64,000 bases of DNA from NCBI RefSeq assembly GCF_900128415.1, contig NZ_LT635772.1, forward strand, positions 620,001 through 684,000, read 5' to 3'. Made by a program: the position numbers and the translations under genes. Of this stretch, positions 1-64,000 are shown piece by piece. This DNA is from Anaerococcus mediterraneensis (GTDB lineage Bacteria > Bacillota > Clostridia > Tissierellales > Peptoniphilaceae). The first letter of the stretch is position 1, and every line of letters begins with the position of its first letter. A model generated the notes under the pieces. It ran no database searches. It was not told where the DNA came from and worked only from the letters and a program-made list of their open reading frames with translations.

Positions 1-1
1 A

Positions 2-757
2 CAAATGGGCAAAAAAGAGTCAATTGCTGATACAGCCAAGGTTTTGGGCAGGTTCTATGATGGTATAGAATACCGTGGTTTCAAACAAGAGCTAGTAGAA
101 GAGCTTGCAGCAAATGCAGGTGTACCTGTCTTTAATGGCCTAACAGACAAATGGCATCCAACACAGATGATAGCTGATATGCTAACCATAAAAGAAAATT
201 TTGGCAGACTAAAAGGCCTTAACTTTGTCTATATGGGAGATTGTAGAAATAACATGGGCAATTCCCTAGCAGTAACTTGTGCAAAACTTGGGGTCAATTT
301 CGTAGGTTGCGGACCAAAAGACCTATGGCCAGAAGAAGACGTACAAAAACTTGCCAAAGATTTGGGCAAGGAGTCCGGAGCTAGTGTCAAATTCTCAGAA
401 AATGTAGGAGAATCTCTAACAGGTGCAGATGTTGTCTACACAGATATTTGGGTATCCATGGGCGAGCCTGACAGCGTTTGGGAAGAAAGAATCGAAAAAC
501 TCCACCCATATCAGGTAAATGCCAAGGCCATGTCCTATGCAAAAGAAGATGCTATCTTCCTACATTGCCTCCCATCCTTCCACGACCTAGAAACAACAAT
601 CGGCAAGGAAATATTTGATAAATTTGGAGACAAATACGACCTAAATGGCATGGAAGTCTCTGATGAGGTATTTTTATCAAAGAGATCAAAAGTTTTTGAC
701 CAGGCAGAAAACAGGATGCATACTATCAAGGCTATAATGTATGCTATACTTAAATAA
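2..757 (+). CDS. arcB: Ornithine carbamoyltransferase, catabolic type (5' end outside window)
   Basis: This enzyme interconverts ornithine plus carbamoyl phosphate with citrulline plus phosphate. In the arginine deiminase pathway it runs toward carbamoyl phosphate, which then yields ATP. The visible 250 residues contain the family signatures KWHPTQ, the ornithine-loop context [18 protein letters not shown] with the catalytic cysteine, and the C-terminal ENRMHTIKA. The reading frame is open to the window edge, and about 80 residues, including the STRTR carbamoyl-phosphate motif, lie upstream. The HCLP-x-FHD form and the C-terminal sequence resemble catabolic ArcB more than biosynthetic ArgF, which is inference. 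A terminator follows directly, so this is the end of its transcript. Confidence 0.93.
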
Positions 758-827
758 TATTGCAAAAATAAGCTAGATAATAGTATGATATTAGCGACTA
801 AAGAGTAATGAGTCCACAAGGACACAA

Positions 828-858
828 AAGACAGGGATCTTTATAACCCTGTCTTTTT
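828..858 (+). terminator. Intrinsic terminator after arcB
   Basis: A nine-base-pair stem (AAGACAGGG pairing with CCCTGTCTT) has a ten-base loop and runs into a T-rich tail. It lies about 70 bases after the arcB stop and before the next gene's own start region. Confidence 0.85.
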
Positions 859-955
859 ATATTTTTTATAGGATTTTTAGAAATACTTATATTATCTTAT
901 ATACAATTCCCATAAAATTTTATATAATAAAAACATCAAAAACGAAGAGGACCTT

Positions 956-2089
956 ATGACACACAAAAAAAATATCAGCAAAGAAAACTTTATTTTTATC
1001 ATAATATTTTTCGGCATCTTTGGAACCATTGGCTCTATAATGGGACCTACAAATATGCTTTCGACAATAATGAATACAGCCTACAAGCTCTTGGTAGATA
1101 CCTGTCTTTATATAATGGCTATTTCAATTTTGACTGGGGCCTTATCATCACTTTTTTCTGAGTTTGGATTTATAGCCTTGGTTGACCTAGTTCTATCAAA
1201 GCTAATGAAGCCTTTGTACAAACTACCAGGGGCAAGTTCTCTTGGGATTTTAAACTGCTACTTATCAGACAATCCTGCAATTTTGACCCTTGCAAATGAG
1301 GATAATTTCAAAAAGTATTTCAAAAAATACCAATTGCCAGCCCTTACAAACCTGGGCACATCCTTTGGCATGGGACTTATAGTCACAACTACAATGATGA
1401 GCTTACCAATAGATGGAGCCATAAAGGCAAGCTTTATCGGCAACATCGGCGCCTTTATAGGGTCTATTTTTTCTGTAAGGATAATGATGATTTTCACCCA
1501 AAGATACTATGGCAAAGACGAATGGGTTTATGTAAAATCTGCAGGAAGTATCCCCCAAGGCAGCAGGGAGATAAGACCAGGTTCTAGCGGGTCTAGGGCC
1601 ATATCAGCCATCCTTGAGGGAGGAAAGTCCGGTATAGATATGGGCTTTGCCATCATGCCAGGAGTTTTGACTATCTGTACACTTGTTATGGTTTTGACAG
1701 ACCCAATGCCAGCTGGTGGCTACACTGGAGCTATTGGTGAAGGCGTTGCCTTTTTGCCATTTTTAGGAGAAAAACTATCCTTTATCCTAAATCCTATTTT
1801 TGGTTTTACAAATTCAGCTGCCATAGCAGTACCAATCACCGCCCTAGGATCAGCAGGAGCGGCTGTGGGCATGGCCAAGGACTTGGCAGTACAAAGCCTG
1901 GTTGGTCCATCAGACATAGCAGTTTTTACAGCCATGTGTATGTGCTGGTCAGGATATCTTTCAACCCACATAGCAATGATGGACGCCCTTGATACCAAGG
2001 AGATGACAGGCTATGCCATATTTGCCCACACCATAGGGGGCCTAGTAGCAGGCCTTGCCTCCAATTTGATTTGCATTTTTGTTTTTTGA
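956..2089 (+). CDS. Polytopic membrane protein with nucleoside-recognition (Gate) domain, CD0519/CD1768-like
   Basis: This is a 377-residue integral membrane protein with about nine to ten hydrophobic segments and two Gate-like halves. The first half carries the segment LGILNCYLSDNPAILTLAN and the second carries FTNSAAIAVPITALGSAGAA. It resembles the clostridial CD0519/CD1768 membrane protein family, whose substrate is not established to my knowledge. The start is set by the GAAGAGG ribosome site seven bases ahead of the ATG. Because it follows a catabolic ornithine carbamoyltransferase, it may move an arginine-pathway metabolite, but this is only inference from position. A terminator separates it from arcB. 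Confidence 0.75.
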   Translation: MTHKKNISKENFIFIIIFFGIFGTIGSIMGPTNMLSTIMNTAYKLLVDTCLYIMAISILTGALSSLFSEFGFIALVDLVLSKLMKPLYKLPGASSLGILNCYLSDNPAILTLANEDNFKKYFKKYQLPALTNLGTSFGMGLIVTTTMMSLPIDGAIKASFIGNIGAFIGSIFSVRIMMIFTQRYYGKDEWVYVKSAGSIPQGSREIRPGSSGSRAISAILEGGKSGIDMGFAIMPGVLTICTLVMVLTDPMPAGGYTGAIGEGVAFLPFLGEKLSFILNPIFGFTNSAAIAVPITALGSAGAAVGMAKDLAVQSLVGPSDIAVFTAMCMCWSGYLSTHIAMMDALDTKEMTGYAIFAHTIGGLVAGLASNLICIFVF

Positions 2090-2140
2090 TTTTATTTAAA
2101 ATCAGGATTTTGCCTATGAAATTTTAGAAAATTTAAATTG

Positions 2141-2272
2141 CAAGCCCTTATCTCGACTAAGTGAGCCAACAAGCCCGCCCGGAGCACCTTGCAGCGAAGT
2201 GAGAGAAATGAGCGAATGGAGAGATCTTTCGAGATTTCTCCGCTCGCTTTGCTCGGTCGAAAAAAGGGCTTG
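2141..2272. repeat. Palindromic intergenic repeat element (MITE-like)
   Basis: The ends are a perfect 9-bp inverted repeat (CAAGCCCTT at 2141-2149, AAGGGCTTG at 2264-2272). A second inverted pair, TCGAC/GTCGA, lies just inside, and the centre can form another imperfect hairpin around 2205-2250. Bases 2231-2268 match 62623-62660 at 33 of 38 positions, so this is a dispersed family. No protein is encoded. A 9-bp direct repeat, AAATCAGGA (2099-2107 and 2290-2298), flanks it and could be a target duplication or chance. Confidence 0.6.
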
Positions 2273-2364
2273 ATCACTAGGTTCGGTTGAAATCAGGAGC
2301 TTTTTCCAAGGATTTTATATTTTTTAGTATAATCTTAGGGCTTTTTATAAAAGAAGAAATAAAA

Positions 2365-2393
2365 AAAACCAGGAGCTTTTCTCCTGGTTTTTT
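2365..2393. terminator. Bidirectional terminator between convergent genes
   Basis: A perfect stem (AAAACCAGGAG with CTCCTGGTTTT, loop CTTTT) is flanked by A and T runs on both sides. It can stop the Gate-domain gene from the left and the lar operon from the right. Confidence 0.85.
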
Positions 2394-2457
2394 GGTGATT
2401 ATATGCATAATCCTAACATCTTTAGTCATAAACATAATACTCTTTAATTTAGCTTTG

Positions 2458-2880
2458 TCACTCCCTAGCCAAGGTCTTGATTAGGTCCAAAGCATCTTTT
2501 AGGGTCATTTTTTCATTTTCTGCTAATTTTTTGGCTGATTCGTATTCTGGATAGGTAAAAACCTCATCCTTGAAGCTCACTTGCTTTGCATAGTAGTCTT
2601 TATTTTTGTAGGTGATTTTTTTCATAGTCCTAGGCAGGGTCGTCCTTTCTAGGTCAAATTTTCTAAGTCCAATAGAAGTTGTCTCTCTAAAGATTATATC
2701 CTCGATTTTTTCTTCATCTTCTGCCTTGTAGATGACAGAAAGTTTGTAGGCTGGGCGGTTTTTTTTCATAAAAATCGGTGTGAAATAAGTATCGAGAGCC
2801 ACAGCCATCAGTTTTTCCATGGCAAAACCCAAAATCTCGCCAGTCGCATCGTCTATATTGGTTTCAAGGAGTTTTACAGT
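2458..2880 (-). CDS. larC: LarC C-terminal part (LarC2), reached by frameshift
   Basis: This frame encodes the C-terminal domain of LarC, the CTP-dependent nickel insertase that completes the nickel-pincer nucleotide cofactor. Conserved LarC residues start before the first in-frame ATG. Decoding from base 2880 gives TVKLLETNIDDATGEILGF, which then continues as FTPIFMKKNRP and ends in LARE. The conserved ETNIDD block therefore only joins the protein if ribosomes arrive from the larC1 frame. An internal start at 2832 would drop that block. The family's usual length of about 400 residues is restored when both parts are joined. Confidence 0.85.
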   Translation of the reverse strand, partial: TVKLLETNIDDATGEILGFAMEKLMAVALDTYFTPIFMKKNRPAYKLSVIYKAEDEEKIEDIIFRETTSIGLRKFDLERTTLPRTMKKITYKNKDYYAKQVSFKDEVFTYPEYESAKKLAENEKMTLKDALDLIKTLARE

Positions 2881-2891
2881 TTTTTTTTATC
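2874..2891 (-). other. larC: Probable -1 ribosomal frameshift site in larC
   Basis: On the coding strand the larC1 frame ends GAT AAA AAA AAA CTG TAA. Slipping back one base on the nine-adenine run reads ACT GTA AAA CTC CTT GAA, which is the conserved LarC2 sequence. The run contains the slippery heptamer pattern A AAA AAA, two codons before the zero-frame stop. A programmed frameshift joining larC1 and larC2 is known in Lactobacillus plantarum. A sequencing or assembly error in the homopolymer is the alternative. Confidence 0.75.
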
Positions 2892-3644
2892 TTTTTCTAT
2901 CTCCATAACTCTGAGGATGTTGGTAGATTTTTCAAAGTCCTTGTTGCCAGCTCCGAGGCCTATATTTTTTATCCTAAACTTATCTATAGTCTCTTTGTAA
3001 TAATATTTGACTATGGCAGCCCCAGTTGGGGTAATGTGCTCGCCTTCTTCATCAATTATATTTATAAAAAGGTCAGAGTCTTTCAGGATGTTTGCTACAG
3101 CAGGAACTGGTATAGGCATTGGGCCGTGGGCACAATTTTGGTAGCCAATCCCTTCATAGAGATCGGAAAAATAAATATTTTCTACTCCCAAATCATCAAT
3201 CAGACTCGCCACTCCTACTACATCTATGATAGAGTCTATAGCTCCCACTTCGTGGAAGTGGACCTCGTTTATACCTATGCCATGGGCCTTGGATTCTGCC
3301 TGGGCAATGATTTCAAAGATCCCTAGAGAATCTTTCTTTACTCTTTCATTTAGGTCTGAAGACCCTATGATTTCTCTGATGTCGGCTAGGTTTCTGTGGA
3401 CGTGAGCCTCTTTTTTTTCGTGGCCGTGAAGGCCGTATTTACTTTTCTTTTCCTTTAAAATAACATCAAAATTGTAGGCGTCGATCCCATTTTTTACCTT
3501 TCTATCAAAGACCAGATCATAGCCCTCTAAATTTAGACTGTCAATGGCCCTTTCCAAAACTTCTTTTCTAGCTCCCAGGTCTAAAAGAGCCCCTATAGTC
3601 ATATCGCCTGCTATGCCCGAATACATTTCAAAATACAAGTCCAT
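2874..3644 (-). CDS. larC: LarC N-terminal part (LarC1), nickel-pincer cofactor biosynthesis
   Basis: LarC inserts nickel into the pyridinium dithio-mononucleotide by CTP-dependent cyclometallation, giving the cofactor of lactate racemase LarA and related enzymes. The start MDLYFEMYSGIAGDM is typical of the family. It is followed by the His-rich segment GLHGHEKKEAHVHRNLADI and by EVHFHEVGAIDSIIDVVG, then THITPTG-like sequence near residue 200. The frame closes at residue 256 after KDKKKL, whereas full LarC is about 400 residues; the rest is in the -1 frame. The gene sits one base from larB, in the order larE-larB-larC. No larA is in the window. Confidence 0.9.
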   Translation of the reverse strand: MDLYFEMYSGIAGDMTIGALLDLGARKEVLERAIDSLNLEGYDLVFDRKVKNGIDAYNFDVILKEKKSKYGLHGHEKKEAHVHRNLADIREIIGSSDLNERVKKDSLGIFEIIAQAESKAHGIGINEVHFHEVGAIDSIIDVVGVASLIDDLGVENIYFSDLYEGIGYQNCAHGPMPIPVPAVANILKDSDLFINIIDEEGEHITPTGAAIVKYYYKETIDKFRIKNIGLGAGNKDFEKSTNILRVMEIEKDKKKL

Positions 3645-3645
3645 T

Positions 3646-4398
3646 TTATTTCCCTTCTATAAGTCTATTTATCTGGCAGGCCTGGTAGGCTGCTCCGTAA
3701 CCATTATCTATATTTACTATGCTGATCCCCTCAGCACAGGAGTTTACCATAGAAAGTAGGGCAGATATACCGCCAAGGCTTGCCCCGTAGCCAACAGAAG
3801 TAGGTACTCCTATGATTGGCTTGTCAACGAGCCCCGCAAGGACTGTGGCAAGGGCTGCCTCCATACCGGCTATAGCTATTATGACATTGGCTTTTTTTAT
3901 ATCCTCAATTTGATCCAGGAGCCTGTGGATGCCGGCAACTCCTACATCCCTGTAGGTTTTGACATTAGCTCCTAGAAACCTCGCTGTGATCTCTGCCTCA
4001 AGGCTTACCGGCAAGTCGCTAGTTCCTGCTGAGACTATGGCGATTTCTCCTATAGGATTTTTATCCTTTTTAAAATCCAAACTTATGATCCCGGCCAGGT
4101 CATTAAAGGTCACTTCTCCTATTTGGTTTTTTACAAGGTCAAACTGCCTGCGACTGGCCCTAGTGCCGATTACCGATTGGTTTTTCTCATAAAAGGCCCT
4201 AAAGATTTTGACCAAAGAACTATCGTCCTTGCCCTGGCAAAAAATCGCCTCGGGAAAGCCCCTTCTTTTTTTCCTAGAAAAATCAAGCTTGGCTATCCCA
4301 TCTAGACTTTGGTAGGTCTTATTATCCAAAATATCTAGGGCATCTTTTTCGCTGATCTCTCCACTTTTTATCAGGCTAATAAGTTTTTTATTGTCCAT
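3646..4398 (-). CDS. larB: LarB, pyridinium-3,5-biscarboxylic acid mononucleotide synthase
   Basis: LarB carboxylates nicotinic acid adenine dinucleotide and releases AMP, making the biscarboxylated precursor of the nickel-pincer cofactor. The 250 residues have an N-terminal helical region (1-90) and a C-terminal half of the AIR-carboxylase/PurE fold. Visible landmarks are SAGTSDLPVSLEAEITA, DVGVAGIHRLL, AIAGMEAALATVLAGL and GVPTSVGYGASLGG. The ATG overlaps the end of larE by 11 bases, which implies translational coupling. The length is normal for the family. Confidence 0.95.
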   Translation of the reverse strand: MDNKKLISLIKSGEISEKDALDILDNKTYQSLDGIAKLDFSRKKRRGFPEAIFCQGKDDSSLVKIFRAFYEKNQSVIGTRASRRQFDLVKNQIGEVTFNDLAGIISLDFKKDKNPIGEIAIVSAGTSDLPVSLEAEITARFLGANVKTYRDVGVAGIHRLLDQIEDIKKANVIIAIAGMEAALATVLAGLVDKPIIGVPTSVGYGASLGGISALLSMVNSCAEGISIVNIDNGYGAAYQACQINRLIEGK

Positions 4399-5236
4399 CT
4401 AGCTGCCACCTTTTTTTATCATCATCACTGAGCTTTTCATCCATAGATCCAGACCTAAAACCCTCTAGGTCCAAGGTAATATAGGAAAAACCCAGGTCTT
4501 TGAGAGTTTTTATGATCTTATTTTTATTATCTATTATTATTTTAAAGTCTTCTGGCAAAATTTCAATCCTGGCAAGGCCCTTGTGGTCCCTAAGTCTGAG
4601 GTTTTTAAAAGCAAAAGTTTTTAGAAACTTCTCCCCCTGGTCAACTCTCCTTAGTTTTTCATAATCTATGGTATCTCCATAGGCAAACCTGGTCAAAAGA
4701 CAAGGGGCAGATGGTTTTTTGGCTACACTTATACCAAGCTCCCCTGCCAAGGATCTCACATCTTTTTTGTCAAAACCTGCCTCCTTTAGGGGAGAGATAA
4801 CACCTAGGTCTCTGAGAGCAACAAGGCCTGGCCTATAAACCTTGTAGTCATCTGTATTTGTCCCATCAATGACATGGGCAAAAGAAAATTCGTCTTTTAA
4901 TTCTATAGCCTTAGAAAAAAGCATTTTTTTGCAGTGGTAGCACCTGTCCTTGGCATTGGTTTTTATATTTGGATCTGTAAGTATATCTACTTCTTTGACT
5001 ATAAAATCAACACCAAAGTCCCTGGCAAGAGATTTTGCATTTTCTAATTCCTCATCAGTAGTTGATAGGCTCTTAAAAAAAACAGCCTTTATGTTTTTTC
5101 TTAGGTCTTTATTGCTACTTGCAATCTTTAAAATAAGGGCCGAATCAACTCCGCCAGAGAAGGCCAAGATGACCTTATCCTCTAGGAGAGTTTCTATAAT
5201 TTGATATAATTTGTATTTTTTTTCATCAAAATTCAT
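4388..5236 (-). CDS. larE: LarE, ATP-dependent sulfur transferase for the nickel-pincer cofactor
   Basis: LarE activates the carboxylates of the mononucleotide precursor with ATP and replaces them with sulfur. The PP-loop SGGVDS lies at residues 27-32. Cys179 in KPSAPCL aligns by context with the sacrificial Cys176 of the L. plantarum enzyme. Two more cysteines (99 and 102, CYHC) are present, so I cannot exclude a cluster-bearing variant from sequence alone. It is the first gene of the lar operon. Upstream lie a TTTACA/TTATAT promoter-like pair and two palindromes described separately. Confidence 0.93.
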   Translation of the reverse strand: MNFDEKKYKLYQIIETLLEDKVILAFSGGVDSALILKIASSNKDLRKNIKAVFFKSLSTTDEELENAKSLARDFGVDFIVKEVDILTDPNIKTNAKDRCYHCKKMLFSKAIELKDEFSFAHVIDGTNTDDYKVYRPGLVALRDLGVISPLKEAGFDKKDVRSLAGELGISVAKKPSAPCLLTRFAYGDTIDYEKLRRVDQGEKFLKTFAFKNLRLRDHKGLARIEILPEDFKIIIDNKNKIIKTLKDLGFSYITLDLEGFRSGSMDEKLSDDDKKRWQLDGQ

Positions 5237-5263
5237 GATTATTCCTTAAAATAGGTAAAAAAT

Positions 5264-5320
5264 AATTAAGCTATATAAATATACAGCTTAATTTATGTAA
5301 ATAGGTCCGACTGGACCTAT
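5264..5320. promoter_or_regulatory. Two palindromes in the larE-sppA divergent region
   Basis: Bases 5264-5293 form a 30-base inverted repeat (13-base arms with one mismatch, core TTAAGCT). They overlap the probable leftward promoter of larE, with TTTACA at 5301-5296 and TTATAT at 5278-5273. Bases 5301-5320 form a second, perfect one (ATAGGTCC, GACT, GGACCTAT). Both look like operators for lar regulation, but the binding protein is unknown. The remainder of 5321-5459 shows only a TATAAT at 5425-5430 ahead of sppA. Confidence 0.5.
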
Positions 5321-5459
5321 ACAAAACAATTTACCAAGTGTTAACGATAATTGTAATGCATATTCATTGTACTTAAAGCTAGGGCAAAATGCAATTAATT
5401 TACCAGTCCTTGATTTTATGGTAATATAATATATAAAGAAAAAATAATAAGGAGTTTAT

Positions 5460-6443
5460 ATGAAAAATAGCGCTAAAAGATGGATAGCAGTAGGGCTTGC
5501 TCTTTTGCTCTTATTAGCATCAGCCTTTATGAAGGATGCAGGAGAAAAACAAGAAGCAAAGGGGATTAATTACCTAAAAGAAATGGGAAAAGCCAGTCTT
5601 TTTGAGGAGGATATAATCCAAGGCACAAACTCTAGCCAAAAGATTAGAAAAATTGCCCTAAATGGTACTATCCAAGGAGATGACAACAACCAGTTTGTTA
5701 TAGACCAGCTAAAAAAAGCTGGAGAAGACCCTACAACAAGCGGGGTGATTTTGACAGTCAATTCTCCTGGTGGATCTGTTTATATTTCTGAGCAAATTGC
5801 CAAAGAGATCAAAAAGCTAAAGGAAAAACAAATCCCAGTTTATTCTGTCATGGAAGAGCTAGCCGCATCTGGAGGCTACTATATATCAGCACCTACAGAT
5901 AGGATCTACGCATCAAATGAAACCCTAACTGGGTCTATTGGTGTAATCATGGGTGGCAGGTCTTTTGAGGGCCTTTTTGAAAAATACGGTATAAAAGAAC
6001 AAAATATCAAATCAGGCAAGATGAAGGACACTGGAACTATGGGTCGTGACATGAATGACGAAGAAAAAGCCTACCTCCAAGGCCTAGTAGATTCAGCCTT
6101 TGGCCGTTTTGTAAAAATAGTAGCAGAAGGTAGAAATATGTCTGAGGCAGAAGTTAGAAAAATCGCTGACGGTAGGGTCTATGACGGAGCTCAGGCTCTT
6201 AAAATTGGCCTAGTAGATAAGATCGGAGATTTTGAGATGGCTTTGGCAGATATGACAGAGGAAAATAATCTTTCTGACCCACAAGTTGTAGAAAATACTT
6301 TCGCTAACATCACTTGGAGAAGCCTATTTCAAAAGGTAGAAGACCTTAAAAAAGGATCATCAGACCTAGCTATACTCAAAGAGCTCATGGAAGAAAATAC
6401 CCAAAAACCAATGTATATATACGGAGGAGCCTATGGAAGATAG
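5460..6443 (+). CDS. sppA: Signal peptide peptidase SppA (S49 serine protease)
   Basis: This membrane-anchored protease degrades residual signal peptides and related membrane fragments. An N-terminal transmembrane segment spans residues 8-24. The S49 core follows, with LTVNSPGGSVY at 98-108, the catalytic serine in AASGGYY (Ser137), and the catalytic lysine in SGKMKD (Lys189). The 52-residue spacing equals that between Ser147 and Lys199 of Bacillus SppA. The length is normal. AAGGAG lies seven bases before the ATG. The gene overlaps the RDD gene by 11 bases. Confidence 0.93.
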   Translation: MKNSAKRWIAVGLALLLLLASAFMKDAGEKQEAKGINYLKEMGKASLFEEDIIQGTNSSQKIRKIALNGTIQGDDNNQFVIDQLKKAGEDPTTSGVILTVNSPGGSVYISEQIAKEIKKLKEKQIPVYSVMEELAASGGYYISAPTDRIYASNETLTGSIGVIMGGRSFEGLFEKYGIKEQNIKSGKMKDTGTMGRDMNDEEKAYLQGLVDSAFGRFVKIVAEGRNMSEAEVRKIADGRVYDGAQALKIGLVDKIGDFEMALADMTEENNLSDPQVVENTFANITWRSLFQKVEDLKKGSSDLAILKELMEENTQKPMYIYGGAYGR

Positions 6444-6906
6444 AAAAATATTTGAGCAAAAAGATTTCAAATATGCCTATTCATCCTTTGGCCTTAGGTT
6501 TTTGGCCTATATCATAGATATGATGGTCATATCTGCGATTTTTACTATAGTCAAAAGTTTTTTCCCAACTGATATGAGTCTTGGATTTTTGGGACTAGAA
6601 TTTTTCCCAAGACTAAATATGCTCATAAGTCTAGGATATTTTACCATCACAAGTCTACTAACAGGAGGTCAATCCCTAGGCAAGATCATAACAGGTCTTA
6701 GGGTTGTATCAATAGATGGAGAAAAACTTTCTACAAGTCAAATTTTGATCAGGGAAATAGCTGGTAGGTATATGCAAAATAAATTTATGGTCCTATACTT
6801 ATTTGCACTTTTCACACCAAAAAAGCAAAGTTTTATAGATCTTTTTGTAGATACAGCAGTTGTCAAAGAATCAGCAGTAAATGAATTATATGGATACGAA
6901 TTTTAA
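6433..6906 (+). CDS. RDD family membrane protein
   Basis: This 157-residue protein has the RDD pattern: FGLRFLAYIIDMMVIS at the start of the first membrane segment, a second segment near residues 50-75, and GQSLGKIITGLRVVSIDG in the middle. A third segment follows around residues 110-130. RDD proteins have no single assigned function; some are implicated in ion transport. Translational overlap with sppA suggests a shared job at the membrane, but this is only inference. Confidence 0.85.
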   Translation: MEDRKIFEQKDFKYAYSSFGLRFLAYIIDMMVISAIFTIVKSFFPTDMSLGFLGLEFFPRLNMLISLGYFTITSLLTGGQSLGKIITGLRVVSIDGEKLSTSQILIREIAGRYMQNKFMVLYLFALFTPKKQSFIDLFVDTAVVKESAVNELYGYEF

Positions 6907-6947
6907 AAAAATTTTTTCGTGAGTTTAAAGAAAAAATATCAAAAATA

Positions 6948-6985
6948 GCACAGGTACGAGCTTTTATGGGGCCTGTGTTTTTTTT
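6948..6985 (+). terminator. Intrinsic terminator after the sppA-RDD operon
   Basis: A CACAGG/CCTGTG stem is followed by nine T residues. It isolates the nrdA promoter region downstream. Confidence 0.75.
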
Positions 6986-7003
6986 GACTATATTTCAGTA
7001 AAT

Positions 7004-7060
7004 CCACTACATGAGGTATGGTAAATATATCATGAATATAAAAACCACTATATGTAGTGG
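7004..7060 (+). promoter_or_regulatory. Pair of NrdR-type boxes upstream of nrdA
   Basis: The second box (7045-7060) reads CCACTATATGTAGTGG. It is a near-perfect match to the NrdR consensus acaCwAtATaTwGtgt and is palindromic. The first (7004-7019) reads CCACTACATGAGGTAT and keeps only the left half well. Their starts are 41 bases apart, close to four helical turns, as expected for cooperative NrdR binding. NrdR represses ribonucleotide reductase genes when dATP is plentiful. Confidence 0.75.
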
Positions 7061-7076
7061 TTAGTTTGGAGATATA

Positions 7077-9605
7077 ATGAAGATAATAAAAAGAGATGGA
7101 TCAAAGGTTGATTTTGAATTAGATAAAATAAAAAGGGCCATTAAAAAGGCCTTTATTTCTGTCGACTCAACCATAGATGATGAAAAACTGACAGCTATTG
7201 CCAAAAAAATTGAAAATACTATAAGGGAGAAATTGCCCAAAGATCACATAGTAACAGTCGAGGAGGTCCAGGACCTGGTAGAGCTTAACCTAATCGATGA
7301 AAACTACTACAGAGAGGTCAAATCCTTTATCCTCTACAGGGCAAAACACAACATGGATAGGAAGATCATAAATGATTTTGCCAAATATATCTATGACAAG
7401 GACCTAATGGAGATCATCGGTAGGGTCCAAAGAGAGTTCGACAGTCAGAGATACCCTATAGAAAGTCTGTATTTTAAATTTGAATCCTTCACCAAGGCTG
7501 AGATGAATGATAGGGAAATCCTTGATGCCATAATCCGTGCAGCAAGTGAGCTTACCAGCAAGGAAGCTCCAGATTGGGAGCTGATCGCAGCTAGGTTTTT
7601 ATCCTACAAGATAAATCTAGCTATAAAAGAAGCCGAAGAACGCTACGAGCTTTATGATTTCAAGACAAAGATCAAATTTTTGACAGAAAATGACCTTTAT
7701 GGGTCATATATCCTAGAAAACTACACATCAGAAGAGATTGACGAGTTAGAAGCTCACTTAGACTATTCTAGGGATGATCTTTTCACCTACTCAGGCCTGG
7801 ACTTAGTTAGGAAAAGATACCTTATAAAAAACTTTGAAGGCCAAATCCTAGAAAGGGTACAGGAGATGTTTATGGGCATAGCCATGCACCTGGCTATACC
7901 AGAAAAAAATAAGATAGAATTTGCAAAAAGACTTTATGATATCTTATCAAAGCTAAAGGCAACCATGGCAACTCCTACCATGACCAACGCCAGAAAACCA
8001 TTTAACCAGCTATCATCTTGCTTTATAGAAACTGTGCCAGATACCCTAAAGGGGATCTACCGTTCTATAACAAACTTTGCCGAAGTTTCTAAACACGGGG
8101 GAGGCATGGGTCTGTATTTTGGCAAGGTAAGATCAAACGGATCTGATATTCGTGGTTTTGAGGGAGTTGCCGGTGGAGTTATCCGCTGGATAAGACTTGC
8201 CAATGATACTGCTGTAGCTGTAGACCAGCTTGGAGTTCGCCAAGGAGCTGTTGCGGTTTATCTTGATATCTGGCATAAGGATATACCAGAGTTTTTAGGC
8301 CTTAGGACCAACAACGGTGATGATAGGATGAAGGCCCACGATGTATTCCCAGGAGTATGTGTCCCAGATCTTTTCTGGAGAGAAGTCAGGGACAATATGG
8401 AGGGCGACTGGCATATGTTTGACCCACACGAGGTTGAGAAAAAATATGGCAAGGCCATAGAGGACACCTACGGGGATGAATTTGAGGAATTTTATCACAA
8501 ACTTGTAAATGACAAGGAGATTTCAAGGAGAACTATGCCTATAAAAGATATGGTTAGGCTTCTTATAAAATCTTGGTCAGAAACGGGGACTCCTTTTATC
8601 TTTAATAGAGACCTAGTCAACAAGGCCAATCCAAATAAGCATGAGGGAATTATCTATTCATCAAACCTCTGCACAGAGATTGCCCAAAACATGAGCCCAT
8701 CAGAAACTGTATCGACAGAGATAGTCACAGAAGATGGGGATGTTGTCATAGTCAATAAAACAAAACCAGGGGACTTTGTAGAATGCAACCTAGCAAGTCT
8801 GACCCTAGGAAAACTAGATGTCAATAACGAAAAAGAACTAGAAGAGACAGTCAGAACTGTAGTTAGGGCCCTAGACAATGTTATAGATTTAAATTATTAT
8901 CCAACCCCATATGCAGAAGTCACCAACAAAAAATACAGAGCTATAGGCCTTGGTACATCTGGCTACCACCATATGCTAGTGGCTAATGACATCAGATGGT
9001 CAGATGAAAAAGCCCACGGAGAATTTGTAGATAGGGTTTATGAAGATATAAACTACTATGCTATAAAAGAATCTATGGAAATAGCCAAGGAAAAAGCCTC
9101 TTACAAGGTTTTTGAAGGCAGTGACTGGGAAAATGGGTCCTACTTTACAGATAGGAACTACACCAGCGACAGGTGGGTAGCTTTGGCTAAAGAAGTAAGG
9201 GAAAATGGGCTTAGAAATGGTTATCTCATGGCCATAGCTCCGACAGGATCTACATCTATAATCTCTGGAACCTCAGCAGGTGTAGACCCAATCATGAGCC
9301 GTTATTTCCTAGAAGAAAAAAAGGGAGCTATTGTCCCAAGAGTGGCACCAGGACTTACAACCAAAACATTTTGGCTATATGAAAACGCCCACGATATAGA
9401 CCAAAATATATCCATGCGTATGGCAGGAGTAAGACAAAGACACCTTGACCAGGCCCAATCTGTAAATATCTATATAACAACAGAATACACCATGAGGCAG
9501 ATTTTAAATGTCTATCTAACAGCTTGGGAAAGTGGAGTAAAGAGTATCTACTATGTCAGAGGCAAGAGCCTAGAAGTAGAAGAATGCGATACTTGCTCAG
9601 CATAA
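7077..9605 (+). CDS. nrdA: Ribonucleoside-diphosphate reductase alpha subunit (class I)
   Basis: This is the catalytic subunit that reduces ribonucleotides to deoxyribonucleotides. The N-terminal ATP cone (about 1-90) starts with IIKRDGSKVDFELDKI and implies dATP feedback control. The redox and radical residues are visible as Cys315 (QLSSCF), Asn530, Cys532 and Glu534 (SSNLCTEI), and Cys570 (VECNLASL). APTGSTSIISGTSAGVDP follows near residue 724. The C-terminal tail CDTCSA is the expected swinging CxxC reductant pair. The 842-residue length suits the NrdA type. A GGAG site precedes the ATG, and a terminator follows before the next gene. Confidence 0.96.
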   Translation: MKIIKRDGSKVDFELDKIKRAIKKAFISVDSTIDDEKLTAIAKKIENTIREKLPKDHIVTVEEVQDLVELNLIDENYYREVKSFILYRAKHNMDRKIINDFAKYIYDKDLMEIIGRVQREFDSQRYPIESLYFKFESFTKAEMNDREILDAIIRAASELTSKEAPDWELIAARFLSYKINLAIKEAEERYELYDFKTKIKFLTENDLYGSYILENYTSEEIDELEAHLDYSRDDLFTYSGLDLVRKRYLIKNFEGQILERVQEMFMGIAMHLAIPEKNKIEFAKRLYDILSKLKATMATPTMTNARKPFNQLSSCFIETVPDTLKGIYRSITNFAEVSKHGGGMGLYFGKVRSNGSDIRGFEGVAGGVIRWIRLANDTAVAVDQLGVRQGAVAVYLDIWHKDIPEFLGLRTNNGDDRMKAHDVFPGVCVPDLFWREVRDNMEGDWHMFDPHEVEKKYGKAIEDTYGDEFEEFYHKLVNDKEISRRTMPIKDMVRLLIKSWSETGTPFIFNRDLVNKANPNKHEGIIYSSNLCTEIAQNMSPSETVSTEIVTEDGDVVIVNKTKPGDFVECNLASLTLGKLDVNNEKELEETVRTVVRALDNVIDLNYYPTPYAEVTNKKYRAIGLGTSGYHHMLVANDIRWSDEKAHGEFVDRVYEDINYYAIKESMEIAKEKASYKVFEGSDWENGSYFTDRNYTSDRWVALAKEVRENGLRNGYLMAIAPTGSTSIISGTSAGVDPIMSRYFLEEKKGAIVPRVAPGLTTKTFWLYENAHDIDQNISMRMAGVRQRHLDQAQSVNIYITTEYTMRQILNVYLTAWESGVKSIYYVRGKSLEVEECDTCSA

Positions 9606-9647
9606 AATTTAATTAAAAATAGTTTTTTATTCTTATAAACATAGAGT

Positions 9648-9676
9648 AAAGGGGCAGATCTGCTCCTTTATTTTTG
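9648..9676 (+). terminator. Intrinsic terminator after nrdA
   Basis: The palindrome AAAGGGGCAGATCTGCTCCTTT is followed by a T-rich stretch. It makes the downstream YvlD-like/nrdB pair a separate transcript; a TATAAT at 9746-9751 is a candidate -10 for that unit. Confidence 0.75.
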
Positions 9677-9783
9677 TGGAGAATTTGAAAAAATTACTTT
9701 AAGTATTTGCCTGATAAAATTCATATCATAGAAAAAAGAAACAGGTATAATAGAATTAGTATAAAAACAATGAAGGAGGATTT

Positions 9784-10161
9784 ATGTTTTTTAAAAAAAG
9801 TTCTTCCAAGAAAGAAAGGAGAGAAGTTTTGTTAGTTTTATTTATTGCAAATGCCATATCGCTTTATCTTATGAGCCGATTTATCAGCCACATCAGCTTT
9901 GATAAATCATCTGCTCTTGTATTTACAGCTATTGCACTTACCATTTTACAGAGAATTGTAGAGCCTATACTTAGGTTTTTTGCCTTCCCAATCACATTTT
10001 TGACCCTGGGACTATTTTCCCTAGTCATATCCGCCTTTGTCTTGTACTTGGCCTTTAAATTTGTGGAGGGAGCTCATATCGATTCCCACTTATTTAGCTT
10101 GGTTTTTGCATCTATAGTTTTATCAATTGTGTCATCTATAATTTTGAAAGTAATATCCTAG
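9784..10161 (+). CDS. YvlD-like small membrane protein (phage holin family 4 superfamily, chromosomal)
   Basis: This is a 125-residue protein with a basic N-terminus (KKSSSKKERR) and about four membrane segments. It carries the family pattern RIVEPILRFFAFPITFLTLG followed by LFSLVISAFVLYLA. The family is labelled holin-like, but the chromosomal members such as Bacillus YvlD are not known to be lytic, and there is no lysin or phage gene nearby. It lies nine bases before nrdB and appears to share its promoter, which is an unexpected partner. Confidence 0.8.
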   Translation: MFFKKSSSKKERREVLLVLFIANAISLYLMSRFISHISFDKSSALVFTAIALTILQRIVEPILRFFAFPITFLTLGLFSLVISAFVLYLAFKFVEGAHIDSHLFSLVFASIVLSIVSSIILKVIS

Positions 10162-10170
10162 GAGGTTTTT

Positions 10171-11229
10171 ATGGATCAAAGCAAAAAGACAGAAGTTAGT
10201 AAGCGTGGGATTTTTAATGAAAATGGAGATATAGACCTTGGCAAAAGAAAAATTATCCAAGGCAATACCACAAATCTCAACGATTTTAACAACCTAAAAT
10301 ACTCTTGGACTAGCGATTGGTACAGGCAGGCTATGAATAATTTCTGGATACCAGAAGAGATAAACCTAAACCAAGATATAAAAGACTATAGGAACTTAGA
10401 CCAGCACGAAAAAAGAGCCTATGATATGATCCTATCATTTTTGACATATCTTGACTCTATTCAGACAGCCAACCTACCAAACCTACAGACCTATGTGACA
10501 GCAAACGAGATCAACCTTTGTTTGTCAATCCAGACCTTCCAGGAGTCAATCCACTCCCAATCATATTCTTATATCCTAGATACAATCTGCTCTCCAGAGG
10601 AGAGAACAAGGATTTTATACCTATGGAAAGAAGACGACCATCTTTTGAGAAGAAATGAATTTATAGGCGACCAATACAACGAATTTTTGGAAAAAGATGA
10701 TGAATTTCGTTTTGTAAAGGCCCTTATAGCCAACTATATCCTTGAGGGCATATATTTTTATTCTGGATTTTCCTTCTTCTACAACCTAGGTAGAAATGGC
10801 AAAATGCCAGGAACTGTCCAGGAGATCAGATATATAAACAGGGATGAAAACACCCACTTGTGGTTATTTAGGTCTATCATAAACGACCTAAAAAAAGAAA
10901 GGCCAGACCTCTTTACAGATGAGGCTGTAGACTACTACAGAGAAATGCTAAAAGAAGGCGTACGCCAAGAAATCGAATGGGGCAAATACGCCATAGGAGA
11001 TAATATAGCAGGACTTTCTACACAGATGATAGAAGATTATATAAAATATCTGGGCAATCTCCGTGCCAAGGGACTAGGCTTTGAGCCACTCTTTGAAGGC
11101 CATACAGAAATCCCACAAGCCATGAAATGGGTAGACGAATACTCAGATCCAAATGCTGTAAAAACTGACTTCTTCGAAGCAAAAGTAACAGCCTACTCAA
11201 AATCATCAATAATAGAAGATGACCTATAA
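10171..11229 (+). CDS. nrdB: Ribonucleoside-diphosphate reductase beta subunit (class I)
   Basis: This subunit carries the dimetal site and tyrosyl radical that start catalysis in NrdA. All expected residues are visible: Asp95 (YLDSIQ), Glu125 and His128 with radical Tyr132 (QESIHSQSY), Glu192 (LEGIYFY), and Glu226 and His229 (RDENTH). A class Ic phenylalanine or tyrosine-less form is therefore excluded. The metal, iron or manganese, cannot be told from sequence. The AGGAGG ribosome site is strong. The gene is separated from nrdA by a terminator and the YvlD-like gene. Confidence 0.96.
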   Translation: MDQSKKTEVSKRGIFNENGDIDLGKRKIIQGNTTNLNDFNNLKYSWTSDWYRQAMNNFWIPEEINLNQDIKDYRNLDQHEKRAYDMILSFLTYLDSIQTANLPNLQTYVTANEINLCLSIQTFQESIHSQSYSYILDTICSPEERTRILYLWKEDDHLLRRNEFIGDQYNEFLEKDDEFRFVKALIANYILEGIYFYSGFSFFYNLGRNGKMPGTVQEIRYINRDENTHLWLFRSIINDLKKERPDLFTDEAVDYYREMLKEGVRQEIEWGKYAIGDNIAGLSTQMIEDYIKYLGNLRAKGLGFEPLFEGHTEIPQAMKWVDEYSDPNAVKTDFFEAKVTAYSKSSIIEDDL

Positions 11230-11230
11230 A

Positions 11231-11257
11231 AAATAGACTGCTCTGGCAGTCTATTTT
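11231..11257. terminator. Bidirectional terminator between nrdB and the leftward lipoprotein gene
   Basis: A perfect 11-bp stem (AAATAGACTGC with GCAGTCTATTT, loop TCTG) has T runs on one side and A runs on the other. Confidence 0.85.
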
Positions 11258-11274
11258 TATTACAAATTTTTATT

Positions 11275-12360
11275 TCAATTTTCTATAGTCCCGATTATGG
11301 CATCGGCCATAGATTTATCCAGGGACTCATTTGCAAGTGGCCCTACTATGACAAGAGTGATGTAATAATCATCATTTTTTATGACATATTTTTTTCCGCT
11401 TAGGCTATTGGTTTGCATAAAAAATCTGACATTTCCACTTAGGATCTTGTTTTTTTCTTCTAAAGATCCCATGTTTGCAAGCTTGGCTGGATAAAAATAG
11501 TCACCAGAATTTTTGTTGTAGATATCATAGGGGCTAGCTTTTATATCCTCATCTTTTCTTATGATTATTTCACCAATTATATCGGTCTTGTCCTTGGCTA
11601 TATAGGATTTGAAATTCGAATCGTCCTGGTGGAGGTAAAAATTTTCTGGGATTTTTATCCTAAAATCATCCAAATAAACATCCTTGCTTGCAAAGATATT
11701 TATAGAATCCTTGTGGTCGGCAAAAGATTTTCTAAGCTCGAAGGGATCATCCCCACTAGCGTAGGCACTTATCAAAAGGTCTGCCATGATTTTTTCTGAA
11801 GCCTGGCTTAGGCTTATATCTTCTCTAATTATAAAATAGATAAGAGATGTCTGACTTTTTATAAAAAAATGGGTGAAAGATATATTGTCCTTTTTGTTTA
11901 TAAAATACATGGATTCTAGACCATTTATAGGATTTTTTATGGGCTTTGTGGAATCTAGTTTGCCACTTTTTATCAGGGCCTTGCAGATAGAGTCCAGGTC
12001 ATAGGATATAAATTTAGAATAATCTCTAAAGGAGATCATAAGTTTGTAGGACTCATTTAGGGGTAGATCTATATAGTATTTTTCTTTATTTTTAAAGATG
12101 GCAGATTTTTCTGGGATCCTAAAATATATATCTCCGAGGTTGACTTCTTTGTTGTAGTCAAGATTTGCCAAGTCTTTTTTTGTATATGCTTTCTTTCCCC
12201 TTATATCAGAAGGGAAGTCTATTATCTTATTTTTGCTATAAAGCTCATCAGTTTGGACAAAAGATTCCAGTTTGCTTAGGGGATAAAGATCAGGATCGTT
12301 TTTATCCTGGCAAGCTGATAAGATTATAGAAAAAACAAATAAAACTATGAATTTTTTCAT
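11275..12360 (-). CDS. Putative lipoprotein of unknown function
   Basis: This is a 361-residue protein with a short lipoprotein signal (FSIILSAC, lipid-modified Cys17), so it should sit on the outer face of the membrane. I do not recognise a domain. Residues 90-200 and 240-350 have a similar rhythm: each starts from a strand-rich block (FRIPEKSAIF; FRIKIPENFYLHQ) and ends with a DISLSQASEK-like or ANESLDKSMAD helix. The protein could therefore be an internal duplication. It is monocistronic and divergent from the V-ATPase operon. Confidence 0.75.
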   Translation of the reverse strand: MKKFIVLFVFSIILSACQDKNDPDLYPLSKLESFVQTDELYSKNKIIDFPSDIRGKKAYTKKDLANLDYNKEVNLGDIYFRIPEKSAIFKNKEKYYIDLPLNESYKLMISFRDYSKFISYDLDSICKALIKSGKLDSTKPIKNPINGLESMYFINKKDNISFTHFFIKSQTSLIYFIIREDISLSQASEKIMADLLISAYASGDDPFELRKSFADHKDSINIFASKDVYLDDFRIKIPENFYLHQDDSNFKSYIAKDKTDIIGEIIIRKDEDIKASPYDIYNKNSGDYFYPAKLANMGSLEEKNKILSGNVRFFMQTNSLSGKKYVIKNDDYYITLVIVGPLANESLDKSMADAIIGTIEN

Positions 12361-12427
12361 TAAAACACCTTTTTTGCAGAAGAATTGCGAATATTTTAAT
12401 AAATTATACCCTAATTGGGTAAAAATA

Positions 12428-12456
12428 TGATATAATTTATGTAGAATTAGGGGGGT
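12428..12456 (+). promoter_or_regulatory. V-ATPase operon promoter (extended -10) and ribosome site
   Basis: TGATATAAT (12428-12436) is an extended -10 element with no good -35 at the normal distance. The run AGGGGGGTGA lies just before the ATG of the first V-ATPase gene. A leftward -10-like ATTATA (12402-12407) for the lipoprotein gene lies close by, so the two promoters are back to back. Confidence 0.5.
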
Positions 12457-12461
12457 GAATT

Positions 12462-12771
12462 ATGACCGGCGATATTCTAAATCAAGTCCAAAAGGCTGAA
12501 GAAAATGCCAATATCATGATCGAAGAAGCTAAAAACGAGGCGAAATCGATTGTAGATAAGGCAAAAGAAACAGCCCTTTTGACTTACAAGGATGATGTAG
12601 GAAAGGCCAAAGCCAAGGCAAAAAGTATTTTAGACGAAGCTAAAGCCAAGGCCGAAAAAGAAAAAGTACCTATTTTGGAGGAGGCAAAATCAGAAGGTCA
12701 ACAAATCGTTAGCAAAGAAAAAGAAAAGATTGACAAGACTGTAAATCTTCTTGTAGAAAGGATAATAAATA

Positions 12772-12785
<14 letters not shown>
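12462..12785 (+). CDS. ntpF: V-type ATPase stalk subunit (NtpF/subunit G-H type)
   Basis: This 107-residue protein is almost entirely Ala/Lys/Glu-rich coiled coil (residues 10-95). That is the form of the peripheral-stalk subunit that pairs with NtpE. It is the first gene of nine in the order F-I-K-E-C-G-A-B-D, identical to the Enterococcus hirae sodium ATPase operon. Its end overlaps the next gene by 14 bases. Confidence 0.85.
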
Positions 12786-15161
<2,376 letters not shown>

Positions 15162-15176
15162 TATTAGGATAAGATT

Positions 15177-15740
15177 ATGAATAATCTTGAATTAATATTA
15201 GAAAGCATAAATAGTAAGGCAAGCGAGGAAAAAAATCAGATATTAGAAGCCGCTCAGGCAGAGGCTAAAAAAATCATAGAAGACAGCCAAAAAGAATCTA
15301 AGGCAGAAATCGACAAGATAATAGAAGATGCCAAAAAAGAGGCAGCTCTTATAGAATCTAACGAGGCCCTATCATCATCAAGAAAGGCTAGGGATATAAA
15401 AATCGCAGCAAAAAATGAACTGATAGATAGGGTTTTAGAAAAAGTTTATCACAGCCTAAAAAACCTAGATAGGCCACAATACAAGAAATTTGTCACAAAC
15501 AGACTAAAAGATTTCCCAAACAAAAATGCTCAAATCCTCCTCAAAGAGGGTATGGAGTATGCTTTTGAGTCTGGGGATCTTGGCGGACTAAGCGTGTCAA
15601 ATGAGACAGTAGATGATGGTTTTTTGATAAAAGATGGCAAGGTAATCTATGACAACTCTTTTTCTTCTATCATTGATTATGAAAAAGATGACCTTAAAAG
15701 AATAATATCTAAAGAACTTTTTAGTGAAGGTACCATATGA
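15177..15740 (+). CDS. ntpE: V-type ATPase subunit E (peripheral stalk)
   Basis: The first 90 residues form a long Glu/Lys/Ala helix (EEKNQILEAAQAEAKKIIED) that pairs with NtpF. The C-terminal 100 residues form the globular head that binds the A3B3 hexamer. It is 187 residues, slightly shorter than usual, and starts 15 bases after ntpK. Its stop overlaps the start of ntpC by four bases. Confidence 0.9.
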   Translation: MNNLELILESINSKASEEKNQILEAAQAEAKKIIEDSQKESKAEIDKIIEDAKKEAALIESNEALSSSRKARDIKIAAKNELIDRVLEKVYHSLKNLDRPQYKKFVTNRLKDFPNKNAQILLKEGMEYAFESGDLGGLSVSNETVDDGFLIKDGKVIYDNSFSSIIDYEKDDLKRIISKELFSEGTI

Positions 15741-16774
15741 AAAGAGAAGATTTCATAGCAGCTTCAACCTCGACTAGGATATACGAAGAAGACCTACTAA
15801 ATAAGAGAGATTTTGAAAGACTTGTTGACTATGAAAGCCTAAAAGAAGTACTAAATGCCCTAAATGACTCATCCTATGGCAAAAATATAGGAGAGCTAGC
15901 TAGGGATGAAGAGTATGAAATTATTTTATCTAAAGAATTAAAAAGAGTTTACGAAAAAATTAGAGATATAACACCAGATGATGCCTTGACTGATTATCTT
16001 TTGGAAAAATATAATTTCCACAACCTCAAGGTCCTAGCAAAAGAGATAATCCAAGAAACAGACTATAGAAATATCTATTCTCCAATGGCAAATGTGGATA
16101 CAGACTATATAAAAAGACAAATCCTAAAAACAACAGAAGACGGATTTGATTTTACAGCCGATCCAAAGGCAGAAGATGGTAGAAAAATCTACCTATCATA
16201 TGCAGAAAAGGCTATAAAAGCCTACGAAGATAGCAAAGATCCTGCCATGATAGATATATCCCTGGATAAGTCTTATTATGAAAGAGAGCTAGACCTTGCA
16301 GAAAAAACTGGCATGGAAAGTTTGATCTCTTATACAAAAGAGTCAATAGACCTTGTAAATATAAAGACCTTGCTTAGGATAAAAAGCCAAAACCTAAGTG
16401 CTGATGATCTTGACAAATCAGTCATAGATGGGGGAAACATAGATAAAAAAGATATTGTTTCTATGTTCTCATCATCTATTGAGGAGATTTTAATAAAGAC
16501 ATCAACCTACAAGATCAATCCTTACCTAGTCAAGGCTTTGGATAAGGACAAGGACTTTAATAGCAAACTTTTGGATTTAGAAAAGGCTATTGATGATCAC
16601 TTCCTAGATTTTGCAAAAGCAGCCAAGTCTGTAACATACGGACCAGAAGTCCTACTAGCTTATATCATAGCCAAGGAAGAAGAGATCAAAAACCTAAGGA
16701 TAATCTTTATCTCTAAGCTCAATTCACTTGATAAAGGCTTTACAAGGGAAAGGTTAAGAGAAACTTATGTATAA
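15737..16774 (+). CDS. ntpC: V-type ATPase subunit C (rotor-ring adaptor)
   Basis: Subunit C (the d subunit in other nomenclature) is the funnel that links the central shaft to the K ring. The 345-residue mostly helical protein shows the family pattern [17 protein letters not shown] at residues 86-102, repeated in weaker form near 195-225 ([20 protein letters not shown]) and at the C-terminus ([16 protein letters not shown]). The E-x-x-N-L-R ending is typical. Confidence 0.92.
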
Positions 16775-17078
16775 ACTAGGAGTAATTGGCGATAAGGACT
16801 CGGTTTTAGCCTTCAAGGCCATTGGGATCGACGTTTTTACAGCCATTGATAGAGAAGATGCAGAAAAACTTGTAAAAAAACTGGCAGATGAAAACTACGG
16901 GGTGATTTTTATCACAGAATCATTTGCCCAAATGATACAAGAGACAATAGACAAATATAGAGAAAGTATGACTCCAGCCATCATCCTGATACCATCTAAC
17001 AAGGGTTCACTAGGGATTGGCCTTGCTGATATCAACCGTTCGGTTGAAAAGGCAGTTGGAGCTAATATTCTAGATTAA
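16767..17078 (+). CDS. ntpG: V-type ATPase subunit F (NtpG, central shaft)
   Basis: This small 103-residue subunit caps the central shaft with NtpD. It opens with [21 protein letters not shown] and has the Rossmann-like alternation and the GVIFITE strand of the family. The last part carries [11 protein letters not shown], matching the usual P-x-G-SLG block. It overlaps ntpC by eight bases. Confidence 0.92.
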
Positions 17079-17089
17079 AGGAGCTTAAT

Positions 17090-18847
17090 TTGAATATAGG
17101 TAAAATTACTAAAGTATCTGGACCACTAATAGAGGCAGAGGGTTTATCTGATGCCAATATCTATGACGTGGTTGAGGTATCAAAAGATAAGCTCATCGGC
17201 GAAATAATAGAGATGAGAGGGGATGTCGCAAGTATCCAGGTATATGAAGAAACAACTGGTATAGGCCCTGGCGATGAGGTTAGATCAACAGGTAGACCTC
17301 TATCAGTAGAGCTTGGACCAGGTATGCTTGAGAGAATGTATGATGGCATCCAAAGACCACTTGAAAAACTTGAAGACCTAGCAGGCAACTTCCTAACAAG
17401 GGGAGTGACTTCCCCAGCCCTAGATAGGGAAAAACTTTGGGAATTTTCTCCAATCCTACAAGTAGGAGATGAGGTTGTAAGCGGTGATGTGTTGGGTACT
17501 GTAGAAGAAACTACAGTTATAACCCACAAAATCATGGTACCAAATGGTATCAAGGGCAAAATCAAAGATATAAAAGCAGGAGACTTTACCGTTTCCGATA
17601 CCATAGCAGTTGTAGAAACTGAAGATGGGGATAAAGAATTAAACATGATCCAATACTGGCCAGTTAGGAGACCTCGTCCAATAAAAGACAAGATCGATCC
17701 AAATGAACCACTTATAACAGGCCAAAGGGTTATCGATACATTTTTCCCAGTTGCCAAGGGCGGTACAGCTGCAATCCCAGGACCATTTGGTTCAGGAAAA
17801 ACAGTTGTCCAACACCAGATAGCAAAATTTGCTGATGCTGACATAGTAGTTTATGTTGGTTGTGGTGAACGTGGTAACGAGATGACCGACGTACTTAATG
17901 AATTCCCAGAGCTTGTCGACCCAAAAACTGGCGAATCTATCATGAAACGTACAGTTCTTATAGCAAATACATCAAACATGCCAGTAGCTGCTAGGGAGGC
18001 CTCTATTTATACAGGTGTAACCCTTGCAGAATACTACAGAGACATGGGCTACAACGTAGCTATGATGGCTGACTCTACCAGCCGTTGGGCGGAGGCTCTT
18101 CGTGAGATGAGTGGTCGTCTAGAAGAGATGCCTGGTGATGAGGGATATCCAGCATATCTAGCATCTAGAGTTGCAGAGTTTTACGAAAGAGCAGGTAAGG
18201 TTGAGGTTTTAGGAAATAGAGATGAGATAGGCACCCTATCCCTAATAGGAGCGGTATCTCCTCCAGGTGGAGACCTTTCAGAACCAGTAACTCAGGCTAC
18301 ACTTCGTATAGTAAAAGTATTCTGGGGTCTAGATTATGATTTGTCTTACCAAAGACACTTCCCAGCTATCAACTGGCTAACATCATACTCACTCTACCAA
18401 GACAAGATGGATAATTTCATAGATTCTAATGTAGAAGAAGATTTCTCAACCCACAGAAAACGTGCCATGAGTCTTCTCCAACAAGAATCAGGCCTACTAG
18501 AGGTAGTTAGACTTGTTGGTCGTGATGCCCTATCAGATGATGACAAACTTAAACTAAATGTAACAAAATCTATCAGAGAGGACTATCTCCAACAAAACGC
18601 CTTCCACGATGTGGATACCTACTGCTCACTTGCCAAACAAGACAAGATGCTAAGCACTATTCTTTATAACTATGACAAGAGCCTAGAGGCCCTAGGAGCA
18701 GGAGTAGAGCTAAAAGAAATAGAAAATCTTGATGTAGTAGAACAGATTACAAGACTAAAACTAATAAGCGAAGACAATCTTGACAGATTTGACGAGATCA
18801 AAAAAATGATTGACAGCCAAATCGAAGAACTTATAAGGAGGGCATAA
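17090..18847 (+). CDS. ntpA: V-type ATPase catalytic subunit A
   Basis: This subunit hydrolyses ATP. The Walker A motif GPFGSGKT lies at residues 231-238, preceded by the bulge domain specific to V/A-type A subunits (about 110-190). [18 protein letters not shown] and [19 protein letters not shown] are also clear. The start is TTG with AAAGGAG eight bases upstream; no better in-frame ATG keeps the conserved N-terminus [18 protein letters not shown]. The 585-residue length is normal. A 227-residue antisense open frame inside this gene is a shadow. Confidence 0.96.
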
Positions 18848-20214
18848 TGTTAAAAGAATATAGAACAGTTTCTGAAGTCGTAGGCCCTCTTATGCTAGTA
18901 GAGGGAGTTGAGGGAATCAGCTTCGAGGAGCTAGTAGATATAAAACTTCACACAGGAGAACACCGCAGGGGCAGGGTTATAGAAGTCGACAAAGACAAGG
19001 CTATGGTTCAGCTTTTTGAGGGATCTACAGGTATCAACCTAGAAAGTACATCTGTTAGGTTTTTGGGTAGGCCACTAGAGCTTGCAGTCAGCGAGGACAT
19101 GATTGGTCGTGCCTTCAATGGGCTTGGAGAATCTATAGATGATGGCCCAGAGATAATACCAGAGGATAAGAGAGATGTAAATGGTACAGCTATAAACCCA
19201 GTTTCTAGGGACTACCCATCAGAATTTATCCAAACAGGTATTTCTACAATTGACGGCCTAAATACCCTTGTAAGGGGACAAAAGCTTCCAATATTTTCTG
19301 GAAACGGTCTTCCACACAACCAAGTAGCAGCTCAGATTGCTAGACAAGCCAAGGTTCTAGGTGATGATGAGGGCTTCGCTGTAGTTTTTGCAGCTATCGG
19401 TATAACCTTTGAGGAAGCCCAATTCTTTATGGATGACTTCAAAAAGACAGGAGCTATCGACCGTTCAGTCTTATTTATGAACCTAGCTGATGACCCAGCT
19501 ATAGAGCGTCTATCTACACCAAAGATGGCCCTTACCTGTGCAGAATACCTTGCCTTTGAAAAAGATATGCAAGTTTTGGTTATCATGACAGACATGACCA
19601 ACTACGCTGAGGCCCTTCGTGAGGTATCAGCAGCTAGAAAAGAAGTCCCAGGTCGTCGTGGTTATCCAGGATACCTATATACAGACCTTTCTACAATCTA
19701 TGAAAGAGCTGGAAAACTTCGTGGCAAACCAGGAACTATCACACAGATTCCGATCCTATCCATGCCAGAAGATGATATCACCCACCCAATACCAGACCTT
19801 ACAGGCTATATAACAGAAGGACAGATAATCCTTGACCGTTCTTTGTACAACCAAGGGGCCCAACCACCAGTATCAATCCTTCCATCCCTATCCAGACTTA
19901 AAGATAAGGGTATAGGCAAGGGCAAAACTCGTGAGGACCACGCAGATACTATGAACCAGATTTATGCAGCCTACGCATCAGGTGTTGATGCTCGTGAGCT
20001 ACAAAAAATCCTAGGTGATTCTGCTTTGTCAGATGCCGACCTAGCCTTTGCTAAATTTGCAAAAGCTTTCGAAGAAGAATACATCAACCAAGGCTATTAT
20101 ACAAATAGATCTATAGAAGAGACTTTGGATTTAGGATGGAAACTTCTAAAAATAATCCCAAGATCTGAACTAAAGAGAATAGACGACGCCTTGATAGAAA
20201 AATATATGGACTAG
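18847..20214 (+). CDS. ntpB: V-type ATPase regulatory subunit B
   Basis: This non-catalytic nucleotide-site subunit alternates with A in the head. It lacks a P-loop at the expected place ([21 protein letters not shown]), as all B subunits do. It has [40 protein letters not shown] family sequence, quoted here only for its beginning ([20 protein letters not shown]). The start codon shares bases with the ntpA stop, and AAGGAGGG sits just upstream. Length is 455 residues. Confidence 0.96.
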
Positions 20215-20217
20215 CCT

Positions 20218-20856
20218 ATGGCAAGACTAAAAGTAACCCCAACTAGGATGAACCTAAACAACCTAAAGGAAAGACTAGCCACAGCCAAGAGGGGATACAA
20301 ACTCCTAAAGGATAAACAAGATGAGCTTATGAGACAATTCTTGGAGCTTATCAGAGAAAACAAGAGACTTAGGGTAGAGGTAGAAAAAGAGCTTTCAGAC
20401 TCCTTTGCCTCCTTCCTAATGGCATCAGCCTTTATGAGTCCAGAAATCCTCGAAGAAGCTGTAAGCTTTCCTACCCAAGAGGTGGGAGTTGATATAACAA
20501 CTGCCAACGTCATGAGTGTTAGGATCCCTAAGATGGAATTTAAAGTTTCTGTAAATGAAAACGCATCAATGTTTCCATATGGTTATGCTACAACATCTGC
20601 AGGACTTGATAGTGCTATCATAAAGCTAAATGAGGTTGTAGATAAGCTTTTAAGCCTAGCTGAGCTAGAAAAAACAACCCAGCTTATGGCAGATGAGATA
20701 GAATCAACTAGACGTAGGGTAAACGCTCTAGAATATAGGACCATCCCAGATTTGGAAGAAACAATCAAATATATCAGAGCAAAACTAGAAGAAAACGAGA
20801 GAGCAACAATATCAAGACTGATGAAGGTCAAAGATATAATCTCCAAAGAAGCATAA
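20218..20856 (+). CDS. ntpD: V-type ATPase subunit D (central shaft)
   Basis: This is the rotating shaft, the counterpart of gamma. Its 212 residues form long N- and C-terminal helices. The family signature TRMNLNNLKERLATAKRGYK lies at residues 7-26, and RRRVNALEYRTIPDLEETIK-like sequence lies near 160-178. It is the last gene of the operon and is followed by a strong terminator. Confidence 0.94.
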   Translation: MARLKVTPTRMNLNNLKERLATAKRGYKLLKDKQDELMRQFLELIRENKRLRVEVEKELSDSFASFLMASAFMSPEILEEAVSFPTQEVGVDITTANVMSVRIPKMEFKVSVNENASMFPYGYATTSAGLDSAIIKLNEVVDKLLSLAELEKTTQLMADEIESTRRRVNALEYRTIPDLEETIKYIRAKLEENERATISRLMKVKDIISKEA

Positions 20857-20857
20857 A

Positions 20858-20907
20858 AAAATCCAAGATAAAATCTTTCATAGAGAGATTTTCATCTTGG
20901 ATTTTTA
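20858..20907 (+). terminator. Intrinsic terminator of the V-ATPase operon
   Basis: The arms AAATCCAAGAT and ATCTTGGATTT pair around a 24-base loop that itself contains an AAAATCTTTC/GAGATTTT stem. A T run follows. Confidence 0.85.
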
Positions 20908-20934
20908 AATTTATTATAAAAAGTCTTGACATTC

Positions 20935-20963
20935 TTGATATTTATAGTAAGAAATGATATAAT
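20935..20963 (+). promoter_or_regulatory. Promoter of the gltX-cysS-rlmB-yacP unit
   Basis: TTGATA (20935-20940) is separated by 17 bases from TATAAT (20958-20963). The transcript would have a leader of about 110 bases containing a GAGGG/CCCTC stem at about 20986-21013. No T-box or other known riboswitch signature was found in it. Confidence 0.7.
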
Positions 20964-21080
20964 TAGTTGAGTTAAGGTAAAATTGGAGGGGGAGTCTGTG
21001 CACTTCCCTCTATTACTTATTTATAAAAGATGACTTTTATATTATAATTATTATGAGAAGAAAAAACAAAGGAGTTATTA

Positions 21081-22562
21081 ATGAGCGAAGTTAGAGTAAG
21101 ATTTGCCCCATCACCAACAGGATATTTGCATATAGGAGGACTAAGAACAGCACTTTTCAACTACCTATACGCAAGACACACTGGTGGCAAAATGCTACTA
21201 AGGATAGAAGATACTGACAGGACCAGGTTTGTAGAGGGAGCCTTAGAAAACCTTTTGAAGGCCCTATCATGGTCTGGTGTAGAAATAGATGAAGGTGTAA
21301 TGCTAGATGAAAATGGCCATGTGACCGAAAAGGGAGATTTTGGTCCTTATATTCAATCAGAAAGAGTAGAAAAAGGTATCTACAACAAATATATAGACCA
21401 ACTGATAGAAGAAGGCAAGGCTTATTATTGCTTCTGTTCCCAAGAAAGAGTTGACAAGGTTAGAGACCAAATGAAAGCTGATGGTCTAACACCAAAATAT
21501 GATGGACTTTGCCGTTCAATCCCACTAGAAGAAGCCAAAAAAAGAGTGGCAGCTGGTGAAGAATACACAGTTAGACTAAAACTACCAAAAGATTATGATA
21601 TCTCCTTTGATGATAGGATCAAGGGCAAGATAACATTTAATACTGATGACCAAGACGACCAAGTTCTTATAAAAAGAGATGGCTATCCAACCTACCATTT
21701 TGCAGTCGTAGTAGATGACCATTTGATGGGAATAACCCATGTTGTTCGTGGAGATGAGTGGATATCATCAACACCAAAGCACGTTTACCTATATGAGGCC
21801 TTTGGTTGGGATGCTCCAGAATATATCCACCTACCAACAGTTTTAAACAAGGACCACAAAAAATATTCAAAGAGAAATGGCGATGGAATGGTAGAAGACT
21901 TCATCGAAGAAGGCTATATGCCAGAAGGCCTTATAAACTTCCTTTCTCTACTAGGCTGGTCACCAGATAGCGAAGAGGAAATATTTACCATGGAAGAATT
22001 GGCAAAACAATTTGACTTTGACAGGGTAAATAAAACTGGAGCAGTTTTTGATAAGAAAAAACTAGACTGGGTTAATGGCCACTATGTCAGAGAATTAAGC
22101 CCAGAAAAATTAGCAGAAGATATCAAACCATATATGGTAAAATCTGGTCTAATTGGCGAGGACTACGACCATGACAAATTAGTTCTCCTTGCAGAAACCT
22201 GGCAATCAGCTATAGACAAATTTTCTGATGCACCAGAGCTTGCTAAAAATTACTATCTAAAATCAGAAGATATAGCCTATGATGATGAGGCCAAAGAAGC
22301 CATATCTACAGATGAGGCTAGGACCCTCTTTGCTGCATTTTTAAACCACTTGGATGAGGTTGATGAGATTGACCCTGACTTTGCAAAATCAATCATGAAA
22401 ACTATCCAAAAAGAAACAGGCATCAAGGGCAAAAACCTTTGGTTCCCAGTTAGAGCAGCAGTCACAGGGTCAGTTCACGGACCAGATTTATCAAACGCAT
22501 TTTTGATCATGGGCAAGGACCTAGTCAAAGATAGACTTGAATTTGTAAGGGATAATTTTTAA
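21081..22562 (+). CDS. gltX: Glutamate--tRNA ligase
   Basis: This enzyme charges tRNA-Glu. It has the class I signature at residues 9-21 (APSPTGYLHIGGL). The KMSKS-like loop is KYSKRNG near residue 263, preceded by HLPTVLNKDHKKYSK. The 493-residue length is normal. AAGGAG lies seven bases before the ATG. The cysS start shares the last base of the stop codon, so the two ligases are coupled. Confidence 0.96.
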   Translation: MSEVRVRFAPSPTGYLHIGGLRTALFNYLYARHTGGKMLLRIEDTDRTRFVEGALENLLKALSWSGVEIDEGVMLDENGHVTEKGDFGPYIQSERVEKGIYNKYIDQLIEEGKAYYCFCSQERVDKVRDQMKADGLTPKYDGLCRSIPLEEAKKRVAAGEEYTVRLKLPKDYDISFDDRIKGKITFNTDDQDDQVLIKRDGYPTYHFAVVVDDHLMGITHVVRGDEWISSTPKHVYLYEAFGWDAPEYIHLPTVLNKDHKKYSKRNGDGMVEDFIEEGYMPEGLINFLSLLGWSPDSEEEIFTMEELAKQFDFDRVNKTGAVFDKKKLDWVNGHYVRELSPEKLAEDIKPYMVKSGLIGEDYDHDKLVLLAETWQSAIDKFSDAPELAKNYYLKSEDIAYDDEAKEAISTDEARTLFAAFLNHLDEVDEIDPDFAKSIMKTIQKETGIKGKNLWFPVRAAVTGSVHGPDLSNAFLIMGKDLVKDRLEFVRDNF

Positions 22563-23980
22563 TGAAAATATACAATACTCTTAGCAGAACTAAGGAAGTA
22601 TTTAAACCAATAGAAGAAGGCAAAATCAAAATGTACGTCTGCGGGCCAACTGTCTATGACTATATGCACATAGGCAATGCCAGGCCCCTGGTAGTTTTTG
22701 ATACCTTTAGACGATTTGTGCGATTTATAGGTTATGATGTGACCTATGTTGTAAACTTCACAGATGTAGATGATAAGATCATAAAAAAATCTATAGAAGA
22801 AGGTATCACTACAAAGGAAGTTACAGACCGCTATATAGATCAATACATGATAGATGCCAAGGCCCTAAATATAGATGAAGAGCACACAATCCATCCAAGG
22901 GCCACAGAGGTCATGGCTGATATAATCGACTTTGTAAAGGGATTAGTAGATAAGGGCATGGCCTATGAGTCAGATGGAGATGTCTACTTTGATGTGAGCA
23001 AAAAATCTGATTATGGCAAACTTTCAAAGAAAAACCTTGAAGACCTAGTCCACGGCGCTAGCCAGAGACTTGATGATAAGGACGCTGGCAAGAAAAAAAA
23101 TCCAGCAGACTTTACCCTTTGGAAGGCCAGCAAACTTTCCGGTGAAGTCGCTTGGGATAGTCCATGGGGCGCGGGCAGACCTGGTTGGCATATAGAATGT
23201 TCGGCCATGAATAAGAAAATCTTGGGAGATACCATAGATATCCACGCCGGTGGAGAAGACTTGGAGTTTCCTCACCACGAAAACGAGATAGCCCAATCAG
23301 AAGGCCTAAATGATGTGACCTTTGCCAATTATTGGATGCACAACGGCATGATCCAGGTCAATGGGTCAAAGATGAGCAAGTCTGTAGGCAATTTCTTTAC
23401 CCTTGATGATATCAAAAAAGAATTTGACCTAATCACTATCAGATTTTGGCTTTTGACAACTTCTTATAGGCAGCCGATAAATTTCACAAAAGAGATCATA
23501 AACCAGGCCCAAAATTCCCTAGATAGGCTAAACAATGCCTACTTTAGGCTAGAGGAACTCGTGGACCTCGGGGAGGATAGGGCCCTAAATTTAGAAGAAG
23601 AAAGCCTAATAGAAAATCTGGATGCTTTTAAAAATAGATTTATAGAAGTCATGAGCGATGACCTAAATACAGCTGATGCTATAACAGTTTTATTTGACAT
23701 GGCCAAATTTATAAATACAAATCTAGACAAGGATTCTTCTAAGGAGCTAATCGAGAAAACCTTGGATCTTTATAAGGATTTCTACGAGGTTTTAGGCCTA
23801 AGACCAATAAAAAAATCAGCTGATGTAGATGAAGACTTTATAAAAGAAAAAATCGAAGAGAGAAAGCAAGCAAAAAAGGACAAGGACTTTAAAAAAGCTG
23901 ATGCTATCAGAGATGAGCTTAAAGAAATGGGCATAATCCTCAAAGATACCAGAGAAGGCACCAAGTGGGAGATAAGCTAA
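22562..23980 (+). CDS. cysS: Cysteine--tRNA ligase
   Basis: This enzyme charges tRNA-Cys. The zinc-binding Cys27 lies in YVCGPTVYDYMHIGNARP, which also holds the HIGN signature (36-39). GWHIECSAM and HHENEIAQSEG supply the other zinc ligands, and GSKMSKSVGN is the KMSKS loop. The length of 472 residues is normal. It is the second gene of the gltX cluster, an order common in Firmicutes. Confidence 0.96.
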   Translation: MKIYNTLSRTKEVFKPIEEGKIKMYVCGPTVYDYMHIGNARPLVVFDTFRRFVRFIGYDVTYVVNFTDVDDKIIKKSIEEGITTKEVTDRYIDQYMIDAKALNIDEEHTIHPRATEVMADIIDFVKGLVDKGMAYESDGDVYFDVSKKSDYGKLSKKNLEDLVHGASQRLDDKDAGKKKNPADFTLWKASKLSGEVAWDSPWGAGRPGWHIECSAMNKKILGDTIDIHAGGEDLEFPHHENEIAQSEGLNDVTFANYWMHNGMIQVNGSKMSKSVGNFFTLDDIKKEFDLITIRFWLLTTSYRQPINFTKEIINQAQNSLDRLNNAYFRLEELVDLGEDRALNLEEESLIENLDAFKNRFIEVMSDDLNTADAITVLFDMAKFINTNLDKDSSKELIEKTLDLYKDFYEVLGLRPIKKSADVDEDFIKEKIEERKQAKKDKDFKKADAIRDELKEMGIILKDTREGTKWEIS

Positions 23981-24684
23981 TGGAAAAGATTTATGGGAGA
24001 AAACCAGTCTTAGATACAATAGATGCTGGCCTTAAAATCTACAGGGCCTATATTATAAAGCAAGACTCAAAAATAATTGGCCAAATTATAGATAAGTTAT
24101 CTAAAAAAAATATAGAGATAAATTTTGTAGACAAGAGATTTTTTGATAAAATAGATATGAACCACCAAGGAGTAATGATCGAGGCAGAATCCTTTAAATA
24201 CAAGGACTTATCAGACCTTGAAAATTACAAAAGACTGATAATCCTAGACCAAATCGAAGATCCTCACAACCTTGGTGCCATTATAAGAAGTGCCGAATCT
24301 TTTGGTTTTGATGGGGTCATCATACCAGAAAGAAGGTCAGCATCAGTCACTCCCATAGTTTACAAGACAAGTGCTGGAGCCATAAATAATATCGACATAA
24401 TCATGGTCAAAAATATTACAAGATCCATAGAAGAGATAAAAAAAGCTGGATTTTGGGTTTATGGTTTGGCAGGAGAGGCTGATAGTCCAATAAATAAGAC
24501 CGACCTAAAAGGCAAAATCGCCCTAGTCGTAGGCAACGAAGGCAAGGGAGTATCTAGACTTGTAAGGGAGAATTGTGATATACTTATAAATATACCTATG
24601 AAGGGTTTTGTAAATAGTCTTAATGCTTCAGTAGCCAGTGCCATAGCTATGTATGAGGTTTTAAGACAAAATGGCTTTGAATAA
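23980..24684 (+). CDS. rlmB: 23S rRNA (guanosine-2'-O-)-methyltransferase RlmB-like, TrmH/SpoU family
   Basis: This SAM-dependent 2'-O-ribose methyltransferase has an N-terminal L30e-like substrate domain (IYGRKPVLDTIDAG) and a C-terminal knot. The SpoU motifs are visible as ILDQIEDPHNLGAIIRSAESF, LVVGNEGKGVSRLVRENCD and IPMKGFVNSLNASVASAIAMYE. I chose the ATG overlapping the cysS stop, since GGGAG precedes it. A GTG 15 bases upstream is possible. The 234-residue length fits RlmB. Confidence 0.92.
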   Translation: MEKIYGRKPVLDTIDAGLKIYRAYIIKQDSKIIGQIIDKLSKKNIEINFVDKRFFDKIDMNHQGVMIEAESFKYKDLSDLENYKRLIILDQIEDPHNLGAIIRSAESFGFDGVIIPERRSASVTPIVYKTSAGAINNIDIIMVKNITRSIEEIKKAGFWVYGLAGEADSPINKTDLKGKIALVVGNEGKGVSRLVRENCDILINIPMKGFVNSLNASVASAIAMYEVLRQNGFE

Positions 24685-25195
24685 AAAGAATATAACCTTT
24701 GTAGACGGATACAATGTCATAAACAAATGGTCCAACCTAAAAGACATATCAAGGACCAACCTAGCCCAGGCTAGGGATACCCTCATAGAGGAGATGGCAG
24801 AATATGGTGTCCTAGCGGGAGAAAAAATCGTGATTGTTTTTGATGCCTACAATCTTGATAGGCTAAAAGAAACGATCGAGGAAAAATATTCTATGAAAAT
24901 AGTCTATACCAAGAGATTTCAGACTGCAGATACCTACATAGAAAGAGAGCTTGCAAGGATATCTCGCAGGCACAATGTGACAGTAGTCACAGATGATGGA
25001 GCGGTGCAAAATATGGCCCTTACAAAGGGAGCCAGTAGGATGACAGCCCTTGAGCTAAAAGGTGACCTAAATAGCCTGAGAGCAAAAATTAGGAAGAAAA
25101 AACAAGTTAATTTTAATGAAAATTTTTCGGCCTATCCCATATCCAAGGAGCTGAAAAGAAAACTTGATCAGATAGATTTAGAACTAGATGATTGA
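24671..25195 (+). CDS. YacP-like NYN-domain ribonuclease
   Basis: This 174-residue protein of the NYN (PIN-like) fold resembles Bacillus Rae1/YacP, a ribosome-associated mRNA endonuclease. The acidic site residues are visible in ITFVDGYNVINKW, EKIVIVFDAYN and VTVVTDDGAVQ. It follows rlmB, as in Bacillus, overlapping it by 14 bases. Confidence 0.88.
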   Translation: MALNKKNITFVDGYNVINKWSNLKDISRTNLAQARDTLIEEMAEYGVLAGEKIVIVFDAYNLDRLKETIEEKYSMKIVYTKRFQTADTYIERELARISRRHNVTVVTDDGAVQNMALTKGASRMTALELKGDLNSLRAKIRKKKQVNFNENFSAYPISKELKRKLDQIDLELDD

Positions 25196-25231
25196 TGGGT
25201 AATTGGTAAATAAATTCAAATGGGTGATAAT

Positions 25232-26251
25232 ATGGATAAAATAAATTTAAAAGATAAAGAAATTATAGAAAAACTAAAAGATTACCTTGACTCGGCAGAT
25301 ATGACCGACGAAGAGCTTGTCGAAGTTTTGGAGTCTTTACCAGAAGATCAGAGAGATGAAATAATCGAAATAATTTCAGAAGACGATGATGATGACGATT
25401 TTGATGATGATCTAATAGGAAGTGCAAAAAAGGGAGTAAACACATCCCTTGCTCCTATCAAACGCAAAGACATGATGAAACTCTCAGACCTAAACAACGA
25501 GGAGATAGTAGAGCAGTTTCAAATGGGCAATCAAAACGCCCTATCTGCCCTGGTAGAAAAAAACCAAGGCCTTGTTAGGAGCCGTGCTTCATACTTTTTT
25601 AGGTCCCACGGCAACGACCTAGACTTAGAGGACTTAGTCCAATCAGGTATGCTAGGCATGATCAGAGCTGCAGAAAAATTTGACCTATCTCTAGGATATA
25701 AATTTACAACCTATGCCTACAAGTGGATAGACAAGGCTATCAGAAAGGCTATAAATAAAGAAGGTCACACAATCAGAATACCAGCAGGCAAATACCTAAA
25801 ACTAAACAAACTAAAACAAATCCTAAAGGCAAATCCAGAAGCAAGTGATGAGGAGATCTACAGGATATTAGAAAACGAAGGCATCAACAAAAAACAAGCC
25901 GACGATCTATTTTTGATAAATAGAAACCAAGTCAACTCCACATCCCTAAATATCAACCTAGATAGCGAAGACTCAACAGGTGATGAGCTGATGGACATGG
26001 TAGGAGACGAATCGACTCCGGTAGATATGCTAATCCTCGAAAAGGATATGGAAAATTTCCTCATGCAGGCCCTAGACCAGCTTACAGACAGGGAAAAACA
26101 AATCATAATCTACAGGTACGGTCTAGATAACGAAAAACCAAAAACCCTAGAGCAAATAGGTTCAATTTATGACCTATCTCGTGAGAGAATAAGACAAATT
26201 GAAAACCAAGCCCTAGGCAAACTAAAAGACTATTCTGATTCTATAGGATAA
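25232..26251 (+). CDS. Sigma-70 family factor (group 2-like) with acidic N-terminus
   Basis: This 339-residue sigma factor has regions 2, 3 and 4. Region 2 reads LEDLVQSGMLGMIRAAEKFD and YKFTTYAYKWIDKAIRKAIN, ending in GHTIRIP. Region 4 reads LTDREKQIIIYRYGLDNEKP and LSRERIRQIENQALGKLK. It is not the usual housekeeping sequence WIRQAITRAIADQ. The first 60 residues are strongly acidic, including a run of six Asp (DDDDDDFDDD). GGTGAT just ahead selects the ATG used here; another ATG lies 12 bases upstream. It occupies the position where Bacillus has sigH. Confidence 0.85.
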   Translation: MDKINLKDKEIIEKLKDYLDSADMTDEELVEVLESLPEDQRDEIIEIISEDDDDDDFDDDLIGSAKKGVNTSLAPIKRKDMMKLSDLNNEEIVEQFQMGNQNALSALVEKNQGLVRSRASYFFRSHGNDLDLEDLVQSGMLGMIRAAEKFDLSLGYKFTTYAYKWIDKAIRKAINKEGHTIRIPAGKYLKLNKLKQILKANPEASDEEIYRILENEGINKKQADDLFLINRNQVNSTSLNINLDSEDSTGDELMDMVGDESTPVDMLILEKDMENFLMQALDQLTDREKQIIIYRYGLDNEKPKTLEQIGSIYDLSRERIRQIENQALGKLKDYSDSIG

Positions 26252-26252
26252 G

Positions 26253-26292
26253 AAAAAATCCCAAAAAGTTTTAAAGCTTTTTGGGATTTTTT
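26253..26292 (+). terminator. Intrinsic terminator after the sigma factor gene
   Basis: AAAAAATCCCAAAAAG pairs with CTTTTTGGGATTTTTT around a short loop. The run is also usable in reverse for the leftward Crp/Fnr gene. Confidence 0.85.
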
Positions 26293-26359
26293 ATTTTTTT
26301 AATTTCCTAGGATATTATATACTAGATTTTTTTTACTTTTTCTAGTTTTAAAATTTTTT

Positions 26360-27001
26360 TTATATATCAAGGTCTTCTTTTCTCTTTATCCTAATATAGT
26401 CTGATCCGAGCTCTATTATCCCCTCATCAGCCATTTTTGATAGCTCTCTAGAAAGGGATGGTCTGGTTGTGCTCAGATAATCGGCCAAGTCTTCTCTTTT
26501 CATTGTTAGTTTTACTTTGTCATCTTTTTCGTTTTCTAATAGGTATTTACCGATTTTTTGCCTTAGACTTGCTTGGGAGGTGATTTGGTTTTTCTTTGAT
26601 AGGGCAAGGCATTTTTTTGATAAGAAATTTATATAGGAGCTTAAGAAACTTTCTGGGCATGGGGGTTCGAATATTTTCCTAAAATCTTTTATGATTAGGA
26701 TTTTTGAGTCTTCTCTACACTCAGAGTCGAAGTCGAAGGGCTCTTCGAGGTAGGAGTAGACTTCACCGAAAAGTGTAGGTTTGGAAAAGTTTTGGAAGAT
26801 AAATCTCTTGCCCTTGTAATCGATTTGGTAGACATTGATACTACCTTCTATGAGATAGAAAAGGTCTCCACTTTTATCTCCTGTCCTAAAAACATACTCG
26901 CCTTTGGAGTAGGTTTTTTCTATAAATTCTGTCTTAGATCTTATAAGATAAAGGTCTTCATCTGATAGGTTTTTGAAAATTTTTATATCTCTAATATCCA
27001 T
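26360..27001 (-). CDS. Crp/Fnr family transcriptional regulator
   Basis: The effector-binding beta-barrel (about 15-120) has GEYVFRTGDKSGDLFYLIEG. The C-terminal winged helix has MKREDLADYLSTTRPSLSRE as helix-turn-helix, with RPSLSREL as the recognition helix. No N-terminal four-cysteine FNR cluster is present. The neighbouring hcp gene has a Crp/Fnr-type operator, so this is probably its NO- or nitrosative-stress-responsive activator (HcpR-like), which is inference. The ATG used is seven bases after AAGGA; a TTG two codons earlier is too close to that site. Confidence 0.85.
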   Translation of the reverse strand: MDIRDIKIFKNLSDEDLYLIRSKTEFIEKTYSKGEYVFRTGDKSGDLFYLIEGSINVYQIDYKGKRFIFQNFSKPTLFGEVYSYLEEPFDFDSECREDSKILIIKDFRKIFEPPCPESFLSSYINFLSKKCLALSKKNQITSQASLRQKIGKYLLENEKDDKVKLTMKREDLADYLSTTRPSLSRELSKMADEGIIELGSDYIRIKRKEDLDI

Positions 27002-27043
27002 TTGCAATTCCTTTCTGAGTCCTATTATACTTTATTTTCAAAG

Positions 27044-27078
27044 AAAAAAGCCGGCAACTTTGTGCCGACTGTTTTTAA
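27044..27078 (-). terminator. Intrinsic terminator downstream of hcp
   Basis: Read leftward, AGTCGGCA pairs with TGCCGGCT (one mismatch) and is followed by six T. It sits between hcp and the Crp/Fnr gene, so the two are separate transcripts. Confidence 0.65.
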
Positions 27079-27104
27079 ATTATTTTTAAATTTGTCAAAT
27101 CCCT

Positions 27105-27175
27105 AATTCATAGGATTCATCCTCGCTCTTCTCGTCTGAATGATCTTGGAGCAGATAGGTTTGCCTGAATGACAA
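27105..27175. repeat. Possible degenerate copy of the GAATGA/TCATTC intergenic repeat
   Basis: The non-coding stretch between hcp and the regulator contains GGATTCATCCTCGCTC and CTGAATGATC. These resemble in reverse the element at 49661-49694, with GAATGA, TTCGCTC-like and GATTC blocks. The match is loose and the boundaries are uncertain. Confidence 0.3.
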
Positions 27176-27199
27176 AGAAGAAAATTGCTTAAAAGTATT

Positions 27200-28816
27200 T
27201 TAGCCTATCATTTTTTCTAAGTCTTCTTCTACTGTTGTGTTTGGTGCGATGTTAAAGTTTTCTACCAAAAAGTCTACTACAGTTGGGCTTAAAAATGCTG
27301 GAAGAGTAGGTCCTAGGTGGATGTTTTTAACTCCAAGTGAAAGTAGGGCAAGTAATACTATGACTGCCTTTTGCTCATACCAAGCTATGTTGTATTCGAT
27401 TGGCAAATCATTTATATCATCAAGTTCAAAGGCATCTTTTAGGGCTAGGGCAATTTGAACTAGGGAGTAAGAATCGTTGCACTGACCAGCATCAAGAACT
27501 CTTGGTATTCCATTTATGTCACCTAGACCTAGCTTGTTGTAGCGGTATTTTGCACAGCCTGCTGTTAGGATTACTGTATCTTCTGGTAGATTTTGGGCAA
27601 AGTCTGTATAATAAGATCTTTTTGTACTTCTACCGTCACAGCCTCCCATTACGAAAAATTTCCTGATATTTCCAGCTTTTACTTCCTCAATAACCTTATC
27701 AGCAAGGGCTAGGACTTGATTATGGGCAAAACCTCCAACAATTTTGATATCTTCAAGGTTTTCTGGTGCTTGGCAGGATTTTGCCATTTCAATTATTGCT
27801 GAGAAGTCCTTGTATCCATTTTCATCAGCTTCTATATGTTTTGCACCTGGGAAACCTGCGTTAGATGTTGTAAACATCCTATCTAAATAGGTGTTATTTT
27901 TCTTTGGTGGGACAATACAGTTGGTTGTCATTAGGATTGGGCCGTTGAATTTCTCGAATTCTTCGTTTTGTTTCCACCAAGCATTGCCGTAGTTGCCGTG
28001 GAAATTATCATACTTTTTAAATTCTGGATAATAATTTGCAGGAAGCATCTCAGAGTGGGTGTAGACGTCAATTCCTGTTCCCTTTGTTTGTTCAAGGAGC
28101 ATTTTCATATCATGTAGGTCGTGGCCAGAAATTAGGATTCCTGGATTTTTGCCTGCAGAAAAGTCTACTTCTGTAATTTCTGGATTGCCATAAGTTTCAG
28201 TGTTGGCCTTATCTAAAAGGGCCATTGCCTTTACACCGTGAGATCCTGTTTCTATTACAAGATTTATTAAATCGCTAATCTCTTTGTCGTTTTTAGTTGT
28301 TTGAGAAAGTGCCTTTGCTATAAAAGTATCTACTTCTTCGTCCCTGTAGCCTAAGACGTTTGCGTGGTGGTTGTAGGCTGCCATGCCCTTTAGGCCGTAT
28401 GTCACAAGTTCTACTAAACTTCTTTCGTCTTCATTAAGAATATTTAAAACTCCAACTTCAATAGCCTTTCTTTTTAATTCCTCATCATCGTATGAAAGGT
28501 ATTTTTCTACATCAGAAAGACCTTCTGTACCGATTTTGCCCATGATTTTTTCCTTAAAGGCCATTGTTTTCTTAATAGCATCTAAGATTGCTTCTTCATC
28601 AAAATTGGCATTGGTAATTGTGATAAATAGGTTGTTTGAAATCCTATCGTAAACTTTCTCACAAGCCTTGCCTTTTTTTATAACGAGTCCTGCAAGGCCC
28701 TTTGTTGTGTAAATTAAAAGGTCTTGAAGATTTGCCACATCTTCATTTTTGCCGCATACACCGACCTTGGTGCAGCCTTTATTTCCTGCTGTTTCTTGAC
28801 ATTGATAACAAAACAT
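27200..28816 (-). CDS. hcp: Hydroxylamine reductase (hybrid-cluster protein, Prismane)
   Basis: This cytoplasmic Fe-S enzyme reduces nitric oxide or hydroxylamine and protects against nitrosative stress. The N-terminal cluster cysteines are 3, 6, 15 and 21 ([21 protein letters not shown]). The hybrid-cluster ligands are represented by [43 protein letters not shown] and [10 protein letters not shown]. The length of 538 residues is normal. It is monocistronic, with an unusually clear Crp/Fnr operator and promoter upstream. Confidence 0.97.
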
Positions 28817-28860
28817 ATTAACCTCTTTTCTTTTTTTGCTTTAATCTTAACTATGGTTAT

Positions 28861-28904
28861 ATTATAGGATAAATAAAAAGCCTTGTCTGTAACCAATGTT
28901 ACAG
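28861..28904 (-). promoter_or_regulatory. hcp promoter with Crp/Fnr-family operator at about -41.5
   Basis: CTGTAACCAATGTTACAG (28887-28904) is a perfect palindrome with a four-base centre, very close to the HcpR consensus TTGTAAC-N4-GTTACAA. The -10 TATAAT reads leftward at 28866-28861. With a start near 28854, the operator centre falls at -41.5, the class II activator position. No good -35 is present, as expected for an activated promoter. Confidence 0.75.
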
Positions 28905-28974
28905 ATCCTAAAAAAATTGATCAAAAGAGTGTAAATATTTCTTTTTGGTATTTTAGTTCGTGAGAGCCTGTCAT

Positions 28975-29020
28975 AGATAAAAATTTTATCTTTGAGTATA
29001 ATGGAATAGATATTTATAAT
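28975..29020 (+). promoter_or_regulatory. Exporter promoter with an upstream palindrome
   Basis: TTGAGT (28992-28997) and TATAAT (29015-29020) are 17 bases apart. Directly upstream is the perfect palindrome AGATAAAAATTTTATCT (28975-28991). It may bind a regulator of the ABC exporter or of the divergent hcp; the protein is unknown. Confidence 0.5.
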
Positions 29021-29040
29021 TTATAATAGAAAGGAATTTT

Positions 29041-29763
29041 ATGATCAAAGTAGAAAATTTTACCAAAGAATACAACATAGACAAAAGAGCTGTTGATGAT
29101 ATATCCTTTGAGGCCAGAGATGGTGAGATTTTTGGATTTTTGGGACCTAATGGGGCTGGAAAATCTACAACTATCAAATCCATTGTTGGTATAAACTCAA
29201 AAACAAAGGGAGAGATTTCCATAAATGGTCTAACAATTGAGGATGATCCTATAGAATACAAAAAGCAGTTTTCCTATGTGCCTGATAATCCAGAGTTATT
29301 TGAAAACTATTCGGGCAATGAATACATAAATTTCCTTGCAGATATATATGGGATTGACACCCAGACTAGGAAGGAAAGGCTTGATTATTATTTGGGATTT
29401 TTTGATATCAGAGATGCCATGAATGATCAGATTTCTACTTATTCTCATGGTATGGCCCAAAGGCTTGCCATAATCGGCGCCCTAATCCACGATCCCCAAG
29501 TTTTGATCCTTGATGAGCCAATGGTAGGTCTTGATGCCAAATCAGCCTACAATCTCAAAGAAATCCTCAGAGATAGGGCAAAAGCTGGTAAGTGCATCAT
29601 GTTTTCCACCCACGTTATGGAGGTAGCCCAAGAGCTTTGTGACAGGATTGGGATAATAAACAAGGGCAAGCTAATAGCCATAGGCAGCCTAGATGAGATC
29701 AAACATATAGCCAACAAGGACGGAACCCTAGAATCAATTTTCTTGGAGCTAACTGATGAATAA
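29041..29763 (+). CDS. ABC-2 type exporter, ATP-binding subunit
   Basis: This 240-residue ATPase has Walker A GPNGAGKS at 35-42, the degenerate signature YSHGMAQRL, Walker B VLILDEPMVGLD and a downstream switch histidine (FSTHVMEVA). It belongs to the exporter type related to CcmA/NatA. AAAGGA precedes the ATG. Its end overlaps the permease gene by eight bases, so the two form one transporter. The substrate is unknown. Confidence 0.88.
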   Translation: MIKVENFTKEYNIDKRAVDDISFEARDGEIFGFLGPNGAGKSTTIKSIVGINSKTKGEISINGLTIEDDPIEYKKQFSYVPDNPELFENYSGNEYINFLADIYGIDTQTRKERLDYYLGFFDIRDAMNDQISTYSHGMAQRLAIIGALIHDPQVLILDEPMVGLDAKSAYNLKEILRDRAKAGKCIMFSTHVMEVAQELCDRIGIINKGKLIAIGSLDEIKHIANKDGTLESIFLELTDE

Positions 29764-31420
29764 GTCTAATATAAAAACAATTACTAGATACACCTTGTGG
29801 GAATCATTCTTCCCTTACTTTCCAAAAAAGAAACCGGCAGGTATGCCAAAAAATTATTTGGGAAGGTTGGTTTTACTAATTTGGTCCTATGTTTTTTTGG
29901 GCTATATCTATATAGGAGTTTTTAAGGGCCTAGGAGCAGCTTTCGTAGCTATGGGACAAAATCACATGTACTTTGTAAGCTTTGCCATGGTTTTGACCCT
30001 GATGATATTTTTGATGTATATTAATCAGATTTTGTCCAATTTTTATACCAAATCTGCCATAGCCAATTACCAAACCATGCCACTGGGTCAAGGCGAGCTC
30101 TTTTTGGGTAAGCTTTTTGGTGGTATCCTTAGCTTTTTTGACTTTTTTATATTTTTTGGCATTGGCCTATATATATATTTTGGCATAAGCGGTTTTGATG
30201 CTTTGACCCTAGTTTTTGGGATAATAAATTTTTTCCCAACTATAGCCATAGCCTATACTTTGGTAGCCCTTGTGCTTTTGCTTTTGAAGAAGTTTACCAA
30301 TGTAAATAGGCATGCAAAACTAGTCAAAACTATTGGCTATATCATACTTTTTGCAATTATAGGTCTAGTTTATTACTTTTCCTTTAGCGGTGGCATGAGC
30401 GCTGGTATGGGAGAGCCTACAAAACCATTTTTAGAACAAGATAGGATCCAAGACATGATGGCAAGTGTATCAAATGTGTTTTTCAATGCCAAACTTTTTG
30501 GCCTATCCCTAACAGGACCAATCAGTCAGAGGATAATTTATACTTTGATAATCCAGGCCTTGGCTTGGGCGCTCATTTTTATCTCCTACAAGCTAGCAGA
30601 TAAGTATTATTATGAGGCAGTTTTTGATGAACACCTTGATACAAGCAAAAAGGTTGAGAGCAAGAAAAAAGATATAAAACTAGAATCCTCTAGTCAGTTT
30701 AAAACTATCCTAAAAAAAGATCTAAAAACCCTATTTTCAAATATAGTTTTCCTATCCGGTCCAATAACCATGGCCATAATCTTTGTGGTCTTGACTTTAT
30801 CAAACGGTAGGATGATCATGAGAGATTTAGACCCAGACTTTTTTGCAAGTGGGTATTTCCCTTTGATTTGTTTTGGGATAGGCTTTGCCATGGGATTTTT
30901 GATTTGGATAAATGGGGGGCTAGGATCTTCGGCCCTATCAAGAGAGGGTAAGAGCTTTTATCTGATCCAAACCCTGCCTATAGATCCAAAAAGTCATATG
31001 CTAGCAAGGCTTAGCTCAGCAGTCCTAGTAGGATCTTTGGTCAATCTTATAATAAGCTTGGCTGCCTTGGTATTTATAAAAATAGGTATCCTAAATGCCC
31101 TAGTCTTGTTTTTAGGTTTTACGATCGCCTGCATACTGGCATCAGTTGTCAGCTTGTATTTTGGAACCTTTATGATAAATACAAATTGGACTAAACCCCA
31201 AGAGATCCAGCAAGCAGGAGGGATAAAGGCATTTTTATTCTATTTTGCATCAATAATAGCCGTAGCCCTACTTGTGGTATGCTTTGTCTTCCTTTTAGAA
31301 TTTACTGATTCTATGGTTTTGGCAATGGCAATACCTATTGTCCTTGTCCTAATTTTGGTAGGCCTCTGCTTTAGGGCTTGCCTTAAAAAATACAAAAAAG
31401 GCTTTATGGACCTAGAATAA
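29756..31420 (+). CDS. ABC-2 type exporter, permease subunit
   Basis: This is a 554-residue membrane protein with about 12 hydrophobic segments. A large cytoplasmic insert around residues 285-320 contains a Lys/Glu-rich stretch (TSKKVESKKKDIKL). The two halves suggest a fused or long single-chain permease of the type seen with clostridial self-resistance or efflux systems. It is coupled to the ATPase gene; no specific substrate can be assigned. Confidence 0.82.
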   Translation: MNKSNIKTITRYTLWESFFPYFPKKKPAGMPKNYLGRLVLLIWSYVFLGYIYIGVFKGLGAAFVAMGQNHMYFVSFAMVLTLMIFLMYINQILSNFYTKSAIANYQTMPLGQGELFLGKLFGGILSFFDFFIFFGIGLYIYFGISGFDALTLVFGIINFFPTIAIAYTLVALVLLLLKKFTNVNRHAKLVKTIGYIILFAIIGLVYYFSFSGGMSAGMGEPTKPFLEQDRIQDMMASVSNVFFNAKLFGLSLTGPISQRIIYTLIIQALAWALIFISYKLADKYYYEAVFDEHLDTSKKVESKKKDIKLESSSQFKTILKKDLKTLFSNIVFLSGPITMAIIFVVLTLSNGRMIMRDLDPDFFASGYFPLICFGIGFAMGFLIWINGGLGSSALSREGKSFYLIQTLPIDPKSHMLARLSSAVLVGSLVNLIISLAALVFIKIGILNALVLFLGFTIACILASVVSLYFGTFMINTNWTKPQEIQQAGGIKAFLFYFASIIAVALLVVCFVFLLEFTDSMVLAMAIPIVLVLILVGLCFRACLKKYKKGFMDLE

Positions 31421-31470
31421 AAACTCAGCTTTGAAATTTTTAGTATAATTAGGCTAAGAAAGAAGGTAAT

Positions 31471-32271
31471 ATGGAGTACAAAAAACCCTTTGTTTATATA
31501 GATACAAATTTTAGCTCGGCAGATGCGCTTTTTTTGCAAATGGCTCTAAATTCTTTTGATTTTGAGCTAGTGGGCCTATCAGCAAATAGGTCTTTTATGT
31601 CATCAGCTGCGGCAAGTGAAAATATTTTAGGTCTGGTAAATAAAAATGGCCTCTACCTGAGTGTAGCAAAAAATTTAGATGATAGGAAAAGCCAAAAAGA
31701 TAAGGCGATTTTTAAAAGTCGCAAGGACTATGTAGAAGACATAGACGCTTTTGAAAATCTCTATGAAATAGCCTCTGATTGTGGTAGGCTAGATATAATC
31801 GCAAGCGGTGATTTATCAAATATTGCCAAGGCTATCAGGGCCTATGATGATTTTGTAGACTTCATTGACCATATATTTTTATACCTTGGTGATATAAAAA
31901 CAATGGATGATGATCAAATTGAGGACCTAGATACAATCTTATCTTCTGGCGTAGAACTTTTTATAATTGATAAAAAGTTTATAGATTCTTTTGCCCTGGT
32001 AGATAGCGATTTGGAAGAAATCTTTAGAAACAACCAGTCCCTAGGGGAGATTTGCAAATATTACAAGGATTCTGATGAAAAAAGTCTAATATCTCCTATG
32101 CTTTTGTATTTATTAGAAAGCCCGGAGGCCTTTATCTTTGAGGAAGCAGCCCTAGAATTAGACAAGGAAGAAAAAGAGATTAGAAAAACAAACAAAAAAA
32201 TCCAAGGCTATTTGGTCAACAAGGTCAACGAAGATAGTTTCTATGAATATTTCAAAGGAAAGTTAGGATGA
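31471..32271 (+). CDS. Degenerate nucleoside-hydrolase-like protein
   Basis: This is a 266-residue protein. VYIDTNFSSADALFLQMAL lies where nucleoside hydrolases have xDTDPGxDDAxAL. FELVGLSANRSFMSSAAASE corresponds to the GITTVxGN region, and IIASGDLSNIAKAIRAYDDF to the GPLTNxA helix. The second aspartate of the metal-binding DxDxGxDD set and the later catalytic His region are not recognisable, so it probably does not hydrolyse nucleosides. It ends in a charged helix (EEKEIRKTNKKIQG). Its stop overlaps the next start (ATGA). Function unknown. Confidence 0.6.
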   Translation: MEYKKPFVYIDTNFSSADALFLQMALNSFDFELVGLSANRSFMSSAAASENILGLVNKNGLYLSVAKNLDDRKSQKDKAIFKSRKDYVEDIDAFENLYEIASDCGRLDIIASGDLSNIAKAIRAYDDFVDFIDHIFLYLGDIKTMDDDQIEDLDTILSSGVELFIIDKKFIDSFALVDSDLEEIFRNNQSLGEICKYYKDSDEKSLISPMLLYLLESPEAFIFEEAALELDKEEKEIRKTNKKIQGYLVNKVNEDSFYEYFKGKLG

Positions 32272-32789
32272 AAAAGCCGGGCCTTAGGATGAAAAAACCA
32301 GGACTTAGGATAATAAAAACAGGGCTTGCTGTCATGATTTCTATGGTCATCTCTCATCTAAGACCAGGAGGAGGACTTCCTTTTTACTCTGCCATAGCTG
32401 CTATTATCTCTATGCAGCAAAATGTAGATGATAGTTTTTCTGTGGGGGTAAATAGGGTCATAGGGACAATTTTTGGCGGTTTGATGGGTCTGATCTATCT
32501 TGTCATAGTCCCTGACGGGTCCATCCCAGTTTTTTTAGATTATTTTCTAATAGCCCTAGTAGTTACCTTCATAATATGGGTGATGGCAAATGTTAATAGG
32601 AAAAGTGCCGTATCCATAGCCGCAATTGTATTTTTGTCTATAACTATAAATCACTCCAAAGATCCAGGAGGCATCCCCCTAGACTTTGCATCAAGCAGGG
32701 TAATGGACACTCTCATAGGGGTCTTGTCGGCTATAATTTTAAATTATGGACATTTTGAACTTAAAAAAAGAATAGAAAAATCCCGATAA
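32268..32789 (+). CDS. Aromatic-acid-exporter-like (FUSC superfamily) membrane protein
   Basis: This 173-residue protein has four to five membrane segments and the family sequence GLPFYSAIAAIISMQQNVDD, then GVNRVIGTIFGGLMGLIYL. It is shorter than full-length family members because the soluble C-terminal domain is absent. The N-terminus contains a tandem copy, MKKPGLR followed by MKKPGLR, from a 21-base duplication. The second ATG (32289) may therefore be the original start. Confidence 0.78.
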   Translation: MKKPGLRMKKPGLRIIKTGLAVMISMVISHLRPGGGLPFYSAIAAIISMQQNVDDSFSVGVNRVIGTIFGGLMGLIYLVIVPDGSIPVFLDYFLIALVVTFIIWVMANVNRKSAVSIAAIVFLSITINHSKDPGGIPLDFASSRVMDTLIGVLSAIILNYGHFELKKRIEKSR

Positions 32790-32813
32790 TATGTTATTTA
32801 TCGGGATTTTTTA
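32778..32813 (+). terminator. Intrinsic terminator before the DUF3798 transporter
   Basis: AAATCCCGATAA pairs with TTATCGGGATTT and is followed by a T run. Confidence 0.85.
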
Positions 32814-32887
32814 TTTTGATTTATCTTTACTACTGATACTTGTTATCGCTGTATTATTATGTAGAAACAAAATAATTATAAATATAA

Positions 32888-32916
32888 TTGACAAAGTATG
32901 GGAAAGGGTATATAAT
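32888..32916 (+). promoter_or_regulatory. Consensus promoter of the DUF3798 ABC importer
   Basis: TTGACA (32888-32893), a 17-base spacer and TATAAT (32911-32916) are a perfect match to the housekeeping consensus. They lie about 30 bases before the gene, so high expression is expected. Confidence 0.85.
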
Positions 32917-32946
32917 TGTCACTATAATATGATAAAGGAGTAATAT

Positions 32947-34323
32947 ATGAAATCGATAATGAGAAAAATGACATCACTATTTTTATTAGTATTTGTATTT
33001 TTATCTATAGTCGGATGTCAAAAGGTAGAAGAAAATCCTAAAGGACAGGATAGCAAACAAGCTGAGTCAAGTGATACAGCTGATAGCAAAGAAGAGGCAA
33101 ATGTAGAAAAAGTTGCTAACAAAGCACAGTTTGAACAGCTCAAAGAAGGAGAGGACTTCCACATTGGTCTTGTCACCTCTACAGTAACCCAAGGTGAAGA
33201 TGAGATCCGTGGTGCAGAGGCAGCTATAGCAAAATATGGCAAGGCATCTGAGGGTGGCGTTATTGTTCACGATACATATCCAGATAGGTTTGAGGCAGAG
33301 ATAGAAACAACTATTTCTAAAATCAAAGCTATGGCTGATGACCCACTTATGAAGGCTATAATTGTTAACCAATCAGTACCTGGTACAACAGCAGCCTTTA
33401 CAGAGATTAGAAAATCTAGACCTGACATTATCCTAGTAGATTTGACACCTCAAGAAGATATCCTAATGACATCTGGTGTCGCTGACCTAGTAGTAGATGT
33501 TGATAATATTTCTAGGGGCTACAGGATGATCAAGGCAGCTCAAAAAATGGGAGCTAAAAAATTTGCTCACATTACCTTCCCAAGACACATGGCTATAGAA
33601 ACCCTAGCTATAAGACGTGCCATCATGGAAGAAGCCTGCAAGGATTTGGGTATGGAATTTATTTCCCTAAACGCACCAGACCCAACAACAGATATTGGTA
33701 CACCAGGTGCCCAACAATACCTAGCAGAAAATATAGGACCATGGATAGAAAAATATGGCAAGGATACAGCCTTCTTTACAACAAATGATGCTCTAACAGA
33801 GCCACTTCTAAGAGGAGTTGCAGCAGGCGGTGCAATCTTTGTTGAACCAGACCTTCCAAGTCCAATCATGGGTTATCCATCAGCATTTTCTATAGGACTA
33901 GATGATATAGCAGGCGATTGGCCAGCAATCCTAAAGAGAGTTGAAGAAGTTGTTATAGAAAAAGGCGGCAAGGATAGGATGGGTACATGGGCATACTCAC
34001 TTGGTTATACAAGCACACTTGCAGCAGTTGATTTAGTAGTAGACGTCCTAAACGGCAAGGCTGAGATGACAAATCCAGATGACATCAAAAAAGCCTTTGA
34101 AGGTGAAACTGCTGGCGCTAAATGGGTTGTATCTAAGATGATCAACATGGAAAACGGCGAAGAACTAGGAAACTACGCCCTAGTTGCCCAAGATACTTAT
34201 GTATTTGGCAAAGGCTACCTAGGCATGACAGAAGAAAAAGTTGACGACAAATACAGAAAGATCAACGTAAACGTAGATGAAATTATAGAAAAACAAAAAG
34301 AATCAGAAGGAAAATTCGAGTAA
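32947..34323 (+). CDS. DUF3798-type periplasmic-binding lipoprotein of an ABC importer
   Basis: This 458-residue surface lipoprotein has a signal peptide ending in the lipobox IVGC (Cys24), followed by a charged, Ser/Asp/Glu-rich linker to about residue 60. The remainder resembles the DUF3798 family, with a type I binding-protein fold: FHIGLVTSTVTQGEDEIRGA, KAIIVNQSVPGTTAAF and FFTTNDALTEPLLRGVAAGG. The ligand of this family is not known to me. It is followed by an ATPase and two permeases of the ribose/nucleoside importer type, which points to a sugar- or nucleoside-like ligand (inference). AAAGGAG precedes the ATG. Confidence 0.85.
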   Translation: MKSIMRKMTSLFLLVFVFLSIVGCQKVEENPKGQDSKQAESSDTADSKEEANVEKVANKAQFEQLKEGEDFHIGLVTSTVTQGEDEIRGAEAAIAKYGKASEGGVIVHDTYPDRFEAEIETTISKIKAMADDPLMKAIIVNQSVPGTTAAFTEIRKSRPDIILVDLTPQEDILMTSGVADLVVDVDNISRGYRMIKAAQKMGAKKFAHITFPRHMAIETLAIRRAIMEEACKDLGMEFISLNAPDPTTDIGTPGAQQYLAENIGPWIEKYGKDTAFFTTNDALTEPLLRGVAAGGAIFVEPDLPSPIMGYPSAFSIGLDDIAGDWPAILKRVEEVVIEKGGKDRMGTWAYSLGYTSTLAAVDLVVDVLNGKAEMTNPDDIKKAFEGETAGAKWVVSKMINMENGEELGNYALVAQDTYVFGKGYLGMTEEKVDDKYRKINVNVDEIIEKQKESEGKFE

Positions 34324-34330
34324 GATTTTT

Positions 34331-34361
34331 GCCTAAGATAGGGCCAGGCTTTATCTTAGGC
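34331..34361 (+). promoter_or_regulatory. Intercistronic hairpin after the binding-protein gene
   Basis: GCCTAAGATA pairs perfectly with TATCTTAGGC around an 11-base loop, with only a weak T-rich follow-on. Such hairpins usually act as partial terminators or 3' stabilisers that keep binding protein in excess over the membrane parts. Confidence 0.65.
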
Positions 34362-34390
34362 TCTTGCTTGATATAAGAAAAGAGTCAGAG

Positions 34391-35974
34391 ATGTTAATGG
34401 AAATAAAGGGCCTGGGCAAAAGCTTTGGTCAAAATAAAGTATTAAAAGATGTAAATTTCACCATAGACCAGGGCGAGATTGTAGGCCTTGTTGGAGAAAA
34501 CGGGGCCGGCAAATCTACCCTTATGAATATCATTTTTGGTATGGAGTTTATAAAAGAAACTGGAGGCTATGAGGGAGAGATTATCCTTGATGGCAAAACA
34601 ATAGATTTTAAAAATCCAACTGATGCCCTAAAGGCAGGTATTGGCATGGTCCATCAGGAGTTTTCACTCATACCAGGTTTTACAGTTGCTGAAAATATAA
34701 CTTTGAATATGGAGGAGTGCAAAAAAACTCCTATATCAAAAGTTGTTGGCAAAAACTATGACCTTATAGACAGACAGGCCAATATTAATGATAGCAAAAA
34801 GGCCCTAGATATTTTGGGTGTGGACCTAGATCCAAATGAGTATGTCAGCGAACTACCAGTAGGCCACAAACAATTTATAGAAATAGCCAGGGAAATAAAA
34901 AGAGAAGATGTAAAACTTCTAATAATGGATGAGCCAACAGCAGTTCTAACAGAAACTGAGGCTGATATCCTAATTGCATCCCTAAAAAATCTTGCTAGTA
35001 AAGGTATAGGGATTGTTTTTATCTCCCATAGGCTCAGGGAAGTCCTAGAACTTTGTAATAAGGTTGTAGTCCTAAGAGACGGGGAAATTGTAGAAAATAG
35101 ATCTTCTGAGGGCCTTACTATAAAACAAATCGCTTCTTGGATGATGGGCAAGAGCAAAAGAGAAGCCTACAAGGACGATGATAAAAGAAAAATCGACGAT
35201 GAGGATATCATCTTTAGCGTAGAAAATCTTTATGTAGAAATGCCAGGAGAGATGGTCTATGATGCAAGTTTTGATGTCAGAAGGGGCGAGATCTTTGGAC
35301 TAGCAGGTCTCGCTGGTCAAGGCAAGCTTGGTATAGCAAATGGAATCCTCGGCACTTATCCAGTAGAGGGCAAGGCAGTTTTTAACGGAGAGGATTTGAA
35401 GTTATCAGATACCCAGTCAATCCTAAAAAGAAAAATCGCCTTTGTATCTGAGGATAGGCGAGGGGTTGGACTTCTAATGGCAGAGGATATTGGTCTAAAT
35501 ATAGCCTTCAATGCCATGGAGGTTTTTGATAAATTTATCAAAAAAATCCTAGCCTTCAAATTTAGAGACGAGGAGGCTATCACAGCCAACGCCAACAAAT
35601 ATATAGACAGTCTTGCCATAAAATGCCAGGGACCAAATGAGCTTGTCGGCAAGCTCTCAGGTGGTAACCAGCAAAAAGTTTGCCTGGCCAAGGCCTTTAG
35701 CATGGAGCCAGAGCTTTTATTTGTATCTGAGCCAACTAGGGGGATAGATATAGGAGCTAAGAGATTGGTGCTAGATTCCCTAAAAAAATCTAATAGAGAA
35801 AACAATACTACAATAGTCATGATATCATCTGAGCTAGAAGAATTGCAGTCAGTATGCGACAGGATAGGAGTAGTCTGTGAGGGAAAAATCGCAGGAATCC
35901 TAGATGCAAATACCAGCGTAGAGGACTTTGGACTTTTGATGAGTGGAGAGGAGCTAACAAATGGAGAAAATTAG
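34391..35974 (+). CDS. ABC importer, double ATPase subunit (RbsA/MglA type)
   Basis: This subunit has two fused ATPase domains. The first has Walker A GENGAGKS (35-42), signature-region sequence ELPVGHKQFIEIAREI and Walker B LLIMDEPTAVL. The second, degenerate domain has GLAGQGKLG, LSGGNQQKVCLAKAF and a modified Walker B (LFVSEPTRGID). That asymmetry is normal for ribose/nucleoside importers. I chose the ATG six bases after AAAAGAG; a TTG at 34364 extends the frame but has no ribosome site. It overlaps the first permease gene by 14 bases. Confidence 0.9.
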   Translation: MLMEIKGLGKSFGQNKVLKDVNFTIDQGEIVGLVGENGAGKSTLMNIIFGMEFIKETGGYEGEIILDGKTIDFKNPTDALKAGIGMVHQEFSLIPGFTVAENITLNMEECKKTPISKVVGKNYDLIDRQANINDSKKALDILGVDLDPNEYVSELPVGHKQFIEIAREIKREDVKLLIMDEPTAVLTETEADILIASLKNLASKGIGIVFISHRLREVLELCNKVVVLRDGEIVENRSSEGLTIKQIASWMMGKSKREAYKDDDKRKIDDEDIIFSVENLYVEMPGEMVYDASFDVRRGEIFGLAGLAGQGKLGIANGILGTYPVEGKAVFNGEDLKLSDTQSILKRKIAFVSEDRRGVGLLMAEDIGLNIAFNAMEVFDKFIKKILAFKFRDEEAITANANKYIDSLAIKCQGPNELVGKLSGGNQQKVCLAKAFSMEPELLFVSEPTRGIDIGAKRLVLDSLKKSNRENNTTIVMISSELEELQSVCDRIGVVCEGKIAGILDANTSVEDFGLLMSGEELTNGEN

Positions 35975-37037
35975 AGAATCCGTAAATAAAATCGGTATAG
36001 CAAGATTTATCATTGGATTATTTTTGTTAGCCCTATTTATAGCAGCTCCCTTTGCTGGTATAAGTGTAAAAAGCTCAATAGAAAATGTCCTTGCTAGGTT
36101 TGGTATGTTTTCAATCCTTGTCCTATCCCTAGTACCTATGATAGAAGCAGGTTGTGGACTTAACTTTGGTATACCAATTGGTATAGTAGCAGGTATCCTT
36201 GGGGCAGTTATCTCTTTGGAGTTTAACTTACATGGTTTTGCAGGTATTTTTGTAGCCATGTTTGTAGGTATCCTAATAGGGATCGCATTTGGCTATATCT
36301 ATGGCATACTTTTAAATAAAATAATAGGCGATGAGATGCTTATAGCTACATATGTAGGTTATTCTTTTACAGCCTTTATGTGTATCTTGTACCTATTTTT
36401 GCCATTTAAAAACCCAGTATCAGTTTTATCCTACGGGGGCAAGGGCCTTCGTCAGCAGATTCCAGTTGTAGATTATTGGATGAAAAATATAGAGACGGCA
36501 ACAGGTTCTTTAAAATCAGTTGGTAAACTTTCTAACTTTTTATCATTTTCTATTTTTGGGTTAACAATACCTGTAGGTATGCTTCTGTTTTTTGTCCTCA
36601 TGGCCTTTATGATCTACGCTTTATTTAGGTCAAAAACAGGTACAGCCATGTCGGTTGTTGGATCAAACTACGAATACGCAAAGGCAAGTGGTATAAATAT
36701 CAAAAAAGTTAGACTAAGGGCAGTTATTTTATCTACCTGTATAGCAGCAGTGGGTATCATAGTCTACCAACAGTCTTATGGTTTTATCCAGCTTTACCAA
36801 GCACCACAGGCCTTTACCTTCCAAACTGTAGCATCAATCCTCATAGGAGGAGCTACCCTAAACAAGGCTAAAATCAGCCATGTTATAATAGGTACACTTT
36901 TATTTCAAGGAATCATAACCCTAACCCCAACTGTCATAAACGGACTCTTGTCTATAGACGTATCAGAAGTCATCAGGCTAATAGTTACAAACGGAATGAT
37001 AGTTTACGCCCTAACAAGGAGGATAGACAATGACTAA
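35961..37037 (+). CDS. ABC importer permease 1 (BPD_transp_2 type)
   Basis: This 358-residue protein has about ten membrane segments and belongs to the branched-chain amino acid/ribose/nucleoside permease family. VVGSNYEYAKASGINIKKVR lies at the typical coupling-helix position, then ILIGGATLNKAKISH. It overlaps permease 2 by eight bases. Two different permeases suggest a heterodimeric channel, as in nucleoside importers. Confidence 0.87.
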   Translation: MEKIRESVNKIGIARFIIGLFLLALFIAAPFAGISVKSSIENVLARFGMFSILVLSLVPMIEAGCGLNFGIPIGIVAGILGAVISLEFNLHGFAGIFVAMFVGILIGIAFGYIYGILLNKIIGDEMLIATYVGYSFTAFMCILYLFLPFKNPVSVLSYGGKGLRQQIPVVDYWMKNIETATGSLKSVGKLSNFLSFSIFGLTIPVGMLLFFVLMAFMIYALFRSKTGTAMSVVGSNYEYAKASGINIKKVRLRAVILSTCIAAVGIIVYQQSYGFIQLYQAPQAFTFQTVASILIGGATLNKAKISHVIIGTLLFQGIITLTPTVINGLLSIDVSEVIRLIVTNGMIVYALTRRIDND

Positions 37038-38145
37038 GAAAAAAATATCTACTAGACACCTAGTACCAATAATCTTTTTGGTCATCTGCCTTGTAGGCTT
37101 TATAGTAAGTGATGCTCAGCTTGGATTTATAACAAGTGAGCTTGCCAATAGGCTTGTTAGAAATACCTTTTTGGTTCTAAGCCTTATAATCCCAATCATA
37201 GCCGGTATGGGAATCAACTTTGGTATTCCACTTGGAGCAATGGCTGCCCAAGTCGGACTGATATTTTCCCAAGACCTTGGTTTTACAGGTATAGCTGGTA
37301 TAGGAGTTGCAGCCCTAATTGCCATACCAATTGCGATTTTATTGGGTATATTTTCTGGTAATGTCCTAAACAGAGCCAAGGGCCGAGAGATGATCACATC
37401 TATGATGCTTTCATTTTTTATGCTCGGTGTTTATATGCTCTTTATTCTGTTTTTTACAGGACCGATAATACCAATTAGGGATAAGTCTATGCTCTTATCA
37501 TCAGGTGTTGGTATCAAAAACTCAATCACCCTAGAGACAGCAGGAGCCCTAGACAATGCTCTAAAATATAGGATCCAAATCCCTATTGGCAATGACCAAA
37601 TCAAATTTGATATACCAGTTTTGACCATAATAATAATTGGACTTTTGTGTTTGTTTATAACATATTTCAAAAAGACCAAGCTTGGTCAAAACATGAGATC
37701 AGTAGGTCTTGACCAAGAGGTAGCCAATAACGCAGGACTTAACTCTGATAAGATCAGGGTCAAATCCATAGTTTACTCAACAGTTTTGGCAGCCTTTGGC
37801 CAGCTTATATACCTACAAAATATAGGTACACTTGCAACCTATGCTGGTCTTGACCAGGCAGCCTTATATGCAGCAGCTGCCCTACTTGTAGGAGGAGCCT
37901 CTATAGTAAAGGCCTCTATTGTCAATGCTATAATAGGGACAGGGCTTTTCCACTTGATGTTTATCATCATGCCTCTAGCAGGCAAAGCCATAACAGGAGA
38001 TGCTATGGTTGGAGAGTATTTGAGGACCTTTATTTCCTATGCTGTTGTTACAATTTCACTTATACTCCATGAATATAATAGAAAAAAAGAAATAATAGAA
38101 AATAGATTAAAAGCAATCGGCAAAAAATCCCAGCCAAGTCAATAG
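37030..38145 (+). CDS. ABC importer permease 2 (BPD_transp_2 type)
   Basis: This 371-residue protein is homologous to permease 1, with matching blocks: IAGMGINFGIPLGAMAAQVG against EAGCGLNFGIPIGIVAG, and SVGLDQEVANNAGLNSDKIR at the coupling helix. The two genes thus look like an old duplication. The C-terminus is basic. It is the last gene of the importer operon. Confidence 0.87.
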   Translation: MTKKKISTRHLVPIIFLVICLVGFIVSDAQLGFITSELANRLVRNTFLVLSLIIPIIAGMGINFGIPLGAMAAQVGLIFSQDLGFTGIAGIGVAALIAIPIAILLGIFSGNVLNRAKGREMITSMMLSFFMLGVYMLFILFFTGPIIPIRDKSMLLSSGVGIKNSITLETAGALDNALKYRIQIPIGNDQIKFDIPVLTIIIIGLLCLFITYFKKTKLGQNMRSVGLDQEVANNAGLNSDKIRVKSIVYSTVLAAFGQLIYLQNIGTLATYAGLDQAALYAAAALLVGGASIVKASIVNAIIGTGLFHLMFIIMPLAGKAITGDAMVGEYLRTFISYAVVTISLILHEYNRKKEIIENRLKAIGKKSQPSQ

Positions 38146-38153
38146 GCTATAAA

Positions 38154-38226
38154 GGAAGCTGCCGAGGGTTGGAATAAATTCATTTTTTTCCCTATGTTTT
38201 CAAGCTGCCCCAGGCAGCTTCTTTTA
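38154..38226 (+). terminator. Terminator with two competing 5' arms before the ECF S gene
   Basis: AAGCTGCC (38202-38209) pairs with GGCAGCTT (38213-38220) over a three-base loop, and a T-rich tail follows. A second copy, GAAGCTGCC (38155-38163), can pair with the same 3' arm. The shorter hairpin is the likely terminator of the importer operon; whether the alternative pairing is regulatory is not known. Confidence 0.65.
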
Positions 38227-38330
38227 TTGGAAACAAAGACCTTTTCATAAATATAGACTATCTTATTTTGATGTGATTTTTCTTATGGTATAGTAAGATG
38301 GAATGTTTTATTATCACAAATGGAGGAAAA

Positions 38331-38876
38331 ATGAAAAAATTAACAACACAAAAAATGGTATTTATGGCACTTTTTACAGCCCTAGTCTACATATTTTCTA
38401 GATTTTTCCAAATCCCAATAGTAACCCCATTGGGTCAGACTAGATTTCATTTAGGCAATGTATTTTGTCTTTTATCAGGACTTTTGATGGGCCCTGTTTT
38501 TGGAGGAGTCGCAGCAGGAGTCGGTTCTGCACTTTTTGATCTTTTTGATCCAGTTTATTTTACAAGTGCACCGATTACATTTATAACAAAATTTGCCATG
38601 GCCTTTGTAGCAGGTCTAGTTTACAAAAGAAGCAAGGAAAAAATAAGCATACCTCGTCTTGTCCTAGCATCTTTTTTAGGCCAGATAACCTATGTATTTT
38701 TATATCTATTAAAAACTTTTATCAAAAATAGGTATATTATGGAATTTACAATGCAGGCAACAATGGCAGAGATCATCCAAAAAGGAACAGTTTCTATGAT
38801 AAATGCTGTCATTTCTATAATTGTAGCTACAATCATAGCTATCCCTTTATTAAAGGCTGTAAAATTTGAGGATTAA
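38331..38876 (+). CDS. ECF transporter S component (vitamin-type substrate-binding subunit)
   Basis: This is a 181-residue protein with six membrane segments. The N-terminus MKKLTTQKMVFMALFTALVY and the block RFHLGNVFCLLSGLLMGPVFGG are typical of S components. These need a shared energizing module (EcfAA'T) encoded elsewhere. The closest sense is the broad pyrimidine/folate/riboflavin-type group; the vitamin cannot be fixed. The start is set by GGAGG four bases before this ATG; an ATG 33 bases earlier is less likely. Confidence 0.82.
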   Translation: MKKLTTQKMVFMALFTALVYIFSRFFQIPIVTPLGQTRFHLGNVFCLLSGLLMGPVFGGVAAGVGSALFDLFDPVYFTSAPITFITKFAMAFVAGLVYKRSKEKISIPRLVLASFLGQITYVFLYLLKTFIKNRYIMEFTMQATMAEIIQKGTVSMINAVISIIVATIIAIPLLKAVKFED

Positions 38877-38927
38877 ACCTGGTTTTTGGGTAGATATAAA
38901 GTAGACTCAAAATGAAAGAAGGTTAGG

Positions 38928-39563
38928 ATGGAAAAAAGACAAAAAATATTTGCTATCAGGTGTCCAAAGTGCGATCACCACTTTGAAAAGACCCTGCCTA
39001 CAGCAATATTTGCCCATGCAAATGATGATAAGAAATTTTCGGAAAATTTTGGACTATTGACTTGTCCATCTTGTGGCAGCGAATTTATCCTAAATTATCG
39101 TTTTGCCTACACAGATGAGATAGACGAGTTTATGATAGTAAATGATCCAGAATTCGTAGAAAAAAAGGCAAGATTAGCCTTTTCTACATCCCTAGGATTT
39201 TTGGATAAGGCAAGAAAAGATGAGCTTTATAAACACAAGGTCAGGATCACCTACAACTATGACCAGGTCAGAGAAAAGATAGCTATTTTTAAGGCGGGCC
39301 TTGATGATAGGGTGGTAGAGCTGATGAAGGTTTTTCTTCTAGAAAGCGAGGACTTTGCCTACAAGGCTGACCAAATAAAAAGTTTTACATTTACAGATGA
39401 TAAATCTTTTGCCCTAGTGACAGAGCTAAATGTAGGCGTAAAAGTAGATTTTTCTGACTTTTTGTATGACACAGTAAAAGAAAGCTACAAAGACAAACTA
39501 GGAAAAGAAATTTCTTATATGGTCGATAGGCCTTGGGCTTTGGACTTTTTGTCTAGAAAGTAA
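38928..39563 (+). CDS. CpXC domain protein
   Basis: This 211-residue cytoplasmic protein has CPKC near residue 12 and CPSC near residue 47, a probable zinc knuckle pair that defines the CpXC family. The rest is a mixed domain of unknown role. It is followed by the T-box leader and its own promoter, so it is transcriptionally separate from the methionine gene. Confidence 0.8.
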   Translation: MEKRQKIFAIRCPKCDHHFEKTLPTAIFAHANDDKKFSENFGLLTCPSCGSEFILNYRFAYTDEIDEFMIVNDPEFVEKKARLAFSTSLGFLDKARKDELYKHKVRITYNYDQVREKIAIFKAGLDDRVVELMKVFLLESEDFAYKADQIKSFTFTDDKSFALVTELNVGVKVDFSDFLYDTVKESYKDKLGKEISYMVDRPWALDFLSRK

Positions 39564-39583
39564 AAATATTTTATATAAAAAAA

Positions 39584-39613
39584 TTTGACAATCATAAAAT
39601 ACGGTGATATTAT
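39584..39613 (+). promoter_or_regulatory. Promoter of the T-box transcript
   Basis: TTGACA (39584-39589), an 18-base spacer and TATTAT (39608-39613) place the start near 39620, just ahead of the T-box stem I. Confidence 0.75.
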
Positions 39614-39619
39614 ATAAAC

Positions 39620-39876
39620 CAACAAGAAAACCAAACGAAGAGAAGAGTAGTCTTTGGATAGCCTTTACAGAAAAACCATGGTTGATGAGAATGGTAAGGA
39701 AGGAAAAAGATGAACATGGCCTCTGATGGGAAAGCTTGATATTTAAAGCTTTCGGGGATCTCCCCTTACAGAGATAAGGTATTATATGTACCCAAAGCTG
39801 GCATTTTGCAATTAAGGTGGTAACGCGGAATTTTTCGTCCTTTGTATGACTATTAGTCAACAAAGGACTTTTTTTA
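39620..39876 (+). ncRNA. T-box riboswitch (probably methionine-specific)
   Basis: The conserved T-box core AAGGTGGTAACGCGG (39814-39828) is followed by the terminator stem GTCCTTTGT/ACAAAGGAC (39837-39868) and a run of T. Upstream, AGAG near 39640 can close stem I with CTCT near 39721. Two AUG triplets lie on the 3' side of the specifier loop (39710-39712 and 39716-39718), consistent with tRNA-Met. The downstream gene makes methionine. Uncharged tRNA would pair with GGTGG and prevent termination. Confidence 0.92.
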
Positions 39877-39973
39877 TTGAAAAATAATTAGTCATACTCC
39901 TAATTACAATGGCAGAGATCGGTACTATTCTTGTTATTGATAGATGTCGCAAAAAAATAAAAAGGAGAAAATT

Positions 39974-41080
39974 ATGACAATAAAAGCACCATACAAATTT
40001 GATATCGTAGGATCATTTCTAAGACCAGAATCCCTAAAAAAGGCTAGGGCCGACTTTGAGGCAGGAAAGATCAGTGAGGATGAACTAAAAAAAGTAGAAG
40101 ATGAGGCTATAAGAGATCTCGTAGAAAAGGAAAAAGCAGCAGGCCTAAGGTTTTATACTGATGGTGAGTTTAGGAGATCTTGGTGGCATTTTGATTTTTG
40201 GTGGGGTTTTGAAGGCCTAGAAAGACACATTGACAAGGATCACTCCTTTAATTTCAATGGCAAAACCCTCAGAAAAGAAGAGATCAAAGTCGTAGGCAAG
40301 CTTTCTGCTAAAAACCATCCTTTCTTGGATCATTTTAAATTCTTGCAAGAATTTAGGGAAGAGTACTTTATACCAAAGCTTACAATCCCAGCCATAGCAG
40401 TATTTTTATCCCAGTCTATTTATTCGACTATAGGCATAGAAGATGTCTATGAGTCTACAAATGACTTTCTAGACGACCTTGTAAAGGCCTATATAGAATT
40501 TGTCGGTGAATTTTATAAAATCGGCGGCAGGGTCTTGCAATTTGATGATGTCAGCTGGATAGGAACTGTGGATGAGAATTATAGAAAAAAATATGAAGGC
40601 ACTGGCAAGAGCCTAGACCAGCTTAGGAGTGAGTTTTTAGACTATAACAATAAAATTTATAAGAATGCTCCAGAGGATTTACAGATCTTAACCCATATCT
40701 GTAGGGGCAATTTTATGAGCCACTGGCTATACCAAGGATCCTATGATGATGTAGCAGATTATGTTTTTGCCAAAGAAGACATAGATGGGTTTTTCTTAGA
40801 ATATGATGATGAAAGAAGTGGAGATTTCAAGGCGTTGGAGAAGATACCAGCAGGCAAAAAGGCAGTCCTAGGTATAGTTACCAGCAAGACTGGCGATCTT
40901 GAAGATAAGGATGAGCTTATAAAAAGGATAAAAGAAGCAAGCAAATACAAGGACATAAAAGACCTCTGCATATCCCCACAATGTGGGTTTTCATCAACAG
41001 AAGAGGGTAACCTCATATCAGAAGAAGACCAGTGGAAAAAAATTGCCCTCCTAAGAGAGGTTGCTGAAGAAGTTTTATAA
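39974..41080 (+). CDS. Cobalamin-independent methionine synthase family protein (MetE C-terminal type, YxjG-like)
   Basis: This 368-residue enzyme contains only the catalytic half of MetE, like Bacillus YxjG/YxjH. It probably methylates homocysteine or a related thiol to make methionine. Zinc ligands are visible at His241 and Cys243 (THICRGN) and Cys337 (SPQCGFSS), with a glutamate in FFLEYDDERSGDF. The N-terminal MetE duplicate is absent. AAAGGAG sits before this ATG; the frame is open 30 bases upstream, but without a ribosome site. Control by the T-box supports a methionine role. Confidence 0.88.
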   Translation: MTIKAPYKFDIVGSFLRPESLKKARADFEAGKISEDELKKVEDEAIRDLVEKEKAAGLRFYTDGEFRRSWWHFDFWWGFEGLERHIDKDHSFNFNGKTLRKEEIKVVGKLSAKNHPFLDHFKFLQEFREEYFIPKLTIPAIAVFLSQSIYSTIGIEDVYESTNDFLDDLVKAYIEFVGEFYKIGGRVLQFDDVSWIGTVDENYRKKYEGTGKSLDQLRSEFLDYNNKIYKNAPEDLQILTHICRGNFMSHWLYQGSYDDVADYVFAKEDIDGFFLEYDDERSGDFKALEKIPAGKKAVLGIVTSKTGDLEDKDELIKRIKEASKYKDIKDLCISPQCGFSSTEEGNLISEEDQWKKIALLREVAEEVL

Positions 41081-41100
41081 AATTTAAGTATAGTTTTTCT

Positions 41101-42420
41101 ATGAAAATCTATATAGAAAATGAAAATAAAAGAAAAATTGTATATGATATCCTAAATATTTTTTATGACCAGGAGGATTTTGACTTTGTAGGAAAAAAAG
41201 ATGAGGCTCATATAAAAATTTATGAGTCCTATCTTTCTTTTGGTCAAAAAAATTATTCTTATGAGGGATCAGCAGGATTAAAGTCTATTTTGTATGAGGT
41301 TTTGGAGGAATTTACTGGCTATAATTCTCCCTGGGGGATGCTCACCGGGTCCAAGCCTTCAAAACTTCTAAAAAATATGGACCTTGCTCAGATAAAAGAA
41401 AAATATAAGGTCAGCGATGAGAAGCTAAGGCTCTTGTCTGATGTGAGGTGTGAGCAAGAAAAGTTTGATTTTCCTCCTGATGCCTTTAGCCTTTATATAA
41501 ACATCCCTTTTTGTCCGACCAGGTGTGATTATTGCTCCTACCCGACCTTGATTGGACCCCACCATGACAGGAGTGTCTATGTGACTTATCTTTTAAAAGA
41601 GATCGATCAAATAGATTTGCCAAAAAATCTTGATGCGGTCTATGTAGGAGGTGGGACTCCGTCTTTCCTAAGCGGGACTGACATAAAAAGTATTCTTGGA
41701 GCCATAAATGAAAAATTCACCTACAAAGAGCTAACCTTTGAGGCTGGCAGGGAAGACACCCTTGATAAAGATAAACTTGATATCCTAAAAGCTGGTGGGG
41801 TTTCGAGGATTTCCCTAAATCCCCAGACCTTCAATAGGGATATTTTGACCAGGCTAAATAGGGATATAGATATGGATCATTTCCTAGAACTTTACACCTA
41901 TGCAAAGTCTTTGGGCCTTATTGTAAATATGGATTTTATAATAGGTCTTGTGGGTGAAGATTCAGATCTTTTTGCCAAAAATTTTGATTTATTAGAAAAA
42001 CTCCTCCCAGATAATATCACCTTCCACGCCCTAGCTATCAAATCTGGGTCTAAATACAAGGAGACAAATAAAAAAGGAATGATAGATGAGGGGATTAAAA
42101 TATCTCGTATGATAGGAGATTTTACGGACAAATATGATTACAAGGCCTATTATCTCTATAGGCAAAAAAATATACTTTCAAATCTGGAAAATGTCGCCTA
42201 TCAAAGAAATAATACTGGCCAGAGGTATAATATAATTATAAATGAAGAATTATCAAATATAATTGGCCTGGGTATGAATGCTAATTCCAAACTCACAAAT
42301 GGGGACAAATACAGAAATAGCAAAAATCTCAGAGATTATTATAGGGATTTTGATGAAAATATCAGGGCCAAAAACCAAATGATAAGTAAGTATAGGAAGG
42401 ATAAAAATGAAATACGCTGA
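41101..42420 (+). CDS. hemZ: Oxygen-independent coproporphyrinogen III oxidase-like radical SAM protein HemZ
   Basis: This 439-residue radical SAM protein has the cluster motif Cys138, Cys142, Cys145 (CPTRCDYC) preceded by YINIPF. The HemZ-specific N-terminal domain is present, with the GSKPSKL block at residues 83-89. YVGGGTPSFL, FEAGREDT and SLNPQTFN are also seen. No other heme gene is in the window, so the true reaction could be a different radical SAM chemistry. It overlaps pepD by 14 bases. Confidence 0.87.
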   Translation: MKIYIENENKRKIVYDILNIFYDQEDFDFVGKKDEAHIKIYESYLSFGQKNYSYEGSAGLKSILYEVLEEFTGYNSPWGMLTGSKPSKLLKNMDLAQIKEKYKVSDEKLRLLSDVRCEQEKFDFPPDAFSLYINIPFCPTRCDYCSYPTLIGPHHDRSVYVTYLLKEIDQIDLPKNLDAVYVGGGTPSFLSGTDIKSILGAINEKFTYKELTFEAGREDTLDKDKLDILKAGGVSRISLNPQTFNRDILTRLNRDIDMDHFLELYTYAKSLGLIVNMDFIIGLVGEDSDLFAKNFDLLEKLLPDNITFHALAIKSGSKYKETNKKGMIDEGIKISRMIGDFTDKYDYKAYYLYRQKNILSNLENVAYQRNNTGQRYNIIINEELSNIIGLGMNANSKLTNGDKYRNSKNLRDYYRDFDENIRAKNQMISKYRKDKNEIR

Positions 42421-43807
42421 TCAAGTTTTAAAATATTTTGGACAATTGGCTGAGATTCCAAGAGAATCAGGCAATGAAAAAGAAGTTTCAGATTTTTTGG
42501 TCAAATTCGCCAAGGATAGAAATCTAGAAGTGACCCAAGATGAGGCCCTAAATGTCATCATCAGAAAGCCAGCATCAAAAGGCTATGAAGACCATGATAC
42601 TGTAGCCCTCCAAGGCCATATGGATATGGTTTGTGTCAAAGTCGAAGGATCTGACCATGATTTTAAGAAAGATCCTATAAAGCTAATAGAAAAAGATGGC
42701 TGGATCACAGCTGATGGGACAACACTTGGGGCAGATGATGGTATAGGGGTCGCCTTTATCATGGCTGTTTTAGATGATGATAGCCTAAAACACGGGCCAA
42801 TCGAAGCCATAATCACAACCGAAGAAGAAACATCAATGGGCGGAGCAGGAAAGCTTGACCTATCACAAATCACAGGCAAATACCTTGTAAATATAGACTC
42901 AGAAGAAGAAGGCATAGTCACAGTAGGCTGTGCTGGTGGTCTTGACCTTGAGATAAATTTTGACAAAGAATACGAGAAAGCTAATGGTGATTTTATAAAA
43001 GTATCCCTAAAGGGCTTTGCCGGTGGCCACTCAGGTATGGAAATTGATAAATTTAGACTAAATGCCAACAAAACCTTGGCAAGGCTCCTAGAAGGCATCG
43101 ACGGATTGCAAATTGGGGATATAAACGGCGGAGTAAAGAGAAATGCAATAGCATCTTCTGCCTATGCTATAGTAGCTGTTCCAAAGAGGGATGAGGCTAT
43201 AAAAACTATAGAAGAGAAAATCAAAGAAGTCCAAAATGAGTACAAGGATGTTGATCCAAAAGGCGAGATAGGGGTAGAAAAAGCAGACTTTGACGGTGAA
43301 GTCTTGACCAAGGACCTATCAAAGAGAATAATAGACCTACTTTTTGTAATACCTGATGGCCTATATAAAAAGATAGGAGATTCTATAGTCACATCTTCAA
43401 ACCTTGGCCTAGTAGAAAATAGGGAAGAAACAATCTGGATTTCTTCTATGTTTAGGTCAGAAATAGACTCACAAAAATTCTACAAGGCAAATATTTCTAA
43501 GGAAATCGTAGAAAGCTTTGGGGCTAGGGCAGAAATTACAAGCGAATACTCAGGCTGGCAAAGAGAAGATAGCAGACTTTTAGACCTTGCCTGTGATGTT
43601 TGGAAAGATGTCCACGGAGATGATATGCTAGTAGCCACAACCCATGGCGGCCTAGAATGTGGACTATTCAAAAAGACCCTAAAAGATACACAAATGATCT
43701 CTTTTGGTCCAGAGATAGAGGGAGCCCACAGCCCAGAAGAAAGAGTAAACATCAAATCAATTGACAACAACTACAAGTTTTTAGTAGAACTACTAGAAAG
43801 AATCTAA
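42407..43807 (+). CDS. pepD: Aminoacyl-histidine dipeptidase (PepD, M20 family)
   Basis: This zinc dipeptidase cleaves Xaa-His and other dipeptides. The metal and catalytic residues are in LQGHMDMVC, TLGADDGIG (bridging Asp), TTEEETSMGGA (catalytic Glu), NIDSEEEG and a late His (EIEGAHSPEER). The dimerisation domain lies at about 200-330. The length of 466 residues is normal. Confidence 0.93.
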   Translation: MKYADQVLKYFGQLAEIPRESGNEKEVSDFLVKFAKDRNLEVTQDEALNVIIRKPASKGYEDHDTVALQGHMDMVCVKVEGSDHDFKKDPIKLIEKDGWITADGTTLGADDGIGVAFIMAVLDDDSLKHGPIEAIITTEEETSMGGAGKLDLSQITGKYLVNIDSEEEGIVTVGCAGGLDLEINFDKEYEKANGDFIKVSLKGFAGGHSGMEIDKFRLNANKTLARLLEGIDGLQIGDINGGVKRNAIASSAYAIVAVPKRDEAIKTIEEKIKEVQNEYKDVDPKGEIGVEKADFDGEVLTKDLSKRIIDLLFVIPDGLYKKIGDSIVTSSNLGLVENREETIWISSMFRSEIDSQKFYKANISKEIVESFGARAEITSEYSGWQREDSRLLDLACDVWKDVHGDDMLVATTHGGLECGLFKKTLKDTQMISFGPEIEGAHSPEERVNIKSIDNNYKFLVELLERI

Positions 43808-43810
43808 TTT

Positions 43811-43853
43811 AAAAAAAGTCCGAGATAAGATATCTTATCTTGGACTTTTTTTT
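43811..43853 (+). terminator. Intrinsic terminator after pepD
   Basis: A nearly perfect, almost loopless stem centred on AAGATATCTT extends to AAAAGTCCGAG/TTTGGACTTTT. It has eight trailing T. Confidence 0.9.
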
Positions 43854-43921
43854 GAAGTTTTAGACCTTTGATTAATACTAACCATATAAAATAATGCGGT
43901 GAAAGATATTGTTAAAAATTG

Positions 43922-43949
43922 TTTACAATGAAAAAATATTTAGTATTAT
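43922..43949 (+). promoter_or_regulatory. Candidate promoter for ptsH
   Basis: TTTACA (43922-43927) and TATTAT (43944-43949) with a 16-base spacer are the best pair in the 240-base gap before HPr. I saw no operator or catabolite-response element. Confidence 0.4.
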
Positions 43950-44048
43950 CGAATATATACATTAAATTTTACTAAAAAATCGTTTGCAAATTTTTAAAAA
44001 TAAAGTAGGATTTATGGTAGATAATAAATTTTTAACAAAGGAGGCCCT

Positions 44049-44315
44049 ATGTACGAACAAAAAGTAACACTTTCTAATGAAATTGGCTTACATGCTAGAC
44101 CAGCATCCATCTTCATAAGACAAGCTGTTCAGTTTCCTTGTGATATAACAGTTATAAAAGCTGGCAGGGCATACAATGCTAAGTCTATCATGTCGGTTCT
44201 GAGCATGAGTGCTTCTAAAAGCGATGAAATAATAATTAGAGCTGAAGGCGATAGTGAAGAAGAAGCTGTCAAATCACTTATAGACCTAGTAGAAAATAAA
44301 CTTAGCGAGTACTAG
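44049..44315 (+). CDS. ptsH: Phosphocarrier protein HPr
   Basis: This 88-residue protein relays phosphate from enzyme I to sugar PTS permeases. His15 (GLHARPA) is the phosphotransfer residue and Ser46 (KSIMSV) is the HPr kinase site. It can therefore serve catabolite regulation through CcpA, if that system exists in this organism. AAAGGAGG is an excellent ribosome site. It stands alone, without ptsI, between two terminators. Confidence 0.96.
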   Translation: MYEQKVTLSNEIGLHARPASIFIRQAVQFPCDITVIKAGRAYNAKSIMSVLSMSASKSDEIIIRAEGDSEEEAVKSLIDLVENKLSEY

Positions 44316-44322
44316 AAAAAAT

Positions 44323-44348
44323 TGCGAGTCATTGACTCGTTTTTTTGT
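44323..44348 (+). terminator. Intrinsic terminator after ptsH
   Basis: GCGAGTCA and TGACTCGT pair with a minimal loop and are followed by seven T. Confidence 0.8.
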
Positions 44349-44378
44349 GGTCATTTAGTCATTCTAACCTAGGATTTA

Positions 44379-44406
44379 TTGATAATGCCTAGTAAAATGG
44401 TATGAT
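44379..44406 (+). promoter_or_regulatory. Promoter of the suf operon
   Basis: TTGATA (44379-44384) and TATGAT (44401-44406) are 16 bases apart, with a 37-base leader and AGAGG ribosome site. No IscR-type or other operator was recognised. Confidence 0.6.
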
Positions 44407-44443
44407 TTAAAAAGAGCAAAAAAAATAGAAAAAGAGGTAGATA

Positions 44444-45175
44444 ATGAGCGAATTATTAAAGATAGAAAATCTCCATGTATCAGCTGGGGATAAGGATATA
44501 TTAAAAGGCATAGACCTAAAAGTAGGCAAGGGCGAAGTCCACGTAGTTATGGGTGCTAATGGCTCTGGTAAGTCAACACTTATGAACGCTATTATGGCCA
44601 ATCCTATCTATGAAATAAAAGAAGGAAAGATCTTTTTTGAAGGCGAGGATATCACAGACTTATCAGTAGATAAGAGAGCAAGACTAGGTATTTTCATGTC
44701 TTTCCAACACCCAGATGAGATCCCAGGGGTCAAACTTTCTGATTTTCTAAGGATATCAGAAGAGCAAATCACAGGATCAAAACCAAAAATCCTAGCTTTT
44801 AACAAAAAGCTACAAAAAGAAATGGAAGACCTAAAATTAGATTCTTCCTATGCAAATAGGTATGTAAATGTTGGTTTTTCTGGTGGTGAAAGAAAAAAAT
44901 CAGAAATCCTACAAATGCAAATGCTAAATCCAAAGCTTGCCCTACTAGATGAGACAGACTCAGGTTTGGATGTCGATGCGGTTAGGATCGTATCAAAGGG
45001 TATAGAAGACTTTTTGGATGGAGAAAAATCAGTTATCCTAATCACCCACCACAGGGAGATTTTAGCAAATATCAAGGCTGACTATGTTCACATCCTAAAA
45101 GATGGCAAGATAAAATACTCAGGCGGAGATGATCTGATGGATAAGATCGAAGAAGAAGGATACGAATGGGTGTAA
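44444..45175 (+). CDS. sufC: Fe-S cluster assembly ATPase SufC
   Basis: This soluble ABC-type ATPase drives the SufBCD scaffold. Walker A GANGSGKS lies at 37-44, the Suf-specific signature FSGGERKKSEILQ near 143, and Walker B LALLDETDSGLDVDA near 165. It is the first of six genes (sufC-B-D-S-U plus a small membrane protein). Length is 243 residues. Confidence 0.96.
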   Translation: MSELLKIENLHVSAGDKDILKGIDLKVGKGEVHVVMGANGSGKSTLMNAIMANPIYEIKEGKIFFEGEDITDLSVDKRARLGIFMSFQHPDEIPGVKLSDFLRISEEQITGSKPKILAFNKKLQKEMEDLKLDSSYANRYVNVGFSGGERKKSEILQMQMLNPKLALLDETDSGLDVDAVRIVSKGIEDFLDGEKSVILITHHREILANIKADYVHILKDGKIKYSGGDDLMDKIEEEGYEWV

Positions 45176-45176
45176 T

Positions 45177-46589
45177 ATGAAAGAAATCAACATAGAAGAA
45201 CAATTAAAGGACATAGACCGTGGTTACTATGATTTCTTTAATGAATTTTTATATTCAGATATAACAGAAAAAGGTATCAATGCTGATATAGTCAATGAAA
45301 TATCTGATAAGAAAAACGAACCAGATTGGATGAGGAAAAGAAGGCTCAAATCCCTTGAGCTTTATGAAAAAATAGACAATCCATCTTGGGGACCAGACCT
45401 ATCAGAGCTAGACATGAGAGATATCACAACCTATGTCAAACCACCAACAGACAAAAAATCCACATGGGAAGCCCTACCAGATGATATAAAAGATACTTTT
45501 GATAGGCTAGGTATCCCACAAGCTGAGCAAGAGTCCCTAGCAGGAGTTGGAGCCCAATACGATAGTGAGGAAGTCTACCACTCTATCCAAAAACATTTGG
45601 AAGACCAGGGTGTTATCTTTATGGACTTCACATCAGCTATTAGAGAACACGAAGATTTGGTTAAAAAATATTTCCAAAAGGCAATCCCACCAACACTACA
45701 CAAGTATGCAGCCCTACACGGAGCTGTTTGGTCAGGTGGATCTTTGATCTATGTACCAGAGGGAGTCAAGGTTGATATTCCACTCCAATCATACTACAGG
45801 CTAAATGCTCCAGGAGCTGGCCAATTTGAGCACACAATGATCATAGCTGAGGATAATTCTAGGGTGCATTTCATAGAAGGATGTTCTGCCCCAAGATATA
45901 ACGTAGTCAACCTCCACGCAGGATCAGTTGAGATTTTTGTTGGCAAAAACGCCGAAGTCAGATTTTCTACCATAGAAAACTGGTCAAGAAATATGTACAA
46001 CTTAAATACAAAAAGAGCCATAGTCCAAGAAGGCGGCAAGATGATTTGGGTATCAGGATCTTTTGGTTCAAAGGTATCCATGCTTTATCCAACAAGTGTA
46101 CTTGCAGGCAAGGGTGCTAGTGCAGAATATACAGGCATCACCTTTGCTGGTGACGGACAATATATAGACAATGGTTGTACAATGATCCACCTTGCGCCAG
46201 AGACATATTCTACAGCCCTTACAAAATCAATCACAGCAGGCAATGGCAAGTCCATGACCCGTTCCCTAGTAGAGATGAGAGCAAACTCAGCTGGATCAAA
46301 GTCAACTGTTGATTGTGAAAACCTCATGATATCAGAAGGATCTCAATCAGATACAATCCCAGTTCTAGATATAAGAAATGATGATGTAGACTGCGGTCAC
46401 GAGGCTAAAATCGGTTCTATCGACCAAAGCCAAGTCTTTTATCTAATGAGCAGGGGTATCCCAGAAGATGAAGCCAAATCAATGATTGTAAGAGGGTTTG
46501 CAGAACCAGTTTCCAAACTTTTGCCTCTTGAATATGCAGTTGAGATGAACAACCTAATCGATATGGAATTGGAAGGAGCAAACGGCTGA
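45177..46589 (+). CDS. sufB: Fe-S cluster scaffold protein SufB
   Basis: This is the main scaffold on which clusters are built. It has GVKVDIPLQSYYRLN, the helix core HFIEGCSAPRYNV, SFGSKVSMLYPTSVLAGKGA and the C-terminal SRGIPEDEAKSMIVRGFAEP. The conserved cysteine near the C-terminus is seen in DVDCGHEAKIG. The gene is one base from sufC and normal in length (470). Confidence 0.96.
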   Translation: MKEINIEEQLKDIDRGYYDFFNEFLYSDITEKGINADIVNEISDKKNEPDWMRKRRLKSLELYEKIDNPSWGPDLSELDMRDITTYVKPPTDKKSTWEALPDDIKDTFDRLGIPQAEQESLAGVGAQYDSEEVYHSIQKHLEDQGVIFMDFTSAIREHEDLVKKYFQKAIPPTLHKYAALHGAVWSGGSLIYVPEGVKVDIPLQSYYRLNAPGAGQFEHTMIIAEDNSRVHFIEGCSAPRYNVVNLHAGSVEIFVGKNAEVRFSTIENWSRNMYNLNTKRAIVQEGGKMIWVSGSFGSKVSMLYPTSVLAGKGASAEYTGITFAGDGQYIDNGCTMIHLAPETYSTALTKSITAGNGKSMTRSLVEMRANSAGSKSTVDCENLMISEGSQSDTIPVLDIRNDDVDCGHEAKIGSIDQSQVFYLMSRGIPEDEAKSMIVRGFAEPVSKLLPLEYAVEMNNLIDMELEGANG

Positions 46590-47638
46590 TGGCAAAGATA
46601 AATCAAATGAGAATGCCAACCTGGGCATACATTGGTCTAAATAATGCAGACTACGACCTAGTCGAGATAGAAAAAAAGCCTTATAAAGACCAGGTAAATC
46701 AAAACCCTATAAAAGAGCTTGAAGAGGCTTTTGATGGTGAAACCTACGGCCTAGGAGAAGCTATAGAAAAAGAAAACAAAGACTTTAGAAACCACTACCT
46801 AAGCTTTGATATAAAAGAAGATAAAGATACAGAAACTATGAATCTAAAGATGGATAAGGATAATAATATCCTAGTTTCAGCCATAGATATAAATGCTAGA
46901 GCAAATACAAAATCATCATTTTTGGTAAATTTTGCTGACGATGGGACAGATAAGTTTTTTATAAACTCCCAAATAAGGGTCAATTTAGAAAAAGACTCCA
47001 AGGTTAAGCTCATAGTTGTAGTAAATCTTTCAGAAAATTCTACAAATCTAAATGCTATTGCGACTCGTTTGGCTGATAGGGCAGAGCTTGAGATTTCTTA
47101 TGTAGAAATCGGAGCAGAAAAATCTATGGTCAATATCAAAAATATACTCAGGGGTGACGAGTCAAAAGTCATACAAAACGGAGTATATTTTAAATCAAAA
47201 GAAGAATACCTAGATTTGATGGCTGTCAATGAACATTTTGGCACAAACACAGACTCAGATGCCCATTTTGAGGGCGCCCTAAAAGATAAGGCAGAAAAAA
47301 ACTTCAAGGGCATAGTGGACCTCAGACGTGGTTGCAAAAAGGCGGATGGCAAGATCGGTGATTATTCTATGATGCTATCCAAATCTGTTATAAACAAGTC
47401 TGCACCAGTCCTTTTAAATGAGGAAAAAGAAGTAGCAGGAAAGCACGCTGCAAGCGTCGGTAGGATGAATAGAGATATGCTATTTTATATCATGAGCCGT
47501 GGTTTTTCTAAAAAACAAGCCGAAGCAATGATGCTTGAGGCAAATTTTGCTAGGGCCCTAGATAAAATCGAAGATGAGGACCTAAAAAATAAAATCAAAG
47601 ACCAAGTTCATAAACTAAACACAAGGTCAAAATCATGA
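46589..47638 (+). CDS. sufD: Fe-S cluster assembly protein SufD
   Basis: SufD is the partner of SufB. The shared C-terminal core reads LNEEKEVAGKHAASVGRMNR and LFYIMSRGFSKKQAEAMMLE. The N-terminal part is divergent and short, as usual for SufD (349 residues). It starts on the last base of sufB and overlaps sufS by four bases. Confidence 0.93.
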   Translation: MAKINQMRMPTWAYIGLNNADYDLVEIEKKPYKDQVNQNPIKELEEAFDGETYGLGEAIEKENKDFRNHYLSFDIKEDKDTETMNLKMDKDNNILVSAIDINARANTKSSFLVNFADDGTDKFFINSQIRVNLEKDSKVKLIVVVNLSENSTNLNAIATRLADRAELEISYVEIGAEKSMVNIKNILRGDESKVIQNGVYFKSKEEYLDLMAVNEHFGTNTDSDAHFEGALKDKAEKNFKGIVDLRRGCKKADGKIGDYSMMLSKSVINKSAPVLLNEEKEVAGKHAASVGRMNRDMLFYIMSRGFSKKQAEAMMLEANFARALDKIEDEDLKNKIKDQVHKLNTRSKS

Positions 47639-48855
47639 ATATAGAAAAAATAAGAAAAGACTTTTCCTATCTAGATAAAGAAAAGGTAGGCAAGGAAGTA
47701 ATATATTTAGATACAGCAGCTACAAGTCAAAAACCAAATTGTGTTATAGACGCGGTAGACTCTTATTATAGATATAAAAATGCCAACCCTCACAGGGGTG
47801 CCCACTACCTATCATGGGTGGCTACAGAGGCCTATGAAAATGGCAGAGAAGTTATAAAAAACTTTATAAATGCAAAATCAAGAAATGAAATAGTCTACAC
47901 AAAAACTACAACAGAGGCCCTAAATCTCTTAGCCTATTCTTATGGCCTAGACAATCTAAAGCCTGGCGATGAGATCCTAATTACAATCTTAGAACACCAT
48001 GCTAACCTCGTTCCTTGGCAGATGGTGGCAAAGGCCACTGGGGCCAAGCTAGTTTTTGCTTATCTAAATGAGGATATGAGCCTAGACTATGATGATATAA
48101 AGTCAAAAATAAATGAAAAAACAAAAATAGTTTCAATCACAGCTGCATCAAATGTGACAGGCGAGATTGTAGATGTCAAAAAGATAATCGCCTGGGCTAA
48201 AGAGGTTGGAGCTAGAACTATAGTTGACGCTGCCCAAATCATTGCCCACAAAAAAATTGATGTGACAGACCTAGACTGCGACTTTTTGGTTTTTTCTGGA
48301 CATAAAATGTACGCTCCAATGGGAATAGGGGTTCTTTATGGTAAATATGACCTCCTAGAGGCGATGAAACCTTTTAATCTAGGCGGTGATATGATAGAAT
48401 ATGTTTATGAAAATGAGTCAACTTTTGCAAAAGCTCCCCTCAAATTTGAGGCGGGTACACCAAATGTTGGTGGAGTGATAGGCCTAATTGAGGCTATAAA
48501 ATATATAGAAGATATGGGTTTTGAAAATATTCATAAGCATGAAATGGACCTGACCCACTATGCCTATGACCTTATAAAAGACATAGAGGGGATAAAACTT
48601 GTCCATCCGACATCAATCGAAGAAGGAGCCTTGATCTCCTTTACTTTTTCTGATATCCACCCACATGATATAGCCTCTATCCTAGATAGCAAGGGCATAG
48701 CAGTTAGAAGCGGCCACCATTGTGCCATGCCACTTCACACCTACCTTGGCCTAAGCTCTACAGCTAGGGCTTCCTTTGCAATCTATAATACAAAAGAGGA
48801 AGTGGAAATTTTTGCAAGAGAATTAAAAAACGTTAGAAAGGTGATGGGACTATAA
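47635..48855 (+). CDS. sufS: Cysteine desulfurase SufS
   Basis: This PLP enzyme takes sulfur from cysteine. LDTAATSQKPN marks the N-terminus, FSGHKMYAPMG holds the PLP lysine, and RSGHHCAMPLH carries the active-site cysteine of the SufS group. VDAAQIIAHKKIDV contains the cofactor aspartate. It passes sulfur to SufU, encoded next. Length is 406 residues. Confidence 0.96.
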   Translation: MNIEKIRKDFSYLDKEKVGKEVIYLDTAATSQKPNCVIDAVDSYYRYKNANPHRGAHYLSWVATEAYENGREVIKNFINAKSRNEIVYTKTTTEALNLLAYSYGLDNLKPGDEILITILEHHANLVPWQMVAKATGAKLVFAYLNEDMSLDYDDIKSKINEKTKIVSITAASNVTGEIVDVKKIIAWAKEVGARTIVDAAQIIAHKKIDVTDLDCDFLVFSGHKMYAPMGIGVLYGKYDLLEAMKPFNLGGDMIEYVYENESTFAKAPLKFEAGTPNVGGVIGLIEAIKYIEDMGFENIHKHEMDLTHYAYDLIKDIEGIKLVHPTSIEEGALISFTFSDIHPHDIASILDSKGIAVRSGHHCAMPLHTYLGLSSTARASFAIYNTKEEVEIFARELKNVRKVMGL

Positions 48856-49292
48856 TGGATATGCAAGAAATCTATAGTCAGATAATCCTAGATCATTCGA
48901 GAAACCAAGCCAACAAACATGACCTAGAAGATCCTGACATAAAAGAAGACGGCCACAATCCATCTTGTGGTGATGAAATAGTTTTGCAACTAAAAATTGA
49001 TGGAGATAAAATCGTAGATGCAGCCTTCACAGGTGATGGTTGTGCTATAAGCCAAGCTGCCACATCAGTGATGTGCGATATGCTTGTAGGAAAAACAATT
49101 GATGAGGCTGATAGGCTTGCTGATATTTACCAAAGGATGATCAAAAGAGAAGATGTGACAGATGAGGAGCTAGAGGAGCTTGAAGATGCTGTAGCCTTCA
49201 AAAATATCCAAAATATGCCACAAAGAGTCAATTGTGCCCTACTTTCTTGGAACACCCTAAGGGCAGTCATAGATGAAAAAGAACTACGATAA
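48855..49292 (+). CDS. sufU: SufU, zinc-dependent sulfur transfer protein
   Basis: SufU accepts persulfide from SufS. The zinc ligands are the cysteine and aspartate in NPSCGDE, the cysteine in GDGCAISQA, and the cysteine in QRVNCALLSW. The longer GDGCAISQAATS insert distinguishes SufU from IscU. It begins on the last base of sufS; length is 145 residues. Confidence 0.94.
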   Translation: MDMQEIYSQIILDHSRNQANKHDLEDPDIKEDGHNPSCGDEIVLQLKIDGDKIVDAAFTGDGCAISQAATSVMCDMLVGKTIDEADRLADIYQRMIKREDVTDEELEELEDAVAFKNIQNMPQRVNCALLSWNTLRAVIDEKELR

Positions 49293-49455
49293 ACTAGAAT
49301 TTTTTACAAGCCTTGTAACAGCGATCCTGCTTTTTGTACTTACTTATTTGCAATTTGCCAAAAAAAGATCCTCAGCATGGATAATACTCATAGCAGCCAT
49401 AATGATGGGAGCAAATGCCTATACTAAATATAAAAAATACAATGATGGTAATTAG
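49273..49455 (+). CDS. Small two-helix membrane protein, unknown
   Basis: This 60-residue frame overlaps the end of sufU by 20 bases. It has two hydrophobic segments (about 12-27 and 34-47) between positive ends. It could be a real small protein coupled to the suf operon or a chance frame. Its start has no independent ribosome site but lies within range of translational re-initiation. Confidence 0.45.
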   Translation: MKKNYDKLEFFTSLVTAILLFVLTYLQFAKKRSSAWIILIAAIMMGANAYTKYKKYNDGN

Positions 49456-49510
49456 TCTTTATCAAAAAAAGAAAAAATTGAAATAAAATAAAATTTGTTT
49501 TATAATAAAG

Positions 49511-49594
49511 ATAGCTAGGGGTGCTAAAAGCTGAGAGATGACTTCATCAACCCTTTAAACTTGTATGGTTAAAACCTGCGTAAGAAAGCTAAGA
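49511..49594 (+). ncRNA. TPP (thi-box) riboswitch aptamer
   Basis: The thi-box landmarks occur in order: GGGGTGC (49518-49524), GCTGAGAGATGA and ACCCTTTAAACTTG. A GGTTAAAACCTGCGTAAGAAA segment follows, with its core CTGCGTAAGAAA kept. P1 forms between TAGCT and AGCTA. It precedes the thiSFGHE operon and should lower its expression when thiamine pyrophosphate is abundant. Confidence 0.93.
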
Positions 49595-49604
49595 TAAAAG
49601 CAAA

Positions 49605-49842
49605 AGTTTAAAGACCCCTAGGAGGGAGTTAGAGTTATAATATAATTATTTTTCCTATGTCATTCCGACAGAGCGAAGCGACGAGGAATCTCATAATAAG
49701 ACGAGAAGAAAAAACTTTGACCCCCATAAGGGGTCTTTTTTGATCTTAAAATTTTTATAGATATGAAGCCTTAGGCACTAAAGGGGCATACCACCTCGGG
49801 TATGGTTATCCTTTTTGTGCCTATTTTTGAGGAGGTGATTGG
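49605..49842 (+). promoter_or_regulatory. Long thi leader: switch arm, orphan ribosome site, repeat, terminator and hairpin
   Basis: After the aptamer, ACCCCTA (49614-49620) can pair with TAGGGGT of the aptamer (49516-49522), and AAGACCCCT can pair with AGGGGTCTT of a later terminator. A strong AAGGAGGG site (49620-49627) has no start codon in range. A TCATTCC-type repeat occupies 49661-49694. GACCCC/GGGGTC with T6 (49720-49742) is a terminator. AGGCAC/GTGCCT enclosing CATACC/GGTATG (49772-49821) is a hairpin just before the thiS ribosome site. Confidence 0.6.
49661..49694. repeat. Dispersed GAATCTC/TCATTCC intergenic repeat
   Basis: The segment starts TCATTCCGACAGAGCGAAGC and ends GACGAGGAATCTCA. 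It is of the short intergenic repeat type common in Clostridia and relatives, here placed inside the thi leader. Related but loose sequence occurs near 27109-27146. Confidence 0.5.
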
Positions 49843-50040
49843 GTGATTTTATTAAATGACAAGGAGGTTGACTTCCTAGCAGGTGAAAATCTGAGAGATT
49901 TTCTCATAAGAAACAATTTCGATCCAGATTTTTTGGCCTGTGAGGTTGACGAAAAACTTGTAAAAAAAGCTGACTTTGACAATTTTTTCATGACAGATAA
50001 TTCAAAAGTAGAAGTCTTTTCCTTTGTGGGAGGGGGTTGA
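49843..50040 (+). CDS. thiS: Sulfur carrier protein ThiS
   Basis: This 65-residue ubiquitin-like protein carries the sulfur for the thiazole ring of thiamine. It ends in Gly-Gly-Gly, with the diglycine tail that ThiF adenylates. The start is GTG, seven bases after GAGGAGG. It is the first gene of thiS-F-G-H-E. Confidence 0.87.
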   Translation: MILLNDKEVDFLAGENLRDFLIRNNFDPDFLACEVDEKLVKKADFDNFFMTDNSKVEVFSFVGGG

Positions 50041-50041
50041 T

Positions 50042-50647
50042 ATGAGAGATGAGATTTTAAAAAGACAGGATAAAAAAATAAATGAACTTTTAAAAGACGC
50101 CTCGGTATCGATCCTTGGTTGTGGAGGATTGGGCTCAAATATAGCTATGAGCCTGGCAAGAGCTGGCCTTGGTCAGATTTACATATATGATTATGACAAG
50201 GTCGAGTACTCAAACCTAAATAGGCAAAACTACGACCTGGATGATCTGGGCAAGTCAAAAGTCATCCAGACAAAGAAAAAAATAGAAAAAACAATTCCCT
50301 ATACTAAAGTTTTTGCCCATGACCTTTTTATAAACAAGGAAAATCTGGACCAAATCAGCCAAAAAACTGATATATTTATCGAAGCCTTTGACAAAAAAGA
50401 GATGAAAAGTCTGGTTTTTGATTATTTCTTGGGGAAAAATAATAAAAAGCTGATCATGGGTTCAGGACTTTCTGGACTAGGAGATTTTAGGGATATAAGG
50501 ATAAAAGAAATTGAAAATGTAACTATGGTTGGAGATTTTAAATCAGAACCAGATGCAGGGCTCTACCTGCCATATCTGGCCCTTGTGGCAAATCTCGAGG
50601 CCCTTTGCGCTATAAAAATTATACAAGGAGGAAAAAATGGAAAATAA
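50042..50647 (+). CDS. thiF: ThiS adenylyltransferase ThiF
   Basis: This E1-like enzyme activates the ThiS C-terminus. The nucleotide loop GCGGLGS lies at residues 26-32, followed by [20 protein letters not shown], the ATP/metal-contacting region. It is a short ThiF (about 201 residues) of the clostridial type. I use the ATG two bases after thiS, preceded by GGGAGGGGG; a GTG inside thiS is also open. It overlaps thiG by 11 bases. Confidence 0.9.
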
Positions 50648-51407
50648 AGATTATTTGATACTAGGAGATAAAAAGTTTGAATCAAGATTTATACTTGGAT
50701 CTGGCAAATATTCTCCAGAACTCATAGAGGCGGCAGTCAAATCTGCAGGAGCTCAGATGATAACAGTAGCCCTAAGACGTGCAAATACAAAGGATGTAGC
50801 CAATATCCTAAATTACATACCAGAAAATGTGACTATAATACCAAATACATCAGGGGCTAGAAATGCCGATGAGGCTATAAGGATTGCTAGGCTTGCAAGG
50901 GAAATGGGCTGTGGCAATTTTGTAAAAATAGAAGTCATGAGGGATAGCAAATACCTTTTGGCAGATAACCACGAAACCCTAAAGGCAACTGAGGTTTTGG
51001 CCAAAGAGGGCTTTGTAGTCTTGCCTTATATGTATCCAGACCTAAACTACGCTAGGGATATGAGAGATGCGGGAGCTGCTGCTATCATGCCACTTGCAAG
51101 TCCTATTGGATCTAATAGGGGTCTTGCTACAAAAGATTTTATAAAAATAATAATCGATGAAATAGACTTGCCAGTCATAGTTGATGCGGGCATAGGAGTG
51201 CCAAGCCAGGCTGCAGAGGCCATGGAAATGGGAGCTGCCGCTATCATGGCCAATACAGGTATAGCTACTGCCTCTGATATAAATATGATGGCAAGAGCCT
51301 TTAAGCTAGGCATAGAAGCTGGAAGATGCGCCTATCTTGCAAAACCAGGTAGAGTTTTAGAATCTGGTGCTGCCCCATCTTCACCACTTAGGGATTTTTT
51401 TGACTGA
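50637..51407 (+). CDS. thiG: Thiazole synthase ThiG
   Basis: This TIM-barrel enzyme joins deoxyxylulose phosphate, dehydroglycine and ThiS sulfur into the thiazole. [13 protein letters not shown], the Schiff-base lysine in [41 protein letters not shown] and [11 protein letters not shown] are all typical. Length is 256 residues. AAGGAGG precedes the ATG. Confidence 0.97.
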
Positions 51408-51408
51408 T

Positions 51409-52566
51409 ATGAATATAAAAAGTGTACACGATTATTTTCCAGGCATGGATATAATCGATTCTGATATAAAAGAAAAAGTAAAAAGATCCTACGAAAACCT
51501 AAAGGATACAAGGGTAAGCAAGGCTGATGTCATATCAAGCCTAAAGGCTACAAGTCCTGATGAAAAAGACCTCTACAATCTTTTAAGCGATGAGGCAGGT
51601 GATTTCTTAGAAGTCATGGGAGAAGTGGCAAAGGAGAAAAGGATAAGATATTTTGGCAACAATGTTTGCCTTTTTTCTCCAATCTATATAGCAAATTATT
51701 GTGAAAATTCTTGTAGGTATTGCGGTTTTAGGGCAAAAAGTCCCATAAAAAGAGCAAAACTAAACTATGGGGAGATAGAAGAAGAGATGAGGGCCCTGGC
51801 AGATACAGGCATAGAAGATGTTTTGATCCTAACTGGCGAGTCGCAAAAATTTTCTTCGATAGAATATATAGCAGAGTCTTGTAGGATTGCAAAGAAATTT
51901 TTTAGGGTCATCGGCATAGAGGTTTATCCGGCAAATATTTCTGACTATGAGGTTTTAAGAGAGGCTGGGGCAGATTTTGTCACAGTCTTCCAAGAATCCT
52001 ACAATCCAGAAACCTTTGATTTCTACCATCCTTCTGGTCATAAAAGGTCTTTTGATTACAGGTTTGATACCCAGGAGAGGGCTCTTTTGGCAGGTTTTAG
52101 GGGAGTTGGTTTTGGGGCTCTTTTTGGACTAGGGGATCCTATAGAGGAGGCCTTTAAGCTTGCAGTCCACGCAAAAGAAATCCAGAAAAAATATCCTCAA
52201 GCAGAAATAGCTATTTCTCTGCCTAGGATAAGGCCAACCCATGGGGCTGATGATAGTCTAAATTTCAATATAGTTGATGATAAAAAGTTTTTCCAAATCA
52301 TGCTTGCCATAAGGATATTTTTGCCATTTGCATCTATAACCTTATCAACCAGAGAGTCCAAAGATTTTAGGGATTTGGCAGTCCAGTATGGGGCTACAAA
52401 AATATCTGCATCTGTAGATACATCTATAGGCCACAGGTCCAAAAAATCCAAAGATGAGGGCGATGAGCAGTTTGTAATAGATGATGCCCGCTCAACAGAA
52501 AAAACCTGTAGGGACCTAAAAGAAATAGGCATGACACCAGTTTTTACAGACTATATAAATGTATAA
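51409..52566 (+). CDS. thiH: 2-iminoacetate synthase ThiH (radical SAM)
   Basis: ThiH splits tyrosine to give dehydroglycine and p-cresol, which is the anaerobic route and fits this organism. The cluster motif is Cys98, Cys102, Cys105 (CENSCRYC). TGIEDVLILTGESQK and GFGALFGLGDP follow. The start one base after the thiG stop is preferred over an upstream in-frame ATG that would overlap thiG by 41 bases. Confidence 0.94.
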   Translation: MNIKSVHDYFPGMDIIDSDIKEKVKRSYENLKDTRVSKADVISSLKATSPDEKDLYNLLSDEAGDFLEVMGEVAKEKRIRYFGNNVCLFSPIYIANYCENSCRYCGFRAKSPIKRAKLNYGEIEEEMRALADTGIEDVLILTGESQKFSSIEYIAESCRIAKKFFRVIGIEVYPANISDYEVLREAGADFVTVFQESYNPETFDFYHPSGHKRSFDYRFDTQERALLAGFRGVGFGALFGLGDPIEEAFKLAVHAKEIQKKYPQAEIAISLPRIRPTHGADDSLNFNIVDDKKFFQIMLAIRIFLPFASITLSTRESKDFRDLAVQYGATKISASVDTSIGHRSKKSKDEGDEQFVIDDARSTEKTCRDLKEIGMTPVFTDYINV

Positions 52567-52583
52567 AAAGTAAGGATGATAAA

Positions 52584-53198
52584 TTGAAAAAATTATACCT
52601 AGTGACAAATTCGGATAAGTACAGCCAAGAAGAATTTTTAGAAAGAGTGGAAGATGCCCTCAAAGGCGGGGTTGATATAATCCAGCTTAGGGAAAAAGAA
52701 ATGTCTGATAGGGACATCCTAAGTCTTGGCAAAAAAGTCAAAAAACTCTGCGATTCTTATAAGGTACCCATGCTAATAGATGACAAGCCCCACCTAGCCT
52801 GGGCGCTTGGCGTTGGGGTCCACCTTGGGGCAGATGATATGCCCATAGACCTAGCTAGAAAACTTTTGGGCAAGGATGCTTTGATAGGTGCTACTGCCAA
52901 ATCAGTAGAGGCAGCCATCGATGCCCAAGAAAAAGGGGCTGACTATTTGGGCGTTGGGGCAATTTTTGAAACAAAAACCCACGTCAAAACAAAAAGAACA
53001 AGCGTAGAAACCCTCATAGATATAAAAAGAAATGTGGATATAGATGTCTATGCCATAGGGGGTCTAAATATAGACAATGTCGATATCCTACAGGACTCAG
53101 GGGTAGATGGTATCTGCGTAGTCAGAGCCATCATGGATAGCCCAAATGTAGAAGTAGATAGTAGGAATCTAAAAGAAAAAATAGAAAATATTTTATAA
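52584..53198 (+). CDS. thiE: Thiamine-phosphate synthase ThiE
   Basis: ThiE couples the pyrimidine and thiazole halves to make thiamine phosphate. It has LYLVTNSDKYSQEEF, IIQLREKEMSDRD, IDDKPHLAWALGVGVHLG, LIGATAKSVEAA and YLGVGAIFETKTH. The start is TTG, eight bases after AAGGA. ThiC, ThiD and ThiM are not in the window, so the pyrimidine is supplied elsewhere or imported. Confidence 0.95.
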   Translation: MKKLYLVTNSDKYSQEEFLERVEDALKGGVDIIQLREKEMSDRDILSLGKKVKKLCDSYKVPMLIDDKPHLAWALGVGVHLGADDMPIDLARKLLGKDALIGATAKSVEAAIDAQEKGADYLGVGAIFETKTHVKTKRTSVETLIDIKRNVDIDVYAIGGLNIDNVDILQDSGVDGICVVRAIMDSPNVEVDSRNLKEKIENIL

Positions 53199-53204
53199 AA
53201 AAAA

Positions 53205-53227
53205 GAGCCTGACCTTTAGTCAGACTC
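53205..53227 (+). terminator. Terminator-like hairpin without T tract (proximal copy)
   Basis: GAGCCTGAC and GTCAGACTC pair with one mismatch. There is no T run after it. A 22/23 identical copy with a T tract lies at 53424-53446. Confidence 0.6.
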
Positions 53228-53423
53228 AGAACGTAGACAAAATCCAAAAACGCTTATCCGACTACAGAAATTGTGAAATTCTAAATTTCAAATCTGCGTA
53301 AATCGCAAACTCGCTATCGCTCAAACAGTGCGATTTACGGGCGGATTATTTCAATTTGAATTTCTTACAATTTCTTCCGAACGGAACGCTTGTTTTTGGA
53401 TTTTGTAACTTTGTCAACAGCCT
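53228..53423. repeat. Large imperfect palindrome between two copies of a terminator hairpin
   Basis: ACAAAATCCAAAAAC (53237-53251) is exactly complementary to GTTTTTGGATTTTGT (53392-53406). Inside, TAAATCGCA (53299-53307) pairs with TGCGATTTA (53329-53337), and the intervening AT-rich arms (GAAATTGTGAAATTC on the left) match the right arm with small gaps. The result is a hairpin of about 170 bases with a 21-base loop. It has no coding frame. It may be a MITE or a structured RNA. Confidence 0.7.
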
Positions 53424-53452
53424 GAGCCTGACGTTTAGTCAGACTCTTTTTA
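53424..53452 (+). terminator. Intrinsic terminator of the thi operon (distal copy)
   Basis: The same stem as at 53205 occurs here, this time followed by TTTTT. It is therefore the functional end of the thi transcript. Confidence 0.75.
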
Positions 53453-53474
53453 AAAAACTAAATTTATAGTGATT

Positions 53475-53565
53475 TAAATCCCCTAATCCAGGTCAAGTGA
53501 TTTAGAAATCCAAGGAGAGACCTGATGAGATTTCTTTTTTACTAGCTTTTATAGGATAAGGGGAT
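53475..53565. repeat. Second palindrome between thiE and the glutaredoxin-like gene
   Basis: TAAATCCCCTAATCC (53475-53489) pairs with GGATAAGGGGATTT (about 53553-53566) with one mismatch. An inner GAAATC/GATTTC stem has a T6 run on the right. It can work as a bidirectional terminator for the convergent genes. A further GAGTTTTT/AAAAACTC hairpin (53592-53610) covers the stop of the leftward gene. Confidence 0.5.
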
Positions 53566-53598
53566 TTTTTGCCTGCATTTTTCAAAGCATGGAGTTTT

Positions 53599-53844
53599 TT
53601 ATAAAAACTCTACTTCTGTTTCGCCAAGTACCACAGATGGGACACCTGCCCTGTGGGCCTTTCTTACTTCTTCATAGCCATCTAGGCTGTCCCTGTATTT
53701 TAGGAAAAGTTTGAGACTTGCCATGGATGAGGTGATATTTACTATATCGTAGTCCTCATATTTTTTTGATCCATCTTCGATTTGGCCTAAAATGCCCGCA
53801 CAATCTGGGCAAAGGTCGCTTACAAATAGTATTTTATCTTTCAT
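53599..53844 (-). CDS. Glutaredoxin/thioredoxin-like small protein
   Basis: This 81-residue protein has a redox motif Cys12-Pro-Asp-Cys15 (LCPDCAG) straight after the first strand (KILFVSD). A cis-proline position follows at AGVPSVVLGE, as in glutaredoxins. The short length suggests a minimal domain. It overlaps the end of folA by 11 bases. Substrate unknown. Confidence 0.75.
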   Translation of the reverse strand: MKDKILFVSDLCPDCAGILGQIEDGSKKYEDYDIVNITSSMASLKLFLKYRDSLDGYEEVRKAHRAGVPSVVLGETEVEFL

Positions 53845-54319
53845 TTTTTATCCTTTCATATTCTACATATTTAAAGTTTATATTATTTTCATTTTGGATC
53901 TCTGATTCGCTTATGATTTTAAAATCAGGATCCTTGTCAAAATTGTGGAGAAAGACTTCAGCTGGGGAAGTTTTATCAATTTTTGTAATGATAGCTCCGT
54001 CCAAGTAGGGCAAAAATAGGTCGACAATCTCTGATCCGCCAATGACAAAGGCTTTTTTATCCCCCACATAGGAGAGAATTTCATTTATATCCGAAAAAAC
54101 CTTGGCATCTTTTATTTTTAAACTTTTATCCCTAGATAGGACAAGATTATCCCTATTGGCCAGGGCTGATCCCATTGACTGGTAGGTTTTTCTACCCATT
54201 ATGACAATAGATCCAGTAGTTGTATTTTTAAAATGTTTTAAATCTTTTTTTAGGTCATAGAGCATTTTATTTTCCCTGCCTATGGCCCAATTTTTATTAA
54301 CTGCTAGTATAGCCTTCAT
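53834..54319 (-). CDS. folA: Dihydrofolate reductase
   Basis: This enzyme reduces dihydrofolate to tetrahydrofolate with NADPH. KAILAVNKNWAIGRENK starts the protein, Asp26 (KKDLKHF) is the substrate carboxylate, and IVIMGRKTYQSMG and AFVIGGSEI are the NADPH-binding motifs. The usual LPWxLPxD loop is instead MLYDLKKD, so the highly conserved tryptophan is tyrosine here. Length is 161 residues. Confidence 0.9.
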   Translation of the reverse strand: MKAILAVNKNWAIGRENKMLYDLKKDLKHFKNTTTGSIVIMGRKTYQSMGSALANRDNLVLSRDKSLKIKDAKVFSDINEILSYVGDKKAFVIGGSEIVDLFLPYLDGAIITKIDKTSPAEVFLHNFDKDPDFKIISESEIQNENNINFKYVEYERIKNER

Positions 54320-54401
54320 ATAAACCTCATTTCACTTTAACTATACCCAATATTTCACAATAAATGAATTTTCTAGTAGAATAGTAGGGAAAAGAGGTCA
54401 T

Positions 54402-54965
54402 ATGAAAAAGAAAAATAAACTTTGGCAATTATTCAAATCAACTTTATATTTATCAGCTTTCACCTTTGGTGGTGGCTATGTCATACTCACTTTGATGAAG
54501 GATACCTTCGTAGACAAACTAAAATGGATAGACAAGGACCAAATGTTAGATATGGCAGCTATTGCCCAGTCGGCACCAGGAGCTGTCGCAATCAATTCTT
54601 CGGTAGTCGTTGGCTATGAAATAGGAGGATTTTGGGGAATCCTAGTTGCAATTATAGGCACCAGTCTCCCACCTCTTATAATAATTTCTACCATATCTCT
54701 ATTTTATGAAGCCTTTATAGCAAATAAATATATAGCTACATTTTTGAGGGGGATGCAGGCGGCAATCGCTGCCTTGATCCTCAAGGTTGTCATAGATATG
54801 GCAAAAGATATCCTAAAAACGAAATCTATCGGCCTAATTATTGTTATGGTTCTAAGTTTTATCCTAGCCTACATTTTTGATGTGAGCATAATCTTTATTA
54901 TTTTGGGCCTAATCGGTTTTGGAATTTTTTATTCACTTATAAGGAGCAAAAAAGATGTTGATTAA
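54402..54965 (+). CDS. Chromate transporter family protein, first half
   Basis: This 187-residue membrane protein of the CHR family has FTFGGGYVILTLMKD and AQSAPGAVAINSSVVVGYEIGG, the two hallmarks of one ChrA domain. AGAGG lies before the ATG. It overlaps the second half by 11 bases, so the two encode a paired, heterodimeric transporter. Chromate as substrate is only by family name. Confidence 0.9.
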   Translation: MKKKNKLWQLFKSTLYLSAFTFGGGYVILTLMKDTFVDKLKWIDKDQMLDMAAIAQSAPGAVAINSSVVVGYEIGGFWGILVAIIGTSLPPLIIISTISLFYEAFIANKYIATFLRGMQAAIAALILKVVIDMAKDILKTKSIGLIIVMVLSFILAYIFDVSIIFIILGLIGFGIFYSLIRSKKDVD

Positions 54966-55509
54966 ACTTTTTATTAGCTTTTTTAAAATAGGTTTATTTT
55001 CTTTTGGTGGTGGCTATGCGGCTCTCGCCTTGATCCAGGAGGAAGTTGTCCAAAACAATGCCTGGCTATCCCTAGGAGAATTTAATGACCTGATCACAAT
55101 TAGCCAAATGACACCAGGACCCATTGCCCTAAACTCAGCGACCTTTGTTGGGACGAGGGTAGCAGGCTTTGGGGGAAGCCTTGCTGCTACCATGGGCTGC
55201 ATACTCCCATCTGCTATCATAGTTGGGCTTTTGTCATTTTTTTATAAAAAATACAAGGACCTAGATATAATAAATGATGTCCTAAAATTTTTAAGACCGG
55301 CTATAGTCGCTATGATCCTCATAGCTGGTATAGATATATTAAAAACCGCCCTTTTTGATACAAGGGCCTTGGAGATTGCAAATATAGATATAAAAATGCT
55401 GGTTTTATTTTTCCTAGCTCTTTTTATAATGCTAAAAAAGAAGACAGATCCAATAAAAATCATGCTAGCTAGTGGGGCGATTTATCTGGGGCTTGCTATA
55501 ATTTTATAA
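54955..55509 (+). CDS. Chromate transporter family protein, second half
   Basis: This is the partner of the previous gene, with FSFGGGYAALALIQEEVV and SQMTPGPIALNSATFVGTRV. At 184 residues it represents the other ChrA domain. It ends 13 bases before the sensor kinase gene, so the four genes may be cotranscribed. Confidence 0.9.
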   Translation: MLIKLFISFFKIGLFSFGGGYAALALIQEEVVQNNAWLSLGEFNDLITISQMTPGPIALNSATFVGTRVAGFGGSLAATMGCILPSAIIVGLLSFFYKKYKDLDIINDVLKFLRPAIVAMILIAGIDILKTALFDTRALEIANIDIKMLVLFFLALFIMLKKKTDPIKIMLASGAIYLGLAIIL

Positions 55510-55522
55510 AGTAGGAGGACCT

Positions 55523-57127
55523 ATGCTCTATAGTAAAAAAATATATAGGGGTGTTTTGAAAAAAATCTTGGGATTTTTGCTTATCCTTTTGATTTTTTTG
55601 ACAGCCCTTTATTTCTATCTTTACCTAGCTGTGGATTTCAAGAAGGTAAACAAAAATTTAGACCTTGTAGAAAGTGAATTTTCTATGATAGATACATCTC
55701 TCAAGGATTTTCTATTGGACAACAAGGATCATATAGAGAAGACTCTAGATAATTACAAGCCAGACCAAAATTTGATAAACAATTATTATGAACTAACAAA
55801 CAAACTAGGCATTGATTTCCAGTTGGATTTTTATCCTGATAATAAAATAAGTTTTTCCTATGGCAAGACTAAAAAAAATTATGATAATTACAAGGTCTAC
55901 CAGGAGATCATAGGCAGGGGCAAAAAAGATTTTAAAACTAGCTCTGTAAACACAGGTCAAAATGTCTTGTACATGGTCAGGTGCCAGTTTAAAGATGGCT
56001 ATGTTATAATATATGTCCCAGCAGAAAATATTACCAAAAAAATAAATGAAAAGGTGGGATCTTTCTATATCACAGATCCCTATGGCAAGGTTGTATTCAA
56101 TGACATGAGCCTGGTTGAAAAAAACCTAAATAGGCTTAGAAAACTGGATAAAGATTTTATAGATAGAGGTAGGTATATAGAAGAGATAGGCTCTTATGAG
56201 GTCTATCAGATCCACGCCATAGTCGAAAGAACAATGTCAAACAAGGATTTTTTTAAACTCTTACTCTTGTTTTTATTTATGTGTGTGGCGGTTTTGGTCA
56301 TCCTCCTCTATCTTTTGAGAGATTTTCTTGAGGAGTCAACAGCAGTGATTGGTAGGTTAAACAAACAGATTGACCTTGTTTCAGAAGGAAAACTTGACTA
56401 TATAGATATAAAAACTGATGATGAGATCAACTCCATAGTTAGAAATATAAATAAGCTTATAGATTCGCAAAAAATCCTTACTGAGAAAAATCTGAACCTA
56501 AAATATGCAAATAAGTATAATGAGTTTAAGATGCTAGAGTCTCAGTTCAATCCACATTTTTTGTACAATACTTTGGAGCTTATATCTATAACCATGTATA
56601 TAGATCCAAATATTTCAGAAAGACTTATCCAAGATCTAAACGAGATCCTAAGATATAGCATAAATGATTTATCCTTTATAAGGTTTGATGAGGATATCCT
56701 CTATATATACAAATTTTTGGATATACAAAAGATCAAATCTGAGGAGAATTTCACCTATCAAATAAATATGGACGAGGAAAGTGGCAAGGTTTTGGTCCCA
56801 AAATTATTCCTCCAGCCACTTTTGGAAAATTCTTTAAAATACGCAAGCAAACATACATCCAAAATAGATCTCAAAATAGATATAGCTTGCGATGAAAAAA
56901 GTTTAAACATAAAAATAAAGGATAATGGCAAGGCCATGAGCCAAAAGCAAATACAAAAGCTAAACTCTTATCTGGATGTAGAGTCAAAAAAAGATTATAT
57001 TTCTATGAAACACCACGGCATGGTCAACAGCCTCAATAGGCTAAAAACCCTCTACAAAGAAGACGTAAAAATGGGCTTTGTAGAAGTAGATGAGGGGGTT
57101 TTATTAGAAATTTCTATAAGATTGTGA
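55523..57127 (+). CDS. Sensor histidine kinase, YesM/LytS type
   Basis: This is a 534-residue membrane sensor. It has a first membrane segment at 14-35, an extracellular sensing domain to about 245, a second segment near 247-270, and a HAMP linker (about 275-325). The phosphoacceptor is His345 in QFNPHFLYNTLE. An ATP-binding domain near 430-534 carries LQPLLENSLKYAS and KDNGKAMS. AGGAGG precedes the ATG. It is paired with the AraC-type regulator seven bases downstream. Confidence 0.92.
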   Translation: MLYSKKIYRGVLKKILGFLLILLIFLTALYFYLYLAVDFKKVNKNLDLVESEFSMIDTSLKDFLLDNKDHIEKTLDNYKPDQNLINNYYELTNKLGIDFQLDFYPDNKISFSYGKTKKNYDNYKVYQEIIGRGKKDFKTSSVNTGQNVLYMVRCQFKDGYVIIYVPAENITKKINEKVGSFYITDPYGKVVFNDMSLVEKNLNRLRKLDKDFIDRGRYIEEIGSYEVYQIHAIVERTMSNKDFFKLLLLFLFMCVAVLVILLYLLRDFLEESTAVIGRLNKQIDLVSEGKLDYIDIKTDDEINSIVRNINKLIDSQKILTEKNLNLKYANKYNEFKMLESQFNPHFLYNTLELISITMYIDPNISERLIQDLNEILRYSINDLSFIRFDEDILYIYKFLDIQKIKSEENFTYQINMDEESGKVLVPKLFLQPLLENSLKYASKHTSKIDLKIDIACDEKSLNIKIKDNGKAMSQKQIQKLNSYLDVESKKDYISMKHHGMVNSLNRLKTLYKEDVKMGFVEVDEGVLLEISIRL

Positions 57128-57133
57128 GGGCCA

Positions 57134-57877
57134 ATGATAAAGCTAATTATAGTAGAAGATGAAAACCTGATAAGGAAAAAACTCCTCCACTTTGTAGACT
57201 ACAATTCTTTGGGAATGGTAGTAGTGGGCGAGGCTACAAATGGGGTAGAGGGAGTAGAACTTATAAAAAAATATAAGCCTGATATAGTTCTTGCTGATAT
57301 AAATATGCCAGAAAAAGACGGACTTTCTATGATCCACGAAACCATAGACTATGATTATATAGCCATAATAATCTCAGGTTATGATTACTTTTCCTATGCC
57401 CAAAAGGCTCTCAAATATGGGGTTACTGATTATCTATTAAAGCCAATAGATATTGGTCAATTAAAAGAGGCCCTGATAGATGCTAGGGAAATCATATACA
57501 AGAGGAGAAATATAATATCCAAGCATACAAATATAGAAAATGCCATAGGTATTTCAAATGACTCTTTTATCAAGGATAGCACGGTTTTGGAGATGATTGA
57601 TTATGTAAAAAATAATTATGAGGAGAAAATTTCTATCTCAGACCTATCTCAAAAACTTGCCTACTCTGAATCCATGCTCAATAAAAAATTCAAAAGTGAA
57701 ATGCACATAACCTTCAATGAGTATTTGATCAGATATAGGATAAATAAGGCAATTTATCTTTTGCAAAATACTGATTATAATATAACAGAGATAGCCTACA
57801 AGTGCGGGTATTCATCGCCAAAATATTTTTCTAGGGTTTTCAAAAAGTACCTGGGCATGTCACCATCAGACTTCTAA
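57134..57877 (+). CDS. Response regulator with AraC-type DNA-binding domain
   Basis: The receiver domain (1-120) has Asp55 in VLADINMP and Lys in DYLLKPI. Two AraC helix-turn-helices (about 150-247) include ISDLSQKLAYSESMLNKKFK and ITEIAYKCGYSSPKYFSRVF. Regulators of this YesN type normally activate an adjacent transporter, here the binding-protein operon that starts 100 bases downstream. Confidence 0.92.
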   Translation: MIKLIIVEDENLIRKKLLHFVDYNSLGMVVVGEATNGVEGVELIKKYKPDIVLADINMPEKDGLSMIHETIDYDYIAIIISGYDYFSYAQKALKYGVTDYLLKPIDIGQLKEALIDAREIIYKRRNIISKHTNIENAIGISNDSFIKDSTVLEMIDYVKNNYEEKISISDLSQKLAYSESMLNKKFKSEMHITFNEYLIRYRINKAIYLLQNTDYNITEIAYKCGYSSPKYFSRVFKKYLGMSPSDF

Positions 57878-57891
57878 AAATCAAAGATTGT

Positions 57892-57932
57892 AAAAAAGTA
57901 CACCTATATTGTTAGATAGTGTACTTTTTTAT
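57892..57932 (+). terminator. Intrinsic terminator between the two-component genes and the transporter
   Basis: AAAAAAGTACAC pairs with GTGTACTTTTTT over a 15-base loop. The next unit thus needs its own promoter; TTTGCA (57932-57937) and TGATATTAA are weak candidates, as expected for an activated promoter. Confidence 0.85.
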
Positions 57933-57979
57933 TTGCAAAAAATGTTAAAATGATATTAAGAAAACAATTGGAGGATTTT

Positions 57980-59041
57980 ATGAAAAAGAAAATTTTAAGT
58001 TTTGTAGCTATATTTTCACTCTTGTTAGCTAGCGCTTGTGGAAATAACGGAAACAAAGAAAACGATACCAAAACAGAGGGCAATGAAACCCAAGTAGAAG
58101 AATCAGGCACACTTGTTGTTTATTCACCAAACACAGAGGGAATTGTCTCTGCAATCATCCCAGCTTTTGAAGAAGCTACAGGTGTAACAGTAGAGCTTCA
58201 ACAAGCAGGTACAGGAGAACTATTCACCAAACTAAAAGGTGAACAAAAAGACCCAGTAGCTGATGTTATTTGGGGATCTGCTTACAGCCTATTCTATGAA
58301 AACAAAGATTTATTTGAAGAATATGTTTCTGCAAATAATGACGGAGTTATAGAACAATACAGACACAGTGAATTTATACCAGCAACAGATAAGCTTGATG
58401 GATCATGTATCATAATCAACAAAGACCTAATCGGTGATATAGAAATCAAAGGATATAAAGACCTACTAAATCCAGAGCTAAAGGGAAAAATCGCAACAGC
58501 TGACCCAACTTCATCATCATCTGCTTTCTGCCATTTGGCAAATATGCTAAAAGTTATGGGCGGATACGAAGACGAAGGCGCTTGGGAATTTGTCAAAGAA
58601 TTATTCACAAACATAGATGGCAAGATCCAATCATCATCATCTTCAGTTTATAAAACTGTAGCAGACGGAGAAATGGCAGTTGGTCTATCTTATGAAGATC
58701 CAGTTATGCAGCTTAAAAAAGATGGAGCTGACAATATAGACATAGTTTATATGGAAGAAGGATCAATATTCTTACCATCAGTTACAGGTATAGTTAAAAA
58801 CGCACCAAACAAAGAAAATGCTAAAAAGTTCATCGACTTTATAACAAGTAAAGAAGCTCAACAAATCCTAGCTAGTCAAACAACAAACAGACCAGTTAGG
58901 GATGACGTAGAGATGAATGACTTTATGAAAAAACTTAGCGATATCAATCTAGCAGAAGAAGACTATGAATATGTAACAAGCCACCAAAAAGACATGGTTG
59001 ATAGGTATAAAGAAATATTCGCAGATATCCAAGGTAACTAA
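57980..59041 (+). CDS. Extracellular solute-binding lipoprotein (SBP_bac_6/AfuA-like)
   Basis: This 353-residue lipoprotein has a signal peptide and lipobox ASAC (Cys20). The mature protein has the type II fold of ferric/phosphosugar/phosphonate binders, with ATADPTSSSSAF and AVGLSYEDPVMQLKKDGA. The adjacent tyrosines that bind iron in FbpA-type proteins are absent, so a phosphorylated organic ligand is more likely than free ferric iron (inference). GGAGGA sits five bases before this ATG. It is the first of three transporter genes. Confidence 0.87.
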   Translation: MKKKILSFVAIFSLLLASACGNNGNKENDTKTEGNETQVEESGTLVVYSPNTEGIVSAIIPAFEEATGVTVELQQAGTGELFTKLKGEQKDPVADVIWGSAYSLFYENKDLFEEYVSANNDGVIEQYRHSEFIPATDKLDGSCIIINKDLIGDIEIKGYKDLLNPELKGKIATADPTSSSSAFCHLANMLKVMGGYEDEGAWEFVKELFTNIDGKIQSSSSSVYKTVADGEMAVGLSYEDPVMQLKKDGADNIDIVYMEEGSIFLPSVTGIVKNAPNKENAKKFIDFITSKEAQQILASQTTNRPVRDDVEMNDFMKKLSDINLAEEDYEYVTSHQKDMVDRYKEIFADIQGN

Positions 59042-59042
59042 T

Positions 59043-60119
59043 ATGTCAAAAATCATTATCAATGACGCAGTCAAGAAATATGGGGACAGGGAGGTTGTAA
59101 AACACATAAACCTAGAAATCCATGATGGAGAGTTTTTTACTCTCCTTGGCCCTTCTGGCTGTGGAAAAACAACTCTGCTAAGGATGATTGCAGGTTTTAA
59201 CTCCATAGAAGGTGGAGATTTTTATTTTGATGACAAAAGAATCAACGATATGGATCCAGCAAAGAGAAACATAGGTATGGTTTTTCAAAATTATGCAGTC
59301 TTCCCAAATATGACCGTAAGAAAAAATATAGAGTTTGGTCTTAGACAAAGAAAGGTCGATGCCAAAACTATAAAGGAAGATACAGACAAAATCCTAAAGC
59401 TCATGCAGATAGAAGAGCACGCAGAAAAAAGTCCTCAGGCCCTATCTGGTGGTCAACAACAAAGGGTAGCCCTAGCTAGAGCTATCATTATAAAACCAGA
59501 TGTGCTTTTGATGGACGAGCCACTTTCAAACCTAGATGCCAAGCTTAGGGTTGAGCTTAGAGAGATAATCAGAAGAATCCAAAAAGAAGTAGGTATAACA
59601 ACAGTCTATGTAACCCACGACCAAGAAGAGGCCATGGCCATATCTGATAGGATAGCCGTTATGAAAGATGGTATTATCCAGCAGTGTGCATCAGCTAGAG
59701 AGATCTATCACAAACCTACAAATACCTTTGTAGCCAATTTTATAGGTACAAACAATAGTATCAAGGCTTTTTATGATGCGAAAAATCAAAAGATAAAGAT
59801 CACTGATGACTACACTATAGATATGAAACTAAATACCGAAGATGATCAGGATGTCATTCTTTCAGTAAGACCAGAAGATTTTATAAGAAGTGAAACAGGT
59901 ATGAAATGCAAGGTAGTAGACCATGTATTTTTAGGAGCCAACACCCACTTCCATATGATAAATACAAATGGTGAGGAAATAGATGTATTAGAAGAATCCT
60001 ACTACAAGAGAAATGCTGATATCAAAGAATATGTATATGTAGATATCAAAAAAGAAAAAATAAATGTATTTACATACGATGGAAATACAAATCTGGTAGG
60101 GGATTATTATGAAGACTAA
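59043..60119 (+). CDS. ABC importer ATP-binding protein (Fe3+/phosphosugar/AEP type)
   Basis: This 358-residue ATPase has Walker A GPSGCGKT at 36-43, signature LSGGQQQRVALARA, Walker B VLLMDEPLSNLDAKLR, the H-loop VTHDQEEAMAISD, and a C-terminal TOBE domain. The Q-loop MVFQNYAVFPNMTV is typical of this group. I use the ATG one base after the binding-protein stop; an upstream ATG overlaps that gene. Confidence 0.93.
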   Translation: MSKIIINDAVKKYGDREVVKHINLEIHDGEFFTLLGPSGCGKTTLLRMIAGFNSIEGGDFYFDDKRINDMDPAKRNIGMVFQNYAVFPNMTVRKNIEFGLRQRKVDAKTIKEDTDKILKLMQIEEHAEKSPQALSGGQQQRVALARAIIIKPDVLLMDEPLSNLDAKLRVELREIIRRIQKEVGITTVYVTHDQEEAMAISDRIAVMKDGIIQQCASAREIYHKPTNTFVANFIGTNNSIKAFYDAKNQKIKITDDYTIDMKLNTEDDQDVILSVRPEDFIRSETGMKCKVVDHVFLGANTHFHMINTNGEEIDVLEESYYKRNADIKEYVYVDIKKEKINVFTYDGNTNLVGDYYED

Positions 60120-61773
60120 TAGCAAAAATATAGATATATGGAAAATTTTCACCCTAATAATTTTTATAGCACTTTCTTTATTTTTGGTATATCCTATATT
60201 AAAACTTCTATTTTCTTCTGTTTATATACCAGGTGAGGGGATAAGTTTTAAAGAGTTTACTAGGTTTTTTTCAAAACCATATTATTTTCAAACCTTGACC
60301 AACTCCCTTAAAATATCCCTATCAGCAACCCTCTGTACCATACTTTTGGCAACACCTATTGCCTATATCATGAGTATGTACAAAATAAAGGGCAATGCCG
60401 CACTAAATATAATCATAGTTATCTCATCCATGTCAGCACCTTTTATAGGAGCTTATTCTTGGATCTTGCTTCTTGGTAGGAGCGGTATAATAACCAAATT
60501 TTTTGAGGGCATATTCAATGTGACAATGCCTGATATATATGGTTTTAAGGGCATACTTTTAGTATTTTCCCTACAATTATATCCGCTTATATTTTTATAC
60601 GCCAAGGCAGCTTTTGAAAACATTGACGCTTCAGTTATAGAGGCTAGCGAAAACTTAGGATGTGTAGGATTTTCTAGATTTTTCAAGATCATACTTCCTC
60701 TAATCACACCATCACTTTTGGCAGGATCACTACTTGTATTTATGAGATGTATGTCAGACTTTGGTACGCCAATGCTTATCGGTGAGGGTTATAGGACATT
60801 CCCAGTCTTGATCTACAACGAGTTTGTTGGAGAAGTAGGGACTAACCAGTCATTTGCTTCTGCTATAGCAGTTATAGCTATTATATTTACAAGCTTAGTA
60901 TTTATAATCCAAAAAAAGATCTCAGAAAAATCTTCTTATTCATCCAACTTCCTAAACCCTGTTGCAAAAAAACAGCTAAAGGGAGGAGCAAATTTCTTTG
61001 CTCATTTGTTGGTATATGTAGTTGTATTTTTATCAATATTACCACAAATATATTTGACCTATACTTCTTTTAAAAAGACATCAGGCAAGATTTTTATAGA
61101 TGGTTATTCACTAAAAAGTTATCACACAGCTATATCTAGGCTTGGTAACTCTATTAGAAATACCATAATATTCCCAACTATAGCCTTGCTTATTATCATA
61201 GTCTTATCCCTAATTATTTCTTATCTAGTAGTTAGGAGAAAAAACTTAGCAACAAATATTATAGATATATTTACCATGATACCATTTATCCTCCCAGGTA
61301 TTGTTATAGGTATAGCCCTACTACAAGCCTTTGGTAATGGTATCGGAGATAGTGGATTTTTGGTTTTGGGCGGTAGCGTCCAGATCCTAATCATATCATT
61401 TGTCATAAGGAGAATGCCTTATACACTCAGGTCTGCTACATCTACCCTCCAGCAGATACCTATAGTTGTAGAAGAGGCAGCCTTATCTCTTGGGGCTAGC
61501 AAACTAAAAACCTTTGCTAAAATCACTGTTCCAATGATGGCAAGTGGTCTGATATCAGGTGCCATTCTTTCCTTTGTCACCCTCATATCAGAGCTTTCAA
61601 CCTCAATTCTCCTTACAAATGTCAGAACAAAGACAATGACTGTAGCTATTTATACAGAGGTAGTCAGGGGTAATTATGGTGTAGCCGCAGCGCTTTCAAC
61701 CATGCTTACAATATTTACAGTCATAGCCCTAATATTTTTTAATATTTTAGGGTCAAAAAACAAAAATAATTAA
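60109..61773 (+). CDS. ABC importer double permease (FbpB/AfuB-like)
   Basis: This 554-residue fused permease has two six-helix halves. Each half carries an EAA loop: VIEASENLGCVGFSRFFKII in the first and VEEAALSLGASKLKTFAKIT in the second. Fusion of both halves into one chain is the rule for ferric and phosphosugar importers of this type. It overlaps the ATPase gene by 11 bases and ends the operon. Confidence 0.92.
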   Translation: MKTNSKNIDIWKIFTLIIFIALSLFLVYPILKLLFSSVYIPGEGISFKEFTRFFSKPYYFQTLTNSLKISLSATLCTILLATPIAYIMSMYKIKGNAALNIIIVISSMSAPFIGAYSWILLLGRSGIITKFFEGIFNVTMPDIYGFKGILLVFSLQLYPLIFLYAKAAFENIDASVIEASENLGCVGFSRFFKIILPLITPSLLAGSLLVFMRCMSDFGTPMLIGEGYRTFPVLIYNEFVGEVGTNQSFASAIAVIAIIFTSLVFIIQKKISEKSSYSSNFLNPVAKKQLKGGANFFAHLLVYVVVFLSILPQIYLTYTSFKKTSGKIFIDGYSLKSYHTAISRLGNSIRNTIIFPTIALLIIIVLSLIISYLVVRRKNLATNIIDIFTMIPFILPGIVIGIALLQAFGNGIGDSGFLVLGGSVQILIISFVIRRMPYTLRSATSTLQQIPIVVEEAALSLGASKLKTFAKITVPMMASGLISGAILSFVTLISELSTSILLTNVRTKTMTVAIYTEVVRGNYGVAAALSTMLTIFTVIALIFFNILGSKNKNN

Positions 61774-61797
61774 AACCACTAAGATACTTTTCTTCCC

Positions 61798-61834
61798 AAA
61801 AAAAGCTCCCAGCCTGTAAGCGGGAGCTTTTTTG
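61798..61834. terminator. Bidirectional terminator
   Basis: AAAAAAGCTCCC pairs with GGGAGCTTTTTT around an 11-base loop. It lies between the permease gene and the convergent XRE gene. Confidence 0.9.
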
Positions 61835-61837
61835 ATT

Positions 61838-62044
61838 TTAAAAATAAAATATATCCTCAAATTTTTTATCCAAGGCTATGGCAAGGATCAGGGCAAGTTT
61901 TGCTGTTGGAGAAAATTGGCCGGTTTCTATAGAGCTGATGGTATTTCTAGAAACTCCAATCTCATCTGCCAGGGCCTGTTGGGAATAGCCTTTTTCTTTT
62001 CTGATTTTTGCTAGGTTGTTTTTCAAGACCAGTTCATCTCTCAT
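61838..62044 (-). CDS. XRE family transcriptional regulator (short)
   Basis: This 68-residue protein is a single Cro/CI helix-turn-helix: LAKIRKEKGYSQQALADEIG then VSRNTISSIETGQFSPTAKL. It starts one base after the DUF6442 gene and shares its promoter, which carries two palindromic sites. Autorepression is likely. Confidence 0.9.
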   Translation of the reverse strand: MRDELVLKNNLAKIRKEKGYSQQALADEIGVSRNTISSIETGQFSPTAKLALILAIALDKKFEDIFYF

Positions 62045-62045
62045 T

Positions 62046-62363
62046 TTATTTTAGGCCCCTAAAATACATGATAAGACAGACTAGGGAAAAGATCGCAGCT
62101 ATAGATCCCCTGACTAGGGATTTTTTATCCTTTAGCTTTGCGTAAATATATAAGTCGTGGCTTGCAATCATCAGAAGAAAGAGCCCAAGTAGACCGTCAC
62201 TTTCTCCGTCAAAAAAATAAGTTTTGATGAAATTTATAATGGCTACAGCAAGTAAGCCTATGGCAGATGAAAAATTGCCTGCCTTGATCAAAACATCCTT
62301 GGTCATCTCGTCCTTGTTTTCGTTTTCTTTTTTATATCTTGATAATATTTCTTCCCTATCCAT
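62046..62363 (-). CDS. DUF6442-like small membrane protein
   Basis: This is a 105-residue protein. A charged N-terminus (MDREEILSRYKKENENKDEM) resembles the DUF6442 family. Three hydrophobic segments follow (about 30-48, 55-70 and 83-100). AAAGGAG five bases ahead fixes this ATG; a TTG 21 bases upstream is open but lies over the operator. It is the usual companion of a short XRE regulator, and its function is not known. Confidence 0.8.
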   Translation of the reverse strand: MDREEILSRYKKENENKDEMTKDVLIKAGNFSSAIGLLAVAIINFIKTYFFDGESDGLLGLFLLMIASHDLYIYAKLKDKKSLVRGSIAAIFSLVCLIMYFRGLK

Positions 62364-62381
62364 GAGGTCTCCTTTCTTTGC

Positions 62382-62427
62382 CAAGTGTACTTGTCAATAT
62401 TATATTATCGCCAAGTTAACTTGTCAA
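62382..62427 (-). promoter_or_regulatory. Promoter and twin operator of the DUF6442-XRE pair
   Basis: Read leftward, TTGACA (62427-62422), 17 bases and TATAAT (62404-62399) form a consensus promoter. Two copies of CAAGT-NN-ACTTG lie at 62412-62423, over the -35/spacer, and at 62382-62393, over the start point. They are 30 bases apart and each is followed on the right by TCAA. This is a classic repressor layout. Confidence 0.8.
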
Positions 62428-62540
62428 AAATAAGATCAAATTTTTATTATTAGACTTAAAATTTCAAGAGAGACTCAAAAATAATTTTGAATCATTATAT
62501 GATATTGAGTTTTGGAAAAATAAATACTTATATTAGATAA

Positions 62541-62566
62541 AGAAAAAAGACCTGATTTCTCAGGTC
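62541..62566 (-). terminator. Intrinsic terminator of the alcohol dehydrogenase gene (distal copy)
   Basis: GACCTGA and TCAGGTC pair around TTTC (62549-62566). Read leftward, a T6 run follows. A related hairpin at 62678-62697 lies nearer the gene and lacks the T run. Confidence 0.7.
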
Positions 62567-62697
62567 CAAGAGCCTACAATCTCAAGAATCCTTGTCTTGA
62601 CTGAATCTGTCAGAGATTTGGTGAGATTTCTCCACTCACTTCGTTCGGTCGAAATAAGGGAATTTTTATATAGACTCAGACTTGATTTTTCAGGTCT
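62567..62697. repeat. Intergenic repeat between duplicated hairpins
   Basis: Bases 62623-62660 match the element at 2231-2268 (33 of 38). The stretch is bounded by GACCTGATTTCTCAGGTC (62549-62566) and GACTTGATTTTTCAGGTC (62679-62696), which differ at 2 of 18 bases. No gene is present. The remaining gap, 62428-62540, shows only AT-rich sequence. Confidence 0.55.
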
Positions 62698-62720
62698 AAA
62701 AATAATAGGATTTAATTTTT

Positions 62721-63875
62721 CTAGAAGTCTACCTTTTCTCCATAGTAGGCTGCATGGTAGATATTTTTGATGTCTGCTGGACTTGTTTCTCTTGGGTTTG
62801 TAAGGGTACAAGCATCCTTGAATGCATTTTCACTCATCTTATCTAAAACTTCTAGGAAGTCTTTTTCTTCTATGATGGTGTTTTTGCCATCTTTGATAGT
62901 TGCACTTATGCCTACAGATTCGTTTAGTTTTCTGATCTCCTCTGCTAGGTCATCAACGCCAAGTATTCTTTCTATCTCTTTGTATTTGTCACAAGATTTT
63001 CTGTTGTAGTCTATGATGTATGGTAGCATGATAGCATTGGCTTCACCGTGGGTTAGGTGGAAAATACCGCCGATCTTGTGGGCCATAGAGTGGACTATAC
63101 CAAGTGATGAGTTTGTAAAGGCCATACCAGCTATACAAGAAGCAATGTGCATTTTTTCACGAGCTTCCATGTCTTCGCCATTGTCATATGCTCTCTTTAG
63201 GTATTCAAAAACTAATTTGATAGCCCTAATAGCATATGGGTCTGTAAAATCATCTGCACTAGTAGATACGAAAGCCTCAACAGCGTGGGTCATAACATCC
63301 ATACCTGTAGCTGCAGTAATTTTTGCAGGCATCTTTGCAGGGATTCTCATATCAAGAAGGGCAACTTCTGGCACGAAATCTGGGTGAACAAGTGGATATT
63401 TTATTTCTTTTTCTGTATCGGTTATAACAGAAAATGCAGTGATCTCACTAGCTGTACCTGATGTTGATGGGATACAGATCATCCTTGCCTTGTTTTTTAG
63501 TGGTGGGTTGTCAAATGCTGCTAGTCTTTCAAAATCCCAATCTGGGTGCTCATAGAAAACCCACATAGCCTTTGCAGCATCCATTGCAGATCCGCCACCG
63601 ATTGCGATTATCCATTCTGGTTCAAACTCTGCCATCTTTGCTCCACCAGCTAGGCAGGTTTTAACAGATGGATCTGGCTCTACTCCGTCTATTATTAGGA
63701 CTTCCATGCCGGCTTTTTCTAATTGTTTTTTGGCCTCATCCAAAAATCCGAATCTCTTCATAGAAGATCCGCCTGTAACAAGGACAGCTTTTTTACCCTT
63801 TAGGCTTGATAAGTATTCAAGAGCGTTTTCGCCATGAACTATAGTGTTTGGTACAGAAAATGTTGTGTATGTCAT
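62721..63875 (-). CDS. Iron-containing alcohol dehydrogenase
   Basis: This 384-residue group III dehydrogenase uses NAD(P)H to interconvert alcohols and aldehydes. The cofactor motif GGGSAMD is at 93-99. The metal ligands are Asp193, His197 (GMDVMTHAVEA), His262 (GIVHSMAHKIGG) and His276 (LTHGEANA). In this fermenter it probably regenerates NAD+. AGGAGG precedes the ATG, and a Rex-like palindrome lies 18 bases upstream. Substrate specificity (ethanol, butanol, propanediol) is not determinable. Confidence 0.93.
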   Translation of the reverse strand: MTYTTFSVPNTIVHGENALEYLSSLKGKKAVLVTGGSSMKRFGFLDEAKKQLEKAGMEVLIIDGVEPDPSVKTCLAGGAKMAEFEPEWIIAIGGGSAMDAAKAMWVFYEHPDWDFERLAAFDNPPLKNKARMICIPSTSGTASEITAFSVITDTEKEIKYPLVHPDFVPEVALLDMRIPAKMPAKITAATGMDVMTHAVEAFVSTSADDFTDPYAIRAIKLVFEYLKRAYDNGEDMEAREKMHIASCIAGMAFTNSSLGIVHSMAHKIGGIFHLTHGEANAIMLPYIIDYNRKSCDKYKEIERILGVDDLAEEIRKLNESVGISATIKDGKNTIIEEKDFLEVLDKMSENAFKDACTLTNPRETSPADIKNIYHAAYYGEKVDF

Positions 63876-63892
63876 ATATCCTCCTTAAAATT

Positions 63893-63952
63893 ATGTTAAT
63901 TTATTAACTAACAATCTTATTTATAATATACCAGGATATATTTTATTTTCAA
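63893..63952 (-). promoter_or_regulatory. Alcohol dehydrogenase promoter with Rex-like operator
   Basis: Read leftward, TTGAAA (63952-63947), 18 bases and TATTAT (63928-63923) form a promoter. ATGTTAATTTATTAACTA (63893-63910) lies just past the start point. It matches the Rex consensus TTGTTAA-N4-TTAACAA at 12 of 14 defined bases. Rex senses NADH and commonly controls fermentative dehydrogenases. Confidence 0.6.
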
Positions 63953-64000
63953 TATAAGTAATATATAAATATTTTTGTAAATATAAAACCATACTTACTT

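Follow-up and report, generated by a model that had tools for sequence, protein, structure and literature searches.

Probable programmed slippage on a nine-adenine run between the two halves of larC in Anaerococcus and other bacteria

How might a cell obtain a whole LarC protein from a gene that is written in two reading frames? The question is raised by a locus of Anaerococcus mediterraneensis in the window, by which we mean the whole stretch of 64,000 nucleotides that was analysed (contig NZ_LT635772.1, positions 620,001 to 684,000). Three genes are transcribed there from the minus strand in the order larE, larB, larC, the last running from 3644 to 2458 (Table 1); larE is presumed to share an operon with larB and larC. 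Between 2874 and 2891 the minus strand reads GAT AAA AAA AAA CTG TAA, with GAT at 2889-2891, CTG at 2877-2879 and the run of nine adenines (A9) in codon phase 0. The initial annotation stated that the zero frame ends in KDKKKL and a stop, and that LarC continues in the -1 frame. Both can be read at this place. The last codons of the LarC1 ORF are AAA GAT AAA AAA AAA CTG TAA (C-terminus ...EKDKKKL*); the -1 frame across the junction is ...TVKLLETNIDDATGEILG..., it is open as far as 2458, and LarC2 starts after the run with TVKLLETNIDD.

Table 1. Features of the larC locus (positions in the window)
Feature	Position	Strand	Basis
larE, upstream of larB and overlapping it	4388..5236	-	TIGR00268, 280.4 bits
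larB, directly upstream of larC	3646..4398	-	NF033503, 289.2 bits
larC1, zero-frame ORF, LarC N-terminal domain, 256 aa	2874..3644	-	TIGR00299 and 12bi match
A9 slippery run, linker between two LarC domains	2880..2888	-	sequence; common to 16/16 split Anaerococcus genes
LarC1 stop TAA, codon 2 past the run	2874..2876	-	ORF reading
larC2, open region in the -1 frame, LarC C-terminal domain	2458..2886	-	NF052512 and 6bwo/12bi matches
Terminator-like hairpin past larC	2363..2393	-	consensus match; 3 such sites in the region against 3.3 expected from shuffles

Each half is recognizable in its own right. The LarC1 ORF reaches 195.5 bits with NCBIfam TIGR00299 (cut-off 90) and the LarC2 ORF 101.3 bits with NF052512 (cut-off 50). 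In Pfam both halves belong to PF01969, which we take to be the family formerly named DUF111, LarC1 covering profile positions 1-236 and LarC2 positions 260-373 of 375. Among solved LarC structures, LarC1 matches residues 22-250 of 12bi, and LarC2 matches 6bwo and residues 287-401 of 12bi. The fused larC product of another Anaerococcus (L014) aligns to 12bi across the junction, which sits between two domains. With both domains above their curated cut-offs and with larB and larE present, we regard the gene as a member of the LarC family. Between 2000 and 5700 of the window no Rfam element reaches its gathering score.

Homopolymers are error-prone, and a misread or misassembled run, or a gene in decay, might also give such a split. 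Of 31 Anaerococcus genomes searched in full, 17 have larC, and in 16 of these 17 the gene is split at exactly nine adenines. In all 16 the run lies in the same codon phase with a T just before it, the stop is the second codon past it and LarC2 follows in the -1 frame, while the codons on either side of the run vary. Sequencing or assembly error is ruled out by the occurrence of the same run and the same second-codon stop in 16 species-level genomes; decay is ruled out by LarC2 frames that are still open and conserved in relatives. We therefore give these readings practically no weight. The initial annotation had named, as a finding that would count against it, a close relative with eight or ten adenines and one continuous frame. 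One such relative exists: L014 has ten adenines (A10) at the same site and a single larC frame. The alignment of larC junctions across the genus otherwise bears the annotation out, and with a single exception in 17 the pattern of a split at A9 still stands.

Does the pattern extend beyond the genus? A search of the family and order gave a larC match in 94 of 249 genomes. A further 80 loci, the best 80 of 585, came from genome contig records. In a sample of the phylum, 227 of 398 genomes had a match, and 38 of the matches listed were picked for a short open frame; as this sample was picked in that way, its fused genes stand outside the run counts. Removal of five duplicates reduced 215 loci to 210 distinct ones: 105 fused, 61 split (LarC2 next to LarC1 but in a different frame) and 44 in which LarC1 has no LarC2 beside it, all of them counts over related rows that are not independent. 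One locus, L199, was classed as split in one pass and as LarC1-only in a later one. Across the 61 split genes the longest adenine run at the junction is A9 in 51, A10 in five, A11 in two and shorter in three, which means that 58 of 61 carry A9-A11. The three rows off the pattern, kept in the 61, are L082 (A8, a +1 shift, in one draft genome), L134 (A7, lying inside LarC2; this split is probably an error) and L179 (A3, with a gap between the ORFs and without a long run). A run of nine or more is present in eight of the 105 fused genes, and the ends of the 44 LarC1-only genes have no run above seven.

Runs of this length are confined to the junction in these genes. Outside the junction, the 58 split genes with A9-A11 comprise 71,084 nt of coding sequence (G+C 24-61%), in which there are 63 runs of A7 and 40 of A8, and none of nine or more; in 23 of the 58 an A8 is found in the conserved MKKNRP codons of LarC2. 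Since there are 40 A8 runs but no longer ones outside the junction, A8 appears to be tolerated within larC and nine looks like a threshold. The available text of Baranov et al. (2005, PMC1088944) states that in a large proportion of bacterial genomes nine is the length from which runs of A and T are visibly selected against. Even L204, the gene with the highest G+C of the 58 (61%), has A9. In the window genome, too, the run at the junction is more than chance would give, both strands of its 2.08 Mb together holding 34 runs of at least nine adenines (from 44 overlapping matches). The threshold is not absolute there, because A9 runs are present in other open frames as well. Those at 305034, 824953, 1136448, 1327705, 1420469, 1612715 and 1743613, among others, lie in the sense of open frames of at least 70 codons. 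Possibly they are further slippage sites, or the frames are not genes.

We consider it probable, from comparison of sequences, that the A9 run in larC is a programmed slip site and that slippage on it, mainly during transcription, yields both LarC1 and full LarC. RNA polymerase would add, and sometimes drop, adenines as it passes over the run, and the lar operon would give rise to mixed larC mRNAs. Those with the unslipped nine adenines would be translated into LarC1 alone. One adenine more would bring LarC2 into frame and produce full-length LarC, the protein that inserts nickel into the nickel-pincer nucleotide cofactor in a CTP-dependent reaction. The run encodes the linker between the domains, where a few lysines extra or fewer should be tolerated. 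On this view most slips would be made by RNA polymerase and fewer by the ribosome, and slippage would set the ratio of LarC1 to LarC.

The chief alternative is that the ribosome slips. Pairs of tRNA-Lys would move one base back on A_AAA_AAA and some of the ribosomes would go on to make LarC. All 58 split junctions with at least nine adenines do hold this heptamer in phase, and the shift required is -1 in 55 of them. Antonov et al. (2013, PMC3711429) measured shifting of as much as 39% for DUF111 cassettes in E. coli, in an assay whose description there does not tell the two mechanisms apart. The run is in phase 0 in 33 of the 58 genes, in phase 1 in six and in phase 2 in 19, and to offer the ribosome its heptamer a run needs at least nine adenines in phase 0, eight in phase 1 and seven in phase 2. 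Since nine is thus the minimum in the 33 genes of phase 0, the window alone cannot separate the two mechanisms. In phases 1 and 2, where eight or seven adenines would suffice, 26 split genes have a run of at least seven, and in 25 of them it nevertheless reaches nine or more (the exception being L082 with its A8). Elsewhere in the same 58 genes there are 34 in-phase A_AAA_AAA heptamers, all in runs of seven or eight, with no known shift.

The direction of the shift can be considered in the same way. Three of the 58 genes with A9 or longer (L183, L200 and L207, the last two being two species of one genus) need +1, and a -1 ribosomal shift cannot supply it; no single direction holds across the family. 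According to a rule given in the available text of Antonov et al. (2013, PMC3711429), the occurrence of both directions within one function points to transcription. This evidence is unevenly spread: the three are among 20 split genes of the phylum sample, and the loci from the order and the named genomes alone need -1 in 40 of 41 split genes, for which sample the same rule would suggest ribosomal frameshifting. At the family level, then, three phases and both directions are found, with a strong bias in direction (55 against 3).

Nor do the 58 genes show an enrichment of the signals that stimulate -1 ribosomal frameshifting. On average the 70 nt downstream do not fold better than shuffled sequences (mean z 0.05, for pseudoknot-free folds); z is below -2 in two of the 58, the lowest being -3.79 in L068, and in the window it is -0.48 and 0.08, no better than shuffles. 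Shine-Dalgarno-like motifs are present in 11 of 58, against 15, 13, 24, 22 and 7 in shifted windows. Transcriptional slippage is the better fit because the length of the run is kept, because it occurs in three phases with a few shifts in the opposite direction, and because stimulators are not enriched. Hence we regard a chiefly ribosomal mechanism as unlikely, though ribosomes may add to slippage. The initial annotation described a -1 shift at a slippery run. The conserved and functional -1 transition from LarC1 to LarC2 at A9 agrees with our comparison; what the family keeps, however, is the length of the run and not one in-phase heptamer.

Both mechanisms have known counterparts. Thermus thermophilus dnaX, like larC, has nine adenines on the sense strand. 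In the available text of Baranov et al. (2005, PMC1088944), transcriptional slippage on these nine adenines gives mRNAs of differing adenine number and hence two proteins, one long and one short, with about 50% of the product short. The unslipped frame encodes the full-length product in T. thermophilus dnaX and the short one in the window, whereas larC has both arrangements across genomes. In E. coli dnaX downstream structure and a Shine-Dalgarno element act as stimulators of frameshifting. Its heptamer A_AAA_AAG resembles the window larC in being A-rich and in phase and in directing a -1 shift with a short and a long product (PMC3711429, in the text available). The larC family differs in its longer run, in a phase that is not fixed family-wide and in having no enriched structure or Shine-Dalgarno signal.

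The closest precedent is larC itself. Antonov et al. (2013, PMC3711429) describe in their available text a cluster of frame-shifted DUF111 genes which, like the window larC, consist of two ORFs joined by a frame shift and have fused homologues in other genomes; that text leaves the mechanism for DUF111 unsettled, and their main text makes no mention of Anaerococcus. Frameshifting in DUF111 was therefore already reported in 2013, and what is added here is the mechanism and the spread. In a literature search that had most subscription journals outside its coverage, this was the only report on a larC or DUF111 frame shift among the best matches, and no paper assigning larC to transcriptional slippage was found. 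A figure legend names larC1 and larC2 of L. plantarum as two genes (PMC3496567, in its available text). The available text of two papers on lar contains no word starting with "frame" (mBio 2024) and no "frameshift" (Sci Rep 2020), and "DUF111" and "larC" are absent from the first 300,000 characters of a 2016 review on recoding. The enzyme number given for larC2 of Anaerobutyricum is presumably that of the synthase step, LarB. That gene may therefore not be LarC2, and we set aside as evidence the proteome report on Anaerobutyricum larC1 and larC2 (PMC7702098).

If slippage during transcription is the reason for the run, then fused genes might carry it too, and some do. Six fused larC genes of the order have A9 at the same site in one frame (L019, L021, L025, L071, L072 and L074) and two have A10 (L014 and L108). 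In these eight of 105 the unslipped product is full-length LarC and a slip on the run would make the short form, the arrangement of Thermus dnaX. On a tree of LarC1 (FastTree, 210 rows) the run must have been gained or lost 18 times, in at least 12 cases because well-supported branches force it. Among the genes that carry the run, its arrangement (whether split or fused, and in which phase, length and direction) changes 17 times. These changes suggest that what persists is the run, not the frame. Stops close to the run in the slipped frame of the fused A9 and A10 genes are weak as a signature of selection, since a stop within three codons is just as common a sight in controls (32 of 87, a set without the fused genes whose longest run is six to eight).

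On the reading that we favour, selection would hold the run and not the frame, and the cell would have both LarC1 and LarC regardless of which one is made without a slip. A stronger version, that the run is kept for the sake of LarC1 and LarC together, that genomes drift between short and long unslipped forms and that LarC1 has a role of its own in making or releasing the cofactor, is in our view a tentative suggestion with slightly less than an even chance of being right. It would require that LarC1 alone has a use.

Could the length of the run itself be switched during replication? In such phase variation cells would alternate between a split (A9) and a fused (A10) larC. The fused L014 is 92.0% identical to its split relative L010 over 1127 aligned positions, and plasmids of Lactobacillaceae offer a closer comparison. 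Thirteen of the 14 plasmid records listed have the same larC (L250, L251 and L254-L264); the fourteenth, L249, has a fused larC without the run. Eleven are from Lacticaseibacillus paracasei, seven with A11 and one frame and four with A10 and two frames, two of the four being one plasmid deposited twice, and all have identical flanks over 700 nt upstream and 400 nt downstream. The two records from L. plantarum plasmids have A10 with 99.4-99.6% identity upstream and 99.5% downstream. Like the window gene, the split (A10) copies on these Lactiplantibacillus and Lacticaseibacillus plasmids have an immediate stop and need -1; unlike it, the plasmid run is A10 or A11 in phase 1 and some copies with identical flanks are fused.

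Since A10 and A11 are found between identical flanks, the length of the run seems to change in DNA with both forms occurring, which suggests that heritable changes take place outside Anaerococcus, on the L. paracasei plasmids, even though single records may carry a sequencing error. For Anaerococcus the case is weak because 16 of 17 species, each represented by one genome, have exactly A9. The same length is found in 51 of the 58 split genes with A9 or longer, and LarC is an enzyme of internal metabolism rather than part of the cell surface. Phase variation as the explanation of the split is very unlikely, and in Anaerococcus the run is unlikely to serve mainly as a heritable switch. The initial annotation had allowed for on/off switching by slippage in replication or in transcription; the three phases and both directions favour slippage in transcription, and the uniform A9 of the genus goes against a switch in replication there.

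Another possibility is that no joining takes place. LarC2 might be a separate protein, made by ribosomes that re-initiate past the stop of LarC1, with the halves working in trans. In the stretch that leads from the run to the conserved NIDD motif of LarC2 there is an ATG in 12 of the 58 split genes and a GTG or TTG in seven, but none of these 19 starts is preceded by a Shine-Dalgarno-like motif, and the remaining 39 genes, that of the window included, have no start codon there at all. Some genomes do encode the halves apart, the only LarC1 and LarC2 found in G591, G314 and G516 being at separate places, and in Paenibacillus cellulositrophicus LarC1 and LarC2 lie side by side as two ORFs with no long run of adenines. 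Because LarC1 and LarC2 are encoded apart or in reversed order in some genomes, separate halves can exist; the conserved A9 is still left unexplained. We consider re-initiation very improbable for the split genes with the run.

Separate arrangements take several forms. One LarC1 and one stand-alone LarC2 (an open frame of 151-181 aa) are found at separate places in G591, G314, G516, G385 and G643; the distance is about 640 kb in G591, and the two are on different contigs in the other four. In G539 and G518, among others, there is a LarC1-only gene and a LarC2 inside a long open frame elsewhere. At L053, L054, L055 and L096 the gene order is reversed, with a LarC2-like ORF upstream of LarC1, and the LarC2 matches of these genomes are at these places.

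If programmed slippage by RNA polymerase on the run is the correct reading, larC would join the few documented examples in ordinary bacterial metabolic genes. In a survey of 108 genomes slippage was found mostly in insertion sequences, according to the available text of Baranov et al. (2005, PMC1088944). The gene would also constitute a widespread natural replicate test, with three codon phases, two directions and both short-first and long-first forms. A functional LarC may then stand in annotations as a pair of genes, and LarC1 by itself may be of importance for the biosynthesis of the nickel-pincer cofactor.

A few observations on the genomes themselves can be added. The window genome has larB, larC and larE and no match to LarA (PF09861); a LarA match is present in 13 of the 17 Anaerococcus genomes with larC and absent from four. 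The LarC1 of L005 clusters in the tree with those of L003 and L011, and its DNA past the A run resembles that of L006, L010 and L013; recombination at the run is possible. Lastly, positions 2120-2290 of the window are a piece of a dispersed repeat with 23 matches in the genome, itself included, and with a cluster of them near 523.6-524.3 kb.
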